This document shows, one piece after another, positions 1 through 64,000 of a DNA stretch of 64,000 bases; within the stretch, counting starts at the first letter, position 1; each line of letters begins with the position of its first letter. The stretch is from contig JAEUQK010000024.1 of assembly GCA_016789265.1 (NCBI GenBank), positions 1 to 64,000 on the forward strand, in the 5' to 3' direction. Source of the stretch: Blastocatellia bacterium. Lineage in GTDB: Bacteria; Acidobacteriota; Blastocatellia; Pyrinomonadales; Pyrinomonadaceae. The notes below the pieces were generated by a model that was not told the DNA's origin, ran no database searches, and saw nothing but the letters and a program-made list of their open reading frames with translations. Both the position numbers and the translations under genes were made by a program.

Positions 1-1305
1 CAGAAGTTCTCGTTTGACCGGTTCGGAAATCGATATCTGAAGGCTTCGGAGAATCCATCGAATCAAAATCCGCTAGCCCCGACGCCCATAGAGGACAACA
101 ACATCGAGCGTGCGACAAACCGGTTCGCGGCTAATACGGGACCGGTTTACGACGATGCCGGAAACGTTGTCTCGGACGATAAATTTCGCGAGATGGATTT
201 CGTCTATGATGCAAACGGCCGAATGGCGAAGGCGATAAAGGCCAACTTTCCTGAGGCACTGTCCGTTTTCGATGCCGGAGGGAACAAGGTCGCAACCCGT
301 GTAAACGATGTTTGGAGGTTTCAGATCTACGATGCGGGCGGCAAATGCGTCGCCGAATACGGAGGTCCTCAGTCGACGGACGACGGAGGGGTGAAATACA
401 CCCATCAGGATATTCAATGCTCGATAAGAACGATCTCGACCCAGGCGGGCTTTGCACAGGCAAGAATGGACTACCAGGCGTTTGGCGAACAGATCTCAAG
501 CAGTATAGGACAACGAACCTCAACCGGTTACACAACCAGCGACACGCTCCGAAACAGATACGCAATGACCGAACGCGACGAAGCGACCGGCCTCGACGAC
601 ACCTGGTTTAGGAAACTTGAAAACCGCGGCGGTCGTTGGACCTCGCCCGATCCTTATAACGGAAGTGCCAACATTGGAAACGGTCAAAGCTGGAATCGAT
701 ATTCTTACGTTGAGAATCAGCCGACAAACTCTGTCGATCCATCGGGGTTGAATATGGCGATCCTGATACCCAATATTGAATGTCGAACCGTAATACGGCT
801 TGATCGGCCAGAGACGATTTGCGAACAGGTCGGTTGGCGCATCTGGGGAGTAGGAGGGAGTGGATCAAGCGGAGGCGGTATTGAGTCCGGTGGAGGTCGC
901 GGTGATGAATGCCCTCCAGGTCCAAGTGTCTGTTTGCAGAAGAAACTTGAGAAAGAAACTCGAAAAACGGTAAAAGAGGCAAATGACCGTGAAAGAAAAC
1001 GAGAGTCTGATTTTCGCAACTGCCTCCATACCGAGATGGCTGAACCTATGAGACAGCTGAATGATTTAATGTACAAGCACTTAGGTAAATGGAGAGATAA
1101 GGTTGGAATTGGGAGCATTGGTGGACTTCTTAGGACTGGACTTATGGGAGCTTTTGCGGGAATTGGGATGCTGGGTGGGAGCTACATTGCGCTCTCTGAC
1201 TGGTACGACGAGCTAGTGGCCTTTGAAGAAACAACGTTCGAGCCCACGCGCCAGGCAGCCATTAAGAAATGTCGAGAACTTACGGGATACCAAGGGAAAC
1301 TATGA
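1..1305 (+). CDS. Rhs-family protein, C-terminal part with variable toxin-like tip (5' end outside window)
   Basis: The reading frame is open from base 1, so the gene starts before the window. It carries YD/RHS repeats and the Rhs-associated core, with the conserved GLDDTWFRKLENRGGRWTSP block and the terminal NxVDPSGL motif near base 750. Rhs proteins form a cage that delivers a variable C-terminal toxin. After the core boundary the sequence changes character: a Gly/Ser-rich linker (about 845-905), a highly charged helical stretch (about 925-1020), then a Gly-rich hydrophobic segment (about 1100-1200) that could insert in a membrane. No known toxin domain was recognised. The stop overlaps the next small membrane-protein gene by four bases (ATGA), the usual arrangement of toxin and immunity genes. 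The core is near-identical to that of the copy at 2.0-2.6 kb. Confidence 0.85.
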   Translation, partial: QKFSFDRFGNRYLKASENPSNQNPLAPTPIEDNNIERATNRFAANTGPVYDDAGNVVSDDKFREMDFVYDANGRMAKAIKANFPEALSVFDAGGNKVATRVNDVWRFQIYDAGGKCVAEYGGPQSTDDGGVKYTHQDIQCSIRTISTQAGFAQARMDYQAFGEQISSSIGQRTSTGYTTSDTLRNRYAMTERDEATGLDDTWFRKLENRGGRWTSPDPYNGSANIGNGQSWNRYSYVENQPTNSVDPSGLNMAILIPNIECRTVIRLDRPETICEQVGWRIWGVGGSGSSGGGIESGGGRGDECPPGPSVCLQKKLEKETRKTVKEANDRERKRESDFRNCLHTEMAEPMRQLNDLMYKHLGKWRDKVGIGSIGGLLRTGLMGAFAGIGMLGGSYIALSDWYDELVAFEETTFEPTRQAAIKKCRELTGYQGKL

Positions 1306-1562
1306 GAAAACCGGAACTTGCCGATCTTTTAATTGTGCCTTTCACCTTCGGAATGACAATGCTGATCGCCCGTTTGTTTTCGACAGACGACGCATTCGGA
1401 GGAAAGTGGTTTCTGGTTTTCATGTCAGGTGCAATTTTTATTGCGTACTGGCATTTCGCTAGGGGTCGAAGCTTCTTTTGGGGAGGTAAGATCACATTCG
1501 TGAGGTGGTTGTTGTTGTCGTTTATCGTTCTTGTTTTGGGACTTATTAGACTCGTGATCTAA
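1302..1562 (+). CDS. small hydrophobic protein, candidate immunity partner of the upstream Rhs tip
   Basis: This 86-residue protein begins at an ATG overlapping the stop of the Rhs gene (ATGA), which implies translational coupling. It has about three hydrophobic segments (residues roughly 8-22, 28-45 and 60-85) and no recognised family. The frame continues 12 codons upstream, but the ATGA overlap supports the start used here. Position directly after an Rhs C-terminal tip and before a displaced Rhs core is typical of immunity genes. Because the neighbouring tip has a membrane-like segment, a small inner-membrane immunity protein would make sense. The immunity role is inferred from position only. 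Confidence 0.6.
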   Translation: MRKPELADLLIVPFTFGMTMLIARLFSTDDAFGGKWFLVFMSGAIFIAYWHFARGRSFFWGGKITFVRWLLLSFIVLVLGLIRLVI

Positions 1563-2039
1563 GTGTATTTCGGGAATGGAACCTTTCAAAGCTTCACTCT
1601 AAAAGGCCCTCTTCAGATGAACGGCCAGGAGTTGATACGAGGCTCTGAATTATTGCATAAATACAATTACAGTTACGGCTAGATCGACGCGCAGAGCGGC
1701 AGTGTTGATACGACAAAGAACAATGGGCAGCTTGCCCAGGTAGAAAGCTATATTGGCGGGACCGCTTCGAGTCCTACGAAACAGTTCACCCAGAAGTTCA
1801 GCTACGATTCGATTGGCAGGCTCGCGGAGTCCAAAGAGTATCGCGGGGACACAAACGCGCTGACTTACAAACAGACGTTCTCGTTTGACCGGTTCGGAAA
1901 CCTTTACCGAAAAGCTACAAGTAACAATCCAACGGGTCAAGAGAATCCTCTTCCATTTACCCCCATAGAAGAAACCGACATAAGCAAAGCGACAAACAGG
2001 TTTACGACCGAGACCGCTTACGACGACGCTGGCAACGTC
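1563..2039 (+). pseudogene. displaced Rhs core fragment, 5' part, with in-frame TAG
   Basis: In the same frame as the downstream Rhs gene, translation from 1563 reads as Rhs sequence (for example YNYSYG, then IDAQSGSVDTTKNNGQLAQ), but a TAG lies at 1680-1682. The third Rhs remnant at 3788 has a Glu codon (GAG) at the matching position, so this is most simply a G-to-T nonsense change. No usual Rhs N-terminus precedes it: the segment starts directly after the stop of the small gene upstream. This is the pattern left when a new C-terminal cassette displaces an old one. The part after the TAG is open through to 3293. Confidence 0.65.
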
Positions 2040-3293
2040 GTGACCGACGATAAATTCCGATCAATGGGCTTCTCCTACGACGCAAATGGACGGATGGTAA
2101 AGGCGACGAAGACAAGCGTACCGGACTCACATTCAGTCTACGACGCCGCTGGACTACGCGTTGCCGAAAGGGTTAATGACATTTGGCGATTTCTGGTCTA
2201 TGACATCGGCGGAAAGATTGTTGCTGAGTATGGCGGGCCGCAACAAACAGACGACGGAGGCGTGAAATACGTGCTTTCCGACTGGCAGGGATCAACGCGT
2301 GCGATCGTGGGAAACACAGGTCACGTCCAGAGCCGGATGGATTACTCGACGTTCGGCGAAAGTATTGGCAACGGAACAGGTGTCCGGACAGCGCAGCAAG
2401 GCTTTAGCGTTTCAGACTCATTGCGTCAGCGCTACGGGCTAACCGAACGCGACGAGGCTACCGGCCTCGACGACACCTGGTTTAGGAAGTTAGAGAACCG
2501 CGGCGGCAGATGGACCTCGCCCGATCCATACAACGGCAGTGCCAACATTGGAAACGGTCAAAGCTGGAACCGTTACTCTTACGTTGAAAACCAGCCGACA
2601 AACTATGTCGATCCCAGTGGTTTAAACTCCGCTTCGCCCTGGCCGCGACCGTGGGGAACCTATGGTGGTGGATTTGGAGAAGCTCTTTTCCGTTGGGCGG
2701 ACAATATGTGGAGTAGCGGAGGTTGGTCGGCTGAATACAGTGGTGGAGATCACTGGGCTGCCGAACAGGGTGGAATTGCTTTCTCCGGAGGCGACATCGG
2801 AGGCTTTCTAAACGGCCCTCCGTTGCTTCCGGGAATACACATCAACTGGAGCGGCGGGAGAGAACCAGTCATTCTTGGATTTGCTTTGGTCCATTCAATG
2901 AATCCGACCCTTGTTAACTCTGAAGAAACAGGTGTGGGCGGTTCAGCGGCGGACGGCTCTGAACGACTTGAACGGATGATGAATTGCGCACTAGGCTACT
3001 ATGGAATTGATCCTATAAGTGTCCTAGGACTCTCATCGACAGTCAAATGGGGACTCATTGCACTCGCAGCAGGCGGCGTCCCAAAGTCAGCAGCAGCCGG
3101 ACTGGGATTGAGGGTACTCACCCAACCAGGGTCCAGCCAGTACACAAGTGCTATCAGGATGCTTTCCCAAGCGACTGGGAGTGAAATACTCAAGAGCGTT
3201 GCGAATTTTGGGAAGAAATATGCGGGGCCAATTGCAATTGCATCGGCGATCATCGACGCCACCGCCATAGGAATCTGTACGGCCCTGGATTAG
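2040..3293 (+). CDS. orphan Rhs core plus second variable C-terminus
   Basis: A GTG at 2040 is the first start used here, although Rhs homology in frame extends upstream past the TAG at 1680. Residues 1 to about 195 repeat the Rhs core of the first gene almost word for word, ending at VDPSGLN near base 2627. After that the sequence is unrelated to the first gene's tip: a Gly/Trp-rich stretch, then an Ala/Gly-rich hydrophobic region (about 3050-3290) ending in a probable transmembrane helix. No toxin family was recognised. A separate gene follows after 10 bases and is the likely immunity partner. Whether this orphan is expressed is unknown. It may serve as a silent tip donated to the upstream gene by recombination. 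Confidence 0.7.
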   Translation: MTDDKFRSMGFSYDANGRMVKATKTSVPDSHSVYDAAGLRVAERVNDIWRFLVYDIGGKIVAEYGGPQQTDDGGVKYVLSDWQGSTRAIVGNTGHVQSRMDYSTFGESIGNGTGVRTAQQGFSVSDSLRQRYGLTERDEATGLDDTWFRKLENRGGRWTSPDPYNGSANIGNGQSWNRYSYVENQPTNYVDPSGLNSASPWPRPWGTYGGGFGEALFRWADNMWSSGGWSAEYSGGDHWAAEQGGIAFSGGDIGGFLNGPPLLPGIHINWSGGREPVILGFALVHSMNPTLVNSEETGVGGSAADGSERLERMMNCALGYYGIDPISVLGLSSTVKWGLIALAAGGVPKSAAAGLGLRVLTQPGSSQYTSAIRMLSQATGSEILKSVANFGKKYAGPIAIASAIIDATAIGICTALD

Positions 3294-3303
3294 GTAGGTT
3301 TTT

Positions 3304-3741
3304 ATGATTGACCGATATGCACGAGACATTGGTGCTGCGGCCCTTGAAGAATTCTTGGAAGGGTCTATAACCAATGAAGAATATGAAGAAAAGTATCCAA
3401 GAAGTGAAAATGATCCTGCATTACGGGAGATATATTTGCAGGTTTGGTTTTTCTATTCTGATATCAAAAAGCACAAACTGATCGGCAAAAACTCGCTTAA
3501 TGACGAACAGTCTAAATTAGTAGAGCGATGTATACTGTTTCTAAAAAGTGATCTTGAGTTCGAATGGCGGCCTCAGAAACTTCGTCCTTTGCAGGGTATT
3601 CTTCGGCTTTTTGGATTTGAGCGGGAGACAGAAGAAATGGATACCGGCGACAAGGATGTGTGGCCCTTTTACACTGTAGAGCGGTACGAATCCATGGCCG
3701 TGGCAACCACGGACAACCGCAACGGGAGCCATCGCGGATAA
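3304..3741 (+). CDS. candidate immunity protein for the second Rhs tip
   Basis: A 145-residue, mostly soluble and acidic protein with an N-terminal helical part (ALEEFLEGSITNEEYEEKYP) and a Trp/Tyr-rich middle. It follows the orphan Rhs tip by 10 bases with a GTAGGT sequence just before the ATG. I do not recognise a named family; the length, composition and position fit Rhs-linked immunity proteins. The last dozen residues (rich in Asn, Arg and Gly) may be read-through into the degenerate third Rhs fragment, so the native C-terminus may have been altered. Confidence 0.6.
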   Translation: MIDRYARDIGAAALEEFLEGSITNEEYEEKYPRSENDPALREIYLQVWFFYSDIKKHKLIGKNSLNDEQSKLVERCILFLKSDLEFEWRPQKLRPLQGILRLFGFERETEEMDTGDKDVWPFYTVERYESMAVATTDNRNGSHRG

Positions 3742-3769
3742 CAATGCCGCCACTGGACGGTTTGCCTTC

Positions 3770-3966
3770 GGTCCGCTACGACCCAGCGTCGAGATCGATC
3801 CTCAAACCGGCACAGTTGATACTACAAAGAACAGCGGACAGCTCGCACAGGAACGAAAGCTATATTGGCGGGACCGCTTCGAGTCCTACGAAACAGTTCA
3901 CCCAGAAGTTCAGCTACGATTCGATTGGCCGTTTGAAGGATTCGAGTGAATACCGCGGCGATACGA
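3770..3966 (+). pseudogene. third Rhs core remnant, frameshifted and truncated
   Basis: From 3788 the sequence reads VEIDPQTGTVDTTKNSGQLAQ in one frame, then after about 3850 the match continues one frame over (ESYIGGTASSPTKQF and onwards). Relative to the copy at 1.7 kb there is one extra base near 3854. Bases 3855-3929 are identical to 1743-1817 over 75 bp. Rhs similarity ends near 3966, followed by unrelated sequence. It is clearly a decayed third copy of the Rhs core. Confidence 0.75.
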
Positions 3967-4053
3967 AAATTTTGATTCCCAAGCTGACTGTTTGTCTTTC
4001 TCTCAGGTGCTTATTCTGTCCGTCGCAAATACGTTGCAAAAAGTTGAGCGAAA

Positions 4054-4139
4054 GAGAATAAGAATGAATGTCTATGACAATTCGCACACGACGTAAATTA
4101 TTGATTTATTGTATAGTTGTCACAAATATTCTTATTCTC
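4054..4139. repeat. 86-bp element with perfect 12-bp terminal inverted repeats
   Basis: GAGAATAAGAAT at 4054-4065 is matched by its exact reverse complement at 4128-4139. An inner TGACAA (4075-4080) and TTGTCA (4117-4122) give a second pair. The inside is AT-rich and has no convincing gene. It lies between the last Rhs remnant and the tRNA fragment. It could be a very small MITE-like element or a recombination/regulatory hairpin. Confidence 0.6.
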
Positions 4140-4155
4140 GTTCCGCCTTGGTCAC

Positions 4156-4203
4156 GGTTTCATAACCCCAAGGTCGGGAGTTCGATCCTCCCCCCCGCCA
4201 CCA
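4156..4203 (+). tRNA. tRNA-Met (CAT) 3' fragment, 5' half missing
   Basis: The segment contains a CAT anticodon in a TTCATAA loop (4159-4165), a T arm with a 5-bp stem GGGAG/CTCCC around TTCGATC (4176-4192), the 3' acceptor strand CCCCGCC (4193-4199), discriminator A and an encoded CCA (4201-4203). No matching GGCGGGG acceptor strand or D arm lies in the 40 bases upstream, and the 5' side of the anticodon stem pairs poorly. It is therefore a 3' remnant of about 48 bp. Such fragments are what tRNA-targeted integration leaves at one end of an island; here the island would lie to the left. Confidence 0.7.
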
Positions 4204-4214
4204 AATTCATTAAG

Positions 4215-4244
4215 GACAGGTTTCGGCCTGTCTTTTTCTTTTTT
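4215..4244 (+). terminator. rho-independent terminator after the tRNA fragment
   Basis: GACAGG (4215-4220) pairs with CCTGTC (4227-4232) around TTTCGG, followed by TTTTTCTTTTTT. It sits 12 bases after the CCA, as expected for the native terminator of the tRNA gene. Confidence 0.85.
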
Positions 4245-4269
4245 CAGCGAATGGGCATAGACTTCTTTC

Positions 4270-4992
4270 GTGAGCGATCTTGAACACGAACACACCGCCG
4301 AAGCGATCGCCGATCGGATCGCGGCGTCAAACCACAATTACATTCGTGATTTCATCTACGGTGGGATCGATGGATCGGTGACCACGTTCGCGGTCGTTTC
4401 CGGCGTCGCCGGTGCAGAGCTTTCGGTGACCGTGGTCTTAATACTCGGGTTTGCGAATCTCGTGGCTGACGGATTTTCCATGGCGGCGAGCAATTTTCTC
4501 GGAACGCGTGCCGAACACGACGACTATCTCCGGCTCGAAAAAATAGAACATAGGCACATAGAACTTGCGCCCGAGGGAGAACGCGAAGAAGTTCGCGAGA
4601 TATATCGGTCAAAGGGCTTCGAAGGCGAGGAGCTCGAAAAAGCCGTTGCGCTCATCACGGCCGACAAAGACCGCTGGGTAAAAACGATGCTCACCGAAGA
4701 ATACGGACTCCCGTCCGAGATACGTTCGCCGTGGACAGCATCGCTGCTTACGTTTGCCGCCTTCTTGATCTGCGGACTTGTTCCTTTGATCCCGTACTTG
4801 TTCGGCTTCGGTTCCTCCTTCATTACGTCCTGCGTCATGACCGGCTTTACCTTCTTCCTCATCGGTTCATTCAAGAGCCGCTGGTCCACAACGGGCTGGC
4901 TTCGCTCCGGCCTCGAAACGTTCTTTGTTGGCTCGCTGGCGGCGGCTTTGGCATATGCCGTAGGTGTCTTGCTGAAGGGCGTTGCCGGCTAG
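4270..4992 (+). CDS. VIT1/CCC1-family metal transporter
   Basis: A 240-residue protein of the VIT1/CCC1 family, which moves iron or manganese across membranes. The N-terminal helix pair carries the family signature around residues 28-75 (YGGIDGSVTTFAVVSG, then LADGFSMAASNFLG-like sequence). A charged cytoplasmic segment (about 85-155) matches the metal-binding domain, followed by three C-terminal helices. Translation starts at GTG; no ATG lies in a better place. It stands alone between the tRNA terminator and the VIT/VWA gene. Substrate (Fe2+ or Mn2+) cannot be told from sequence. Confidence 0.88.
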   Translation: MSDLEHEHTAEAIADRIAASNHNYIRDFIYGGIDGSVTTFAVVSGVAGAELSVTVVLILGFANLVADGFSMAASNFLGTRAEHDDYLRLEKIEHRHIELAPEGEREEVREIYRSKGFEGEELEKAVALITADKDRWVKTMLTEEYGLPSEIRSPWTASLLTFAAFLICGLVPLIPYLFGFGSSFITSCVMTGFTFFLIGSFKSRWSTTGWLRSGLETFFVGSLAAALAYAVGVLLKGVAG

Positions 4993-5152
4993 CTGCCGGC
5001 TTGTTCAGTGGCTTATCCCGACGAAGTACTGTGGCTAGTACTGCTTGACCCTGTGGCTGCGGGCATTATCTTTATTTATCCAAAGATCTACGATCACCTC
5101 GGTTAGAGATGTAGCAACGATCCGCTCCGGCGGACTTTAATGAGGTGGTCAA

Positions 5153-7141
5153 ATGACATTCAGATCAATTCTGCATCGAGCTCTTTTAATACTCTCGGTC
5201 TCAGTTCTGGCGTTGGTCTCGGCTGCTGCCCAAACCGATGCCGACAAAACTCTTTCCCCTTATTTCTTCGTTAAGGGCGACCCCAAGGTCGATCAGCTGC
5301 CGCTCAAAGATACCAGCGTCGAGATAAACGTATCGGGAGTGATCGCCGACGTCCGTGTCGTGCAGCAATATACGAACGAGGGAACGCGGCCGATAAACGC
5401 GACCTATGTCTTTCCTGCTTCGACCCGCGCCGCAGTTTACGGAATGCGGATGCGTATCGGCGATGAAGTCATTGTCGCCAAGATAAAAGAGCGCGAAAAG
5501 GCGAAAGAAGAATTTGAGGCAGCGAAAAAAGAGGGCAAAAGCGCGTCGCTGCTCGAACAATCCAGGCCAAATGTTTTCACGATGAATCTCGCCAATCTCA
5601 TGCCTAACGAAATGGTCGAGATCGAACTGCGATATACCGAACTCCTTGTGCCTACCAACGGAATATATGAGGTGGTTTACCCGACGGTCGTCGGGCCGCG
5701 ATATGCGTCGCCAAACGAAACGGCTGGAAATGAGACCGCGTTCGTAGAGACGCCGTACCTTCGCGACGGCCAGAAACCGACAAGCACGTTTCACATCTCG
5801 ACCCGAATTTCCGGCGGCGTTCCCATTCGGGATCTCGGCTCGTCTTCGCACCAGATCGCGTCCGAATGGCTCGGGCAGACCGTCGCCCGGATTTCGTTAA
5901 ACGAGGCAGATCCGTATCAAGGAAACCGCGATTTCATACTTCATTACCGTCTCGCCGGCGATCAGATCGCGTCCGGTTTGATCCTTTATCAGGGGCTCGA
6001 TGAGAATTTCTTCCTCTATATGGCACAGCCGCCAAAACGCGTGATGCCTGACGAAATTCCGCCGCGTGAATTCGTCTTCGTTGTTGATGTTTCCGGTTCC
6101 ATGGACGGATTTCCGCTCGAAGTTTCTAAGAAGCTCCTCCAGGACCTGATCGGCGGCCTGCGGCAGTCCGATCTCTTTAACGTCATACTCTTCGCCGGCG
6201 ATTCGACCGCTCTTTCTGAAACACCGCTGCCGGCAAACCAGGAAAATATTTCGCGTGCCATCCAGCTTATCGAGCAACAACGTGGAAGCGGCGGGACTGA
6301 AATGCTTCCGGCGATACAACAAGCAATGAAACTCCGCCGCGAGCCCGGCGTTTCACGCAGCATCGTACTCGTGACCGATGGTTACGTTTCGATCGAGGAA
6401 GGAGTGTTCAGCTATATTCGCGAGCATCTTGGCGAGTCGAACGTATTCGCCTTCGGCATCGGTTCGAGCGTTAATCGATTTCTAATCGAAGGCGTAGCGC
6501 GGGCCGGTCTTGGCGAACCGTTTGTCGTCGAAGACGAATCGAAAGCTGCTGAAACAGCCGCGAAATTCCGTGAATACATCCAGTCGCCGGTACTGACCGA
6601 CATTCAAATACGGTCCGACGGCTTTGAGATGTACGATGTGCAGCCGGGAGCATTTCCAGATCTGCTCGCAGAGCGTCCGATCGTACTCTTCGGCAAATGG
6701 CGCGGTTCGCCGAACGGAACGATCGTACTCAACGGACGAACCGGAAAAGGCGACTATGTATCGACGTTCGATGTATCAAGCGTGCTGCCCGACGAGAACA
6801 ATTCGGCGTTGCGTTACTTGTGGGCACGCACCCGCATTGCCGAGTTCTCCGATAATGGTTACGGCGACATTACGGACGCCAGGATCAGGGAGGTCACGGA
6901 ACTCGGCCTGAAATACAACCTGCTGACGCGATACACATCGTTCATCGCCGTTCGCGAGAAGATCGTTAATCCTAATGGCAACACCGATGATGTCAACCAA
7001 CCCTTGCCGCTCCCGGTCGGGGTCAGCGACCTTGCTATTGGAAGTGAACCTGAACTCCTCTGGCTGATAGGTGCATTGGCGATAGTAGCGGCGTATTTCC
7101 TGGTCCGCCGTAGATCTCCGGTTCGGGCTCTGAATGTCTAA
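5153..7141 (+). CDS. VIT and VWA domain surface protein with C-terminal sorting signal
   Basis: 662 residues. A signal peptide (1-27) is followed by a VIT domain (about 35-170) and a von Willebrand A domain with an intact metal site DVSGS at 312-316. The C-terminus has a short Pro-rich stretch, then Glu-Pro-Glu, a single hydrophobic helix (about 636-654) and an RRR cluster, the tripartite architecture of exosortase/sortase-type sorting signals. A GAGGTGG ribosome binding site precedes the ATG. The next gene, overlapping by 8 bp, encodes an exosortase, so this protein is the obvious substrate: exported, processed at the C-terminus and released or anchored. Its ligand is unknown; VIT/VWA proteins usually mediate protein binding. 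Confidence 0.85.
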   Translation: MTFRSILHRALLILSVSVLALVSAAAQTDADKTLSPYFFVKGDPKVDQLPLKDTSVEINVSGVIADVRVVQQYTNEGTRPINATYVFPASTRAAVYGMRMRIGDEVIVAKIKEREKAKEEFEAAKKEGKSASLLEQSRPNVFTMNLANLMPNEMVEIELRYTELLVPTNGIYEVVYPTVVGPRYASPNETAGNETAFVETPYLRDGQKPTSTFHISTRISGGVPIRDLGSSSHQIASEWLGQTVARISLNEADPYQGNRDFILHYRLAGDQIASGLILYQGLDENFFLYMAQPPKRVMPDEIPPREFVFVVDVSGSMDGFPLEVSKKLLQDLIGGLRQSDLFNVILFAGDSTALSETPLPANQENISRAIQLIEQQRGSGGTEMLPAIQQAMKLRREPGVSRSIVLVTDGYVSIEEGVFSYIREHLGESNVFAFGIGSSVNRFLIEGVARAGLGEPFVVEDESKAAETAAKFREYIQSPVLTDIQIRSDGFEMYDVQPGAFPDLLAERPIVLFGKWRGSPNGTIVLNGRTGKGDYVSTFDVSSVLPDENNSALRYLWARTRIAEFSDNGYGDITDARIREVTELGLKYNLLTRYTSFIAVREKIVNPNGNTDDVNQPLPLPVGVSDLAIGSEPELLWLIGALAIVAAYFLVRRRSPVRALNV

Positions 7142-8006
7142 TTCGCACGCAATGAACTACTCAACTCTTCAAACTCTCACACCGCCAGCAACGGAGAGGC
7201 GAACGCAGACCGTCTCTCCTCTTTCCCGTTCCATCATCCACTGGTTCTCAATGCAACGGGTAACGCAGATGGTCACAGTTCTCGTTATCGCATTCATTCT
7301 CAAGTATCATTATTCGACCGCAAGCGTGAACGGCCTGAAATGGATCCTCGCGCCGACCGCGTTTTTGGTCGAACTCGTAAGCGGCGTCCCGTTCGTGTTC
7401 GAATCGCACGCCGGCTACATGAATGCGGACAATACGTTTCTTATCGCCGCCCCTTGCTCCGGTATCAACTTTCTTATCATTGCATTTACCATGCTCGCGG
7501 TGGGCGTGTTGTGGCGAGATCGGACTGTGCAGACCAGATGGATCTTCATGCCGGCGTCGCTCGTTGCTGCTTATGTTTCGACGATCATCGCAAACACGGT
7601 CCGTATCGACATCGCATTGCAAACACGGAGTACCGGCCTTGGATCAAGCTGGATGAATCCGGAAGAGATCCATCGCGTCGAAGGCATCGTAGTTTACTTC
7701 AGTTTTCTCTTGCTGCTTTTTGTAGTTTCTGAGGTTGTCCGGGCAGGAGGAGTTAACGGAAATACTCTCCGGCGGCTTTTGATACCTTTAGCGATCTACT
7801 ATGCCGTGACGCTTGGGATCCCCGTTTTGATGGGAGCGTTTCGTCTTCCCGGATTTTGGTCGCACTCGATATTCGTGATCGTAACTCCGTCGCTTGTCAT
7901 GCTTCCGCTTGCGGTGTGCTTGTATGCTATTCGCTTTTGTCAGCAACGCGGAGTTCAAACACATTCTTGCCTGGTGTCCAACTCTTCCAATCCAACTCTG
8001 CATTGA
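7134..8006 (+). CDS. exosortase family protein, dedicated to the upstream VIT/VWA protein
   Basis: 290-residue multi-pass membrane protein with the exosortase catalytic triad visible: Cys108 in APCSGINF, Arg157 in NTVRID and His180 in IHRVEG. Exosortases cleave a C-terminal signal of exported proteins and may transfer them to another acceptor. It overlaps the target gene by 8 bp, so the two are co-translated. The subfamily may be XrtK, but I recall that only loosely and cannot check it. Its 3' end overlaps the convergent histidine-kinase gene by 80 bp. No exopolysaccharide genes typical of the EpsH/XrtA class are nearby. Confidence 0.82.
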   Translation: MSNSHAMNYSTLQTLTPPATERRTQTVSPLSRSIIHWFSMQRVTQMVTVLVIAFILKYHYSTASVNGLKWILAPTAFLVELVSGVPFVFESHAGYMNADNTFLIAAPCSGINFLIIAFTMLAVGVLWRDRTVQTRWIFMPASLVAAYVSTIIANTVRIDIALQTRSTGLGSSWMNPEEIHRVEGIVVYFSFLLLLFVVSEVVRAGGVNGNTLRRLLIPLAIYYAVTLGIPVLMGAFRLPGFWSHSIFVIVTPSLVMLPLAVCLYAIRFCQQRGVQTHSCLVSNSSNPTLH

Positions 8007-10872
8007 TCAGGCTGGCACGCGAACGGATGTTCGCGATACCACGTCCCGGCTTTGTTCCGCCGTCGGGGTGAAAGGGCTTTCCATCGTCGATTATCTGAAG
8101 TAAGAGTTCGCCTTCCTCGCTGGCCCCGACCGTCATTTCTACCAGATTCGCATCCGAATGGCGTTGAATATTCGCAAGTACTTCCTGTGCGATGCGATAG
8201 ATCTGAAGCTGGACATTTACAGGAAACCTGATCTTTTCCTCTACCGTTTCGTCGGCCGAAAACCGATGATTCTCTATCGTCTGCCCCAGCAAAAATTCCA
8301 GCGACGCGACAAGCCCGACGTTTTCCAGGACCGACGGGCTCAGGTCTTCGCAGATGCGTCGTATTTCGGTCGAAACGGCTTCGACCTCTTCGCGAAATTC
8401 CGGCCCGCTTAGAGTTCCTTTATCGCTCTTCATCATCAGATTTCGGAGATCGGCAAGCGTCTGATCGTGCAGGTCGCGGGCGATTCGGCGGCGTTCGCGT
8501 TCGGCCTCATTCGCAAGGTCGAAACGCGCAGCGGCGAGTTCGCGATTGCGGTGCGTCATTCTCCTGTGCTCGATAAATGCCCAGAGCAAACCGACAAGGG
8601 CTAAAACGAGCAGAACACCAAGCGCGGTCGCCGTCCATGGAAACGGGGCTTTTGCAACGGAAAAGCTAAGGAACAACGGATCGGACGCTAGCAGATCGCG
8701 GTTGAACGCAACCGCCTCGATCGTATACTTTCCCGCCTTCAGGTCCTTCGGCGCATATTGCGGATCGCTAGAGATCTGCCGTGCCAATTCCTCGCCTTTC
8801 GCATTCGTTAGAACGAAAGCGTACTGAAACTCCTCAGGAAACGTCCGACTGCTCTGTCCCGCAACCTCGACGAGCAATGAATTCTGCGGATACTCGAGCG
8901 CGATCGCGGACTTGAGTTCGATCAGGTCGTGAACACGCTGGCTCAAGATGCGGGTGGCGATAAGTTTCGGTGGAAGGTCCGATCGTCGATAGGTCACCAC
9001 TCCACGGTTCGTGGCGATCAAGAGCCCTTCCGCAGCAGGCAGGATCGAAAAGGCTTTTTCCGACGGCAGTCCTTGTTCGAAGCCGACAGCCGAAACAAGC
9101 CACCCGAACCGCTCGGCCCTCCGGGCGTGCAGTAGCCCACGTGTTGTCGTCGCCGCCCAAACATCCTTGCCGTCAACGTACACATCGCGGACTTCTTCCG
9201 CCTCGATCACCTTCTCGACCTGCTCATTCAACACGCGAAACACGCCATGCTGTCCCGCGATCCAAATACTTCCGTCGAGGCCCGGGCTCATATTCCAGAC
9301 CGTTCCAGCCTTCAGCTCCTCGGGACCGACTTCGGGTTTCGTAGTCTTGCCGTCAAAACTGAAGAGCCCGTTCCCTCCGGTTCCGATCCAGAGAATTCCG
9401 TTAACCGTGAGAAGAGCACTTACAGTCTCATCGGGGAAGACGACTTCCTGTCGCGAGGTCGAAATATCAACGACGCCACGCCCGACGATCGCAGCGTAGG
9501 TCGCCTTGCCAAAGGACTCGACACTTCGCGTATCGCCGCCGATGATCGACCGACCGTGAAAATCGTACGTACCCGATGCCGTTCCGACGACGATGCCTTG
9601 GGCGTTCACTCCTATGTCATAGATCACCCGATCTTCAAGGCCGGGCACCTTGTCCCACGCTTCGGACTCATAGTCGTATTCGAACAAACCACGGTTTGAG
9701 CCTGCGTATAAAGCCCGCCCGTTAAACCATAACGTGCGAACAAAGTTGCTGTTTGGAATGTCCGAAACGGTCTGCTGAAACGATCCTTGCTGATCAAAGC
9801 GGCTCACGCCGCGATTTGTTCCTATCCACAAAACACCTTCGCGGTCCGTGAAGAGCGTGTAGATCGTATCGGAGCGTAATCCGCCCGACGTGTTCGCAAA
9901 CGTGTAGTTCTTCTTCAGTTTCGAATCGGCAAAGTGAAATAAACCGTATCGTTCGGTCCCCGCCCAAATGCCTGCGTCATTCGATTCCAGCGAAAGAACT
10001 TTCGATGTCGGCGCTGCGACCCGTTCAAAGCGTTGTCCTCCGGTAGACCGATAGATACCGCTGGTTCCTTTTGGAGCGTCCGTTCCTAGCCACAGCAATC
10101 CGTCTCCAATGGCAAGTGCGTTGACCACACCGGGACTTGGGGGAGCGTGCACCGCGTTCAGGCCACCGCCTTTCACAGAAAAGATTCCGCGACCGGATGT
10201 CGCCGCAAAAACAACTCCGTCTTGTTCGACCAAACTTGTGACAGCAGTTGGGACGCCTTCGCTTGCAGTCACTGATAAAGCGGAAGATTGATATGCCGTG
10301 ATGCCTCCGCCCGTGTCGAACAAAACAGGCAGCACGTCGCCGGTCTCGGTAGCGAGATAAGTGCCAGTGCCAAAATAGATCGCGGTGATCGCAGACTTCT
10401 CCGTGTTTTGGACAGGCTTAAAATTGTTATCCGAATAGACGAAGGCTCCTGCACGAGTTCCGATCCAGAGTTGGCCAGTCCGCGATACTTTGAGCGAGAC
10501 GATTCGATCCACTTCTCCATCGCCGATCGCCATTGTTTGTATTCTCCGGCCATCAAACCGCACAAGCCCGTTGTCCGTGCCGAACCACATCACGCCGTCC
10601 GGGGTTTGTGCGATCGCGCGAACGCTGTCCGAAGGCAATCCGTTGAACACGGTTATCGAACCCCATTGATGAAAGTTTTGCGCACCCGGCAGCGGCGTCG
10701 GCGTTGGCGATGGCGTGCTTGTCGGTGAAGGCGAAGGGGAAACAGCAGGTGATGCCAAAGGAGACGGAGACGGCGTGGGTGTTTGGGCAAAAAAGCTGCC
10801 GAGAAAACACATTACGATCAGAACGGCAACGGCAACCGGTAGGATTGATTTTAGATAGCTAAGAGCCGCCAT
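7927..10872 (-). CDS. hybrid-type membrane sensor histidine kinase with beta-propeller sensor (HisKA_3)
   Basis: 981 residues. A signal/anchor segment is followed by a Pro/Ser/Thr-only linker (about 30-63), two seven-bladed-propeller-like regions built of Reg_prop repeats (about 70-650, with repeated LWIGT/GVMWFGT motifs), a Y_Y_Y-like domain, one membrane helix (about 745-765), a HisKA_3 dimerisation domain with the phospho-acceptor His802 (ARDLHDQT), and a HATPase_c domain near 890-975. This is the one-piece periplasmic sensor layout of large two-component systems, with a NarX/LiaS-type kinase core. It lies directly downstream of its probable response regulator (52-bp gap) on the same strand. 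The signal is unknown. Confidence 0.9.
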   Translation of the reverse strand: MAALSYLKSILPVAVAVLIVMCFLGSFFAQTPTPSPSPLASPAVSPSPSPTSTPSPTPTPLPGAQNFHQWGSITVFNGLPSDSVRAIAQTPDGVMWFGTDNGLVRFDGRRIQTMAIGDGEVDRIVSLKVSRTGQLWIGTRAGAFVYSDNNFKPVQNTEKSAITAIYFGTGTYLATETGDVLPVLFDTGGGITAYQSSALSVTASEGVPTAVTSLVEQDGVVFAATSGRGIFSVKGGGLNAVHAPPSPGVVNALAIGDGLLWLGTDAPKGTSGIYRSTGGQRFERVAAPTSKVLSLESNDAGIWAGTERYGLFHFADSKLKKNYTFANTSGGLRSDTIYTLFTDREGVLWIGTNRGVSRFDQQGSFQQTVSDIPNSNFVRTLWFNGRALYAGSNRGLFEYDYESEAWDKVPGLEDRVIYDIGVNAQGIVVGTASGTYDFHGRSIIGGDTRSVESFGKATYAAIVGRGVVDISTSRQEVVFPDETVSALLTVNGILWIGTGGNGLFSFDGKTTKPEVGPEELKAGTVWNMSPGLDGSIWIAGQHGVFRVLNEQVEKVIEAEEVRDVYVDGKDVWAATTTRGLLHARRAERFGWLVSAVGFEQGLPSEKAFSILPAAEGLLIATNRGVVTYRRSDLPPKLIATRILSQRVHDLIELKSAIALEYPQNSLLVEVAGQSSRTFPEEFQYAFVLTNAKGEELARQISSDPQYAPKDLKAGKYTIEAVAFNRDLLASDPLFLSFSVAKAPFPWTATALGVLLVLALVGLLWAFIEHRRMTHRNRELAAARFDLANEAERERRRIARDLHDQTLADLRNLMMKSDKGTLSGPEFREEVEAVSTEIRRICEDLSPSVLENVGLVASLEFLLGQTIENHRFSADETVEEKIRFPVNVQLQIYRIAQEVLANIQRHSDANLVEMTVGASEEGELLLQIIDDGKPFHPDGGTKPGRGIANIRSRASLINAELDWKSWTPGKNVFELRVADKSE

Positions 10873-10886
10873 TAAACGTTCGTCTT

Positions 10887-10900
10887 AAGTTACGTAACTT
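10887..10900. promoter_or_regulatory. 14-bp perfect palindrome between response regulator and kinase genes
   Basis: AAGTTACGTAACTT is its own reverse complement. It lies in the 52-bp gap 15 bases upstream of the kinase start. Position and symmetry suggest a binding site for a dimeric regulator, perhaps the adjacent response regulator. No direct evidence of function. Confidence 0.4.
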
Positions 10901-10924
10901 GCGAGCTTTGCGTGAAAGGCCCGT

Positions 10925-11695
10925 TTAATCCGCTCGTGAAAATCTCTTCCGGTCGCGTTCGATCCAGTCCGCCAGTTCAGCTTCCGCTTTTTCAAGCTCG
11001 TCGCTGTTGATCAGCCCGCGGCGAAGCGCTTCAAAGAACGCGCGTGTTCGCGTGTTGTAGGCAAGCTTGTCGTACTCTTCGGCATCGGTCCCGGCGGAAT
11101 GTGCGGGAAACAGCTTTTCGTAAAGCGTCGCAAGCCGGCTTTCCACACCGCGAAGACTCAGGCTGCATTTACGCGCGATCGCCCAGTTCGAAAGGCCCAA
11201 GGCTAGATACCTCAACGCCTCAGCTTCAAACTCCGTCAACAGCGGCCGCTGGAATGAATCCTTGAAAGCCGGATCGATCATATCTGCACCGTCTTCGAGC
11301 ACGGCGGCGATAAAACGGACGAATCGATCCTCGGGATTGTTCTTGTGAATAAAACCGTAGGTCGGCTGCGGGTCGGTCGAGCGAACGATCTTGCGGATCT
11401 CGTTTATGTAGATCTCATGCGGATATTGCGTCCAGAAAATTATTCGTGCCTCGGGAAAATCTTTCCATATCGACTTCGCCGCCTTTACTCCCGACATCTT
11501 GGGCATCTGAATGTCGAGGATCGAAAGCGAGGGCCGCTCGGCAAGCGCAAGCCGGACAGCCGCCTCGCCATCCTGCGCTTCGATCAGCGGCGTGTGGCTC
11601 GGGAAATTGCCCACCAGAAGATCTTTCAGATATTTCCTTTGGGCCTCGTTGTCCTCGGCAATTAGGATCGGCACGGTATTTTGATCAACGTTCAT
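10925..11695 (-). CDS. NarL/LuxR-type response regulator
   Basis: 256 residues. The N-terminal receiver domain has the acidic pair (EDN, 14-16), phospho-acceptor Asp61 in SILDIQMP and the conserved Lys near residue 120. A LuxR-type helix-turn-helix lies around 155-195 (LALGLSNWAIARKCSLSLRG). About 60 further helical, charged residues extend past the HTH, longer than the usual family member. It is the probable partner of the propeller kinase encoded 52 bp downstream, and the two form a kinase/regulator operon. Confidence 0.88.
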   Translation of the reverse strand: MNVDQNTVPILIAEDNEAQRKYLKDLLVGNFPSHTPLIEAQDGEAAVRLALAERPSLSILDIQMPKMSGVKAAKSIWKDFPEARIIFWTQYPHEIYINEIRKIVRSTDPQPTYGFIHKNNPEDRFVRFIAAVLEDGADMIDPAFKDSFQRPLLTEFEAEALRYLALGLSNWAIARKCSLSLRGVESRLATLYEKLFPAHSAGTDAEEYDKLAYNTRTRAFFEALRRGLINSDELEKAEAELADWIERDRKRFSRAD

Positions 11696-11873
11696 CGGAT
11701 TATAACAGCCTTCCGTACAAATCCAATTTTACCGCCGCGATCAAGTACCGAAAGCGTTGTTCAGCCGCCGAATGGGTGTGGTTAACCACATAGTCGACAC
11801 GTTGCCCATCCGCTTAATTCAACCGATATCCATTTAATATCATCGCACTGTACCGTCCAGTACAAACACCGTC

Positions 11874-12431
11874 ATGGCGCTAAGAAAGATAACTCCCCTG
11901 TTCAGTACTGCATTGGGGACCTTTGCAGTTGGTATTTGTTTCAGTTTCCTCCCTTGGCCGATACGCTCTCCAAAACTTCGAAGCGATAAAGGGAACTACT
12001 ATTCTGTAAACAGTGGATCCGGATCGAAGGTCCGCGAAGGCATCGGGTTTGTCGATGTCGATGAGCCTCCTCGAAACGCGCAAAGATACTATCTCCGTTC
12101 GACCACCGATGTTAATTTCATCGAGTTTCATTCGTTAGAGATCTCATATAGCCCCGGCAAGAACGGTATCGGGATCTCGGAGATCGTGGTCGCCAATATT
12201 GATGAATCTTCGATCGGCTTGACCTATCTTTGGGCCAATCCGAACGAGATAAGTTTTCAAACATTACCGGTAAATGGGATCAGCTATTTCTTCATCGGGA
12301 AATTTCGCGACCGGACTGATTGCTCTGTAAAAATCGATGAGCCGGGAATCGAGGGACAGCTTTTCAAGCTGGAAGACGGAAAGGTCCTGACTAATGCGTT
12401 CGTGAAATTTCAGAGAGTGTGGGGATGCTGA
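11874..12431 (+). CDS. hypothetical exported protein
   Basis: 185 residues with an N-terminal hydrophobic segment (about 9-28) suitable as a signal peptide or anchor. The remainder is a beta-rich soluble region with one Cys near 154 and a C-terminal Cys. I recognise no family. It stands alone between the response regulator and the VWA gene on the opposite strands; its start is the first ATG and follows no strong ribosome binding site. Confidence 0.55.
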   Translation: MALRKITPLFSTALGTFAVGICFSFLPWPIRSPKLRSDKGNYYSVNSGSGSKVREGIGFVDVDEPPRNAQRYYLRSTTDVNFIEFHSLEISYSPGKNGIGISEIVVANIDESSIGLTYLWANPNEISFQTLPVNGISYFFIGKFRDRTDCSVKIDEPGIEGQLFKLEDGKVLTNAFVKFQRVWGC

Positions 12432-12463
12432 ACAATACGGCCTTGTAAATGCGCAAAAACCCA

Positions 12464-15400
12464 TTAACTCGTCAATCTCCGATAAATATTCGGCATTCTT
12501 TCCGGCAGGGAAAGCACGTCATCGATGATCGTGTAGCCGACATCGCCGTAGAGGTCGCGGAGTTCCGCTTCTGATTCGCGGTCTATGGTGATGCAGAAGG
12601 GCGTGATACCACGGGACTTGGCTTCGATCAGGGCTTCGCGAACGTCTTCGCGGGCATATCGCGCGTCGCCGTAATCGTGATCGTACGGCCGTCCGTCGGT
12701 GAGGATTATCAGCAGCTTCGTTCGCGATTCCTGCCTGAGCAGTTTGTGTGCGGCGTGGCGAATGGCCGCGCCGAGACGCGTGTTGTTTTGAAAGGTGATA
12801 CCGCCGATGCGCTTTTCGGTTTCGTCGGAATACTTCTCGTGAAAATCCTTTACGACGTAGAACTTCACGTTCCTTCGCCCCTCGCTCGTAAATCCGTTTA
12901 TCGCGTAAACATCGCCAACTGCTTCCAGAGCCTCGCTCATCAGCACAAGGCCTTCTTTCTCGATCTCGATAATACGCCTTCCGGGATATGTGTATGGCTG
13001 AAGCGGGTTTCGCGTTATCGTCCTCGCCGTAGATGAAGATTGATCGAGCAGCAACGACACCGCGACATCGCGCTGTTTGCGTAAACGCTTGGTATAGATA
13101 TTTTCAGATTGCTGTCCGTCCGCCTTTCGGTCGATCACGTAATCGACTAGCGCATTCAGGTCGTAATCTTCACCGTCGATCTCACGGTTGACGCGCGTCA
13201 GGTTTTCAGGTTTCATCAGTTGAAACTGATGCCTGATGGACGAGATCACGCCGCGATAACGGGACCTCGCCAGCTCAACGAACGAACGGTCGCCCTGCTT
13301 CACTTTCTTCTCGATCACGCGGCTCCAACCCACCCGGTAATCGTTCAGTTCGCGATCCCATTCGTCGTACGAAAACGCCTCGTCGCCTGGTTCAAGAGCC
13401 TGTTCAGGCATCTCGTTCTGCGTCCACGCCTCGGCTCCCTGAAGGTCGTCCGGTTCGCCCTCGTCGTCCAGGCTGTTCCAAGCATTGAATAGATCTTTTA
13501 CATCCTCAGGTTGCTTGGGTTTCTGTTCGCGTTTGATCTGGTCCTCGGTTACGGCTTCGCCCGAGTCCTTGTCGTCATAAACGTATTCGCCCTTTTCTTC
13601 CTGTTGGTCAGGTTCGGCTTCCTGCATCTGCTCTGGCGTGATGTTCTGAAACAGCGTATAAACTCGGCTCGTCGCCATGAGCGAATCAGCTACCGTCGCC
13701 TCTTTGATGGCCAGGTAGGATTCGATCACCGACTCGATCTCAGATACGATCTGTCCGTAAAACTGCCGCGCATCGTCGGTCGCACCGCCGCATAGCGTCA
13801 CTTGAAACAACAATTCGAACGGTACCTGATGGATCGGCACATCAAAGATGTACGGCCGCTTTTCGGCAAGGAATCGCCGCATCAGATCGAGGTCCTTTCG
13901 AAGGCCGCGATACGTTTGCCGGAGACGGTTGTCGATCCGAGCGTTTTCCATTGTTCCGAATATCTTTTTGGCCAACCGCGGTTCAGGGAAGACTTTCAGC
14001 ACCTCGCGATAATCCGAATTCTTTGGCAGCGATCTCTGGCGTTTCTTGATCTCTGCTCTTATCTCTTCGTCCGTGAGAGCTCGTTCAGCTTTCTTTATCT
14101 CATCGAGATAACCAGAAAGCGAGAACATATCTATCTCTTCGGCAGTCGCTTCATACAAATCGGCGAGCGAAGTAAATGCTGCCTTCAGATCCGTCGTGTC
14201 TTTTTCAAAAGTGCCGAACTCTATCTGTCCCGCACCGTGCGCGGCCAGCACTTTATAGAGCCGAAAGTCCTTTTCCTCGTTATCGAATTCCGCAACGGTT
14301 GCGGGCAGATAGATCGTATTTCCATCACCTATCCGCGATTCCTGCGGGATTGAAGAGAGCGGCCCGATCTCGACCTCTTTGCCAGTCAACCCTTCGATAT
14401 AGATACGCAATACATTCTGAACTTTCTCGAGCGGCAAACCGGTTCGGGTTTCGCTCAGATGTTCGTGCGAAGCTCGCGTTTCGAGCGCAAAATAACTCCT
14501 TCGGGCTTTCGTTGACTCTTGTGCCATCTCGCGAAGCCCGGTTTCGATCCACTCTTCGAATTGCTCGAGCGTTACCTTACGAAGCGCGGCTGTGCTCGAT
14601 CGAAATGCCGCAAGAGCACTTTCCGCGTCCGTTTCTGCGATCGTTCCGGTCAGTTCGAGCACACGTTCGATCGCCTTGATCCGCGCTCGTTCCGATTTGA
14701 TATTGCCGAGTTTTCGGTTGAAGATCTGCGAAAAGAATTTCGGCGTCGCCCGCAGAAATGCGATCAACACGGCGTTTCCGTGTTTCGCGATCTTGTGAAG
14801 CACGCCGCACCATTCATCGTATGCCGCACCGGCAGTCCGCAGCACTTCGCTGCCAGCCGAGACGAAGTGGAGCGTAACGCTGCCGCCGTGGTCCAGGAAT
14901 CCCACACCGCTGTCCGCGAGCCGAATCGCCGACTCGGACGAAAGCCCGTTCAAGGCTTTCGGCATATTTGCCCACAGGTCCGCGGTCATGCCGCCGGTTC
15001 GGGTCGCGAAAACCGCCGCAAGTCTTATCACTCTTGCAGCAACATCGCGTTTCGCCTGGCCAAAAGTCGCCAGCACTTCAGTGACCGGAGGAGTCTTTTG
15101 CAGGAATTCCGAGCTGTGTTTAGCTGAGCGGCTGGCAATGTCCAGAGCGAGGTCGAGTACGTCGATCAACAATTCATCGTCATCGATCTGGTCCGCGAGT
15201 GACGGTATCAACTTGAAAGTCTCCAGCGAGATCGAGCTAGAAAGCACCAGTTGCCGCGTGCATATCTGAAAGACGAGCGGCCGCGCCTGGGCGGGGATTT
15301 TCTTTAATTCCTCGACGCCATCGGTGAAGAACTTGGCACCGGTCTCGGCGTTGCCCATCGCCAACCGACGTCCCATCTCACCCCACAGCCTTATGTCGTC

Positions 15401-15577
15401 AGCCGAAAGGATCTTTGCAGCCCGCGGCACTGCCGCCACAAACTCGCGGCTCGCACGCAATGAAACACCCGCCAATGCAGCGCTAACCTCGAGCGAAGCT
15501 CGGCGCTTATCAGCCGGCAGCCGTCCAAGCCTTGCCGCCAAACCCGTCAGCGTATTCTTTGTGCCGTTCTCTTCCAC
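12464..15577 (-). CDS. NorD/CbbO-like VWA-domain protein
   Basis: 1037 residues. A long helical N-terminal region (1-600) is followed by an acidic stretch (about 630-720) and a C-terminal VWA domain whose metal site reads DQSSS (near 857) with [12 protein letters not shown] further on. This is the layout of NorD/CbbO proteins, which work with a MoxR-type AAA ATPase (NorQ/CbbQ) to remodel or activate metalloenzymes. No such ATPase is in this window, so its partner must be encoded elsewhere. It is transcribed divergently from the next gene. Confidence 0.75.
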
Positions 15578-15731
15578 CTTAATTAGAGTCTAAGAACTAC
15601 GCCGTAGATTGTCCAAAACCTCGGGGCGTAGATGACAGGCCTGCATCGCCGCTTTTGTTTGGTGCTGATGAGAGAACAAACTATTCTGTAGGAACCTCCT
15701 TCGATTCATGACCGTAATCATTAACCAAGGT

Positions 15732-16517
15732 ATGAAAGCACTCATTATCATTTTGCTGATCGCTGTTTCAACCGCAGCCGCACAAGTCTCGGCGTTCAGG
15801 TTTCGTCCGGAACGTGTCCAAGTCGGCACTGTATTTCATTATTTGAAGACAAACGTTGACGGCAAGCAGCCCGAAAACGTCTCGACCTACATCGCGGCCC
15901 GCGAACGCATCGAATCATTCAAGTTTCACGAAAAAGGTACGCGTGCTGGATTGGTCATCGCGGAGGTCGATTGGCAAGAATTCATAGTTCGAAGACTAGA
16001 ATCGTGGCAGGTGAATTCAAAAGACGAGCGCAAGCTTTTCGCGACGCTGACTTACGATACGGCGAAACAGTCGGTCGTCGTATCGATCCCAGCTGCCAAA
16101 CCCGAGCCTGAAGTCGCGAAGATCGATCGCCTGCCGTATCACCTTTACAATTTTGATCTCGCCGGTCTGAATGTGATGTTCGCCCACCTTGCCGATCCGA
16201 AAAGAGCATTTGTCGTTGGCATTGCCGATCCTACGTTCAAAGCGGATCCCCTTTTCGCTTATAAAGGTGAATTGACCATTACTTATGAAAAGGAAGAAAG
16301 GCGCAATGGGGTTGAATGCCGACGCTATTCCGCCGCCGGAAACGGCATAGGCGGCAAGGGAACTGTCTGGGTCAACAAGAAGCGAGGCCATATCGAAGAT
16401 ATGGAGTTCGACGTTGCAAACAACCCCGACTGGAAGACATTTAAACTAAAATTGGTCAAAACCGAAAAGATGACCGCAGCCCAGTGGCAGCTATTCATAT
16501 CAGGTCATTTCAAATGA
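15732..16517 (+). CDS. hypothetical secreted protein
   Basis: 261 residues if started at the ATG that begins a clean signal peptide (MKALIIILLIAVSTAAAQ); an in-frame ATG 24 bases earlier (15708) would add eight non-hydrophobic residues and is less likely. The mature part is beta-rich, with a segment resembling lipid- or polyketide-type periplasmic proteins such as DUF3108 (YNFDLAGLNVMFAHL, then GKGTVWVNKKRG), but the match is loose. The stop abuts that of the convergent FHA gene. Confidence 0.6.
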   Translation: MKALIIILLIAVSTAAAQVSAFRFRPERVQVGTVFHYLKTNVDGKQPENVSTYIAARERIESFKFHEKGTRAGLVIAEVDWQEFIVRRLESWQVNSKDERKLFATLTYDTAKQSVVVSIPAAKPEPEVAKIDRLPYHLYNFDLAGLNVMFAHLADPKRAFVVGIADPTFKADPLFAYKGELTITYEKEERRNGVECRRYSAAGNGIGGKGTVWVNKKRGHIEDMEFDVANNPDWKTFKLKLVKTEKMTAAQWQLFISGHFK

Positions 16518-18032
16518 TCACATTTTCGGCGGGTTGCCGTCGCGGTAGATGAATACGTGGAAACAGGCATTTACGCCGTATTCGATCAAGGCGTCGAGTT
16601 TTCCTGCGCGTTCCATTTCGGCGAGTTTTTGCATTACGAAGTTTTGCTCTTCGGCAGGCATATGCTTTCGGGCAAGGTCGAATGCGCAGCCGGATGTATG
16701 GGGCGGCAGTGAGCCTTCGCCGCGTACCTTGAACGAGTTTGCGTTGCCGGCATTCAGCAGTATCTGGTAATCCATCGAACGCGTCAGCGAAGTAACGCGA
16801 AGCGGCCGGCCGAACCTACCGAAATATGCTTCTGCAAGTTCGATCAAAATGGGCTTTGCCGGCTTTTGGAACATACGCAGCAGACGCATTCGCATCTGCT
16901 TTCGGTCTGCCGGGTTGTTCAGGTCATACTTTTTCCCAGCGAAGTTATCTGCCAATCGCGCGAGGCTGCTGAATTTGGGGTGGCCGTTCGAAATCTCCCC
17001 GCGGCTATCAGGAAACGCGAACGACATGAACGGAGTATCCTGGGCGGAACCGCCGACGTCGAGATAGTAGCTGTTCGTGGCCATCGGCATCTCGATCAGA
17101 TCGCCGCTGAGGCGTTTCGCGGCAAGGTCACCGAAATCCATCGGCTGCTGATAGCCTTCATTATTCATCTGGCGAAGTTTCGCCTTCTGCTTTATGACGC
17201 CGTCGCCGAACAACTCCTTCGGTACAGCGAGTCCGGCCGGGCGAATACCGGCCTCACCCGGTCGAGGCTCGAATGCCTTTTTTTGGGCCGCAGCCAGGGT
17301 TGCCGCCGAAACGTTTAGATCGGCCTCGGCAGTATCGGATGCGTCGACCGTAACGTCGGCAACGCTGGACGCGTCGATCTCCTTTTCGGCCGTTTCCCAT
17401 GAAGCGATCAGGTCGTCCAGGTTGTCCTCATCTTCGCCGCCTAGCGGATCGATCACGCGAACAGGGATCGCCGAGGAACTTGCTATCATCTGTGTCTTTG
17501 TTCCCGTGCCGCCTTTCGAATCTCCCCGGACAAGCAAGTAGATTCCTATGCCGCCAAAAATAAGAATAAGCAGCGTCATTACAACCGACCCGACGATCAA
17601 ATACAGCTGGGTGTTAGAGCCGTTTGGTGTCGGCTTAGGCTTTGCCGCTGTCTTAGGGACCGAAGTCGGCGCAGGAGCGGGCGGTTGAGAAGTAATGATC
17701 GGCGTTTGCGGTTCTGCCTGAACAGACGTGTAGGCAGAATCGCCAATTTCCACCCGGATCTCTGTATAGGTCCCGATCTTTATCCGGTCGCCATTTTTCA
17801 GGATCCGCGGACGCCCTTCGAGCCGCTCGCCGTTAACAAAAGTGCCATTAGTCGAGTTTTCATCAGCGACGAGCAGTTCGCCTTCATCGATGAAAAAGGT
17901 CGTATTGACGCGAGAGAGTCCCGAATCGTCGAGGACGAGTGTCGCAAGTTCGGTGCGGCCGACCGATAGTTCGTTATCGACCGAAACCGCCTTAGTCCCG
18001 TAAGGCCCGGTTATGTGAAGCTTAAAAACCAC
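16518..18032 (-). CDS. FHA-domain membrane protein with C-terminal peptidase-like (DUF5715/M15-like) domain
   Basis: 504 residues. An N-terminal FHA fold (about 20-95) has GRTE, SRVNTTF and NSTNGTFVNGE motifs; the usual His after SR is Asn. A Pro-rich linker and one membrane helix (about 142-168) lead to a Thr/Ala/Asp-rich stretch and a C-terminal domain (about 330-504) with HTSGCAFDLARKH and NACFHVFIY, resembling the zinc-site region of M15-type/DUF5715 cell-wall enzymes. The protein would couple cytoplasmic phosphopeptide sensing to a periplasmic cell-wall activity. It is followed 5 bases upstream by a small zinc-ribbon gene in the same operon. Confidence 0.72.
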   Translation of the reverse strand: MVFKLHITGPYGTKAVSVDNELSVGRTELATLVLDDSGLSRVNTTFFIDEGELLVADENSTNGTFVNGERLEGRPRILKNGDRIKIGTYTEIRVEIGDSAYTSVQAEPQTPIITSQPPAPAPTSVPKTAAKPKPTPNGSNTQLYLIVGSVVMTLLILIFGGIGIYLLVRGDSKGGTGTKTQMIASSSAIPVRVIDPLGGEDEDNLDDLIASWETAEKEIDASSVADVTVDASDTAEADLNVSAATLAAAQKKAFEPRPGEAGIRPAGLAVPKELFGDGVIKQKAKLRQMNNEGYQQPMDFGDLAAKRLSGDLIEMPMATNSYYLDVGGSAQDTPFMSFAFPDSRGEISNGHPKFSSLARLADNFAGKKYDLNNPADRKQMRMRLLRMFQKPAKPILIELAEAYFGRFGRPLRVTSLTRSMDYQILLNAGNANSFKVRGEGSLPPHTSGCAFDLARKHMPAEEQNFVMQKLAEMERAGKLDALIEYGVNACFHVFIYRDGNPPKM

Positions 18033-18037
18033 GCGGT

Positions 18038-18262
18038 CTAATGGTGATGGTCGTCGGCTACTTCCTTCAGCTTGGAGATGTCCATCAGTTTCGCAAAATC
18101 GTCAAAATGGAACATCGATTCGTCCTTACAGTGTTCGCAGAAAAAGGTCACGTCCTCGCCGAGGTACATGTCCTTTAGATGATAGGCGATGAAACATCCG
18201 TAACACCGCTGAATCCGCTTACCAAATTGTTTTATTACTTCCTCGTCTTGTGCTGCATCCAT
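18038..18262 (-). CDS. small zinc-ribbon-like protein
   Basis: 74 residues with two CxxC-type knuckles (CYGC near 20-23, CEHC near 42-45) and a His-rich end (DDHHH), suggesting one bound zinc. No named family recognised. It directly precedes the FHA gene with a 5-bp gap, so the two are probably co-transcribed. A Cys/His pair layout of this kind is common in small regulatory or chaperone-like proteins. Confidence 0.6.
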   Translation of the reverse strand: MDAAQDEEVIKQFGKRIQRCYGCFIAYHLKDMYLGEDVTFFCEHCKDESMFHFDDFAKLMDISKLKEVADDHHH

Positions 18263-18309
18263 TGGGCAATGCTAAATTCTAGCACAGGCTATTTTGAAAA
18301 AAGGAGTTG

Positions 18310-18344
18310 CAATATCGTCTTCAATATGTTTTCAATATAGTTTC
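18310..18344 (+). repeat. three tandem CAATAT repeats before the his leader
   Basis: Three imperfect copies of an 11-12 base unit follow each other: CAATATCGTCTT, CAATATGTTTT and CAATATAGTTTC. They end one base before the ATG of the putative his leader. The spacing of about one helical turn would suit binding of a regulator, or they may be part of the 5' leader structure. Confidence 0.45.
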
Positions 18345-18345
18345 G

Positions 18346-18411
18346 ATGTACGGCTTCACGCTTCACGTCCAGCACCATCATCACGCGCATATCAACCGGC
18401 GCGTGATCTGA
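18346..18411 (+). CDS. hisL: putative his operon leader peptide (attenuator)
   Basis: A 21-codon frame starts at ATG 18346 and stops at TGA 18409-18411. Residues 10-15 are His-His-His-His-Ala-His (CAC CAT CAT CAC GCG CAT), and a seventh codon position upstream (residue 7) is also His, giving six His in all. It lies 92 bases before hisG. A run of codons for the pathway's own product just before the operon is the hallmark of ribosome-mediated attenuation, as in enteric hisL. The ribosome binding site is weak. It is too short and too close to hisG to be chance in a His-poor genome, but expression is unproven. Confidence 0.65.
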   Translation: MYGFTLHVQHHHHAHINRRVI

Positions 18412-18449
18412 TCCGTTTTTCTAATTAGATAAAAATAGATCCTTATCAG
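18380..18449 (+). promoter_or_regulatory. competing hairpins of the putative his attenuator
   Basis: ATCACGCGC (18380-18388, overlapping the last His codons) pairs perfectly with GCGCGTGAT (18399-18407). Eight bases later comes TTTTT (18416-18420). An overlapping alternative pairs CTGAT (18408-18412) with ATCAG (18445-18449) around a near-palindromic CTAATTAG. The first hairpin would be disrupted if a ribosome stalled at the His codons. Which structure terminates is not certain from sequence. Confidence 0.45.
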
Positions 18450-18503
18450 GCGTCAGGGAACTTCAAACGAGTTGCCATGGCGTCGTTTTGTCAATTTTGA
18501 GCT

Positions 18504-19358
18504 ATGAAATTAAAGATCGCGTTACAAAAATCAGGAAAGCTAGCCGAGGGCTCCACCGCATTGCTGAGAAAGTGCGGTATCGGGTTTTCGAACGGCTTAG
18601 GGAAGTTGCGTACGGAAGCAGCCGATTTTCCACTCGAGATCTTTTTCTTGCGTGACGATGATATTCCCAATTATGTTGCCGACGGCGTCGCCGATGTAGG
18701 CATTGTTGGTGAGAACGTGATCGCGGAAGATCCTAAACCGGTGGAAACGATAGATCGCCTTGGATTTGGCCATTGCCGGCTTTCGATCGCGGTCCCGAAA
18801 GGCATCGAATACAACGGCATCTCCGACCTCCGGGGTAAACGCATCGCAACCAGCTATCCGAAGATCCTCGCAGAATTTTTTACATCGCGCTCGATCACGG
18901 CAGACATACACATGATCAGCGGATCGGTCGAGATCGCTCCTTCGATCGGCTTGGCTGATGCAGTCTGCGATCTTGTAAGTTCGGGAAGCACGCTGTTCTC
19001 AAACGGCCTTCGCGAGGTCGAGACCGTGATGAACTCCGAAGCCGTCTTGATCGCAAGAACCGGCCTAAACAGTGAACTCTCGGAAACACTTAACAGACTC
19101 TTGTTCCGCATCCGAAGCGTAAACGCAGCGTCGCAAAACAAATACATCCTTTTGAACGCTCCTGTCGAAAAGGTTAACGAGATCTCTGCGATCCTTCCCG
19201 GAATGAAGAGTCCGACGGTCGTTCCGCTTGCTGAAAATGGCTGGGTATCGGTTCATTCGGTGATCAGCCAGCACGATTTCTGGAACGTGGTGGACAATCT
19301 GAAACGTGCCGGAGCCGAAGGAATTCTCGTTCTATCGATCGATCAGATGATCAGGTGA
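18504..19358 (+). CDS. hisG: ATP phosphoribosyltransferase (long form)
   Basis: 284 residues, the long HisG form with a C-terminal ACT-like regulatory domain, so no HisZ partner is needed. It condenses ATP with PRPP, the first committed step of histidine synthesis, and is normally feedback-inhibited by histidine. The start MKLKIALQKSGKL and the central GLADAVCDLVSSGSTL motif (about 150-165) match the family. First gene of an eight-gene operon, behind the His-codon leader. The stop overlaps a ribosome binding site for hisD. Confidence 0.95.
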   Translation: MKLKIALQKSGKLAEGSTALLRKCGIGFSNGLGKLRTEAADFPLEIFFLRDDDIPNYVADGVADVGIVGENVIAEDPKPVETIDRLGFGHCRLSIAVPKGIEYNGISDLRGKRIATSYPKILAEFFTSRSITADIHMISGSVEIAPSIGLADAVCDLVSSGSTLFSNGLREVETVMNSEAVLIARTGLNSELSETLNRLLFRIRSVNAASQNKYILLNAPVEKVNEISAILPGMKSPTVVPLAENGWVSVHSVISQHDFWNVVDNLKRAGAEGILVLSIDQMIR

Positions 19359-19363
19359 ATCTT

Positions 19364-20644
19364 ATGAAAGTGATCAAATACCCATCTCTTGGATCGTGGG
19401 ATGATCTGTTGAAGCGGCCAGTAATGGATACGCGAAGCCTCGCAGATACCGTCAGCTCGATCATTGAAGATGTGAAACAAAACGGCGATGTCGCTCTTCG
19501 GACTTACTCGAGCAAGCTCGACAAGGTCGGTATTGATGACTTCCTCGTCTCTGAAGACGAGTATCTCGAGGCCGAGGCATTAGTTCCACAAGATCTGAAG
19601 GACGCACTGTCCGTGGCGAAAGCGAATATCGAAAGTTTTCACGCGATCGATATGTATGAAAGTCGTGTGATCGAAACGATGCCTGGTGTACTGTGCTGGA
19701 AAAAGTCATTGCCGATCGAAAAAGTAGGTATTTATGTTCCTGCCGGATCGGCTCCGCTTTTCTCTACCGTTTTGATGCTTGCGATACCCGCACAACTGGC
19801 AGGCTGCCGCGAGATAGTCATGTGTTCACCGCCGGACGCGAATGGAAGGATGAATGCCGCGACCCTTTACGCTGCTCGCGTTTGCGGAGTTACTAATGTT
19901 TACAAGGTTGGCGGCGCTCAAGCGATCGGGGCATTGGCATTTGGCACCGAAACGGTACCGAAAGTTTACAAGATCTTCGGCCCGGGGAATCAATATGTAA
20001 CCGAGGCAAAGCTCCAGGTTTTTCGATCCGGAGTCGCGATCGATATGCCGGCAGGCCCGTCAGAAGTCGCGGTGCTCGCCGATGACACATGCGTCACTTC
20101 TTTTGTTGCCGCCGATCTGCTCTCGCAGGCCGAACATGGCCCGGACAGCCAAGTCATACTGGTTGCGACATCCGAAACGGTAATTGACGAGGTGTTGGCC
20201 GAAATAGAGATCCAAGTCGCATCATTACCGCGTCGTGAAACCGCCCTCGCTGCTTTGGAGAATTCAAAGGCGATCCTGATCGAAACGATCAACGCAGGAA
20301 TAGAACTTTTGAACGACTATGCACCCGAGCATTTGATCATTGCGGCGGAGAATGCCGAAAAGATATCGGAGCGGATCACAAACGCCGGCTCGATCTTCAT
20401 CGGAAACTACTCGTGTGAGAGTGCGGGTGATTACGCGTCCGGAACAAACCACACGTTGCCGACGAATGGGGCCGCGCGGGCGTACAGCGGTGTTTGCGTC
20501 GCGAGTTTTATGAAAACTGTCACGTATCAAAAATTGAACGAAAATGGAATACGCAACCTTGGCCCTGTCATTGAGGCTATGGCCGCCGCCGAAGGGCTCG
20601 ATGCACACAGACGAGCCTCCTCGATAAGGAGGGAGTATGTCTGA
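19364..20644 (+). CDS. hisD: histidinol dehydrogenase
   Basis: 426 residues, zinc enzyme that oxidises histidinol to histidine in two NAD-dependent steps (the last two steps). Motifs include VGGAQAIGALAFGTE (about 185-200), GPGNQYV and the C-terminal HTLPTNGAAR. The ATG at 19364 follows AGGTGA by 5 bases, an ideal ribosome binding site, and is preferred to the upstream GTG at 19355. The binding site lies on the hisG stop, so translation is coupled. Confidence 0.95.
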   Translation: MKVIKYPSLGSWDDLLKRPVMDTRSLADTVSSIIEDVKQNGDVALRTYSSKLDKVGIDDFLVSEDEYLEAEALVPQDLKDALSVAKANIESFHAIDMYESRVIETMPGVLCWKKSLPIEKVGIYVPAGSAPLFSTVLMLAIPAQLAGCREIVMCSPPDANGRMNAATLYAARVCGVTNVYKVGGAQAIGALAFGTETVPKVYKIFGPGNQYVTEAKLQVFRSGVAIDMPAGPSEVAVLADDTCVTSFVAADLLSQAEHGPDSQVILVATSETVIDEVLAEIEIQVASLPRRETALAALENSKAILIETINAGIELLNDYAPEHLIIAAENAEKISERITNAGSIFIGNYSCESAGDYASGTNHTLPTNGAARAYSGVCVASFMKTVTYQKLNENGIRNLGPVIEAMAAAEGLDAHRRASSIRREYV

Positions 20645-21719
20645 GGCTAGTTTGACGTTTGACGTTCAGCGTCTGGTCCGCGAAAACATTCGCCGTTTGA
20701 CGCCATACTCGTCGGCCCGCTCAGAGTTTTCGGGAACTGCCGAGGTGTTTCTCGACGCCAATGAGAACGCATTCGGTTCACCCGCAGGAAACCATTACAA
20801 CCGCTATCCCGATCCGCTCCAAAAGGAACTCAAAGGACGGATAGCCGAATCGAATCGAGTGCGGCCATCTCAGATATTCCTTGGAAACGGCAGCGATGAA
20901 GCGATAGATCTTTTGTTCCGCATCTTTTGCGAACCAGGCCGTGATAGTGCGCTCATCTGCCCGCCTACATATGGGATGTACAAGGTTTCGGCGGATATCA
21001 ATGATGTTGAGGTAAACGAGGTCCGGTTGACCGACGATTTTCATTTGGATCTACCAGCGATCCGGAAGGCGATCACCGATCGAACGAAGTTGATCTTCAT
21101 TTGTTCACCAAATAATCCGACGGGAAATCTTATGCGCCGGGAAGCGGTTACCGAGATAGCCCGGCATTTCGACGGCATTGTAGTAGTTGACGAGGCATAT
21201 ATTCATTTCGCCGACGAACCGTCATTGATCAGCGATCTGAACGGCTCTCCAAATATGGTCGTCCTCCAGACGTTTTCGAAAGCCTGGGGCATGGCCGGGT
21301 TACGAGTCGGCCTGGCATTTGCCTGCGAGGACATCATTGGCCTTATGAACCGGGTCAAACCGCCATATAACGTCAGCGGGATCGCGCAGCGGGCGGTCCT
21401 CGATGCGCTCGATCAAGTGGACAAGGTCGCGTCGTGGATCAGAGAGGTTTTAATCGAGCGGGATAAGATCAGGAGAAAGCTCACGGCATTCGACTTCATC
21501 GAAACGATCTATCCGACCCAGGCCAATTTCGTTCTGGCCAAAACGAATGATGCAGACGAGATCTATAGATATCTCGTCGACCGTCAGATCATTGTTCGAA
21601 ACCGAAGTAACATCGATCTTTGCGCAGGATGCTTGAGGATCACGGTCGGAACTCCTGACGAAAATGAACGCTTAATGCGCGCATTGAATGACCTTAATAA
21701 AGTGAGAGCCAATAAATGA
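20637..21719 (+). CDS. hisC: histidinol-phosphate aminotransferase
   Basis: 360 residues, PLP-dependent class I/II aminotransferase making histidinol phosphate. The PLP lysine lies in [14 protein letters not shown] (about 220), with SPNNPTGN and VVDEAYIHF upstream. It overlaps hisD by 8 bp. The family also includes phenylalanine and tyrosine aminotransferases, but the operon position settles the call. Confidence 0.94.
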
Positions 21720-22819
21720 AACGAGTATTATTCATCGACCGCGACGGAACGATCATTCGCGAGCCTGAGGATTTTCAAGTCGATGTGATCGAGAATCTCC
21801 GCTTCTTGCCGCAGGCGATCACGAATCTCGCGAAGATCGCTCGCGAGACTGATTTCGTGCTGGTAATGGTGACCAACCAAGACGGTATGGGTACCGAGAG
21901 TTTTCCCGAATCCGCGTTTTATCCGGCTCAGAAGTTTGTACTCCAAACCTTGGCTGATGAAGGGGTTGATTTTGAGGATGTATTCGTCGATACGACTTTT
22001 GCTCACGAGAACGCTTCGACTCGGAAGCCCGGAACCGGAATGCTTGGCAAATACCTGACTGGCGAATATGACCTTGCGAATTCTTACGTCATCGGTGATC
22101 GTCCGACCGATGTACAACTCGCGAAGAATCTCGGAGCCAAGGCGATATACATCAGGAACGATGCTTTCCAATTTGAGATCAACACAGAGGATCCGGTTTT
22201 CGCAGTCGATGATTGGAATGAAATATGTGAGATCTTGCGTCGGCCTGATCGAAGGGCCTTGCACCGGCGCTCGACCAAGGAAACCGACATCGTAGTCGAG
22301 TTAAATCTCGATGGCAAAGGCCGATCAGAAATATCGACGGGCATCTCATTCTTCGACCACATGCTTGAACAGATCGCCAGACATGGATCGATCGACCTAA
22401 GGATCGAAGCAAAGGGCGATCTTCACATCGACGAACATCACACGATCGAGGACGTTGCTATCACGCTTGGGGAAGCATTTTCTCTCGCTCTCGGCGATAA
22501 ACGCGGAATGGAACGTTACGGCTTTTGCCTGCCGATGGACGATTGTCTCGCGCAGGTCGCGATCGATTTCGGGGGACGCAATTGGATCGTATGGGATGCT
22601 GAGTTCAAACGCGAAAAGATCGGCGAGATGCCGACGGAGCTTTTCTTTCACTTCTTCAAGTCCTTTTCAGACAAGGCTCTTTGCAATCTGAATATTAAAG
22701 CCGAAGGTACGATCGAGCACCACAAGATCGAAGCCATTTTTAAGGCCTTTGCCAAGGCGGCAAAGATGGCCTTACGACGCGAGGGCAGCGAGTTGGCAAG
22801 CACGAAAGGAGTCCTGTGA
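21716..22819 (+). CDS. hisB: bifunctional histidinol-phosphatase / imidazoleglycerol-phosphate dehydratase
   Basis: 367 residues with two domains. The N-terminal HAD phosphatase (1-165) begins [12 protein letters not shown] with the nucleophilic DxD; the C-terminal IGPD (about 175-367) has [13 protein letters not shown] and [10 protein letters not shown] metal-binding His clusters. The fusion supplies steps 6 and 8 of the pathway. The start overlaps the hisC stop (ATGA). Fused HisB is best known in Gammaproteobacteria, and its presence here fits either lateral spread or independent fusion. Confidence 0.95.
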
Positions 22820-23400
22820 AAGTAGTGGTCGTAAAATACAACGCCGGTAACATCGCCTCTGTCGCGAACACATTAAATCGCCTTGGCGTGGAACCGATCA
22901 TCTCCGACGATGCAGAGACCCTGCGAACCTCCGACAAGGTGATCTTTCCCGGGGTCGGCGAAGCATCATCGGCGATGAACTATCTGCGTGAGCGAGGACT
23001 GGATGTGGTCCTAAAGAGTCTGACTCAACCAGTAATGGGGATTTGTCTTGGAATGCAGCTGTTATGCGCATCGTCGGAAGAAAACGAGACAGAATGTCTT
23101 GGCATTTTGCCTTATCGTGCTCGAAAATTTCCGGGCGGCGGGCTAAAGGTTCCGCATATGGGCTGGAACACTGTGAGCGATCTCCAGCAACCGCTTTTTG
23201 AGGGGATCGCGTCAGAGGAATACTTCTACTTTGTACATGGCTACTATGTCGAGACCGGTAAGCAGACGATCGCCATTTGCACTTACGGCGAAACATTCAG
23301 CGCTGCGATTCATCACGCGAACTGTTACGCGGTGCAGTTTCATCCGGAGAAGTCAGGGATCGCCGGGAAGAGAATTTTGGAGAATTTCCTGAGGCTATGA
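22816..23400 (+). CDS. hisH: imidazole glycerol phosphate synthase, glutaminase subunit
   Basis: 194 residues, class I glutamine amidotransferase that feeds ammonia to HisF. Catalytic Cys77 lies in [10 protein letters not shown] and the His/Glu pair in QFHPEKSG near the end. It starts with GTG overlapping the hisB stop (GTGA), so it is translationally coupled. Confidence 0.95.
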
Positions 23401-24119
23401 TCGAGATAATTGCGGCGATCGACATCATCGATGGTAATTGTGTAAGGCTGACACAGGGGGATTTTGGCCGTAAGACAGTTTACTCGGAAGATCCGCTCGA
23501 GGCCGCAAAGCGGTTTGAAGCGGCCGGTATCAAGCGACTGCATATGGTGGACCTGGACGGAGCGAGATCCGGCAAGCCGGCAAATCTTCACATACTTGAA
23601 CGTGTTGCCGGCAGAACCGGTCTCATTATCGACTTCGGCGGCGGCATCAAGTCGGAGATGGATCTTGAGGCTGTGTTCGATTCTGGTGCGGCGATGGCAA
23701 ATATTGGAAGCCTTGCCGTAAAACAGCCTGAGAGGTTTCTCTCTTGGGTCGACAAGTACGGGAGAAAATCGATACTGCTCGGGGCCGACGCGAGGGACGG
23801 AAATGTTGCGATCAATGGGTGGCAGACCTCAACAGGAATATCGATCTTTGATCTGTTGGCCGAATTTGCGGAAAAGGGTGTAATGAGTGCCTTCGTGACA
23901 GATATCGGCCGCGACGGTGCAATGTCGGGTCCATCGATCGAGCTGTATCAGCAAATAATCAGATCCGTCCCTGACCTGGAACTTATTGCGAGCGGAGGCG
24001 TCCGGTCGATCTCAGACGTCGATCATCTGCAACGAATCGGCTGTTCCGGAGTGATCATCGGAAAGGCGATATATGAAAAGAGCATCGGGCTCGAGGAACT
24101 TTCGAGATATGTTGGCTAA
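23397..24119 (+). CDS. hisA: ProFAR isomerase
   Basis: 240 residues, TIM barrel that isomerises the ProFAR intermediate to PRFAR. The N-terminal [20 protein letters not shown] and the later [14 protein letters not shown] and [12 protein letters not shown] phosphate-binding loops mark the two half-barrels. The ATG at 23397 overlaps the hisH stop (ATGA); longer in-frame starts inside hisH are not credible. Confidence 0.95.
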
Positions 24120-24864
24120 ACGGATAATCCCTTGTTTAGACGTAAAAGATGGTCGGACGGTAAAGGGCACGAATTTTGTGGGCCTTCGCGATGCCGGTGA
24201 TCCCGTTGAGTTAGCGGAAAGTTACTCTGCCCAGGGAGCGGACGAACTTGTGTTCTTGGACATTTCAGCAACCAACGACGGCCGAAAGACGTTCGCAGGG
24301 TTAGTTGGCGAGATAGCTCGGAAGATAAATATCCCGTTCACGGTCGGCGGCGGGATCTCGTCGGCAGGCGACATCGGGGCCCTGCTCGATGTGGGGGCCG
24401 ACAAGGTGTCAATAAATTCGGCCGCTGTAAGACAACCCGCGCTCATCGAAGCTGCGGCTAGGAATTTCGGTTCGCAGTGCGTTGTGCTAGCGGTCGATGC
24501 AAAGCGAACAAGTGATGGCTGGCGAGTTTATATGAACGGCGGACGGATCGCCACGGAGCTAGACGCGGTCGCATGGATCAAACGGGGTGTCGAACTCGGG
24601 GCCGGCGAGATATTGTTAACGTCGATGAACGCTGACGGCACAAGGGACGGTTTCGAACTCGAACTTACCCGCGAGGTGTCGGAGTCGGTAAGCGTGCCGA
24701 TCATCGCGTCCGGCGGGGCAGGTTCGATGGACGACTTTGCGGATGTGCTCGTTCGCGGCAAAGCCGACGCGGCCCTTGCAGCCAGCGTGTTTCACTATGG
24801 TCAGATCGGGATCCCTGAGCTGAAATCGTTTTTGAAAATGCGCGGCGTCGAGGTGAGAATATGA
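24109..24864 (+). CDS. hisF: imidazole glycerol phosphate synthase, cyclase subunit
   Basis: 251 residues from the ATG giving the classical [20 protein letters not shown] start, overlapping hisA by 11 bp. A TIM barrel paralogous to HisA, with the catalytic Asp11 in CLDVKDG and [11 protein letters not shown] near 220. With HisH it converts PRFAR and glutamine to imidazole glycerol phosphate and AICAR. The in-frame ATG at 24073 would add 12 residues not found in the family. Confidence 0.95.
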
Positions 24865-25457
24865 ATCTGGATTTCTCAAAATATGCCGATGGCCTTGTTC
24901 CCGCGATCGTGCAGGACGTCGATAGCGGTGCGGTTCTGATGTTGGGCTTCATGAATGCCGAAGCGCTGGAAAAGACGTTAAGCACGCGACGAGTTACGTT
25001 TTATTCAAGATCTAAGCGAAGACTCTGGACAAAGGGCGAATCGAGCGGTAATTTCCTTTTGCTTGCATCCATCACGGCAGATTGCGATCTCGACACGCTG
25101 CTCATCAGATCAAAAGCGACAGGGCCGATTTGTCACACTGGCGCATTTACCCGTTTTGGCGAGACGCAAAAAAAGCCTGATGACTTTTTATCGGAACTCG
25201 AATCCGTGATCGAACAACGTCGGTCGGATCGGAACGACGTGTCCTACGTTTCACAATTGGCGGAAAAAGGATTGAAAAAGATCGCGCAAAAGGTTGGTGA
25301 AGAGGCAGTTGAAACCGTTATAGCCGCGATGGAAGATGACACCGAAGCTTTCAAAAACGAGGCCGCAGATCTGCTTTTCCATTTCCTGGTGCTGCTGCAG
25401 GCCAAGAATATCAAACTGGATGACGTTATCGGCGTTCTGAAGAACCGTCGAAGATGA
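24861..25457 (+). CDS. hisIE: bifunctional phosphoribosyl-AMP cyclohydrolase / phosphoribosyl-ATP pyrophosphatase
   Basis: 198 residues. The N-terminal HisI part (about 1-110) has [27 protein letters not shown] and the Cys-rich zinc region ending CHTGAFTRF; the C-terminal HisE part (about 110-198) has [19 protein letters not shown]. It performs steps 2 and 3 of histidine synthesis and closes the operon. ATGA overlap with hisF. It converges with lpxA with no spare bases. Confidence 0.95.
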
Positions 25458-26237
25458 CTATTTAACAACACCGCGCTTAGAGGTTTCGATGAATTCGACA
25501 AGAAGATCGACCTCTTTACAGTCTTTGATCTCTTCGCGTATTTTCTCAACAGCTTGTGTTGTGTTCAGCTTGGAGGAAAGTAAGAGGTGATAAGCGTGAT
25601 TTAGTTTTTCGATCGTCTCGCGGCCGTATCCTCGCCGCTTCATTCCGACACGGTTGAGGCCGAAACATTTCGCATGATTCCCCTGTATGATCGCGAATGG
25701 CGGTGCATCTTTTACAACGACGGAATATCCGCCAACGAATGCTTCTAACCCGACACGGCAAAACTGATGGACTCCAGAATATGCCCCGACATTAGCACGG
25801 TCGGCGATATCGACGTGGCCAGCAAGTGTGGCGGCATTTGCCATGATCACGCTGTTTCCGATCTGACAATCGTGTGCAACGTGAGCCTGTGCCATGAACA
25901 GATTGTCGTCACCGATCTTTGTTAGTCCGCCTCCCCCAGCAGTCCCGCGATGAATGGTGACAAACTCGCGAATATGGTTGCGTTTGCCGATCTCCGTAGC
26001 AGTCGGCTCACCGGCGTATTTAAGATCCTGCGGCGCAAGTCCGATCGACGCGAAAGGGTAGACGTGGGTATCCTCGCCGATCGAGGTCTTTCCTTCGACG
26101 ACTACATGAGAATCAAGCCGGACACCGATGCCGATCGAGACCTCATCGCCTATTGTGCAGAACGGGCCAATGTAACAGTTTTCATCTAGCTTTGCTTTAG
26201 GCGAAACGATCGCGGTCGCGTGAATGAATGTTGCCAT
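25458..26237 (-). CDS. lpxA: UDP-N-acetylglucosamine O-acyltransferase
   Basis: 259 residues with a left-handed beta-helix of hexapeptide repeats (about 10-190), catalytic His in AHVAHDCQIG near 124, and a helical C-terminal tail. It adds the first 3-hydroxyacyl chain in lipid A synthesis, which shows that this organism makes LPS or a lipid A-like outer leaflet. It follows fabZ by 6 bases. The usual neighbours lpxD and lpxB are not in this cluster. Confidence 0.95.
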   Translation of the reverse strand: MATFIHATAIVSPKAKLDENCYIGPFCTIGDEVSIGIGVRLDSHVVVEGKTSIGEDTHVYPFASIGLAPQDLKYAGEPTATEIGKRNHIREFVTIHRGTAGGGGLTKIGDDNLFMAQAHVAHDCQIGNSVIMANAATLAGHVDIADRANVGAYSGVHQFCRVGLEAFVGGYSVVVKDAPPFAIIQGNHAKCFGLNRVGMKRRGYGRETIEKLNHAYHLLLSSKLNTTQAVEKIREEIKDCKEVDLLVEFIETSKRGVVK

Positions 26238-26243
26238 TTGTTT

Positions 26244-26702
26244 TTAGGCTTGTCGGGGACGATCCGCGATCACACTCATGATCTCGGCTTCGGCAGTGAT
26301 CTGGCCGTCGACTCTGGCGATCCCCTTCATCCGCTGTATCTTGCTGCCGATACGAAGCGCGACGACCTCAAGTTCGAGCGTGTCTCCGGGGACAACGGGT
26401 TTGCGAAACCGAGCCGATTCGATACCGCTGAAATACGGGATCTTGGCATCTCGGTCATCAAATTCGCGCAACGCCAGTATCGCGCCTACCTGTGCGAGGG
26501 CTTCGATCTGCAGGACGCCGGGCATCACCGGCGCTCCGGGGAAATGGCCCTGAAAAAATTGCTCATTGACCGTCACCTGCTTTATGCCTACGATGCGAAC
26601 CTTTGGCTCGAGTTCCACGATCTTATCCACGAGCAAAAAGGGATAACGGTGCGGAAGTATCTTCTGAATTGCGACCGAATCGTATATGACCATCTTATTC
26701 AT
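26244..26702 (-). CDS. fabZ: 3-hydroxyacyl-ACP dehydratase
   Basis: 152 residues starting at the ATG before MVIYDSVAIQKILPHRYPFLL; an earlier in-frame ATG at 26759 gives an untypical extension. Hot-dog fold with catalytic His in GHFPGAPVMPGV and Glu in QIEALAQ. It removes water from 3-hydroxyacyl-ACP, competing with LpxA for its substrate, and the two are co-transcribed. Codon 4 is another Met, so the exact start is uncertain. Confidence 0.93.
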   Translation of the reverse strand: MNKMVIYDSVAIQKILPHRYPFLLVDKIVELEPKVRIVGIKQVTVNEQFFQGHFPGAPVMPGVLQIEALAQVGAILALREFDDRDAKIPYFSGIESARFRKPVVPGDTLELEVVALRIGSKIQRMKGIARVDGQITAEAEIMSVIADRPRQA

Positions 26703-26776
26703 TAAATACCAAAAATCAGCAGCCAGCAGAAGAATGACTTCGACCGGCTGCTGATCCAATTCAAGTTAGCGACAAA

Positions 26777-27388
26777 CTATGGCTTCGTGGGCGTAGCCGC
26801 AGTAGCTGCCCCAGCCGGCCGGGCGTTGAAGTAAGTTATGAAATCTTTCGTTACATCAACTTTTGCCGGGTTGAAGGCCAAGATCAAGCCGGCACTGTCC
26901 AATTTGGCAGCATCCAGAATGAGATCGTAGCCTTTCTGATTAGCATAGTCCTGCATCGCCTTTCCGATCTCCTGCAGGAGCGGGCCCAACACCTGCTGCT
27001 GACGGCGTTCGAAATTTGCCTTCGCGTCTTCCTGTTCACGCTTGATGTTCTTTTCAAGGCTTTGGTATTCGTTCACCTTGGCTTCGGCCGATTTTTGATC
27101 GATCGGAACGCTGGCCGCCTGAGCCTGGAGCTTTTTGATCTCCTCGCCAAGCGCATTGTAACGCGTGACCATGCCCTGGATCTTCGTCTCGACCGGTTTG
27201 AACTCGGTGTCAAGGCTGTTCATCGCATTGTTGTAGCGAACAATGCCGTCCTTACCGTCAAACAAAGCTGTGTTTATGATAACGATCTTGTAATTCGCCG
27301 CAGGCTGTGCGGTTCCCTGCGAGAACGCTGAAACCGTAAAAAATGCCGCAAAAACAATACTGGCGGCGATCAAACTGATTTTTTTCAT
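26777..27388 (-). CDS. skp: OmpH/Skp-family periplasmic chaperone
   Basis: 203 residues. A signal peptide (about 1-23) is followed by a long coiled-coil arm region rich in Lys, Glu and Gln (about 65-145, e.g. YQSLEKNIKREQEDAKANFERR) and a C-terminal beta part ending in an Ala/Thr/Pro tail. Skp trimers escort unfolded outer membrane proteins to BamA, whose gene lies just upstream in the same operon. Confidence 0.85.
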   Translation of the reverse strand: MKKISLIAASIVFAAFFTVSAFSQGTAQPAANYKIVIINTALFDGKDGIVRYNNAMNSLDTEFKPVETKIQGMVTRYNALGEEIKKLQAQAASVPIDQKSAEAKVNEYQSLEKNIKREQEDAKANFERRQQQVLGPLLQEIGKAMQDYANQKGYDLILDAAKLDSAGLILAFNPAKVDVTKDFITYFNARPAGAATAATPTKP

Positions 27389-27554
27389 TCTATTTGCTAA
27401 AACTCCTTCGAACCTTGAGGGGACACAGTGCTGTACGCACTTTGTCTACCTTTGAGACAATTTCTCTCCTAAATGTTGCCTGCGGCAATGAGGACCGCAA
27501 AAGAGAGATATCCTATGCCATAGCAACGGCTATGTCAATTTTCGACTCAACCCA

Positions 27555-30500
27555 TTAGAACGTCCTGCCGACAGTGAATCGGAAGCCGTTACGCTTGCCG
27601 GGGAGAAAAATACCCGGAAGTTCTTCGGTCACACCAAGTTTGGCGTTGGGATTGTAAAAATAGATCAGCCGAAACGGAACGTTTACGATCGGGACCTGAA
27701 TCCGAAACTCTACACCGACGCTGGCCTTAAAATCTCCGATCTTAGAGAAGGCAGCGTCATTCACCTTTAATAGTGAATTCTGCTGCACCTCACCGCGGAC
27801 ATAAAACTGATCGATACCCGTCGGGAGGCTCACCGGACATCCGAATCTGTTGCCGCCGCAAAAAAGATTTCGAAACTCACTCTTAGTGAGCACTCGATTG
27901 TTATAGTAGAGGATCGAACCGTAAATGCTTTCAAGTACCGGAGCATTGATCAGGCCCAGTGCGGTCAAACGTCCGGCTCCGATCAACTTGTCATCTTCCA
28001 GGAATTCACTGTTGATCACCTGAGTACCGGTCTTGCGCAGGTTGAAAACGCTGCCTACGTCGGCAAACAAGGCCAGAGTCGCAGGGCCGAAGATCGGGAT
28101 ACGGTATTCGACGTTTCCAAGCAACTGAGTATCGCCACCGATAAACCGATAGTTTCGCGAAAGCAGCGCCGGATTAGCGCCGTCATATCCGGTCACCTGG
28201 CCGAGCGTGGCGATCTCGCTCAAGATGGTCGATCCAGCAGGGAATCCCGTCGGTGCAACAGGCGTGCCTGTTGCATTGGTCGCGACCGATACATTCCGGC
28301 TGGTTACGTATGTATCGAAGGGTGCGACCGGCCCGATCGAACGTGAGTTGTACCCGCGGATATCATTTTCACTTCCAAGATAATACCGCTCGTAAACGGG
28401 TACGCCGCCGACATAGGCGATCGAGTTCGCATTGCGGATCGTATCCGTGATCGCGAATGAGCCGATATGGCCGGCAAGCACGCGGAACGCAAGTACCTCA
28501 GGATTTTTTGATTTCTTTCTGCGGAACGGTATGAAGTTCGAATAGCTGACATTCGGCGAATATGTGCGAACGTCGCCCCCGAGACCGGCAAATCCAAAGG
28601 AAAGCGAAAGCTGCGACCCGCGGTTTGTGTCGATCCCGTTAGCTGCCGGCTGTCTAGTGTCGTAAACAAAAGATCCGGTGATCCGGCTTGTAAGGATATT
28701 GGGAATAGCGTAAATGACCGGAATTCTGGCGGCAGGATCAGCCGACTCATTGACCGGCGGATCCTTGATCGTCGTCGCTGAGAATTGATATGTCAGGCCG
28801 ACTCGCGAGAACTGTGTGAACCTGCGTTTCTTGAAGAGCAATTCGGATAAAGGCGCGGTGGCAAATACGTTCGCACCGTAAGTGCTCTGGGTGAAAAGAT
28901 TGCTTGAATCTACAGTGATCTGCGCCAAGGGGTTGAATGTAAGATCGTCAAGCAAAGACTGGTTCTGGGTCAGAAATGTACCTTCACCGAAAAACTTGTA
29001 TCGCGAAGCGAACAAAGAAAAACCTACGGAAATGGGCCGGTCGCGGAAATACGGTTCCTGGTAAGTAAACTGAAAGCTTTGCTGGCGATTACCGATGCCA
29101 GCCTGAAACGAAAGGATCTCGCCGCGGCCCGCGAGATTGTTGGTCGAATACTCGAGGCCAAACGATGTTCCGCCAAGGCCGCCGGCGGCGCCGTTGAAGG
29201 AGATCTGCTGCCGGCCTTTTTCCCGAACCTTTACGTTCACGTCAACGTCACCTTGCTCTTCGTCGGTACGTTTTTCGACATCCTGATCCTTATCGATCGG
29301 GTCAAAATACTGGGTCTGGTTGAGACGCGCTACCGAGATCTCAAGCCAATTTTGGTTGTAAATGTCGCCCTCGTTCAGCAGGAATTCGCGGCGAAGAACG
29401 CGATCGCGCGTAAATGTATTCCCGGTAAATTCCAGGCGTCTCAGTGTGAACTGTTTACCTTCTTCAATGGTTATTTTTATGTCGACAATACCTTCATTGG
29501 GATTGGTCGGGCTGTCCTTGAATTCCGGTTCATACTCGGCTGAAAACTCGATGAAACCCTGAGACCCATACAGCTTAGCCATCTCCTCGTAAACGGCATC
29601 CTGCAAACGCTTGCCGTCCGCTACGTCACCGGTCTTTAGGCCAACAAAGGCAAGTATCTGCTGCTCGGAAAAGATCGAGTTGCCCTCTACCTTCAGTTCG
29701 CCCACTCGAAAGACCTTACCTTCAGTGACCGGTACGATAATTTTGAGGGTATCGTCTTTAGAAGAGATCAGAGGAAGCGGAAGCGTTATTAATGGGATGA
29801 AGTCGGTGCGCTTAACGCCTAGTCCGACCACCTCAGGTTCGCCTATTCGTGCCTGGAAGTAGCCTTTTGACCACATATAGGCACGTACGTTTTTCTGGAG
29901 GTCGTACTGCAGTTTTCGAAGGTCGAGAATGTCTTGCCCCTTGAACCTAGCAATAAGCCCGGTTTCCTTTACAAGCGTTAAAGCATTGCGGAGTTCCCCG
30001 TCCTTGAACTTCTCGTTTCCTGTAAAGTCGATCTCAATGATACGCGACCGGTTGCCCTGTTCGATCTCAAAGGTCAAGCCGATCGAAGTGGCCGAAACCT
30101 CTTCTTCTTTGATATTGACCTTTGCGTTCGGATAACCTTTTCCGGCAAGAAGTTCGCGCAAGATTCGGCTTGCATTCCGAGCCTTAACAGGGTCGTAAAT
30201 GGCTTCCTTGGAAACACCGACGCGCTTTTCTCTGAACTCTTTCAGTACGTCCGATTCCTGGACCGCTTTCATCCCGGTGAATTGAAGGTCACGAATAATG
30301 GGCCATTCGCGAACCTCGAATATTACATTGACGCCTCCGCGAACACCTTCCGTGGTCAACACCCGGGTCGCGGTCTTATCGAAGAAATTAAGTGAAAGTA
30401 GTTCTCTGAGGTCTCGTTCCAACGCGGCGGGGTCGTAAACATCACCCGGGCGAGTCTTAATGTAGTAAAGCAGGTCGTCATCGCGTAGCCTCCGATTTCC

Positions 30501-30650
30501 CTGAATATCTACCGTTTCGACGATCTGCTGCTGGTTTTCGGCTGAGGATTCCCCTCGACTTGCAACACGGAACTCTGTCTTGGCAAGGACCGGAGTCGTA
30601 ATTACTGCAAGACTCAAAAAAACAAGTCCGATTGCGCTCAAATTTCGCAT
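27555..30650 (-). CDS. bamA: outer membrane protein assembly factor BamA
   Basis: 1031 residues, longer than E. coli BamA (about 810). A signal peptide (1-23) is followed by five POTRA domains (about 35-480, with VDIQGNRRLRDDDLLYYIKTRPGD in the first and the later FTGNTFTRD-type boundary) and a 16-strand Omp85 barrel with long inserts in the extracellular loops (about 700-900). The sequence ends in an aromatic residue (VGRTF), as barrels do. It catalyses insertion of outer membrane proteins. A 166-bp gap separates it from skp. Confidence 0.93.
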   Translation of the reverse strand: MRNLSAIGLVFLSLAVITTPVLAKTEFRVASRGESSAENQQQIVETVDIQGNRRLRDDDLLYYIKTRPGDVYDPAALERDLRELLSLNFFDKTATRVLTTEGVRGGVNVIFEVREWPIIRDLQFTGMKAVQESDVLKEFREKRVGVSKEAIYDPVKARNASRILRELLAGKGYPNAKVNIKEEEVSATSIGLTFEIEQGNRSRIIEIDFTGNEKFKDGELRNALTLVKETGLIARFKGQDILDLRKLQYDLQKNVRAYMWSKGYFQARIGEPEVVGLGVKRTDFIPLITLPLPLISSKDDTLKIIVPVTEGKVFRVGELKVEGNSIFSEQQILAFVGLKTGDVADGKRLQDAVYEEMAKLYGSQGFIEFSAEYEPEFKDSPTNPNEGIVDIKITIEEGKQFTLRRLEFTGNTFTRDRVLRREFLLNEGDIYNQNWLEISVARLNQTQYFDPIDKDQDVEKRTDEEQGDVDVNVKVREKGRQQISFNGAAGGLGGTSFGLEYSTNNLAGRGEILSFQAGIGNRQQSFQFTYQEPYFRDRPISVGFSLFASRYKFFGEGTFLTQNQSLLDDLTFNPLAQITVDSSNLFTQSTYGANVFATAPLSELLFKKRRFTQFSRVGLTYQFSATTIKDPPVNESADPAARIPVIYAIPNILTSRITGSFVYDTRQPAANGIDTNRGSQLSLSFGFAGLGGDVRTYSPNVSYSNFIPFRRKKSKNPEVLAFRVLAGHIGSFAITDTIRNANSIAYVGGVPVYERYYLGSENDIRGYNSRSIGPVAPFDTYVTSRNVSVATNATGTPVAPTGFPAGSTILSEIATLGQVTGYDGANPALLSRNYRFIGGDTQLLGNVEYRIPIFGPATLALFADVGSVFNLRKTGTQVINSEFLEDDKLIGAGRLTALGLINAPVLESIYGSILYYNNRVLTKSEFRNLFCGGNRFGCPVSLPTGIDQFYVRGEVQQNSLLKVNDAAFSKIGDFKASVGVEFRIQVPIVNVPFRLIYFYNPNAKLGVTEELPGIFLPGKRNGFRFTVGRTF

Positions 30651-30862
30651 AAAAACGATATTCCCTAATATAATGCGGTTTGAAAGCCGAGGAGAGCTTT
30701 CGAAAGCCGTCTTGCGCTGGAAAATAAAACGTAAGGATAACCAAAAGCAGACAGCAATTCAACGGCGGAAATTATTACGCTTCGTAAGATTCCCACCCAT
30801 AGACGCAGGTTGCCTTAAGCCCCGGCGCGACAAACTTCCGAATTATACAGGGATTCATTGCC

Positions 30863-30898
30863 AATAAAAAAGGCGGAGCGGCTGATTTACTGCCGCTC
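30863..30898 (-). terminator. rho-independent terminator after clpC
   Basis: On the minus strand GAGCGGC (30898-30892) pairs with GCCGCTC (30882-30876) around a 9-base loop, and after CGCC comes TTTTTTATT. It is 36 bases after the clpC stop and well before bamA, so clpC ends its own transcript. Confidence 0.75.
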
Positions 30899-30933
30899 GC
30901 GCCCATTCTTGATGTCCGATAACTCCCTTCGAT

Positions 30934-33330
30934 TCAGGCTCGTTGGGCCAGTTCGATGTCCCGATCATCTTGCTTTACGGTCACAAGGATCAGTTTGCCG
31001 CCGCCCGCGACTATCTCGACCTCGCTGCCCTCACTGATCTCTCCCTGGATAAGAGCTTCCGATAGCTCATCCTCGACGTATTTCTGCAATGCCCGCTTCA
31101 GCGGCCTCGCACCGTAACTACGCTCCTGCAAAGTTCTATCGATAAGCCATTTCCTTGCATCCTCAGAAAGCCTAACCGTCAGGTTTCGCCCGGCTACGAC
31201 TGTATTCAGATTTGCTACCTGTAGGTCAATGATCTTTGAAAGATCATCGTCCGAGAGCTCGTCAAAGATGATGATCTCATCAAGGCGGTTGACGAATTCA
31301 GGGGCAAAGGTCTGCTTTACCTGAGACATCACTTGCTCTTCCATCTTCTCCCGCGAAGCATCGGCACCGCCCTGAAAGCCCATGCTGCCTTTCTTCTGAA
31401 TGAATCTGGCACCGATGTTGGATGTCATGATGAAGATAGCGTGTTTGCAATCGACCGTGTTGCCAAGAGCGTCGGTCAAGACACCGTCCTCGAAAACTTG
31501 CAGCAGGATATTGAAAACGTCAGGATGAGCCTTTTCGATCTCGTCAAATAGCACGATCGAATACGGCGAGCGACGAAGCCTCTCCGTCAACTGCCCGCCT
31601 TCGTCATGACCGACATATCCCGGAGGCGAGCCAATAAACTTAGCGACAGCATGCTTTTCCATGAATTCGCTCATGTCGAATCTGATCAGCGACCGCTCCG
31701 AACCGAACAAATAAGAAGCCAAGGTTTTGGCTACTTCTGTCTTTCCCACACCGGTTGGTCCCAGGAAAAGGAATGACCCGACCGGACGCTTCGGATTCTT
31801 CAGACCCGCGCGTGAGCGCCTGATAGCACGTGCCAAAGAAGATATCGCAGAACTTTGAGAAATAACGCGTTTCTGGAGTTCCGCTTCGATCTCAAGCAGC
31901 TTCTTAGCCTCGTCTTTCTTGATCGAGCTAACCGGTATCCCGGTCCAGCGTGCGATGACGTCGTCAACGTCATCCTTTGTTACCTCGACGCCAAAGAAGG
32001 AGTCTTCCATCGTTCGAAGCTCGAAAGATATGATCTGGTCTTCGTTTGCGGATGCCCTTTTCCAATTGTCAACGGTCTCTTTCCAAGACGGCTCACCAGC
32101 CGTTTCATTTTGAAATCGCAGTTTTGCTCGGGCACCGGCTTCGTCTAAAACATCTATCGCCTTATCCGGAAGAAACCTGTCTGCGATATAGCGGGTCGAT
32201 TGATAGACGGCAGCTTCCAAGGCTTCGAGAGTGTATCTGATCTGATGGAAAGCTTCGTAGCGGTCAACAATGCCTTTGATAATTTCGAGAGCTTCTTTCT
32301 CGTTCGGCGGTTCGACCTTTACTGACTGGAATCGACGCTCCAGTGCCCGGTCTTTCTCGATAGACTTCCGATACTCCCCGGGGGTTGTGGCACCGATGCA
32401 CTGGATCTCTCCGCGCGAAAGGGCGGGCTTCAGAATATTTGCAGCATCGAGCGTACCTTCCGCACTTCCGGCACCGACCAGAGTGTGGATCTCATCGATG
32501 AAAACGATGTTTTCAGGGCTTTCCTTTAATTCTGCAAGTATCTTTTTGAGACGTTCCTCGAATTGACCACGGAACTTAGTACCCGCGACCACAGATGAAA
32601 GATCGAGAGCAAGTATCTTTTTGTTTTCGAGAAATGACGGAACGTTCTTATCAACTATTCGCTGAGCGAGACCTTCGATGATCGCGGTCTTGCCAACTCC
32701 GGCCTCACCGATCAGGACCGGATTATTTTTCGTTCGGCGACACAGGATCTCGACAAGGCGTTCTATCTCGGCATTACGTCCTACGAGCGGGTCCAATCGT
32801 CCCATTTCAGCGTCTCTTGTGAGATCGCGTGTAAACTCTTCAAGGGTCGACGATTTTTGGACTTCCTCTCCGGGCTGGACCGACGGCCGGCCCGCACCTG
32901 AATTTCTCACTATCACGTCGCGAATATCCTGAACCCGGAGGTCGAACTGGAAGAGGACCTCAGCCGCTACTGAACTCTCCTCTCTTATGAGTCCGATCAG
33001 AATATGCTCGGGGCCGATCTGGCGGTTCTTTAGCGAACGACTTTCTTCGTTGGCGTAAAAAAGTGCTTTTTTGGTATCGGCGGATAGCTGCAGCTCGGCC
33101 GATTGAGGAATTCGGTCGCGTACAGCGATCCGGTCCTCAACCTCACGTCTGATCTTTTCGGCGGTCAAGTTTGTTCTGAACGGGAAATAACGAGCGATGA
33201 TCGTCCGGTCTTCTCTGAGAAGCCCAAGCAGGATGTGTTCAGGCGCGATAGACTGCGAGCCATATTGAAGTGCCTCGTATCGTGCGAAAAATATTACCCG
33301 GCGCGATCGTTCTGTATAGCGTTCGAACAT
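30934..33330 (-). CDS. clpC: Clp protease ATPase subunit ClpC-type
   Basis: 798 residues. Two N-terminal Clp repeats (about 1-145), a first AAA domain with Walker [14 protein letters not shown] (near 200) and Walker B FIDEIHTL, a short middle domain, and a second AAA domain with [13 protein letters not shown] (near 530) and [12 protein letters not shown]. It unfolds proteins for ClpP or refolds aggregates. Length and M-domain size fit ClpC rather than ClpB. No ctsR/mcsAB regulators are next to it, unlike in Firmicutes. Confidence 0.92.
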
Positions 33331-33466
33331 AGTAGATCAATACGAGGCCTTCGCTTGTGTGAGACAAGTATAACGAAGACTCCTCCAGAGAATCCAAACT
33401 GCGATTCCGAATTTTAATGAACTATGCCGTATATAGTTGCAAACAAAGGAACAATCCAGAAAAACT

Positions 33467-33997
33467 TCAATTCGTCATCTTGGACTTTGAATCGACCTTT
33501 ATGTTTTGGGGCGGTTCCGCTTGGGGGATCTCCAGAACAAGTGGCTGACCTTTCTTGCCGATGCTGCCAATAAATTTTCCTGCAGGGGCCATCTCAACGC
33601 GCGATGTAAGCACCCGCGTCACACGTTTCGGGAGCAAGGTCGGCGCCAGGCTCGCTATCGTATCCGCCAGCGAGACAATATCTCCGCCGCCGGACCAATG
33701 CTGACGGACGATCGAAGCGTCCGTACGATTGATAAGGCGAAGCAATGTAAGCGCAACGACATAGATGTCGTCCACCTGGCCGATAAATGGAAGGATGTCC
33801 GGTATCAGATCCAGGGGCGAGATCACATAGATTATAGCTCCGACGAATAAAGCCTTTTCGGTCGTCGGGACGCGAACGTCCTTCAGCAGCCGGCCCAGGA
33901 GCTTTACCATGTTCGGCAAAAACATCATAAAGTTCCTCATTCTGCCGCGTGCTTCGCCACGCCTGACCTTGTTTTTCGGCTTATCGATATTGCTCAT
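33467..33997 (-). CDS. DUF1232 (YkvA-like) membrane protein
   Basis: 176 residues from the ATG at 33997, which follows AGGTGAGCACGAA, a good ribosome binding site; an upstream ATG (34054) would add 19 residues. The DUF1232 core lies around 60-100 (TEKALFVGAIIYVISPLDLIPDILPFIGQVDD) with two short hydrophobic stretches. Function of the family is not known. It is divergent from pta. Confidence 0.8.
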   Translation of the reverse strand: MSNIDKPKNKVRRGEARGRMRNFMMFLPNMVKLLGRLLKDVRVPTTEKALFVGAIIYVISPLDLIPDILPFIGQVDDIYVVALTLLRLINRTDASIVRQHWSGGGDIVSLADTIASLAPTLLPKRVTRVLTSRVEMAPAGKFIGSIGKKGQPLVLEIPQAEPPQNIKVDSKSKMTN

Positions 33998-34074
33998 TTC
34001 GTGCTCACCTGACCCGGATCTCCTAAGTCTATGGACAACCAGATATTTGTGCAAGTTTATGGGCGAATCGTTGT

Positions 34075-35106
34075 ATGGTAAATTCGCAGTACGTTCCTAT
34101 GATCCTCGAAACCATTCGCAAACGTGCCGCAGCCGATATCCAGCACATAATTCTTCCCGAGGGTGAAGACCTTCGTACGCTGCAGGCAGCCGAGATCTGT
34201 TCGGGTCAAAAGATCGCCAAGATCACCGTGATCGGGAACGACGAGAAACTCCGTTCGACCGCCGCCGATAACGGCGTAAACCTGAACGGCATTGAAATAC
34301 TTGACCACCGAAAGGACCATCACGCGTTCGGACGAACGGCGGAGCTTTACTACCAGCTTCGGCGGTCAAAAGGAACCACTCTTGAAGAAGCTGAACAGGC
34401 GGTTAAGGATCCTCTTTACTACGGGAATCTCCTTGTTCGCGAAGGCAAGGCAGACGGAACGGTCGCCGGAGCGACAAATACAACTGCTCACACCGTTGCG
34501 TCCGCACTTCGGTGCATAGGTGTTCGTCAGGGATTCAAGATCGTGTCATCGTTCTTTTTGATGGTCGTACCGGACAAGAAGTTCGGCGAGAAAGGAGCGA
34601 TGATATACGCGGATTGCGGTGTTGTGATCGACCCTGACGCCGGCGAACTTGCCGAGATCGCTATCGCTTCGGCTGACTCATGCCGAGCGCTGCTGCAGGC
34701 AGAACCGCGCGTGGCGATGCTGTCCTTCTCAACCAAAGGAAGCGCGAAACACACACTCATAGATAAAGTGATCGAAGCGACGAAGACCGTTCGTGCACGC
34801 GTACCTGATCTCGCGGTCGATGGAGAACTTCAGGCGGATGCGGCCCTGGTTAAGTCGGTCGCAAATTCAAAAGCACCGGGTTCGCCGGTTGCCGGTAAAG
34901 CCAATGTCCTCATTTTCCCGGACCTGAATGCAGGAAATATTGCCTACAAGCTGACCGAACGCCTGACTGGCGGCACCGCGATCGGCCCGATACTCCAAGG
35001 CCTCGACCGCCCGTGCAACGACCTTTCCCGCGGCTGCAAGGCAGAAGATATTGTCGATGCGGTGGCGATCACGGCTGTTCAGTCGCAAGCAAGAAAAGCA
35101 GGTTGA
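34075..35106 (+). CDS. pta: phosphate acetyltransferase
   Basis: 343 residues, the short Pta form without regulatory domains. It interconverts acetyl-CoA and acetyl phosphate. Motifs include HIILPEGED near the start, [17 protein letters not shown] (about 125-140), [19 protein letters not shown] (about 185) and the C-terminal [21 protein letters not shown]. An ATG at 34099 is a possible alternative start. No ackA neighbour is present in this window. Confidence 0.92.
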
Positions 35107-35115
35107 TCAGGATCG

Positions 35116-35586
35116 CTATTTCCCAAGTTTGCCGCGGCATTTCCTTGCCCCGCAGATGCACTCAACGTCGAATTCTTCGGCAATATTGTAGTCGTAAGTT
35201 AGCTCTTCTCCGGCTTCGATGGGGCGAATACTGGAAAGCATCACTCTACCGTTCACAATGTAAGACTTAAGGTTTCCGTCGCAGCTGTGGTTGATGAACT
35301 GCGCGCCGCTGCCGCCTACAGCGCCGTCGATTATCTTGCTGTCAGTAACAGAAAATAGATAGAGAAGTTTCTTACCGCTGCGGCGGTTCATTTCTTCTTC
35401 GTCGATGATCTCACCGGTGTACTCGATCACGCGTCGGCGAGCGGGGATCGGTTCCAGAGTGAAGACGCCCCAACGGTGTATCTTCGACTTTCGGCGCTCG
35501 AGTTTGAAATATCCCTTGATCTCTTGTTCGCTTTTATTTTTGTTATTTGATTCGGTTACTTTGGCCCGTTGTACGGCTCCCTTCAT
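35116..35586 (-). CDS. SET-domain lysine methyltransferase-like protein
   Basis: 156 residues. A SET domain (about 25-140) has RWGVFTLEPI, YTGEIIDEEE, FINHSCDGN (the S-adenosylmethionine pocket NHS/C motif) and the pseudoknot ELTYDYN; a post-SET-like Cys cluster follows (CICGARKCRG). All parts expected for a catalytic SET enzyme are visible. SET proteins were long considered eukaryotic and bacterial copies are thought to be acquired. Target unknown; ribosomal or chromatin-like proteins are possibilities. Confidence 0.85.
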   Translation of the reverse strand: MKGAVQRAKVTESNNKNKSEQEIKGYFKLERRKSKIHRWGVFTLEPIPARRRVIEYTGEIIDEEEMNRRSGKKLLYLFSVTDSKIIDGAVGGSGAQFINHSCDGNLKSYIVNGRVMLSSIRPIEAGEELTYDYNIAEEFDVECICGARKCRGKLGK

Positions 35587-35655
35587 TATTTATTCCCTTG
35601 GTTGAAAGTATGAATTCCAGTCTATTATAACTTTGCCTGCTGACCTTAATTCAAA

Positions 35656-36927
35656 GTGACAGAGCAGAAACGTAACCCCTTGAAGAAATTTCTCGAACAC
35701 CTCGGGCCCGGGCTGATCACCGGTGCGTCGGATGACGATCCGTCGGGGATCGGGACCTACACGCAGGCCGGAGCCGTGCTTGGGTTTGCGACACTCTGGA
35801 CGGCGATAGTCACACTGCCGCTGATGATCGTAGTCCAACACATCTGCGCAAAAGTGGGGATGTGCAGCGGCCGCGGCCTGGCCGGAGTGCTTCGCAAGTT
35901 CTATCCGCGATGGCTGCTTTACCCTGCCGTTATCGGGCTTGTTGTCGCGAATACGATCAACGCGGGAACGGACATCGCTGCCATCGGCGCGGCGGTCAAC
36001 ATGTTCGTTCCGATCCCGATCTCGTTACTTGTCGTTCCGATCGCGGTCGCGATAGTAGCGTTGCAGGTTTGGGGCTCGTACAGACTCATAGTACGCGTTT
36101 TCAAGTGGCTCACCCTCTCTTTGTTCGCGTATATAATTGCGGCATTTTTGGCAAAGCCCGATTGGAGTCGGGTGCTTATGTCAACATTCTTTCCGACGCT
36201 GGAGCTGACCGGACAATATATAACGACCATTGTCGCGATATTGGGCACGACCATCTCGCCCTACCTATTCTTTTGGGAGGCCAGCGAAGAGGTGGAAGAA
36301 GAAAAGGCAGAGGGAAGAAAGACCATAATTTCGCGAAAAGGCGCCACTGATACCGAAATTCGAAATGAGAAAATCGATACCATTGTCGGGATGCTGTTCT
36401 GCAACGTCGTTTTCTATTTCGCTATCCTCGCCTCCGCCTCGACGCTCTACGCAACGGGTCATACCAACATTCGATCTGCTACCGATGCCGCTCAGGCCCT
36501 TCGTCCGCTCGCCGGAGATCTCGCCACGGTATTATTTGCGATCGGCCTGATCGGCGCCGGGCTGCTTGCTGTTCCCGTACTTACGGGTTCTGCGGCCTTC
36601 GCAGTCGCAGAAACATTCGGCTGGCGATCGGGCCTGGACGAAAAACCCCGTCACGCGAAAAAATTCTACGCGGTTATCGTGGTTTCAACTTTGGTCGGTA
36701 TAGGCATTGATTTTATAGGCATCAATCCGATATCGGCATTGTATTGGACCGCAGTTATCAACGGCGTCATTGCGCCGCCATTGCTTATAATCGTTATGCT
36801 GGTCTCAAACAATAGGAAGGTAATGGGTCCCCGCGTAAATGGCCTCGGGACAAACATCGTCGGCTGGCTTGCCGCATCGATAATGTTTGCCGCGGCGATC
36901 GGAATGTTCCTCACTTGGGGAAACTAA
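35656..36927 (+). CDS. Nramp-family divalent metal transporter
   Basis: 423 residues, about 11 membrane helices. Helix 1 carries GPGLITGASDDDPSG, where the Nramp metal-site DPGN reads DDPS; helix 6 has TISPYLFFWEA where classical members have the Met-Pro-His metal site. These changes are seen in Nramp relatives of uncertain or altered substrate. It starts with GTG 69 bases from the divergent SET gene. No Mn/Fe regulator site is obvious. Confidence 0.88.
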   Translation: MTEQKRNPLKKFLEHLGPGLITGASDDDPSGIGTYTQAGAVLGFATLWTAIVTLPLMIVVQHICAKVGMCSGRGLAGVLRKFYPRWLLYPAVIGLVVANTINAGTDIAAIGAAVNMFVPIPISLLVVPIAVAIVALQVWGSYRLIVRVFKWLTLSLFAYIIAAFLAKPDWSRVLMSTFFPTLELTGQYITTIVAILGTTISPYLFFWEASEEVEEEKAEGRKTIISRKGATDTEIRNEKIDTIVGMLFCNVVFYFAILASASTLYATGHTNIRSATDAAQALRPLAGDLATVLFAIGLIGAGLLAVPVLTGSAAFAVAETFGWRSGLDEKPRHAKKFYAVIVVSTLVGIGIDFIGINPISALYWTAVINGVIAPPLLIIVMLVSNNRKVMGPRVNGLGTNIVGWLAASIMFAAAIGMFLTWGN

Positions 36928-37880
36928 TTTAAGCCAGTGAATTTTTGTTCATATCGGCTCGCCGTCAGGAACTCGTCAAAATTCTTGATCTCCAGAATGT
37001 CCTTGACCGCCCGGTTTTTATCGGGGGCGTTCTTGTAATACGATTCGGCGATCTTATAGCCAATATAATATCCCAGATCAGCGGGTCGATCCTTGATCTT
37101 GCCGCCATTGTATAGCCAAAGCGACGTGTCGTTTGTTGTCATCGACCGTTTGAATTCGGCCCAGAGTTCATTTTCCTTTGGGTTGCCAAATTCGTGAAGA
37201 TGATCGTTGATATGCTTGCCGGCGATCAGTTCGGCAACGAAATCGGCACTTCCTTCGCCAATTGCCGAACCAAGCAGAGTGCGTTCTTTCGGATATTTCT
37301 GCTGATAGTGGATCAGTTCATGTGCCACGATGTACGGGATCTCGTCGATAGGTTTGAGCACTTTCTTCAACCAGTCGCTCAATTCCTCCATTGGCGTATT
37401 TGGCGTCAGGCCGTACATATCGACGCCTATCAGCAATGCATTCTCGGTATATGTGCCGCCCGAGTTCATCTTACCGATCATCAGATAAACGTCCGGAAAT
37501 ACCGCGTCAGGATAGACCGCTTTCAGCTTTCTGAATGCCGCCCTCATTGGTTCCTTGAACGTGTGAGCTTTTAGATACACATTCCTGAGCGATGCAAAGT
37601 ATTTAGGCCGACGCTCAAGCATATCAACGAGTTCGCACGAAGAACCTATGCGGTACTCGGTAAATTCTTTCAGGCCGCGGCTCCCTTTTCTGATGTAATC
37701 GTCGCGGAAAACGTAAAGGCTGTTTTCAGGTTTAGCCTTATCGTAGGCCTTCCAAAACAGGTCGATGTCTGACGACACGATATTGACCTTTTCCGGGTCG
37801 GTATTCAGCGTTTTCTCCTGTGCCAACACCGGCAATACCGCCAGCATGGCCACACACAGAAATAGATATCTCTTGATCAT
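36924..37880 (-). CDS. secreted zincin-type metalloprotease-like protein (DUF2268-like)
   Basis: 318 residues from ATG 37880, which follows AGGTGACG. Signal peptide (MIKRYLFLCVAMLAVLPVLAQ) then a mature domain with the gluzincin motif HELIHYQQ (near 190) and a downstream EGSADFVAEL that supplies the third metal ligand. The stop overlaps that of the convergent transporter gene by 4 bases. Likely periplasmic peptidase; substrate unknown. Last gene of the minus-strand run that starts at acpP. Confidence 0.75.
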   Translation of the reverse strand: MIKRYLFLCVAMLAVLPVLAQEKTLNTDPEKVNIVSSDIDLFWKAYDKAKPENSLYVFRDDYIRKGSRGLKEFTEYRIGSSCELVDMLERRPKYFASLRNVYLKAHTFKEPMRAAFRKLKAVYPDAVFPDVYLMIGKMNSGGTYTENALLIGVDMYGLTPNTPMEELSDWLKKVLKPIDEIPYIVAHELIHYQQKYPKERTLLGSAIGEGSADFVAELIAGKHINDHLHEFGNPKENELWAEFKRSMTTNDTSLWLYNGGKIKDRPADLGYYIGYKIAESYYKNAPDKNRAVKDILEIKNFDEFLTASRYEQKFTGLN

Positions 37881-37905
37881 CGTCACCTAAACCCCTGCTT
37901 AAGTT

Positions 37906-39225
37906 CTATTTGCGGGCCGCAGCCGTTTCCTCGGCCAGTGCAGCGACAAACTTGTCCAACTCGGCGGTAGTTGTGTAAACGTTCGGCGTCACCCTAATGC
38001 CTTTCAATTCGCGGGCACGCGGGCCGCCGTCCATAAATTGGACCAATATCTTTTTCTTTTCCCAGAGCGACTTTTGAACCGCGCTCAGGTCAACACCCTC
38101 CATCTCGAAAACTCCCAGTCCGCATGACATTGCCGGCGAATCGGTGGTGTAAAATCGCACGCCCGGCAGTTTTTCGACTTTTTGCCGCCAGTATTCGCCG
38201 AGATATCTTAGTCGAGCTTCCTTTCTGGCCATGCCGAGTTTTTCATGAAACTCGATCGGGACGGTCAGCGATCCTGACAAGAACTCGGGATACGTGCCCG
38301 ACCACATGAATTTGTACATGCCGGTGGCTTGTACGGGAGGCGGAACCAGCGGCCATATCTTATCGACGTTTTCTTTTCGCATCCACAACAACCCAGAGCC
38401 GACCGGCCCCATCAGCCATTTGTGCAGGCTGACTCCGTAAAAATCGCAATCGAGATCGGGTATCTTGTGATCAAGCACGGCAAACGTCTGTGCCGCATCG
38501 ACCAACACCTTGGCCCCGACCCGGTGGGCCGCAGCGGCGATCCTTCTGACCGGATATATTTGTCCAGTAACGTTGCTCGCGTGCGTTACCAGCACCAGTT
38601 TTGTTCGCGGCGTGATGGCGTTGCGGTACATCTCCAGCAGCTCCCTATCAGATGCTGCGGGCAGCGGCGGCTTGAGCATCTTTATAGAAACGCCGTCACG
38701 CAGTTTGCGGCGTTCGATGGCGTCGAGCATCGAATAATAATCGTGGTTGCAGCACAATATCTCGTCGCCGGGCTTAAAGTCCATCCCGAGAATGACGGTG
38801 TCGAGCGATTCGGTCGCGTTGCGCGTTAAGGCGATCTCGTTGTCAGGGACACCGAGCATCTTTGCCAGGCCTGGTATCACCTTTTTCGAGGTCACCGTCT
38901 CAAACAATTCCTCAACGCGGCGGCCGGGAAGTGTTTCAACCCAATGCATCTTTTCGGCGAGGTCATTCATCACCGCACGCGACAGCGGACTGCAGTAACC
39001 GTTATCGAGATTTACGATGGCCGGCTCGAGGTCAAAGCCGCTGCGGACCGTTCTCCAGAACGCTTCGTCGGACGCAACGTCGTCAGCGGTCCGGCCTGCA
39101 ACAGACGCGACGTTCCGTTCCAGTTCGGCAAAATTGCCGCCGAAAATTGACCGTGCCAACGCGACCGCGCCGGCACCTGCCGCTATCTGTGTCAAAAATC
39201 TTCGCCTCGAATTTTGCGTGGTCAT
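37906..39225 (-). CDS. class V aminotransferase, exported by the Tat pathway
   Basis: 439 residues. A twin-arginine leader (NSRRRFLTQIAAGAGAVALA) implies export of the folded PLP enzyme. PLP lysine lies in GVSLHKWLMGPVGSG (near 270), with TRNATESLDTVI upstream. Closest in type to isopenicillin-N epimerase or cysteine desulfurase-like proteins; substrate cannot be assigned. A periplasmic PLP enzyme in a run with a cyclase and a peptidase hints at catabolism of an imported amino compound. Confidence 0.85.
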   Translation of the reverse strand: MTTQNSRRRFLTQIAAGAGAVALARSIFGGNFAELERNVASVAGRTADDVASDEAFWRTVRSGFDLEPAIVNLDNGYCSPLSRAVMNDLAEKMHWVETLPGRRVEELFETVTSKKVIPGLAKMLGVPDNEIALTRNATESLDTVILGMDFKPGDEILCCNHDYYSMLDAIERRKLRDGVSIKMLKPPLPAASDRELLEMYRNAITPRTKLVLVTHASNVTGQIYPVRRIAAAAHRVGAKVLVDAAQTFAVLDHKIPDLDCDFYGVSLHKWLMGPVGSGLLWMRKENVDKIWPLVPPPVQATGMYKFMWSGTYPEFLSGSLTVPIEFHEKLGMARKEARLRYLGEYWRQKVEKLPGVRFYTTDSPAMSCGLGVFEMEGVDLSAVQKSLWEKKKILVQFMDGGPRARELKGIRVTPNVYTTTAELDKFVAALAEETAAARK

Positions 39226-39249
39226 TCACTTCCTCCGCTGGTGTTATTT

Positions 39250-40044
39250 TCATTTCTCCAGGATAAGTGCCGCAATTCTCAGGGGGCCGCCGCTGCCGCC
39301 TTTTATCTTCATCGGAAAAGCGAATATTTGAAATCCCTTTGCCGGTAGCTTGCTCATATCTCCGACGTTTTCAAATGCTGGTATGTTGTTCGTCATCAGC
39401 GTCACGTGTGCGGCGAATTCGGTCGATTGGCCGTAGTCGATGCTGGCGGTGTCAATGCCGACTGCTTTGAATTTTCGGTTTTCGATGAGCCACTTTGCAG
39501 CGTCTGGATGCAGGCCGGGAAAATGAAGGTCTTTAACGGCGTCGGGGCCTTTTTGGTCGGTTCCGAGGTAGCTCTTTTTATCAGGCCACCGCGACGCAAA
39601 GCCTGTCTGCAGAAGAATGATGCTCCATTCGGGGATCTTGCCGTTAGCGTTTTCCCACTCTTTTATGTCATCAACCGTTATTAAATAATCACGGTCAGCC
39701 GATGCCTTTGCAGAAACATCGATCTTTATTGCCGTGCCGATCAGGTTGCTCAACTCGATCTGGTCTGCGGCCTTTTTACCCTCTGCAAAGTGGACGGGTG
39801 CGTCTAAATGGGTGCCGCCGTGTTCGGCCGCCGAATAGTTGTATGCCGAATAGTAATAGCCTTTTCCGGTTTTTCCTTCTGCTACCGTCGTCCGTTTGAA
39901 CGGCTCAGCCGTCACCCAATAGATCGTGTCGTCGCCGAAATCATGCGTGAGATCGATCCAGCTTCCGGCAATCGGATCAACAGCTTTTTGTCCGCAGCCG
40001 GAGAATAGCAAAGCTAACAAAAGTAACGATCTCAGTTTGATCAT
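39250..40044 (-). CDS. cyclase-family hydrolase, predicted lipoprotein
   Basis: 264 residues. The lipobox FSGC (near 17) suggests a lipoprotein. The family metal-binding motif HGGTHLDAPVHF (near 75) is intact, followed by a second His/Asp region. The family includes kynurenine formamidase and other arylformamidases. Its neighbour is a class V aminotransferase, as are kynureninases, but a kynurenine pathway is not proven. Gene order suggests an operon with acpP-fabF upstream. Confidence 0.82.
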   Translation of the reverse strand: MIKLRSLLLLALLFSGCGQKAVDPIAGSWIDLTHDFGDDTIYWVTAEPFKRTTVAEGKTGKGYYYSAYNYSAAEHGGTHLDAPVHFAEGKKAADQIELSNLIGTAIKIDVSAKASADRDYLITVDDIKEWENANGKIPEWSIILLQTGFASRWPDKKSYLGTDQKGPDAVKDLHFPGLHPDAAKWLIENRKFKAVGIDTASIDYGQSTEFAAHVTLMTNNIPAFENVGDMSKLPAKGFQIFAFPMKIKGGSGGPLRIAALILEK

Positions 40045-40074
40045 CGCTTCCTCCGATATCTCTATTAACAGCTA

Positions 40075-40884
40075 TTACCTTTGTTTCCTCTTTTTGAGGT
40101 CAAACACCTCTCCCGAGTTCAAAAAACTCAACAAAAAAGGCTTCTTTCCATTGTTCGAATGTACGAACATCACCTGCGTCTTTCCCGAAACGGTCAGTCG
40201 ACGATTGTCTTCGATCAAAACCGCTGTATCTTCGTCGATGCCGATACCGAGCATCCTCGGGTTCGAGATGATGAGGCCAAAAAGTCTGCCGTATCTCTGA
40301 CGCACAAGAAAATGCTGATCGAATATCACATTCGGTATCAGACCCAGCCCTTTGCGGACGCCGACCTTTTTGCCGTCAAGTATCTTGAGATCCGCTTCGC
40401 CGGTCATCATCGGGTCGGACATGACAGCCGCTCCGGCGCTCGTTCCTCCAAAAGGCGTGCCGGAATTGTACTTTGCTTTTATCAATTGTAGAAGTTGATC
40501 GTCGGCGAGCACATCCATGATGCGGTTCTGGTCGCCTCCCGAGAAAAAGACTCCGGTCGCGTTGTTTAGCTGTTCGATAAATCTCGCACGTTTTTCCGAA
40601 TCGAGCGGGCGAACGGGCGCATGTTCGACAATGCCTGCACCCGCAGCCTGAAAACCTTTGTTCAATGCCGCGAAGCTTTCATCAGGAACACCGCTCGCCC
40701 ATGTGATCATCAGAAGACGCGATTTCGCACCGCCGCTCCACTCGACAAATTTCTTCATCGCCTCCGTTGGACGTTCGCCGCCCCCGACAACCAGTAGTCG
40801 CTGCTGTCCAAAAACTGAAAAGCACGCAAAAGCCATTACCGCCAGCGTGCCAATTAGAATTCTTCTCGTTCTTGTATTTCCCAT
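40075..40884 (-). CDS. cyanophycinase-like serine peptidase (S51)
   Basis: 269 residues from the ATG before MGNTRTRRILIGTL; a longer start at 40947 would overlap the acyltransferase gene and lacks support. Signal peptide (about 8-26), then GVFFSGGDQNRI and the nucleophile elbow GTSAGAAV (Ser near 157). Cyanophycinases cut the Arg-Asp storage polymer; exported relatives may act on other beta-aspartyl peptides. No cyanophycin synthetase is nearby. Gap to the upstream gene is 2 bases. Confidence 0.82.
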   Translation of the reverse strand: MGNTRTRRILIGTLAVMAFACFSVFGQQRLLVVGGGERPTEAMKKFVEWSGGAKSRLLMITWASGVPDESFAALNKGFQAAGAGIVEHAPVRPLDSEKRARFIEQLNNATGVFFSGGDQNRIMDVLADDQLLQLIKAKYNSGTPFGGTSAGAAVMSDPMMTGEADLKILDGKKVGVRKGLGLIPNVIFDQHFLVRQRYGRLFGLIISNPRMLGIGIDEDTAVLIEDNRRLTVSGKTQVMFVHSNNGKKPFLLSFLNSGEVFDLKKRKQR

Positions 40885-40886
40885 AA

Positions 40887-41816
40887 TCAATAGATCTCCG
40901 GTTCTCCTTTTGGCCGCGTTTTCCAACGTTTGTGTATCCACAGCCACTGGTCGGGATACTGCCGAATGATCTTCTCGATCTCCATTGTAAAAGATCTCGT
41001 TGTTTCCAAAATGTCGTGTTCGCGGTCACCGGTTTGCGATGGTTCGAGGATAGCTCCACGGACGATCTTGTATCGTTTCTTCTCACCATCGTAAACACAG
41101 AAGAACGGAACGATAACTGAGTTGGTCCTGATCGCGAGCATCGCGGGCCCGGCGGACGTGCAGGCATCGACGCCAAAAAAGGGCACGAAAACACCTTCTT
41201 TCGGGTGAGCGTTTATGTCAGCAAGAACTCCAAGAATCTCTCCGTCGCGGAGCATCTTGATCGCGGTCATCACCGAATTTGATTTATTTATCGGTGTGTT
41301 CCCGAAACGTGTTCGAATGCGGACCGTGAGTTCCTCGATCAGCGGATTGTCGAGCGGCCTTGCGAGATATGCGATCGGTTCGTGCAATGCCGCAAATGCA
41401 AATACAAGTAGTTCCCAATTTCCCAGATGTCCGGTGGTGATAAGAACACCGCGCTTTTCCTGCTTTACTCGGTGATAAAGTTCCTGCGATTCGTCGTCCA
41501 GATCGAAATCGACGATCCCTTCGATCTTAGCGGGCGTTGTTCGAGAAAACTGACTCACTTCGCCCAGAACACGGCCGAGATTCGCGAATGTACCTTTAAG
41601 CAGCATCTCACGCTCGCTGACCGACAAATCAGGAAAGGCGATCTCGAGATTCTTCATGCCCGTTCGCCGAAGGCTGCCCAACACCCGATAGCCTATCCTC
41701 GCGATCCCGACACCAATGCCGACGGCGACTCCTCGCGGAAACATCCCTAGACCGCCAAGCACCGCCCTTGCAAGTAAATATTCTGTCCGGATCTGGGTTT
41801 TGCTTTTTCTGGCCAT
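40887..41816 (-). CDS. LpxL/HtrB-type lysophospholipid acyltransferase
   Basis: 309 residues with an N-terminal hydrophobic anchor and the HxxxxE catalytic motif TGHLGNWELL (near 120) of lipid A late acyltransferases. The second conserved block includes GVFVPFFGVDACTSAGPAM. It probably adds a secondary acyl chain to lipid A or a related envelope lipid. It sits 9 bases after fabF, consistent with a supply of acyl-ACP. It could also act on other lipids. Confidence 0.85.
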   Translation of the reverse strand: MARKSKTQIRTEYLLARAVLGGLGMFPRGVAVGIGVGIARIGYRVLGSLRRTGMKNLEIAFPDLSVSEREMLLKGTFANLGRVLGEVSQFSRTTPAKIEGIVDFDLDDESQELYHRVKQEKRGVLITTGHLGNWELLVFAFAALHEPIAYLARPLDNPLIEELTVRIRTRFGNTPINKSNSVMTAIKMLRDGEILGVLADINAHPKEGVFVPFFGVDACTSAGPAMLAIRTNSVIVPFFCVYDGEKKRYKIVRGAILEPSQTGDREHDILETTRSFTMEIEKIIRQYPDQWLWIHKRWKTRPKGEPEIY

Positions 41817-41825
41817 CCGCGGGGG

Positions 41826-43040
41826 TCAATCGGCAAATCTTTTGAAAGCAAGAACGGCGTTCAGCCCGCCAAATGCGAATGAATTTGAGATCGCAGCATT
41901 TATCGATCCTTCGCGAGCCTCATTGGCTATCACGTTCACACGGCATTCAGGATCGATCTCGGTGAAGTTAGCATTCGGCGGCAGCACCGAATAATACATT
42001 CCCAAAACCGTTGCTGCGGCTTCTATCGCACCCGCCGCTCCGAGGGTGTGGCCGTGCATCGACTTGGTCGAACTGACGGGAATGTCATCGGCCCGGTCAC
42101 CGAAAACTGATCGTATCGCGTTCGCTTCCATCGGATCGTTTGCCTGTGTCGCGGTTCCGTGGGCGTTGATATAGCGAATATCCTCGGGAACGAGCGACGC
42201 ATCGTCCAAAGCGGCTTTGACAGCTTTTGCGGCACCTTGGACGAGTGGCATGGTCAGATGGTGGGCGTCGGCTGACATACCGAATCCGGCAACCTCACCA
42301 TAGATCTTCGCACCTCGTTTCATTGCCGCTTCCATTTCTTCAAGCACGAACATCGCCCCGCCTTCGCCGAGTATCATCCCGCTGCGGTCCTTCGAGAACG
42401 GACGGCAGGTGTCCGGCGCGACTACGCGCATCGCTTCCCAGGCCTTTAGGTTTCCGTTACATATCGGAGCCTCGCTTCCGCCCGCAATTGCCGCGTCGAG
42501 CGTTCCCTGTCGGATAAGCCAGAACGCCTGTCCGATCGCATGGTTCGCAGACGAGCAAGCGGTCGAGGTAGTGAAAGTGGCGCCGGTCAGGCCGTATTCG
42601 ATCGAGACATGGCTCGCCACCGCGTTACTCATCGAGCGAGGTATCGCGATCGGCGGCACGCGGCTTTTCTTGTTTGCGTAAAGGTCAAAGAAGAAGGCGT
42701 CTTCGGTCTCTTTACCGCCCAGGCACGAACCAGTGATGACGCCGGTTCGATCGCGAAGAGCATCGTCAAACTCGATCCCCGAATCTGCGATCGCTTCCCG
42801 AGCGGCGACAACGCCAAAATGTGCGAACGGATCGAGCATCAGCATCATTCGATCATCGAAATGCTCTGAAGCTTGAAATCCGCGAACCTCAGCTGCGTTC
42901 TTGAATCGTAGGTCCGATGTGTCAACTTTTGTTATTGGTCCGATGCCTGAGCGGCCGGAACTGATGGAATCCCAAAAATCGGATTTATTGTTCCCTAGCG
43001 ATGAAACAACGCCGACGCCTGTTATTACGACCCTTTTCAT
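41826..43040 (-). CDS. fabF: 3-oxoacyl-ACP synthase II
   Basis: 404 residues with the KAS Cys-His-His triad: Cys162 in TSTACSSANHAIG, His near 295 in INAHGTATQANDP and His near 332 in SMHGHTLGAAGA. It elongates acyl-ACP. It follows acpP with a 22-bp gap, the common acpP-fabF pair. The duplication of neighbouring envelope-lipid genes suggests this copy may serve lipid A or a secondary lipid rather than bulk synthesis. Confidence 0.93.
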   Translation of the reverse strand: MKRVVITGVGVVSSLGNNKSDFWDSISSGRSGIGPITKVDTSDLRFKNAAEVRGFQASEHFDDRMMLMLDPFAHFGVVAAREAIADSGIEFDDALRDRTGVITGSCLGGKETEDAFFFDLYANKKSRVPPIAIPRSMSNAVASHVSIEYGLTGATFTTSTACSSANHAIGQAFWLIRQGTLDAAIAGGSEAPICNGNLKAWEAMRVVAPDTCRPFSKDRSGMILGEGGAMFVLEEMEAAMKRGAKIYGEVAGFGMSADAHHLTMPLVQGAAKAVKAALDDASLVPEDIRYINAHGTATQANDPMEANAIRSVFGDRADDIPVSSTKSMHGHTLGAAGAIEAAATVLGMYYSVLPPNANFTEIDPECRVNVIANEAREGSINAAISNSFAFGGLNAVLAFKRFAD

Positions 43041-43062
43041 TTTCTATGGATTGGCTGGCAAC

Positions 43063-43317
43063 CTAGGCCTCATTCTTTGCGGCGAGGAGCGATTCTATAC
43101 CTTCGATCACCTGTGAAACAGAGCGCATCGACTGGACCTTATCGTCCGGTATCACGAGGTCAAACTCTTCTTCCAATTCGAAGATAAGGTTGAGTCCGTC
43201 CAGCGAATCGAAACCGAGTTCTTCGAAGGTGGTATTGGGCTTGATGTCTTCGACCGGAACCTTCTTGAATTCCGCAAACACGCGGATCACCTTTTCCGAT
43301 ATGCTGTTTCCTTCCAT
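43063..43317 (-). CDS. acpP: acyl carrier protein
   Basis: 84 residues with the phosphopantetheine site LGFDSLDGLNLI (Ser38) and the acidic helices of ACP. It heads a minus-strand run with fabF and an acyltransferase. Start ATG is followed by MEGNSISEKV. The final helix is a little longer than in E. coli AcpP. Confidence 0.93.
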   Translation of the reverse strand: MEGNSISEKVIRVFAEFKKVPVEDIKPNTTFEELGFDSLDGLNLIFELEEEFDLVIPDDKVQSMRSVSQVIEGIESLLAAKNEA

Positions 43318-43396
43318 AGTAGCTCCATGTGGCCAGGCCAGTTTCGATCACTCCCAAACACTAACCCACCCGCCGATCACAGTCAAAATCAATGGC

Positions 43397-43422
43397 TTGT
43401 AAGTCTTACAAAACTCTTACAA
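43397..43422. promoter_or_regulatory. operator-like repeat upstream of the desaturase gene
   Basis: TTGTAAG (43397-43403) and CTTACAA (43405-43411) form a perfect inverted repeat around one base, and CTTACAA recurs at 43416-43422, 11 bases after the first. The three half-sites lie 32-57 bases before the desaturase start. The arrangement resembles sites of TetR-type fatty-acid regulators such as DesT/FabR, but the sequence itself is not a known operator. Confidence 0.5.
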
Positions 43423-43453
43423 ATGGAGACGGATAAACCTGTTAGCCTTAAAA

Positions 43454-44389
43454 GTGTCGGATCCCATCCCCGCTCCGGCTATTTTCGATTCCGGGAGAAA
43501 ACTTGTGCAATCATCTGTGAAACTCGACCCTATTGCTGAACCTCTGAACTGGTCGACCCTAATCGGTGTCATCGTATTTCATATCCTTGCGGTCGCCGCA
43601 CTTTTTACTTTTAGCTGGTCGAATCTTATTGCCGCCCTTATCCTTTGGTGGATCGCCGGCAGCCTCGGCATAGGCCTTGGCTATCACCGCCTGCTGACGC
43701 ATCGCGGATTCAAGGTGCCCAAATGGCTTGAGTACACACTAAGCGTCTTCGGCACGCTTGCGATACAGTCCGGTCCGTTGAGTTGGGTAACGACCCATCG
43801 TCTTCATCACGCATTTACAGAGACCGACCGTGATCCCCATAGCCCTAACCGGGGGTTTTATTGGGCACATATGGGTTGGATAATGCGTGGGACGGCCCAA
43901 AATCAGCCGCAGGCTGTGATGCAGCGATATTGTCCGGATTTTGCCAACGACAGATTCCACCAACTGATCGACAGATATTATTACATTCCGACTATTTTTC
44001 TAGCCATAGGACTATTTGCGATCGGCGGCATATCGATGGTGCTTTGGGCGATATTCCTAAGGACTGTAATGGGCTGGCACTTCACGTGGCTAGTCAATTC
44101 CGCAACCCATTTGTGGGGCACACGGAGGTTTGAATCACGTGACGATTCCCGAAACAATGCTTTGATCGCCGCGGTCACGTGGGGAGAAGGATGGCACAAC
44201 AATCATCATGCGTATCCGCGTTCGGCCAGGCATGGATTGGCATGGTATGAACTTGATATAAATTGGATCGAGATCCGCCTCCTCGAAATGGCAGGCCTCG
44301 CGAAGAATGTTTATGCTTACAGCGAAACGAAAAGCGAGAAAGCGAAACAGGACCTGATAAGCCTGGAACCGATCCACGAAACGGCGTAA
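43454..44389 (+). CDS. acyl-lipid/acyl-CoA desaturase
   Basis: 311 residues, start GTG. Membrane-bound di-iron desaturase with three His boxes: HRLLTHR (about 75), HRLHH (about 117) and HNNHH (about 252), and hydrophobic helices between them. It introduces double bonds into fatty acyl chains, adjusting membrane fluidity. It is divergent from acpP-fabF, with an operator-like repeat in between. The regioselectivity is not readable. Confidence 0.92.
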   Translation: MSDPIPAPAIFDSGRKLVQSSVKLDPIAEPLNWSTLIGVIVFHILAVAALFTFSWSNLIAALILWWIAGSLGIGLGYHRLLTHRGFKVPKWLEYTLSVFGTLAIQSGPLSWVTTHRLHHAFTETDRDPHSPNRGFYWAHMGWIMRGTAQNQPQAVMQRYCPDFANDRFHQLIDRYYYIPTIFLAIGLFAIGGISMVLWAIFLRTVMGWHFTWLVNSATHLWGTRRFESRDDSRNNALIAAVTWGEGWHNNHHAYPRSARHGLAWYELDINWIEIRLLEMAGLAKNVYAYSETKSEKAKQDLISLEPIHETA

Positions 44390-44475
44390 AGCGCATCAGC
44401 GGTCAACATAAATGGGCGAAAGTGAGAGTGATCTTTTACTTTTGCCTTTTTTGTTTCTAACCTTTGGCTTTAAAG

Positions 44476-45360
44476 ATGCGTCGGCGAAAGACAGCGATAT
44501 TCTTCCTCGTATTGGGCATTGCGCTAAGTGCGATCGCGATCGCACTTAATGTCGGATGGATCCTACTAAATCTGCGCGAAGTCGCATTGCTTGTGCTTGG
44601 GATGATCTTCTTTGCGTTGATCATCACTGGTTTGATATTGAATACCATTTTTCTTCTGCGCGAGATCCGGCGTAACGAACAGCACGACGCTTTTCTCAAC
44701 GCCGTCACGCACGAGCTCAAAACACCGATCGCGTCCATCAAGCTCTATCTGGATACACTAAGATCACGCGAAGTCGACGAAACGAAACGCAGAAAGTTTT
44801 ACGACGTCATGTCCGCTGACAGCGATCGGCTGCTGAACACTGTCGAACAGGTCCTACTTGCCAGCCGCAGTAAAGAAGCCAGGCGGACAATGAATATTGC
44901 GGAGGTCCGACTTGGTGATGTCCTTCGCGACGCTGCCGCGATCGTTTCCGCCCGGTACCACCTAGATACAGGCGCTATTCGGATCGTTGAAACCGGCGAC
45001 CTTAGAATGTTGGGTGATGCCGAGGAGCTGCAGACCGTCTTTGTCAACCTGTTCGATAATGCGGTCAAGTATTCAGAAGTCGAAAAAAGGATATCGGTCA
45101 GAGCAAAGCCCTCGGCGACGGGCCGCAAAATAGATGTCATTTTACGCGACAGCGGTATAGGTATTCCCTCCGGCGACGTTAAGCGAATATTCAAACGTTT
45201 CTATCGAGTTTCAGGTCCGGCCTCAAAAAAGGTAAAGGGAACCGGACTGGGCCTTTTCATAGTGAAAAGCATAGTCGAAAAGCACGGCGGCAAAATACGC
45301 GCCGAGAGCAAGGGCGAGGGCCGCGGAACTACTTTCATTATTCAGCTGCCACGTATTTGA
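44476..45360 (+). CDS. membrane sensor histidine kinase
   Basis: 294 residues from ATG 44476 (a TTG four codons earlier is an alternative). Two N-terminal membrane helices (about 8-28 and 36-60) with almost no periplasmic loop, HisKA with His79 in VTHELKTPIASI, and HATPase with DNAVKYS and GTGLGLFIVKSI. The short loop suggests sensing of the membrane itself. Followed by its response regulator after 1 base. Confidence 0.9.
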   Translation: MRRRKTAIFFLVLGIALSAIAIALNVGWILLNLREVALLVLGMIFFALIITGLILNTIFLLREIRRNEQHDAFLNAVTHELKTPIASIKLYLDTLRSREVDETKRRKFYDVMSADSDRLLNTVEQVLLASRSKEARRTMNIAEVRLGDVLRDAAAIVSARYHLDTGAIRIVETGDLRMLGDAEELQTVFVNLFDNAVKYSEVEKRISVRAKPSATGRKIDVILRDSGIGIPSGDVKRIFKRFYRVSGPASKKVKGTGLGLFIVKSIVEKHGGKIRAESKGEGRGTTFIIQLPRI

Positions 45361-45361
45361 A

Positions 45362-46060
45362 ATGAAGATCCTCATAATAGAAGACGAAGTCCATCTTGCA
45401 GAAGGCCTCCGGTTCAACCTTGAGGCCGACGGACATGATGCCGTTATCGCAGAGACCGGTGAACTCGGTCTTGAGAAAGCGTCTGAAGGCGGTCTAGCTG
45501 TCATAATACTTGACGTTATGCTCCCCGGGATCGACGGCTTCGAGGTCGCACGTAAACTCCGAGATCGCGGCGATTACACGCCGATCTTAATGCTCACCGC
45601 GTTGGGAAGGCCAGAGGATGTGATCAAAGGATTCGAAGCGGGAACTGACGACTACCTTCCAAAGCCATTTGACCTTAGTGTCTTCATGGCAAGGATCAAC
45701 GGACTGATCCGCCGGGCCGCTTGGGCAAAAATTCCTGCCCCGAGCCCAGTGCCGTCAGATGTTACAGAAGTTAATGGACGCCGGATCGACTTTCAAAATC
45801 TGGAACTGGCATCCGGCAATGAGGTCGTGAGGCTGACCCTAATGGAGATCAAACTCCTGCGGTTTCTGATCGAGAATGAGGGGCGCGTCGTTTCGCGAAA
45901 GCAGATACTTGAGGATGTATGGGGGCTTCAGGAAGACACCGACACCCGCGCGATCGATAATTTCATCGTTCGGCTTCGAAAGTATCTTGAAGATGAGCCG
46001 AACGATCCTAAAATTCTCAAGACCGTTCGCGGTATCGGTTACCGATTTGACCGGGTTTAG
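45362..46060 (+). CDS. OmpR-family response regulator
   Basis: 232 residues. Receiver domain with phospho-acceptor Asp51 in IILDVMLPGIDG and Lys near 103 (PKPFDLSVF), then a winged-helix domain (about 135-230) with GRVVSRKQILEDVWG and DTRAIDNFIVRLRKYL. Partner of the kinase encoded one base upstream. Confidence 0.93.
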   Translation: MKILIIEDEVHLAEGLRFNLEADGHDAVIAETGELGLEKASEGGLAVIILDVMLPGIDGFEVARKLRDRGDYTPILMLTALGRPEDVIKGFEAGTDDYLPKPFDLSVFMARINGLIRRAAWAKIPAPSPVPSDVTEVNGRRIDFQNLELASGNEVVRLTLMEIKLLRFLIENEGRVVSRKQILEDVWGLQEDTDTRAIDNFIVRLRKYLEDEPNDPKILKTVRGIGYRFDRV

Positions 46061-46106
46061 AAATGGAAGTCATTTACCCGAAAGCAGATCACAGACAACC
46101 AAAAAA

Positions 46107-46607
46107 CTAATATCGCCAATCGACGTCCCGGTCGTCGTAGTCGATCATCCGGTCGTCGTCACATCCCTGTCACCGCAGCGTTTGGCCGATCCTCTGACCT
46201 CGCCGAAGTCCGGTAAGAATCGTGCCGGCGGTTATGTCCTGATGGTTTCTCGAGATCATATTCGCGGCGACGAACTGGCCATATGTGAGGTCTCGATTCA
46301 AAGTACTCTCCGATCCAAACCAGGCCTTAATGCTTTCCGGCGATCTGCCAAGCATCTTAGAAAGCCCTTTATAGCGATTGTCGGAGCCGGACAAACTCTG
46401 ATCCTTGCCCTTTGATTTTGTTTTTCCCTTATCTTGTTCAATGGCATCGTCGCTTTACTCTTCGGATTTGTTCAGCGATCGTTCACTCTTTCCCTTATCG
46501 CCGGAATTACCTTTGCTTTTTCCCTGCGCGGATCCATCAGTGGCAAATGCCAAGAGCAACACTGCGACCAGGCGAAAACCGGACAGTTCTGTGATCAGCC
46601 GTTTCAT
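46107..46607 (-). pseudogene. secreted small protein gene interrupted by in-frame stops
   Basis: On the minus strand an ATG at 46607 follows a strong GGAGG ribosome binding site. It starts a signal peptide (MKRLITELSGFRLVAVLLLA) and a Lys/Ser/Gly-rich linker, then meets TAA at 46455-46457. The same frame goes on as a domain with RYKGLSKMLGRSPESIKAWF and LTYGQFVAANMI, resembling the helical domain of acidobacterial exported proteins of unknown function. It then meets TGA at 46170-46172, and an Asp-rich tail follows to TAG at 46107-46109. Two stops in one continuous frame make this a probable pseudogene; one of the two may be real. Confidence 0.55.
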
Positions 46608-46661
46608 AATTGAACCTCCGTCAAAGACCATGTAAGACGGAGTTTTTAAAACTCAATAGAG

Positions 46662-48155
46662 TTATGTTTTTCGATCGAGTGAATGATTAATGCGAGCGAT
46701 CACTTTGATCTCGCGCCGCCAGTCCTCGTGAAGGTCGAAGCGCCAGAGTTCGATCTCAGGCACGAGCATCTTTGCGAAAGGATCGAAGTGGCGATGGAAG
46801 CTCAGGGCCGGAGCGACCGCGTAAACAAGTGCCGGTTTGTCGAGTATTTCGCGATCACCGAAAAGACGCGCGTCTCGTATATGTCCTCGCCGCCTGTGCA
46901 GTTCGATCTTTCGCCAGTAATCCGCCGCCTGAAAGACCATTTCACGGTCGGGCGACGTCTTAAGTTCAATGATCACGAGGCGGCCGTCCTTTCTCAAGGC
47001 CAGAAGATCTATCTTGTCAGAAAGTGTTCTGAACTGGTTGTAGATCGGTGATAGTTCGACGTTCGCATCGAGAAGTTTGATGTTTCGCCGCAGGATCGAT
47101 TCAAGCCAGGATTCCGGTGAAGTGCGGTAATACTCATGACGCGGATTCTGGGATTCGGCTGAGCGAAACCGCTCAAGTTCTTCCACCAGCGATTCGACAT
47201 CGCGGAAGTTGGCACCGTCCAAAACTTTCCGGTTCTTATCCACGCCGAACCATGCCTTTTCTTTTCCAAGCATCGTTCTCACGCGTGCAAACGGCAAGCC
47301 GTGAAAGCGGAGCGTCTCGCCCTGTTTTGATCTGATCAGGTCGATCTTCTCAGGCGCGATCTCGGCGATCATTTCCCCGATACCGCTCGTTTTGACCTCG
47401 GCCGGGAGAGCGAGCCTTTTCGGCTTCTCTCGCCAGAGCGAATTGACCGTTTGTGGATCAAGTTCTTTCAATTTCAGATCACCCTTTTCATCGGCTATTT
47501 CGGCGATCCGAACCCTTGCTTTCGCACCGCGTTCAAGCAATGTATGCAGTTTCCGCAATGGCCTTGAACGTCGTTTCTCGGCAAAGATCCATACATCTTC
47601 AAACGGCTTTTTGCGCCTCGTGTTCATACGTTCCAGCCACAACAACGAAGTAGAGAGCAAGGCTTCAGGAGAAAGGGAATTGGTAACGTCGGCGATCGCC
47701 GCCGACTGAGATCTTGTGTCGGATTCCAGAGTCAGTGTTGCTATCCGCCCATTGCCTTCACTCAACGCAACACGGACAACGCGAAGCCCTGGAAGCCCGG
47801 CAGGCACCAATGCCGCGATCTCATTCGCTCGAACCAATCTCGCGAGCTCGATATTTTTTGCAAGTTCCGCCGCAGGTGTTCGCGGTATCAATCTAATGTT
47901 CGTCCTCTCGCTGCCGAACGCTCCCGCAACATCGATAAAAATTTCCTCGTCCTCCACATCGACCTGCAATACACGCCAGCTTCGAAATCCCTTTTCGCCG
48001 GGTATACCGATCACGACGCGGCCACCTGTACCTTTGATCTCTATCTCGTTTGCTTGCAGAGGGAAACTACGGCCTTCAGGATAAACGACGAGCCACTCGA
48101 AATATTTATCGATCGAAACTCGAAGGCGTGAGAGGAGTTCGTCGGTGGTTACCAT
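46662..48155 (-). CDS. protein with C-terminal PD-(D/E)XK nuclease-like domain
   Basis: 497 residues. The N-terminal two-thirds are not recognised. The C-terminal domain (about 350-497) shows the nuclease pattern: DLLALRKDG, then VIIELK (catalytic ExK) and QAADYW (the QxxxY helix of RecB/Cas4-like members). This is a DNA-acting enzyme candidate, perhaps for repair or defence. Its start overlaps the end of the GDSL gene by 7 bases, so both are in one transcript. No other defence genes are nearby. Confidence 0.72.
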   Translation of the reverse strand: MVTTDELLSRLRVSIDKYFEWLVVYPEGRSFPLQANEIEIKGTGGRVVIGIPGEKGFRSWRVLQVDVEDEEIFIDVAGAFGSERTNIRLIPRTPAAELAKNIELARLVRANEIAALVPAGLPGLRVVRVALSEGNGRIATLTLESDTRSQSAAIADVTNSLSPEALLSTSLLWLERMNTRRKKPFEDVWIFAEKRRSRPLRKLHTLLERGAKARVRIAEIADEKGDLKLKELDPQTVNSLWREKPKRLALPAEVKTSGIGEMIAEIAPEKIDLIRSKQGETLRFHGLPFARVRTMLGKEKAWFGVDKNRKVLDGANFRDVESLVEELERFRSAESQNPRHEYYRTSPESWLESILRRNIKLLDANVELSPIYNQFRTLSDKIDLLALRKDGRLVIIELKTSPDREMVFQAADYWRKIELHRRRGHIRDARLFGDREILDKPALVYAVAPALSFHRHFDPFAKMLVPEIELWRFDLHEDWRREIKVIARINHSLDRKT

Positions 48156-48895
48156 TTATGATGTTCTGCGAAGTGGTCTACCATTGCCCGTGCCCAGTCT
48201 GCATAACCCTGTTCTGATGGATGTATCCCGTCCGCCCAAAAGCCATTCCATTCCACTTCGACCGGCTGCGGATAATAGAAGACCCGCGGCAGATCGGCGG
48301 TGAACTCCCTTATGTTCGCGTTATGCATTTTGGATAGCTCCCACAAGATGCCTTTTATCGGCTGCGGAAGAACCGGCGAGTAACCTATCATCGGACAATT
48401 CGAAATAAAAATTACGGCATTTGGATAGCGAATTCGGATCAGCCCAACGAGTTCGAGCATGTCGCGTCGCCATTTTTTCGGACTGCTGAGCTTCATTACG
48501 TCGTTTCCACCAATACCGAGCAATACATAGTCGAACTCACGGTCCGGAACCAGTGGCCAAAGCTCGTCGATCGTTCGCCGTGCCGTGACCCCGTTTCGCC
48601 CTACCACTTTCCACGAAACACGCTTGCCAATCCTTTCACTCAAGCCGAGCGCAAACTGCCCGCCGAGAGCAAGCTCATGTGTGCGGGCGCCCAATCCGGC
48701 AACGGTCGATTCGCCAAGCACAAGCAATCGTGCTTCGCTATCGCCTTCGCCTGCAACGCCTTCAGGATCAGCCGCTTCGGGAAGTAGTCCGACCTTCCAA
48801 CGCGTTATCTGCCCCTGAACATACAGAAAAGGCGCAAGCGGCAATATCACCGCACCCGCCAGAAGATATTTAGCCTGCCACTTATTAATGCTCAT
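48149..48895 (-). CDS. SGNH/GDSL hydrolase with N-terminal membrane anchor
   Basis: 248 residues. An N-terminal hydrophobic helix (about 8-28), block I LLVLGESTVAGLGAR with the nucleophilic Ser near 60, block III GGNDVM, and block V DGIHPSEQGYADW with the Asp/His pair. An esterase or acyl-hydrolase facing the periplasm. Cotranscribed with the following nuclease-like gene. Confidence 0.86.
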   Translation of the reverse strand: MSINKWQAKYLLAGAVILPLAPFLYVQGQITRWKVGLLPEAADPEGVAGEGDSEARLLVLGESTVAGLGARTHELALGGQFALGLSERIGKRVSWKVVGRNGVTARRTIDELWPLVPDREFDYVLLGIGGNDVMKLSSPKKWRRDMLELVGLIRIRYPNAVIFISNCPMIGYSPVLPQPIKGILWELSKMHNANIREFTADLPRVFYYPQPVEVEWNGFWADGIHPSEQGYADWARAMVDHFAEHHKW

Positions 48896-49020
48896 CGTAC
48901 ACGTGAATTTGGCCGCGAAACCGATATGATAAAATTCAGCACGTCGAACGCATTTGTCAAATCTTGCGGCTGGTGCGGCATGAAAGATGCGCGGCTGAAC
49001 TTATGGACGAGGACAGGCGA

Positions 49021-49407
49021 ATGATTGCGAAACAGCGGCTTGATAATCTGCCGTTCGCCAAATTGATCGGTATGGAGTTGGCCGATATTCGCCCGAATGA
49101 GGCGACCGTCACCATCGATATGCGCGATGATCTGAAACAGCCGAGCGGGGTGATGCACGGCGGAGTTACTGCCACGCTGATCGACACAGCGATGGCGTTT
49201 GCCGTACGAACGTATCTGACCGACGATGAGCCGACCGCGACCATCGACCTTACCGTTCATTATCTTCGTCCGCACGTTACCGGTAAAGCGAAATGCACGG
49301 CTAAGGTCATACGGCCGGGAAAACGCATCTTTACAGTCTCGGCCGATGTCGTCAATGAAGAAGGCAAGCTGATCGCGACCGGCATTTCGACCTATACGAG
49401 AGTTTAG
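49021..49407 (+). CDS. PaaI-type hot-dog thioesterase
   Basis: 128 residues from the ATG at 49021, which is preceded by GAGGACAGG; starts at 49003 or the TTG at 48964 are possible. Hot-dog fold with the catalytic-helix motif [19 protein letters not shown] near 43-60. Cleaves acyl-CoA thioesters, often phenylacetyl-CoA-type or medium-chain substrates. Divergent from the GDSL gene; the ABC exporter follows after 5 bases. Confidence 0.87.
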
Positions 49408-49412
49408 AGAAA

Positions 49413-51215
49413 ATGGAACAGCTTAGGGGATTTGCACGTTATTTCGCACCGTATAAGTGGACGATCCTTATCGGCATTTCGTGCATTCTCGTCTCAATGT
49501 CGTTCGGCTTGCTTGTACCATATCTTGTCGGCATGGCCGTTGATGACCTCGGGTCGGGCATCACTTGGGGAAAGATCATCTATTATCCGCTCGTGATCCT
49601 CGCCGCAAATTTTGGAAGCGGCATATTTCTTTTTCTTCAGCGGCGGTTGCTTATCAACGCATCGCGGCATATCGAGTTTGATATGCGGGAGCTTTTCTAT
49701 GAACGCCTGAGCGACCAACCGGCAGAGTTCTTCCACAACAACCGCATCGGCGATCTGATGTCAAGGGCGACAAACGACCTTGCCGCTGTCCGCCAAATCG
49801 TTGGGCCGATGATCCTCTACAGTTTTCAGGCGATCTTTGCATTGTTGATAGTTCTGCCAATACTGCTGAATCTTTCGGTCAAGCTCACGCTCTTGATGCT
49901 CATCCCGCTTCCTCTCGTTTCGTTGACCGTGAAATATCTCGGCGAACAAGTACACAGGCGGTTCGAAAAGATACAGGAGTTCTTTTCTGACATAACGGCG
50001 CGCGCGCAAGAAAACCTCTCGGGCGTGCGTGTCGTTCGTGCTTATGCTCAGGAAGAGTCGGAGATAGAACAGTTTCAGGTGCTTAATCGCGAGTATGCGG
50101 CGAAAAACCTCCAGCTCGTAAAATTTGCCGCGGCCACGCGCCCGCTGCTCTTTTTCTTCATAGGTTTGGGTTTCGTCGTTATAGTAGCGGTTGGTGTTCC
50201 AATGGCTGTCAATGGAGAGATAACGGCCGGCAATTTCACCTCGTTCATTCTCTATCTGCAGCGAATGATCTGGTATTTGATCGCGCTCGGATACGTGGTC
50301 AATCTCTATCAACGCGGCACCGCTTCGCTAAAGCGTTTCAACTCGATCCTTGAGACCGAACCGACGATCAAGGACATTCCCGGCGTGAACCAGCAGCCGC
50401 CGATAATAGGCGAAATAGAATTCAAGGACCTCACATTTGCTTACAACGGCAAACCGGTATTACACGATATCGACCTCAAGATCGAACAAGGCAAGACCGT
50501 CGCTCTGGTGGGCAAGACCGGCAGCGGTAAATCGACTCTCGTAAGCCTTATCCCGCGGCTTCTCGACGCTCCGGACGGCAACGTTCTTGTCGACGGTAAA
50601 CCGGTCCGCGATTATCCGATCGAACAGCTTCGCCGGTCCATTGGATTTGTCCCGCAGGAAACCTTTCTGTTCAGCGATACGCTGGCAAACAACATCGCGT
50701 TCGGCGTCGAAAATGGAAATGTGAAAACGGAGAATGGAAAAGCGGAAGCTAACGACAATTCCCAATTTTCATTTCTCAGATCTCAATTCAGCATTGAGGA
50801 TGCTGCGCGGGTCGCCGGGCTCGCCGATGACATTCAAGACTTTCCGAACAAATACGAGCAACTCGTCGGTGAACGCGGTATTACTCTTTCCGGCGGGCAA
50901 AAACAGCGGACCGCCATAGCACGGGCCGTGATGCGCGACCCCAGAATTCTCATTCTCGACGATTCGCTTTCCGCGGTCGATACTTACACGGAAGAGAAGA
51001 TCCTGCACAATCTTCGCGACGTCCGCGAGGGACGCACCACGCTAGTCGTCTCACACCGCATCTCGACGATCCGCGACGCCGACCTCATTTGCGTGATGGC
51101 CGACGGCCGCATCATCGAACGCGGCACGCACGACGAACTCCTCGCCCTCGACGGCGAATACGCCGACCTCTACGAAAGACAACGGCTCGAGGATGAACTT
51201 GAATCAACGGACTAG
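49413..51215 (+). CDS. ABC exporter, fused permease and ATPase, with an in-frame insertion
   Basis: 600 residues. Six membrane helices (1-300), then the ATPase with Walker [11 protein letters not shown] (near 365), signature [14 protein letters not shown] and Walker [11 protein letters not shown]. MdlB/MsbA-like half-transporter that should work as a dimer. Between the Q-loop region and the signature (about residues 434-460, bases 50713-50790) there is an extra low-complexity stretch ([20 protein letters not shown]) that homologues lack. It keeps the frame. Substrate unknown. Confidence 0.9.
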
Positions 51216-51302
51216 TCTGATCGCTGTCCGATATTAATGTGCAGCGCTTGCATCTCTTCCGCTTTGCGGGAGATCTCTTTCGCATTAAAATCTTCAGCCA
51301 TC

Positions 51303-51752
51303 ATGACCAATAAAAAACCAACCCTCGTCGAGCAATATCAAATACTCGTAATCATTTGGGCATCCCTGCTCGTTTCGCAGGTCCTGTTCGTGGTCATGCT
51401 GTTCGTGATCAAGCCTGATCTGTTTCGTTTCGAGTTCACGCAAAGCCCGCTTGCTCCTAGCTGGCCAATGATCCTTGCCTTTGCGGTTGCCGCATTAACC
51501 TGCTTTTTTCTTTCGTTTTCTTTCAAGAAGCGATTCATAGAACGTGCTGCGGCCGAGCAGAAGCCTGAACTCATGCAAAACGGCATGATAATGGCTCTCG
51601 CGCTTTGCGAAGCATCTTCGCTCATCGGCCTTTGCCTCGCGTTTGCTTTTGATTATCAATATTTCTTTTTCTGGCTCGCCGTCGGCATTCTCGGCATCCT
51701 GCTTCACTACCCGAAACAAGACGACCTTCTGGCAGCCGGTTACAAAAAATAA
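51303..51752 (+). CDS. hypothetical four-helix membrane protein
   Basis: 149 residues from ATG 51303, since the longer in-frame start at 51237 adds a Cys-rich, non-membrane leader. Four hydrophobic segments (about 14-36, 52-72, 95-115, 118-137). I recognise no family. It follows the ABC exporter by 87 bases in the same direction. Confidence 0.6.
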   Translation: MTNKKPTLVEQYQILVIIWASLLVSQVLFVVMLFVIKPDLFRFEFTQSPLAPSWPMILAFAVAALTCFFLSFSFKKRFIERAAAEQKPELMQNGMIMALALCEASSLIGLCLAFAFDYQYFFFWLAVGILGILLHYPKQDDLLAAGYKK

Positions 51753-51781
51753 GAACCGCCTCGGAAAGGTCCGAAGCGGTT
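51742..51781 (-). terminator. terminator after the 3D-domain gene (works on minus strand)
   Basis: AACCGCCTCGGA (51754-51765) pairs with TCCGAAGCGGTT (51770-51781) with one mismatch around AAGG. On the minus strand it is followed by TTCTTATTTTTT, so it ends the minus-strand gene that stops at 51805. It may also act on the opposite strand. Confidence 0.65.
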
Positions 51782-51804
51782 CCTCGTTATTCAATTGTAT
51801 TTTC

Positions 51805-52323
51805 TTATAGAGGGCTGATCGTCACCGTTCGCCGTCCAAAGCGTCTCGCTTCTGCACAGCTTGGCATCCAGATGTCGATCCGTCTGCCTTTAACGCCTCC
51901 GCCCGTATCCGAAACCAGATACTGGCCGCTGTACGATCCCGCTCCGAGGCTTACCTGGCTGCCCAGTCTTAAAACCCGCGGATCGGCTGCTATCAAGCCT
52001 CGGCGTACACCGTGACCCATAGCAGTTCTGCCTTTCAAACAATACGCAGTGGCTGTAAAACTTCCTGCTGCCGTGCTGCGCGTAGATACTGTCTTCTTTA
52101 CGACTTCTTTTTTCTTACTTCCCTTGTCTTGTTCCTGGTTCTGAATGTTGTTTTCTATTACTTCTTCTGCAGTCGTATTTTGTTCTAATTCAGTTATATT
52201 AAGTTTTTCTTGCGAATCGTTCGCTGAACTGAGGACGTCTGTCGTGTTTGTTTGTGCGTAGATCAAAACTACACATAAGCAAAGCACCGTCAGAACGATT
52301 CCTCCTCTGACGAAGTTTTTCAT
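51805..52323 (-). CDS. 3D-domain (cell-wall related) secreted protein
   Basis: 172 residues. Signal peptide (about 1-24), a Glu/Asn/Gln-rich linker, then a 3D domain with the three Asp motif seen as AADPRVLRLGS, VSDTGGGVKG and RIDIWMPS. Such domains occur in cell-wall lytic or scaffolding proteins (e.g. MltA, YabE). Probably acts on peptidoglycan in the periplasm. Confidence 0.82.
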   Translation of the reverse strand: MKNFVRGGIVLTVLCLCVVLIYAQTNTTDVLSSANDSQEKLNITELEQNTTAEEVIENNIQNQEQDKGSKKKEVVKKTVSTRSTAAGSFTATAYCLKGRTAMGHGVRRGLIAADPRVLRLGSQVSLGAGSYSGQYLVSDTGGGVKGRRIDIWMPSCAEARRFGRRTVTISPL

Positions 52324-52678
52324 TTGTTATTCTCCTGTCAATACCGTCCCGAGATAAACGAGCAAGCCGAACCGGAAACCGTTCCAAGCCCTTTGTGGCA
52401 AACCGTATGGAAGAAATACCTCGGTGACCAAGGTGGCGGCGAATTCCGCCAATCGCGAACGACAGTGTTCGGGACCTTTAAAGGCTAGCACCTTGGAATA
52501 AGCGTGTCCACCGCCCAAATCACGCCCAACTCCTTGTTTTATATGCAATTGTTGTGTTTTCAGGCGGTTACAAGTGGCAATTTTTTTGGTTTTTGATAGA
52601 CTCTAAAGCCGGGCAAAAGGCACAATTTGCTCAAAATCGACGTTTCGACCTATCTTTCTGGTTTCCGAGGTAAAGCCG
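52324..52678. other. 355-bp intergenic region with no clear gene
   Basis: The region lies between divergently transcribed 3D and PilZ genes. It holds a perfect GGCGG/CCGCC hairpin (52436-52451) and AT-rich stretches near 52540-52600 that could be promoters. A structured 5' leader for the 3D gene is possible, but no known riboswitch consensus (ydaO and GEMM included) was found by eye. A 73-codon minus-strand frame (52327-52548) is not convincing. Confidence 0.4.
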
Positions 52679-53044
52679 ATGCAGGACCGCCGCCAAGCCG
52701 CCCGATACGTAATTTCTTTCCCCATTCGCGTCCGGTGGAGGGACGAAAACGGCCAATCCGTCACGGAAGAGGGCTTGACCGAAAACGTCGGCCTTCAAGG
52801 CACGCTCGTGTATCTGCCCCGCAAACTGCCGAATGTCGGTACTAAGGTCGAGCTGACCGTTGTGGAAAATCCAAACGACGAAGTTTCGGTCTCGGCTGAG
52901 GTCATTCGGCTGGAACGCAATGCCGCTCATCCGCAAGTGGCGCTCAACCTGCTTGAAGGTATGAGAGCATGGAAGAAGAAGGTTTGGGAATTGGCTGGCG
53001 AGACGATCTCCGGCCAGGAACCTGACGACGGTGACGATTGGTAA
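52679..53044 (+). CDS. PilZ-domain protein
   Basis: 121 residues. PilZ fold with an N-terminal DRRQAARY that resembles the RxxxR c-di-GMP switch, but the second signature (D/N)xSxxG reads NVGLQG, with the Ser lost. It could bind c-di-GMP poorly or act only through protein contacts. GAGGTAAA ribosome binding site precedes the ATG. It overlaps slightly the frame of the next gene but not its likely start. Confidence 0.78.
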   Translation: MQDRRQAARYVISFPIRVRWRDENGQSVTEEGLTENVGLQGTLVYLPRKLPNVGTKVELTVVENPNDEVSVSAEVIRLERNAAHPQVALNLLEGMRAWKKKVWELAGETISGQEPDDGDDW

Positions 53045-53052
53045 CTTGCACT

Positions 53053-54198
53053 ATGAAGATCCTTATTCTCGGGGCAGGCCGAATGGGTCACGGAGCCGCG
53101 TTTGACCTGATCCACAATTCGCCCGGTGTCGAATCGGTGACCGTTGCGGACTTTGACCTGAAAAAGGCTGAAGCTGTTGCCGAACAGGTCGGCACCGACC
53201 GCATCACTGCCCATCACGTTGACGCCGGAAACCAGTCTGATGTAGCACGGTTAATGGCGCATCACGACGCCGCGATCTCGTGCGTCAATTACTGGTACAA
53301 CGAATCCCTCTCGCGGGCAGCGATAGATACAAACACACATTTGTGCGACCTTGGCGGCAACAATTACGTCGTTGACTCCCAGCTTGCACTTGACGAGGAA
53401 GCGAAAGCTGCAGGGGTGAGCATTATTCCCGATTGCGGGCTCGCCCCGGGCATGGTCTCGATCCTGGCAATGCACGGTGCCGCAAAGTTCGACACGGTTG
53501 ACGAGATCCATATCCGGGTCGGCGGCCTGCCGCAAGACCCGCAGCTACCGTTGAATTACCAGCTTGTCTTCTCGGTCGAAGGGTTGATAAACGAGTATGT
53601 CGAGGTCGCGCGTGTGATCCGAGACGGCAAAATAATCGAAGTGCCCTCGATGACGGAACTCGAGTCGCTCGAGTTCGATGGCTTTCCTCCGCTCGAGGCG
53701 TTTCAGACATCGGGCGGAACCTCGACATTGCCTGACACTTTTCTCGGCAAGATCAAAGAGCTCGATTATAAGACGATCCGCTACGCCGGCCACTGCGACA
53801 AATTCAAGACGATGATCGACCTTGGGCTATGCTCAAGTGACGAGATCCTAGTCGATTATCAAAAGGTGAAACCGCGAAAGGTGTTTGGCGAACTTCTTCA
53901 GAAATACCTTCCTGCCGACGGGCCAGATTATGTTCTGGTAAGGCTTGGGTTTGTTGGAAAAAAAGACGGCGGAGTTAAGAGACTTCGGTACGACATAGTG
54001 GACAAACACGACGATTCAACAGGACTTTCAGCAATGATGCGGACCACCGCATTTCCCGCTTCGATCATCGCTCAGATGATGGCTCGCGGCGATGTGCTGA
54101 CCCGCGGTGCAACCCCTCAGGAGAAAGCGATCGATCCGGACAAGTTTGTTGCGGAACTTGAACGGCGCGACATTGGCATCAAGATCTCGAATCCGTGA
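53053..54198 (+). CDS. saccharopine dehydrogenase-like oxidoreductase
   Basis: 381 residues from the ATG that starts MKILILGAGRMGHGAAFDL, with the Rossmann GxGxxG at once; an upstream GTG adds five residues. The remaining sequence fits the saccharopine dehydrogenase / lysine-ketoglutarate reductase group (LGGNNYVVD, PDCGLAPGMVSIL). In bacteria related genes act in lysine or polyamine metabolism; the exact substrate is unclear. Confidence 0.87.
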   Translation: MKILILGAGRMGHGAAFDLIHNSPGVESVTVADFDLKKAEAVAEQVGTDRITAHHVDAGNQSDVARLMAHHDAAISCVNYWYNESLSRAAIDTNTHLCDLGGNNYVVDSQLALDEEAKAAGVSIIPDCGLAPGMVSILAMHGAAKFDTVDEIHIRVGGLPQDPQLPLNYQLVFSVEGLINEYVEVARVIRDGKIIEVPSMTELESLEFDGFPPLEAFQTSGGTSTLPDTFLGKIKELDYKTIRYAGHCDKFKTMIDLGLCSSDEILVDYQKVKPRKVFGELLQKYLPADGPDYVLVRLGFVGKKDGGVKRLRYDIVDKHDDSTGLSAMMRTTAFPASIIAQMMARGDVLTRGATPQEKAIDPDKFVAELERRDIGIKISNP

Positions 54199-54269
54199 AA
54201 AACTTGTAGCGGGCGAGCATCGAATAATGTTCGCCATAAGCCATAGGGCATTTGAGATACGCTATTTGG

Positions 54270-54306
54270 GAAAAAATACGAGGCCTCTCGCTCAATGAGA
54301 GGCCTC
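54270..54306 (-). terminator. terminator after carbonic anhydrase gene
   Basis: GAGGCCTCTC (54280-54289) and GAGAGGCCTC (54297-54306) form a 10-bp stem with a 7-base loop. On the minus strand it is followed by GTATTTTTT. It lies 78 bases after the minus-strand stop and 72 bases after the convergent plus-strand stop, so it may serve both. Confidence 0.75.
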
Positions 54307-54383
54307 TTCACTTCCCGATCTTTTCTCATCGACCGGACCACACACCGCTTGGTTTCTACCCGAAGGCCGAGCGCAAATACTCT

Positions 54384-54953
54384 CTACCCTAAAAATACCG
54401 ACGTAATCGGTTCACTAACGAGTTTCAAGCGGCCGCTGGTCGGTTCGAATATCATTCCGAGGATCGAGATAGTTTTGCCGCTTGCCCACGCATCCCGAAC
54501 GATGCTCGTTCGGCTAACATTCATTACCTGAAGGACGACGTTCTGCTCAGCCAATGTATCTACCGTCGAATGAGTTCCGCCCGATGCCGTACGCACGGCT
54601 GGACTTTTGACGGCAAGTGTCTTCAAGGGGCTCAACCAATCCCCGATTATCTCGTTGCGAATACCTTCGGAAGCAGCCTCGACGGATCGACACCCATAGT
54701 GGCCGCAGATCACGATCTCGCTGACGTTGTATAGATCAATAGCCATTTTCAATGTCGCAAGAAGACTAAGGTCCGACGGCAACGCGAGGTTGCCCGGATT
54801 CGAATGGATCAGGGCATTTTGCACTTTTGCTAATTCAAAGAGGTCGGCCGGAGAATCGGAACACCCGATCCAAAATCGTCCCGGATGATCCCCGATGACA
54901 CCTGAGACACCTCTACTTTCTACCCCCGATGTTCGTTCTAATTCATTTGTCAT
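54384..54953 (-). CDS. beta-class carbonic anhydrase-like protein, altered active site
   Basis: 189 residues from ATG 54953. Zinc ligands are visible: Cys31 in GCSDS, and His85 and Cys88 in GHYGCRS. The Asp33 of the Asp-Arg dyad is kept, but the partner Arg is replaced by Pro (CSDSP, normally CSDSR). Such dyad loss usually lowers activity, so the protein may be a slow or non-catalytic relative. It follows icd by 10 bases and is probably cotranscribed with it. Confidence 0.75.
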   Translation of the reverse strand: MTNELERTSGVESRGVSGVIGDHPGRFWIGCSDSPADLFELAKVQNALIHSNPGNLALPSDLSLLATLKMAIDLYNVSEIVICGHYGCRSVEAASEGIRNEIIGDWLSPLKTLAVKSPAVRTASGGTHSTVDTLAEQNVVLQVMNVSRTSIVRDAWASGKTISILGMIFEPTSGRLKLVSEPITSVFLG

Positions 54954-54963
54954 CGGCTTCGCC

Positions 54964-56421
54964 TCACTGTCCCTGGCCAAGTGAATAACCAGGCTGTCCG
55001 TCGAATGTGCAGAGGTTCTCGGTCTTGATGAACTCAAGCCCAAGACCGTCGATCCTTTTCAGCAGCCCGATGATCTCCGACGTGCCGATCGTAGGGTTCG
55101 ATCCGTCTGTCATGAACCGGCATCTCCAATGGTCCGTACAAAAGGTCTCCGGCATTCCACCCGGATAGACCTTGACGCCGCGATTTGTGATCATCTGAAG
55201 CTGAACACCTCTGCCGTTCGCAGATTCGAGCCGTTTGCCCAGTTCTTCGGGGGAACCGCCTTTCCATTCGAGAAACACATCTACTCCAACCGTGTCTTTG
55301 CGGATCTCGGTATCATGAGGCGAGGGAACATAGGAGGTCAATATCTTTTCGTCTCCCTGCGAATACTCAACACGTTTAAGCCTTTCTGGATACTGGCCAA
55401 GACGCTCGATGACCGCGTCGGCAAATCCGTCGGTCCCCGTTAGTTCCTTGCTCAACCCTTCTTTGAAGATATCGGCAGTGTGCACGCCGTCCTCGACTGT
55501 TCTGAGCCACGCGTTGTGCACTTTGCCAGCGATCTCAGGCTGGCCAATATGGACGAGCATCATAATTGCACCGTGAAGCAGGCCCGAAGGATTGGCAATG
55601 TTCTTTCCGGCAATGTCGGGAGCCGATCCGTGGATCGCTTCAAACATCGCCACGTGTTCACCGATGTTTGCTGAACCCGCGAGTCCGACCGATCCGGTGA
55701 TCTGGGCAGCAACGTCCGACAAGATGTCGCCATAGAGATTTGGCATTACAACAACGTCAAACTTCTCCGGCGTGTCTGCGAGTTTGGCGGCCCCGATATC
55801 GACTATCCAGTGTTCGTTCTCGATCTGCGGATACTCAGCCGCTATCTCGTCGAAAACCTTGTGAAACAGGCCGTCGGTCATCTTCATGATGTTGTCTTTG
55901 GTGAAACACGTGACCTTTTTTCGATTGTTCAATCGGGCGTACTCAAACGCGTATCGGACGATCTTTTCACAACCCGGACGGGTAATGAGTTTGAGGCATT
56001 GATAGACCTCACGCGTTTGGCGATGCTCGATGCCAGCGTATAGATCTTCCTCATTTTCGCGAACTATCACCATGTCCATCACCGGATGTTTTGTGTCAAC
56101 AAACGGATGATAAGAGACACAAGGGCGAACATTTGCATAGAGCCCTAGAGTCTTTCGCACCGTAACGTTAAGGGACTTGTAGCCGCCGCCCTGTGGGGTC
56201 GTGATCGGCGATTTGAGAAATACTCTCGTTCGGCGAAGCGATTCCCAGGCCTCGGGAGCTATTCCGGCCGTATTGCCGGAAAGATAGACCTTTTCGCCGA
56301 TGTCTATTTTTTCGATCTCGATCCTCGCCCCGGCGGCTTCCAAGATACGCAGCGTAGCGTCCATTATTTCCGGTCCAATTCCGTCACCGGCCGCAACCGT
56401 GACAGGCGTCTTCTCTTCCAT
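54964..56421 (-). CDS. icd: NADP-dependent isocitrate dehydrogenase
   Basis: 485 residues, isocitrate/isopropylmalate dehydrogenase fold with GDGIGPEIMDATL at the start, RENEEDLYAGIEHR and the Mg/isocitrate region NPSGLLHGAIMM. Longer than E. coli Icd (416) with a C-terminal extension of about 100 residues, as in the alpha-proteobacterial type. It oxidises isocitrate to 2-oxoglutarate. CO2 released here could be hydrated by the neighbouring carbonic anhydrase-like protein. Confidence 0.9.
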   Translation of the reverse strand: MEEKTPVTVAAGDGIGPEIMDATLRILEAAGARIEIEKIDIGEKVYLSGNTAGIAPEAWESLRRTRVFLKSPITTPQGGGYKSLNVTVRKTLGLYANVRPCVSYHPFVDTKHPVMDMVIVRENEEDLYAGIEHRQTREVYQCLKLITRPGCEKIVRYAFEYARLNNRKKVTCFTKDNIMKMTDGLFHKVFDEIAAEYPQIENEHWIVDIGAAKLADTPEKFDVVVMPNLYGDILSDVAAQITGSVGLAGSANIGEHVAMFEAIHGSAPDIAGKNIANPSGLLHGAIMMLVHIGQPEIAGKVHNAWLRTVEDGVHTADIFKEGLSKELTGTDGFADAVIERLGQYPERLKRVEYSQGDEKILTSYVPSPHDTEIRKDTVGVDVFLEWKGGSPEELGKRLESANGRGVQLQMITNRGVKVYPGGMPETFCTDHWRCRFMTDGSNPTIGTSEIIGLLKRIDGLGLEFIKTENLCTFDGQPGYSLGQGQ

Positions 56422-56530
56422 AAGTTAAAATTGCTCCTGTTATTTTTTGACACACCTCGCCCCACCCGAGTTTTAGCCAGGTTAAGAAAGGATGTTTTGT
56501 TGGGAAAATCTCTCTAAATCAGAAGGGTGT

Positions 56531-56932
56531 TCAGCGACCTATCATCACTTCAGTTGCCTTGAAGAGAGCGTGGACCCGCATGCCCGGTTTCAGCCCCATT
56601 TCCTCGCAGCCGCGGCGGGTAATGATAGATATTATCTGCTGTCCGCCGACATCGACACCGACCTCTGCAAACAGCCCCTGTATTTCGACCGATGTAACTA
56701 TGCCGGTGATACGATTTCTGACACTTATCGGATCATTATGCAGGTCAGCGTCGGCGATGGCTGTTGATCTAACTTTATGGCCCGAGAGCCTTTCGACCTC
56801 GCTTGCCGGTATCCGATGATGACCCCCGACTGTACGGATCGATCTTATCTTGCCGCTATATATCCACTGCTTGATTGTCGGATAACTGATGCCGATCTGT
56901 TCCGCTGCATCCTTCGGCTTTAGATTTTCCAT
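56531..56932 (-). CDS. HTH plus TOBE/Mop-domain transcriptional regulator
   Basis: 133 residues. An excisionase/MerR-type helix-turn-helix (about 5-50, EQIGISYPTIKQWIYSGKIRS) is joined to a TOBE/Mop domain (about 70-130) of the sort that binds molybdate or other oxyanions. This domain pairing is typical of molybdate-responsive regulators related to ModE. It has four copies of a TATACGA-like motif upstream, which suggests self-regulation. No mod transport genes are in the window. Confidence 0.8.
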   Translation of the reverse strand: MENLKPKDAAEQIGISYPTIKQWIYSGKIRSIRTVGGHHRIPASEVERLSGHKVRSTAIADADLHNDPISVRNRITGIVTSVEIQGLFAEVGVDVGGQQIISIITRRGCEEMGLKPGMRVHALFKATEVMIGR

Positions 56933-56949
56933 AGATAAATATATGTGGT

Positions 56950-57055
56950 TCTATACGACTATGTCAAGTATAACTATGCGATTTTATATCGTTTCCGTCG
57001 ATCGCGAACTGACCAGCGTTTTGACGAACCGATTATATACGATTTGATACGACTT
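56950..57055. promoter_or_regulatory. four TATACGA-type repeats upstream of the HTH-TOBE gene
   Basis: TATACGACT (56952-56960), TATGCGATT (56975-56983), TATACGATT (57036-57044) and GATACGACT (57046-57054) share a seven-base core; an inverted TATATCG lies near 56985. The last two are 10 bp apart, about one helix turn. They lie 20-122 bases upstream of the regulator start on its own strand and could be its operators. Confidence 0.5.
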
Positions 57056-57062
57056 TGAGAGC

Positions 57063-57089
57063 CAAAAAAAGCCCCGCACAAGCGAGGCT
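57063..57089 (-). terminator. terminator after the ECF sigma gene
   Basis: On the minus strand AGCCTCGC (57089-57082) pairs with GCGGGGCT (57077-57070) around TTGT, with one G-T pair, then TTTTTTT. It lies 22 bases after the sigma-factor stop. Confidence 0.85.
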
Positions 57090-57110
57090 CAGGTTCGAAC
57101 TCTTAAATTT

Positions 57111-57773
57111 TTATTGTGATTGTCCCCAGTTTGCCAGAAGACGTGGGTTAGCCTTCTTCTTAAGGAGCTTTCGCAGTTTCAGTCTTGCCTTGTGAAGCTG
57201 CGATTTAGAGGTGCCCACCGAGCAGCCAAGGATCTTGGCGACCTCTTCGTGCTCAAACCCTTCGACGTCGTGCAGGACAAACACGTTCTTGTAACCATCG
57301 GGCAGCTGATCGATCGCGATCTCGAGGGCGATCTTGTCAACGATCGGCATCTTGTCCGGGTTCGACGTGCCGGCGACGATCTGATCCGGAGTGTCGCCTT
57401 CTTCGGTCACCTTTTCAAACTTTACGTTCCGCTTGCGGAAATGCATCAGAACTTGATTCACAGTCATGCGATGCAGCCAGGTGGTAAACGCCGAGTCGCC
57501 GCGAAAACTGCCGATCTTCCGATAAAGCTGGATAAACACGTCCTGTGTCAGGTCCTCGGCCTCATGGGCGTTCTGAAGCATACGTAAACAGATCGAATAT
57601 ACACGGCGGTGATGCCGCTGGTAGATCTCCTCGAAGGCTATCATGTCGCCATTCGCGGCCGCCTGGGTAAGTTCAATATCCTTTGCCGTCCCGTACGCGA
57701 CCGGTTTCTGCGTTTCGCCGAACGAGGCCGTTTCACTCTGTAAGATCGGGAATGTTAAGGTTTCTGCTGTCAT
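57111..57773 (-). CDS. ECF-type RNA polymerase sigma factor
   Basis: 220 residues from ATG 57773, preceded by AAGGGGGAACACGGAA; the longer start is not supported. Region 2 has [19 protein letters not shown] (about 90-115) and region 4 has [28 protein letters not shown] (about 175-205). A short acidic/hydrophobic N-terminal extension precedes region 2. No anti-sigma gene lies next to it, so its control is unknown. Divergent from a small membrane-protein gene. Confidence 0.9.
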
Positions 57774-58052
57774 TTCCGTGTTCCCCCTTGTCACCCTTGT
57801 TTCAATCTGTATGCCAAAACTCAGCAAGCTGTGTAAAGTGTTGTAAATTAGACGCCGCAATTGCGATTTTGTTCCAATTTTATGGGCATACTCTGATATT
57901 CGACATACATCAAAGCAAGGATTCACCCGTGTTTCGTCCACGCAGCATTCCAATTGCTGCACGAAATCGTGTATGCACTGCATCAGTACGTATTGTCGTC
58001 ATTTAGGCATGATGCTAACATGTTCATTCCCTGATCTTCGAGAGCTATTCCT

Positions 58053-58787
58053 ATGCGGTCGGGTCGGTTTATGAAGTGTTTTCGTATATTTCCGTTGTTA
58101 ATGGCTGCTTTTTTGGTGCTGCCCCAGTTTTTGTCAGCGCAGTACAAAAGCCAGGAAGTGTCGGAAATCGACGGCATCCCCGTTCTTGTCAAACATTTAC
58201 CGGATTGGGAATCGGTAAAAGACCAAGCCCGGATCACCGATTCGCTGGCTGATGTCCGCGCATGGCTCGGCCAGCGGCCCGTTTTAGATGTGATCGACCT
58301 CTCAGGCGGTGCCGAAGCCGCCACAGCAATGTACCCGGCGGGAAAACTATTGCTGTTGGAATATCCGACTCCTCAGATGTCGTCGGCTGCAGACGCTGTG
58401 ATCATCGACAAACTGACTAACGAACCGTCATCGCCGCCGATCGTTTATAAAAGGATCGGTAACTACAATGTCTTGGTCTTTGACACTGGTGACACCGCCG
58501 CTGCCGAGGCATTGGTCGCAAAGATAAGATTCGAAAAATCGGTCCAGTGGCTCGGTGACGACCCGTTCCTCGTGGGCAAGATCCAGCGTTATCTGGTCGG
58601 CACCTCGGCTGATATGCTGATCTCTACCGCGATCTTCATTACACTTGGGCTAGCGGGAGCTGTCATGGTCGGGATCTTCGGCGGTTTCGTAGTTTTCCGA
58701 ATGCGGGAGCAGAAACGAACCCAATGGCATGCATTTTCTGATGCCGGCGGCCTTACACGCCTTAACCTCGACGAACTCTCAGAATAG
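58053..58787 (+). CDS. hypothetical exported protein with C-terminal membrane helix
   Basis: 244 residues. Signal peptide (about 7-29, MKCFRIFPLLMAAFLVLPQF), a soluble domain of about 160 residues, then a membrane helix (about 188-213, Gly/Ala/Val-rich) and a charged cytoplasmic tail. Not recognised. An internal ATG at 58071 is an alternative start. Divergent from the sigma gene. Confidence 0.62.
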   Translation: MRSGRFMKCFRIFPLLMAAFLVLPQFLSAQYKSQEVSEIDGIPVLVKHLPDWESVKDQARITDSLADVRAWLGQRPVLDVIDLSGGAEAATAMYPAGKLLLLEYPTPQMSSAADAVIIDKLTNEPSSPPIVYKRIGNYNVLVFDTGDTAAAEALVAKIRFEKSVQWLGDDPFLVGKIQRYLVGTSADMLISTAIFITLGLAGAVMVGIFGGFVVFRMREQKRTQWHAFSDAGGLTRLNLDELSE

Positions 58788-58788
58788 G

Positions 58789-59913
58789 TTACGGCAGTTC
58801 TGCCACGAGCCTTTCAATATCTTCTAAATCGTTGTAAAAATGCGGAGCGATTCGCAGCCTGTCGTTGCGCGGGCTTACGATAATATTGGCTTTCTGTAGG
58901 TGCGACGCGATCTCGCTACAGTGAAGGCCGCCACGATGCTTGATGCAGACAATAGCCGACCTTTCACCGGGCGCGCGTGAACTGAGTATTTCGTAGTCTT
59001 TGCTTGCCAGCATTTCGCAGAGCTGTCCGGAAAGTTCGTCCAAATATCTTTCGATAATGTCGAGACCCGTTTCGTTCAACAACAACAGACTTTGTTCGAG
59101 GCCATAAAACAGGGCCGACGCGCCGGTACCACTTTCCCACGCCAAAGCATTCGGTTTCCATGGCTGCTCTCTATCCTCAAAATCCCAGGGCGTTTCCACG
59201 CTGATCCAACCCGTCAGCGTCGGATCGACAAGTTCCCGTGCCTTGTCGGAAACAAAAAGAATACCGCAGCCTTCGGGCGCGCAGAGCCATTTATGGCTTG
59301 CACCTGCCGCGATATCTACACCGAGTCCCGACAGATCGTATCCACGAGCGCCAAACCCCTGGATGATATCCACCGCAAACAACGCGTCCACCGCGCGTGC
59401 CGCGTCGCCGATGCGTTCGAGTTCTGCAGAAAAACCGCTTGCGAATTGAACACTGCTGATCGTTACGAGTTTGGTGTTTGGATCGATCAGCGACGTATAT
59501 TCGTCCAAATCGATCCGTCCGTCGCGTTCCGGGCAAAGCCGCAGCTCAACACCGTATTTGTCACGAATTCTACGCCACGGGTAGAAATTCGCCGGAAACT
59601 CGCCCGCAAAACTGACGACGTTATCGCCGGGTTTCCAGTCGATGCCGGACGCGATCGACGCAAATCCATCTGAAGTGTTACGCGTGAAGGCGATCTGGTT
59701 ATCGCGGACATTCAGCATTGAAGCGATCAGGTTTCGGGCCCGGTTTTTCGTTGCGATCCACTCAAGATAATGTTCGGAACCGTGATGTGCGACATCCCGT
59801 AGCTGCGAGAGGACGGCATCGACCGCCGTTGTAGGTATTGGCGAGACCGCAGCGCTGTTGAGATAGGTGTAATTTTCCAAGGCGGGAAATAGGGATCTGA
59901 TCTGTTCGTTCAT
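58789..59913 (-). CDS. class V aminotransferase / cysteine desulfurase-like protein
   Basis: 374 residues, PLP enzyme of the class V group. PLP Lys lies in AGASHKWLCAPEGCG (near 205), with TRNTSDGFASIA upstream. The IscS/SufS Cys motif is not seen in the usual place, so desulfurase activity is doubtful. No neighbours that reveal a pathway. It converges with the gene at 58.0 kb one base away. Confidence 0.85.
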   Translation of the reverse strand: MNEQIRSLFPALENYTYLNSAAVSPIPTTAVDAVLSQLRDVAHHGSEHYLEWIATKNRARNLIASMLNVRDNQIAFTRNTSDGFASIASGIDWKPGDNVVSFAGEFPANFYPWRRIRDKYGVELRLCPERDGRIDLDEYTSLIDPNTKLVTISSVQFASGFSAELERIGDAARAVDALFAVDIIQGFGARGYDLSGLGVDIAAGASHKWLCAPEGCGILFVSDKARELVDPTLTGWISVETPWDFEDREQPWKPNALAWESGTGASALFYGLEQSLLLLNETGLDIIERYLDELSGQLCEMLASKDYEILSSRAPGERSAIVCIKHRGGLHCSEIASHLQKANIIVSPRNDRLRIAPHFYNDLEDIERLVAELP

Positions 59914-60011
59914 GCGAAGAATTACTTTGACAAAAACCGTCGTGAAAGCTACCGTTTATCGATGATGCGCGGCAAACGCCATCATCCGTTCACCTCATCA
60001 AAGCCCTGATT

Positions 60012-60719
60012 ATGTTCCTTTTCTCGCGCAAAGACCAATACGACTTCGGGTACGTGTCCCCGCAGGACGACAACGACATCCAGGTCACGGATCTCCATAA
60101 AGAAAGCCGAAACGGATTCCTTTACGAAAGCTTGCGTCTAGTTCGCGACGTCTTCCTGATCGTGATCGTATTGGTACTCTTCGGCGTGTTCTTTGTACAG
60201 CCGGTTGTGGTTGACGGCAGCTCGATGGTGCCCGTGCTTCACGATGGCGAGCGGCTACTGGTAAACAAATTTGTATATTACAAGGTCCAGAGCGTGAGCT
60301 GGGGACACCTGGAACGCGGCGATATAGTGGTCTTTTGGTATCCGGACGATCCGGACAAGAGTTACGTAAAACGGCTGATCGGACTGCCGGGCGAGACGGT
60401 GGAGGTTCGCGACGGAAAGGTCTATATCAACGGAAATCTGCTGCCTGAAAACTACCTGGACGAAGAACACAATCGATCAAAACCGTCATTCCCTCCACAG
60501 CGGATCGAGCCGCACCATTATTTCGTGATGGGCGATAATCGCGATAATTCATCTGATTCGCGTTATTGGGGTTCGGTACCGGAAAAATACATTTACGGCC
60601 GAGCATTCTTTCGTTACTGGAAACCGCAGAGTGTCGGGCCGCTGCAGCAGGGACGATATCCGGAAGTCCTCGAAAGCGAGACAAAGGATATGCGTGCAAC
60701 GGACGAAGACAAAGAGTAA
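60012..60719 (+). CDS. lepB: signal peptidase I
   Basis: 235 residues. A single membrane helix (about 42-62), then the catalytic Ser71 in VDGSSMVPVL, Lys120 in YVKRLIGLPGE and the GDNRDNSSDSRYWG box. Cleaves export signal peptides at the outer face of the inner membrane. A charged N-terminal extension of about 40 residues precedes the helix. Confidence 0.94.
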   Translation: MFLFSRKDQYDFGYVSPQDDNDIQVTDLHKESRNGFLYESLRLVRDVFLIVIVLVLFGVFFVQPVVVDGSSMVPVLHDGERLLVNKFVYYKVQSVSWGHLERGDIVVFWYPDDPDKSYVKRLIGLPGETVEVRDGKVYINGNLLPENYLDEEHNRSKPSFPPQRIEPHHYFVMGDNRDNSSDSRYWGSVPEKYIYGRAFFRYWKPQSVGPLQQGRYPEVLESETKDMRATDEDKE

Positions 60720-60784
60720 GCCGAGCAGCGAATCGCAATAGCCGCTTATGCCAACTCGCCGCGTTGCTGTAAAATGTTCGGGTA

Positions 60785-61888
60785 ATGAGTGAGTTGGTCA
60801 AGGCGATCTTGGTATTAGAGGACGGACGCACCTTCCACGGTGCGTCTTTTGGCGCAATAGGCGAGACCTTCGGCGAGATGGTCTTTAACACGTCGATGAC
60901 GGGTTATCAGGAGATCTTGACCGACCCCAGTTATGCCGGGCAGGTCGTCTGCATGACCTATCCTCTGATAGGAAACTACGGCGTTAACGAAACGGACGTC
61001 GAATCGCGGCGGCCCTGGGTCGAGGGTTTCGTCGTCCGCGAAGCCAGCCGCATTCGCTCGAATTGGCGGTCCACACAATCCCTGGACGATTATCTAAAAA
61101 CCCATGACATCGTTGGCCTCGAACAGATAGACACGCGCGCCCTCGTCCGCCATATACGCGATAAAGGAGCGATGCGTGCGGGCATATCGTCGGTAGATAT
61201 CGATCCGGAAAGTCTTCTGAAAAAGGTTCTTGCCTCGCCCGATATGAAGAACCGTGAGCTTGCGACGGCGGTCACGGTTGACGAAACATACGACTACCCG
61301 TCTATGGACGAGACGAAGTTTCACGTGGTCGCCTATGATTTCGGCGTAAAAACGAACAGCCTGCGTGAATTCGCAAAATACGGCTGCAAGGTAACCGTGG
61401 TTCCTGCCGAAACGTCTGCCGACGAGGTGCTTGCTCTAAAGCCCGATGGTATTTTCCTCTCGAACGGTCCGGGCGATCCGGCCTCGATGAAAGCGGTCGT
61501 CGATGAGATCCGAAAACTTACCGGGTCGAAGGTGCCAATGTTCGGTATTTGTCTCGGGCATCAAATACTCGGACAAGTTTTCGGCGGCGAGACCTACAAG
61601 ATGAAATTCGGCCACCGCGGCGGCAACCAGCCGATCAAAGACCTCACGACCGGCAAGGTCGAGATCACGTCGCACAACCACGGCTTTGCGGTCGATGCCG
61701 ATTCGCTTCCGGCCGATGTCGAGGTCACGCACGTGAACCTTAACGACAACACGGTCGCCGGCCTTCGCCACAAAAAACTCCCGATCTTCTCGGTCCAATA
61801 TCATCCCGAATCTGCCCCGGGGCCTCATGATTCTGAATATTTGTTCGACCGATTCATAAAGATCATGAAGAAACCAGTGAACGAATAA
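60785..61888 (+). CDS. carA: carbamoyl-phosphate synthase small subunit
   Basis: 367 residues. N-terminal CPSase small-chain domain (1-170) and C-terminal glutamine amidotransferase with Cys256 in FGICLGHQ and HPE near 343. Supplies ammonia to CarB for arginine and pyrimidine synthesis. carB is not in the window. The integron remnant begins 49 bases after its stop, so the mobile region starts right behind this core gene. Confidence 0.95.
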
Positions 61889-61937
61889 ATTCGACGATAC
61901 TCCCAACAAACCCAGTTCCACGAAAAGTCAGGTTCGA

Positions 61938-62258
61938 TCATCCAGCGGGCTTCGCACGAAGTCTTTCTTCTGCATTACGTGTGTATCGATCTATGCCGAG
62001 GACCTGGTTGCAGAGGAACAATAGCGCGTTGAAAGCCACCTTCTGCGTCGGGGCTGCGACTTTCTTATCTACGGCTGGATATGTTAGGAACTCGCGAATC
62101 TCGCCGACTCCCATCTCGAGCGAATGTCTCTTTTTGTGAAAGAATATGTGATCGCGAATATACCCACCGTATGCCCGCTCGGTCTTGTGACTCATGTGCC
62201 GCAACCGTATCAAATTACGTACTTGGTCCAATAACTTTGGCGGTTTCGTTCCGTGCAT
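61938..62258 (-). pseudogene. truncated integron integrase (IntI-type), N-terminal part only
   Basis: 106 residues. It matches the N-terminal SAM-like domain of integron integrases (PPKLLDQVRNLIRLRHMSHKTE, FFHKKRHSLEMGVGEI, and FNALLFLCNQVLGI). The catalytic tyrosine-recombinase domain with its Arg-His-Arg-Tyr residues is missing: the frame ends at 61938, 49 bases from carA. A whole IntI is about 320-340 residues. It points away from the cassettes, as intI genes do. Confidence 0.72.
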
Positions 62259-62317
62259 TTGAGGTTGATAATATACGCAGGAAGTTTATTATCAGGTGAT
62301 GATGTCGTTAATAACTA

Positions 62318-62324
62318 GTTGGGC
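62318..62324 (+). promoter_or_regulatory. attI-like core site (GTTGGGC) at the cassette boundary
   Basis: GTTGGGC fits the GTTRRRY core of integron recombination sites, inside TAACTAGTTGGGCC. It lies 60 bases from the end of the intI remnant and right before the cassette gene. This is the expected place of attI and the point at which cassettes enter. Confidence 0.5.
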
Positions 62325-62375
62325 CGACCGGACCGTCGAGTCGGCGATCGACCGAAAGTCCCTCAGTGGAGAACT

Positions 62376-63281
62376 ATGATGCGCTTCGTTGGTGTCACTC
62401 TGCTCGTAGTCATTGTTGTCGCTGCTGGTGTGTCGCCCGCTTCAGCGCAGAATCGGCTGCCACCGGACGCGCCTCGACCGATTGAGGCGGGTGCCAGTTT
62501 GTGGGCCGAAGAGCTCACTTCGATGGAGATTCGAGATGCCATCCGCGCGGGCACCACGACGATCATCATTGGAACCGGCGGCGTGGAACAGAACGGGCCG
62601 TATGTTGTGGGCGGCAAGCACAACGACGTCCTGCAGACCGTTCTTCCCTTTGTCGCTCGCGCGATCGGCAACGCCCTGATTGCTCCGATCGTCAAGTTTG
62701 TACCAGAAGGAAGCATCGAGCCGAGCCCGACTGGCCATATGCAATACGCGGGCACGATCAGTCTCGAGCAGGCCACGTTTGAAGCCCTGCTCACTGATAT
62801 CTGCCGAAGCTACAAAGCCCACGGGTTCCTGAACATCGTCCTCGTCGGTGATAGTGGTGGCAACCAAGCCGGCATGGAGAAAGTCGCCGACGCGTTGAAC
62901 CGCAAGTGGTCGGCGGAGCGCGCTCGCGTCCACTACCTCCGCGAATACTATTTTGAAGATCGGTGGAGCTACACTTACCTGAAGTCTTTGGGCATTACCC
63001 AGATTGATCGGACTCCGCCGCCCGGGGAGCCACAGGATCGCCCAGCGGATTGGCGCAATGGCATTCATGATGACATCTACTATGAGGCACAGATTGCGGT
63101 TCAGGATCCGAAGCTCATTCGCATGGACCAGCGCCTCAAGGGCGGGCAGTTCTCCCTGCACGGCGTTGAACTCGCGCCAATCAGCAAAACCATTGAGATC
63201 GGGGAGAAACTCGCCGCGTACCGCGCAGGCATCACGGCGAAAGCGTTTCAGGCATCCCAGCGGCGTATGGGGAGGAACTAA
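62376..63281 (+). CDS. cassette-encoded secreted creatininase-family protein
   Basis: 301 residues from ATG 62376, preceded by AGTGGAGAACT; the frame opens at 62319 (TTG) but lacks support there. Signal peptide (about 2-24, MRFVGVTLLVVIVVAAGVSPASAQ). A creatininase/creatinine amidohydrolase-like fold, with metal-binding GVEQNGPYVVGGKHNDVLQ (near 70-88) and GDSGGNQAGM (near 165). The mature region looks more GC-rich than the host genes, as cassettes often do. Substrate unknown. First cassette of the array. Confidence 0.78.
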   Translation: MMRFVGVTLLVVIVVAAGVSPASAQNRLPPDAPRPIEAGASLWAEELTSMEIRDAIRAGTTTIIIGTGGVEQNGPYVVGGKHNDVLQTVLPFVARAIGNALIAPIVKFVPEGSIEPSPTGHMQYAGTISLEQATFEALLTDICRSYKAHGFLNIVLVGDSGGNQAGMEKVADALNRKWSAERARVHYLREYYFEDRWSYTYLKSLGITQIDRTPPPGEPQDRPADWRNGIHDDIYYEAQIAVQDPKLIRMDQRLKGGQFSLHGVELAPISKTIEIGEKLAAYRAGITAKAFQASQRRMGRN

Positions 63282-63292
63282 ATCCTGGTGCG

Positions 63293-63352
63293 GCCCAACA
63301 GGGCGCTGCAGCGGACGGCCCTCCGGGCCGCCGCTGAGCTTGGACGTTAGAC
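63293..63352 (+). other. attC recombination site of the first cassette
   Basis: A 60-bp imperfect palindrome with GCCCAAC (63293-63299, RYYYAAC) and GTTAGAC (63346-63352, GTTRRRY). Inside, CAGCGG-A-CGGCCC pairs with GGGCCG-CCGCTG around TCC, leaving one unpaired A, the extrahelical base that integrases use to choose the strand. Position is 12 bases after the creatininase stop. Confidence 0.8.
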
Positions 63353-63380
63353 GGCATTGCCAGAGCCCGACTCGAGGCAT

Positions 63381-64000
63381 ATGGACACCGACACTAAGAC
63401 CGATAAGCTGCTGTTGTCCTGCGGCATACTGTCGGGACTCGCTTACATCGCTACCGACCTTCTGGCAAGCCTTCTGTACCCAGGCTACAGTTTCCGTGGG
63501 CAGGCCGTCAGCGAACTCTTCGCGATCGGCGCGCCCACCAGTCGCTGGGTCGTGCCGCTGTTCAGCCTGTCAAGTGTGCTCCTACTTGCTTTCGCCGTCG
63601 GCGTGTGGCGCACCGCCGGCGCCCGGCGCTTGGTTCGTGCGCTCGCGCTGATGTTCGCCTGCTCCGCGGTCGTAGGCTTGCTCATCTGGAGTGTTTTTCC
63701 GATGCCCATGCGCGGCGCTGAGCGAACCTTCACGGACACGATGCATCTGATCCTGGCGACCAACCCGTTCGTGCTGGTGAGCCTCATCCTCGCTATCGCC
63801 GCATTTCGGGGTAGACTTCGCGTCTATTCTGCGGTAACGGTGATCATCATGCTGGTGCCTGCTATCGCCGCATTCTCCTATGCGCGAGCGTTGGACATGA
63901 ACCAACCGACGCCGTGGCTGGGTGCCACCGAACGCCTTGCGCAGTATGGCTACGAGACATGGCAGGTGGTGTTGACCATTGTCTTGTTGAGGAGACAGGA
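63381..64000 (+). CDS. second cassette gene, DUF998-like membrane protein (3' end outside window)
   Basis: The frame starts at ATG 63381, 29 bases after attC, and stays open to the window end (206 codons and two bases). Hydrophobic segments around residues 10-30, 55-75, 85-105, 122-142 and 150-168 give a multi-pass membrane protein. The motif QAVSELFAIGAPTSRW near 40 fits DUF998, a family of unknown function. Being GC-rich and directly after attC, it is the second cassette. The stop codon and its attC lie beyond the window. Confidence 0.7.
   Translation, partial: MDTDTKTDKLLLSCGILSGLAYIATDLLASLLYPGYSFRGQAVSELFAIGAPTSRWVVPLFSLSSVLLLAFAVGVWRTAGARRLVRALALMFACSAVVGLLIWSVFPMPMRGAERTFTDTMHLILATNPFVLVSLILAIAAFRGRLRVYSAVTVIIMLVPAIAAFSYARALDMNQPTPWLGATERLAQYGYETWQVVLTIVLLRRQ

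Follow-up and report, generated by a model that had tools for sequence, protein, structure and literature searches.

Acidobacteriota are among the phyla listed as carrying integrons (PMC8618304), and an attC model for Acidobacteria has been published (PMC8352920). Integrons with a broken integrase gene have been described for Xanthomonas, where intI was inactivated by frameshifts, stops or large deletions and the cassettes were kept (PMC12444791). According to a survey of 2008, nearly one third of the intI genes examined were pseudogenes and 20% of the bacteria in it had more than one integrase gene (PMC2426708). A literature search combining integron, Pyrinomonadaceae and Blastocatellia gave no 'integron' among the matches listed, which does not imply absence in print.

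The locus described here lies at the right-hand end of the window, that is the whole stretch of 64,000 nucleotides analysed (bases 1-64000 of contig C33, 185,192 bp, from a genome of 3.88 Mb in 42 contigs). It is an integron of an Acidobacteriota bacterium, flanked by a housekeeping gene on either side and with 641 bases missing from its integrase gene, and it is a clear example of an already known kind of integron decay.

Organisation of the locus

carA and the elements that follow it are listed here in their order along the contig:

60785..61888, + strand: carA, the left neighbour and a host gene, 367-aa ORF with its stop at 61888
61934..62258, - strand: intI remnant (TIGR02249/PF13495), similar to the 3' end of intI in the genus member G025 and with collinear blocks to that of G035
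62265..62294, no strand given: symmetric promoter-like element TTGATA-N16-TATTAT / CTGATA-N16-TATTAT, the same as before intI of G007 and G035
62307..62324, + strand: attI core, GTTAATAACTA followed by GTTGGGC, which aligns with GTTAATCAATA followed by GTTAGGC in G035
62318-62324: attI/cassette junction heptamer GTTGGGC
62319..63346, + strand: gene cassette 1, bounded by two GTTRRRY heptamers
62376..63281, + strand: creatininase-family protein, 301 aa (PF02633, E = 9.7e-22)
63293..63352, + strand: attC of cassette 1 by the covariance model, R'' at 63293-63299 and R' at 63346-63352
63347..64000 and on past the window, + strand: gene cassette 2, no attC found
63381..64031, + strand: DUF998 membrane-type protein, 216 aa (PF06197, E = 2e-19 for the part in the window)

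An earlier reading of the sequence only had noticed a leftward intI fragment, a GTTGGGC junction, a cassette with one gene, an attC and a second cassette gene behind carA, and all of them are present in that order. The recombination cut of cassettes falls after the G of GTTRRRY. The last 31 bases of the DUF998 gene lie past the window end (stop at C33:64031) and are followed by a convergent gene, which from its sequence we take to be that of the membrane pyrophosphatase, hppA, its stop starting at C33:64104.

Matches to carA were obtained in 38 of the 41 genomes of the genus (E<=1e-100), 37 of them relatives, and the comparison of the locus that the sequence-only reading had proposed covered the carA loci of 29 of these relatives. 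carA and hppA face each other in 14 of the 29 loci, always with a shorter gap than the 2,215 bp of the window (61889-64103), namely 22-118 bp in seven and 615-1080 bp in seven, and no attC was found at E<=1 in the stretches searched of the 29 loci. In the near relative G063 (L026), whose carA is 87-88% identical, the gap is 118 bp and the integron is therefore absent. The gap is variable within the genus, and the loci that hold 615-1080 bp (L032, L036, L037, L042, L046, L049 and L053) do so without attC.

The integrase remnant

The leftward ORF 61938-62258 (106 aa) is matched by TIGR02249 over residues 9-91 (E = 1.3e-18) and by PF13495 (E = 4.6e-19). Only two NCBIfam models were matched by it at E<=1, both of integron integrases, which agrees with the previous assignment of this protein. 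Compared with intI of G035 the piece from the window falls into two collinear blocks (41-291 = 15-265 and 289-340 = 904-955), and the gap between them is therefore internal, 641 bp long and out of frame. Codons 1-90 (61989-62258) are joined out of frame to about the last 18 codons of intI (61934-61992), the missing bases belonging at about 61989-61992, and beyond residue 90 blastn aligns the sequence with the 3' end of G025 intI (81% over 59 bp). The loss of the catalytic domain noticed before is thus real, but it is due to an internal deletion that keeps the 3' end and not to a truncation of the gene at its end. GATC is found on both sides of the joint in G025 and also at the joint in the window, from which we infer a deletion by way of this short homology.

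Over the shared part the remnant is 72% and 70% identical to intI of G007 (ACE_ACI5) and G035 (DTUACD1), respectively. A tree of the N-terminal part groups it with these two (support 0.988) on a branch of 0.300, against 0.085 and 0.088 for the intI of G007 and G035.

The attC site

Since Rfam gave nothing over the gathering score at 56000-64000, we trained a covariance model on 31 attC sites from elsewhere, hand-picked for orientation, with the window site left out and the structure supplied by hand. With this model 63293-63352 reaches 50.2 bits, E being 3.3e-11 for 139 kb and 9.3e-10 for the genome, so that the model check suggested before comes out in favour of the attC with its two core boxes. 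In the model alignment 87.2% of the cells are paired, against 24.5-46.2% after sliding by 1-3 columns, and the covariation score is 0.347, a value that none of 500 shuffles reached (their mean being 0.155), figures that lean towards structure because the training sites were partly chosen by fold. Pairs changed on both sides (214 of 500 shuffles) and further pair types (151 of 500) were not above the shuffles.

The L'' box GCTgCAGCGGaC stands against GCTCAGCGGC on the other arm. On inspection a G and an A in it are extrahelical, as in many sites of the class, where one such base had been noted before. R'' (GCCCAAC) is complementary to the adjoining R' (GTTAGAC) at 5 of 7 positions and is the exact reverse complement (7/7) of GTTGGGC at the attI junction. 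This is the expected outcome because integration at attI moves the R' of the cassette upstream, all but the first base of the cassette's own R' ending up at its upstream end.

A scan for core boxes plus fold on both strands of the window gave exactly one site, again 63293-63352. When the scan was run on one strand of 80 intI loci, with thresholds for fold and complementarity unchanged and length limits slightly narrower, it found 27 sites, against one in a single dinucleotide shuffle of these loci. No other attC was found by the covariance model in C33:61001-99000 (E<=10), and the expectation of further sites downstream failed up to 35 kb past the window end. In a genome-wide search with 150 of 918 candidates scored, the window attC was the best-scoring of these 150 and was found together with the two stronger sites of contig C10. 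This search and a genus-wide one (103 candidates per genome, with stricter filters) miss weak sites, among them a third C10 site and one in G006 (29 bits).

The gene cassettes

Cassette 1 has a GC content of 0.604, against a mean of 0.526 and a maximum of 0.587 in 188 neighbouring 1-kb windows. At E<=1e-3 there are 3320 homologues of the creatininase-family protein, of which the closest apart from itself is 88% identical, and 865 of the DUF998 protein, with named homologues in Marinobacter (86%) and a Gemmatimonadales MAG (81% over 88% of its length). Both genes are widespread, and they were likely captured by the integron. In plasmids there was no match to the attC region or the DUF998 protein, and in viral contigs none to the DUF998 or creatininase-family proteins. 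The DUF998 gene looks complete, its close homologues stopping at about the same residue. With the filters off nothing above 1.1 bits was found as an attC in C33:63900-64300, and this second cassette has apparently lost its own attC.

The attI site and the promoter-like element

Upstream of intI, G007 and G035 have TTGATAATA-N-TATTATCAA followed by GTTAATCAATAGTT. An attI profile made from seven other sites, with those of the window and G024 outside the training set, finds 62260-62325 as a weak match (E = 0.0088 over about 189 kb), and in a search over 1.79 Mb the window attI was not listed at E<=0.05. The same profile finds the attI of C10 (E = 2.4e-4) and of L074, another Pyrinomonadaceae MAG (E = 9.9e-6), the latter with a second match at 7314-7370 (E = 9e-4). 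The window attI appears to be homologous to that of the relatives in the genus, and diverged.

Read towards the cassettes the dyad is TTGATA-N16-TATTAT, and read towards intI it is CTGATA-N16-TATTAT. Two promoter-like matches in the stretch, where 0.8 (sd 0.9) are expected, are alone within chance, and therefore the case rests on the recurrence of the element before intI of the relatives. On this ground the + strand element is predicted to be Pc and the - strand element a former Pint.

The palindrome has one exact copy in the host genome, a count that speaks against a role as genome-wide operator. Across the genus it occurs at 14 distinct places in 10 of the 41 genomes (control 0), with spacers of 15 to 18 by our own count. 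Nine of the 14 lack both the exact attI core and the variant of the window, and of the eight of these that were searched (all but G008:C177) seven gave no attC at E<=1. At the eighth, in G024:C83, the attI profile matches (E = 4.5e-10) and there is a weak attC match (13.7 bits, E = 0.042). It is conceivable that the dyad has a wider role. Symmetric TTGATAATA...TATTATC places without exact attI core and without attC match were seen in L156, L160, L162, L164, L165, L167 and L173; such places without the core are perhaps degraded attI platforms, or else a general promoter or operator.

The profile of attI plus predicted promoter is a tool for finding integrase-less platforms in Pyrinomonadaceae, and it lets one ask whether several attI sites per genus are served by one integrase.

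Integrons in the genus and beyond

At least 13 of the 41 genomes of the genus have an attC at E<=0.001, strict filters making this a lower bound. An intI over the TIGR02249 cut-off was found in four of 37 genomes (36 relatives and the host genome, G000), namely G000, G007, G025 and G035, all four among the 13 with attC. Eight attC-positive genomes have none (G002, G016, G021, G022, G023, G024, G027 and G036), the thirteenth being G060, which was outside the intI search; many of these are incomplete MAGs. G007 (JAHBSJ010000008.1, Acidobacteria bacterium ACE_ACI5) and G035 (JAJTWY010000005.1, Pyrinomonadaceae bacterium DTUACD1) have a full-length intI with attC matches beside it. Both fall in the same genus as the window, and going by the labels of these two records the host is a member of Pyrinomonadaceae, Acidobacteriota.

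One clade (100/99) unites the intI of G007, G035, G025 and C10 with those of two other MAGs of Pyrinomonadaceae, and another Pyrinomonadaceae intI (L108) falls outside it. The tree uses 30 of 80 named intI loci, with G007 and G035 entered as their named records; the partial G051 intI and the window remnant are left out of this full-length tree and L087 is kept despite an internal stop. Together with the listing of the phylum and the published attC model cited above, this clade speaks against the view of the sequence-only reading that Acidobacteriota would be an unusual place for an integron.

The exact core GTTAATCAATAGTT has nine copies in eight of the 41 genomes, its reversed control one. 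Two of the nine adjoin a full-length intI (G007:C24 and G035), that of G022:C1 has a short 5' intI piece only, and those of G007:C3, G023, G024:C30, G006 and G036 gave no intI piece in the 3.6-19 kb searched. An attC lies beside seven of the nine at E<0.001 and weakly beside that of G036 (E = 0.086), while the core at G027:C1:208408 gave no attC match. At G027:C1:249345 an intI remnant of 39 aa and attC matches lie next to a different attI (profile E = 5.8e-8).

Judged from these arrangements, intI appears to have been lost repeatedly in the genus while attI, the promoter-like element and the cassettes stayed, the window being a putative intermediate. The plain reading of the integrase-less platforms is decay.

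Some further arrangements were observed. An attI core followed by attC, with no intI or (G022) a 5' scrap of it, is seen in L186 (G007:C3), L188 (G022:C1), L190 (G023:C1), L187 (G024:C30) and L191 (G006:C176), and G007 has its integrase-less core on C3 and its full-length intI on another contig. In two members of the class, L061 (G044:C28) and L056 (G039:C46), attC lies on the 3' side of intI and in the same direction, which is an inverted integrase arrangement. A 93-bp attC is nearly identical in two phyla, at L065:11626-11718 (Pyrinomonadaceae DTUACD1) and L087:2954-3046 (Verrucomicrobia nzgw608), a likeness that suggests cassette exchange between phyla.

The integron on contig C10

The host genome has a second integron on contig C10:

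G000:C10:23934-27736 (= L003:3934-7736): integron between glyS and an ORF which we take to be ftcD

Its intI is full-length (341-345 aa; 413.6 bits, cut-off 265) with divergent genes beside it, and is 64% identical to the window remnant over the shared part. Three attC matches (33.3, 32.0 and 20.2 bits) have the expected orientation. The first strict scan missed this array because its R boxes deviate (e.g. GCCGAAC/GTTAAGC), and its sites were found by the covariance model.

Probable decay of the integron and alternative explanations

Our reading, held with considerable confidence, is that of a probably long-resident chromosomal integron whose intI lacks 641 internal bases and whose predicted promoter, attI-like site and two cassettes are likely still transcribed and likely no longer shuffled from the locus. 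Cassette 1 would have been inserted at attI by IntI, next to a symmetric TTGATA/TATTAT element that may now serve as Pc and formerly also as Pint. A deletion at the GATC short homology would have inactivated intI, and a further loss could have removed the attC of cassette 2 and so fixed the DUF998 gene in place. The cassette genes are probably stuck and, by prediction from the promoter-like element, probably still expressed. Excision of cassette 1 would now be possible only through an integrase from elsewhere, e.g. that of C10 in trans.

A chance meeting of a degenerate Xer-type recombinase piece with an unrelated attC-like hairpin has a negligible probability. Rfam gives only a chance-level match on the hairpin and core heptamers are common (32 GTTRRRY on one strand of the window), but this reading is refuted by the independent attC model, by an ORF that only integron-integrase models match and by the 7/7 complementarity of R'' and the attI junction. 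An assembly error in intI, with an intact integron in the living strain, might be suspected in a draft genome of 42 contigs; it is very improbable, given that the joint sits inside a 185-kb contig, that the branch of the remnant is longer than those of related intI and that integrase remnants beside attI and attC also occur in the genus members G022 and G027.

The earlier suggestion that the cassettes may be frozen is plausible and yet not assured, because of the full-length intI on C10. Action of the C10 integrase in trans on the window locus is possible, and for CALINs it is stated that a functional IntI can move the cassettes in trans (PMC12444791). We nevertheless consider it rather doubtful that the cassettes are mobile in this way and the window is the second live site of a two-site system. 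The three attC matches beside the C10 intI and the top score of the window attC among the candidates scored in the genome favour it, whereas the integrase lineages differ, the attI cores differ and cassette 2 has no attC. A wider version, in which the genus would run a distributed integron whose symmetric-promoter attI pads capture and express cassettes through an integrase elsewhere or newly acquired, the window being a pad with its integrase half deleted, seems unlikely. On the reading as a decayed chromosomal integron, the locus gives Acidobacteriota a further decaying integron, one with clear limits, and the step that inactivated it, the 641-bp gap, is readable.

Comparison with known systems

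Where a functional integron has a full-length intI with its catalytic domain, this locus has an intI with an out-of-frame internal deletion; it does have an attI, though diverged, beside intI, and an attC of the folded type is present as well. A CALIN has two or more attC sites and no intI, and C33:1-99000 gave one attC. The locus has the chromosomal place and the host-lineage intI of a decayed sedentary chromosomal integron, the sedentary type being assigned because of the 185-kb contig, the position between carA and hppA and the grouping of the remnant with intI of the same genus.

The remnant resembles intI pseudogenes in general (PMC2426708), a word search for Acidobacteria in the text of that survey giving none. 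As in a CALIN, an attC cluster lacking an integrase (PMC8618304), the cassettes have no working integrase beside them; unlike a CALIN the locus has a single attC, below the default threshold of two (PMC12444791), and keeps a visible intI remnant, the promoter-like element and attI. It is similar to the Xanthomonas integrons at ilvD in being chromosomal with intI broken and cassettes kept, and differs from them in the phylum, the carA-hppA site, the second integron with full-length intI and the one attC left (PMC12444791). The integrons of G007 and G035 have the closest intI relatives, the same promoter-attI arrangement and attC beside it, whereas their intI are full-length and they lie at other chromosomal places.
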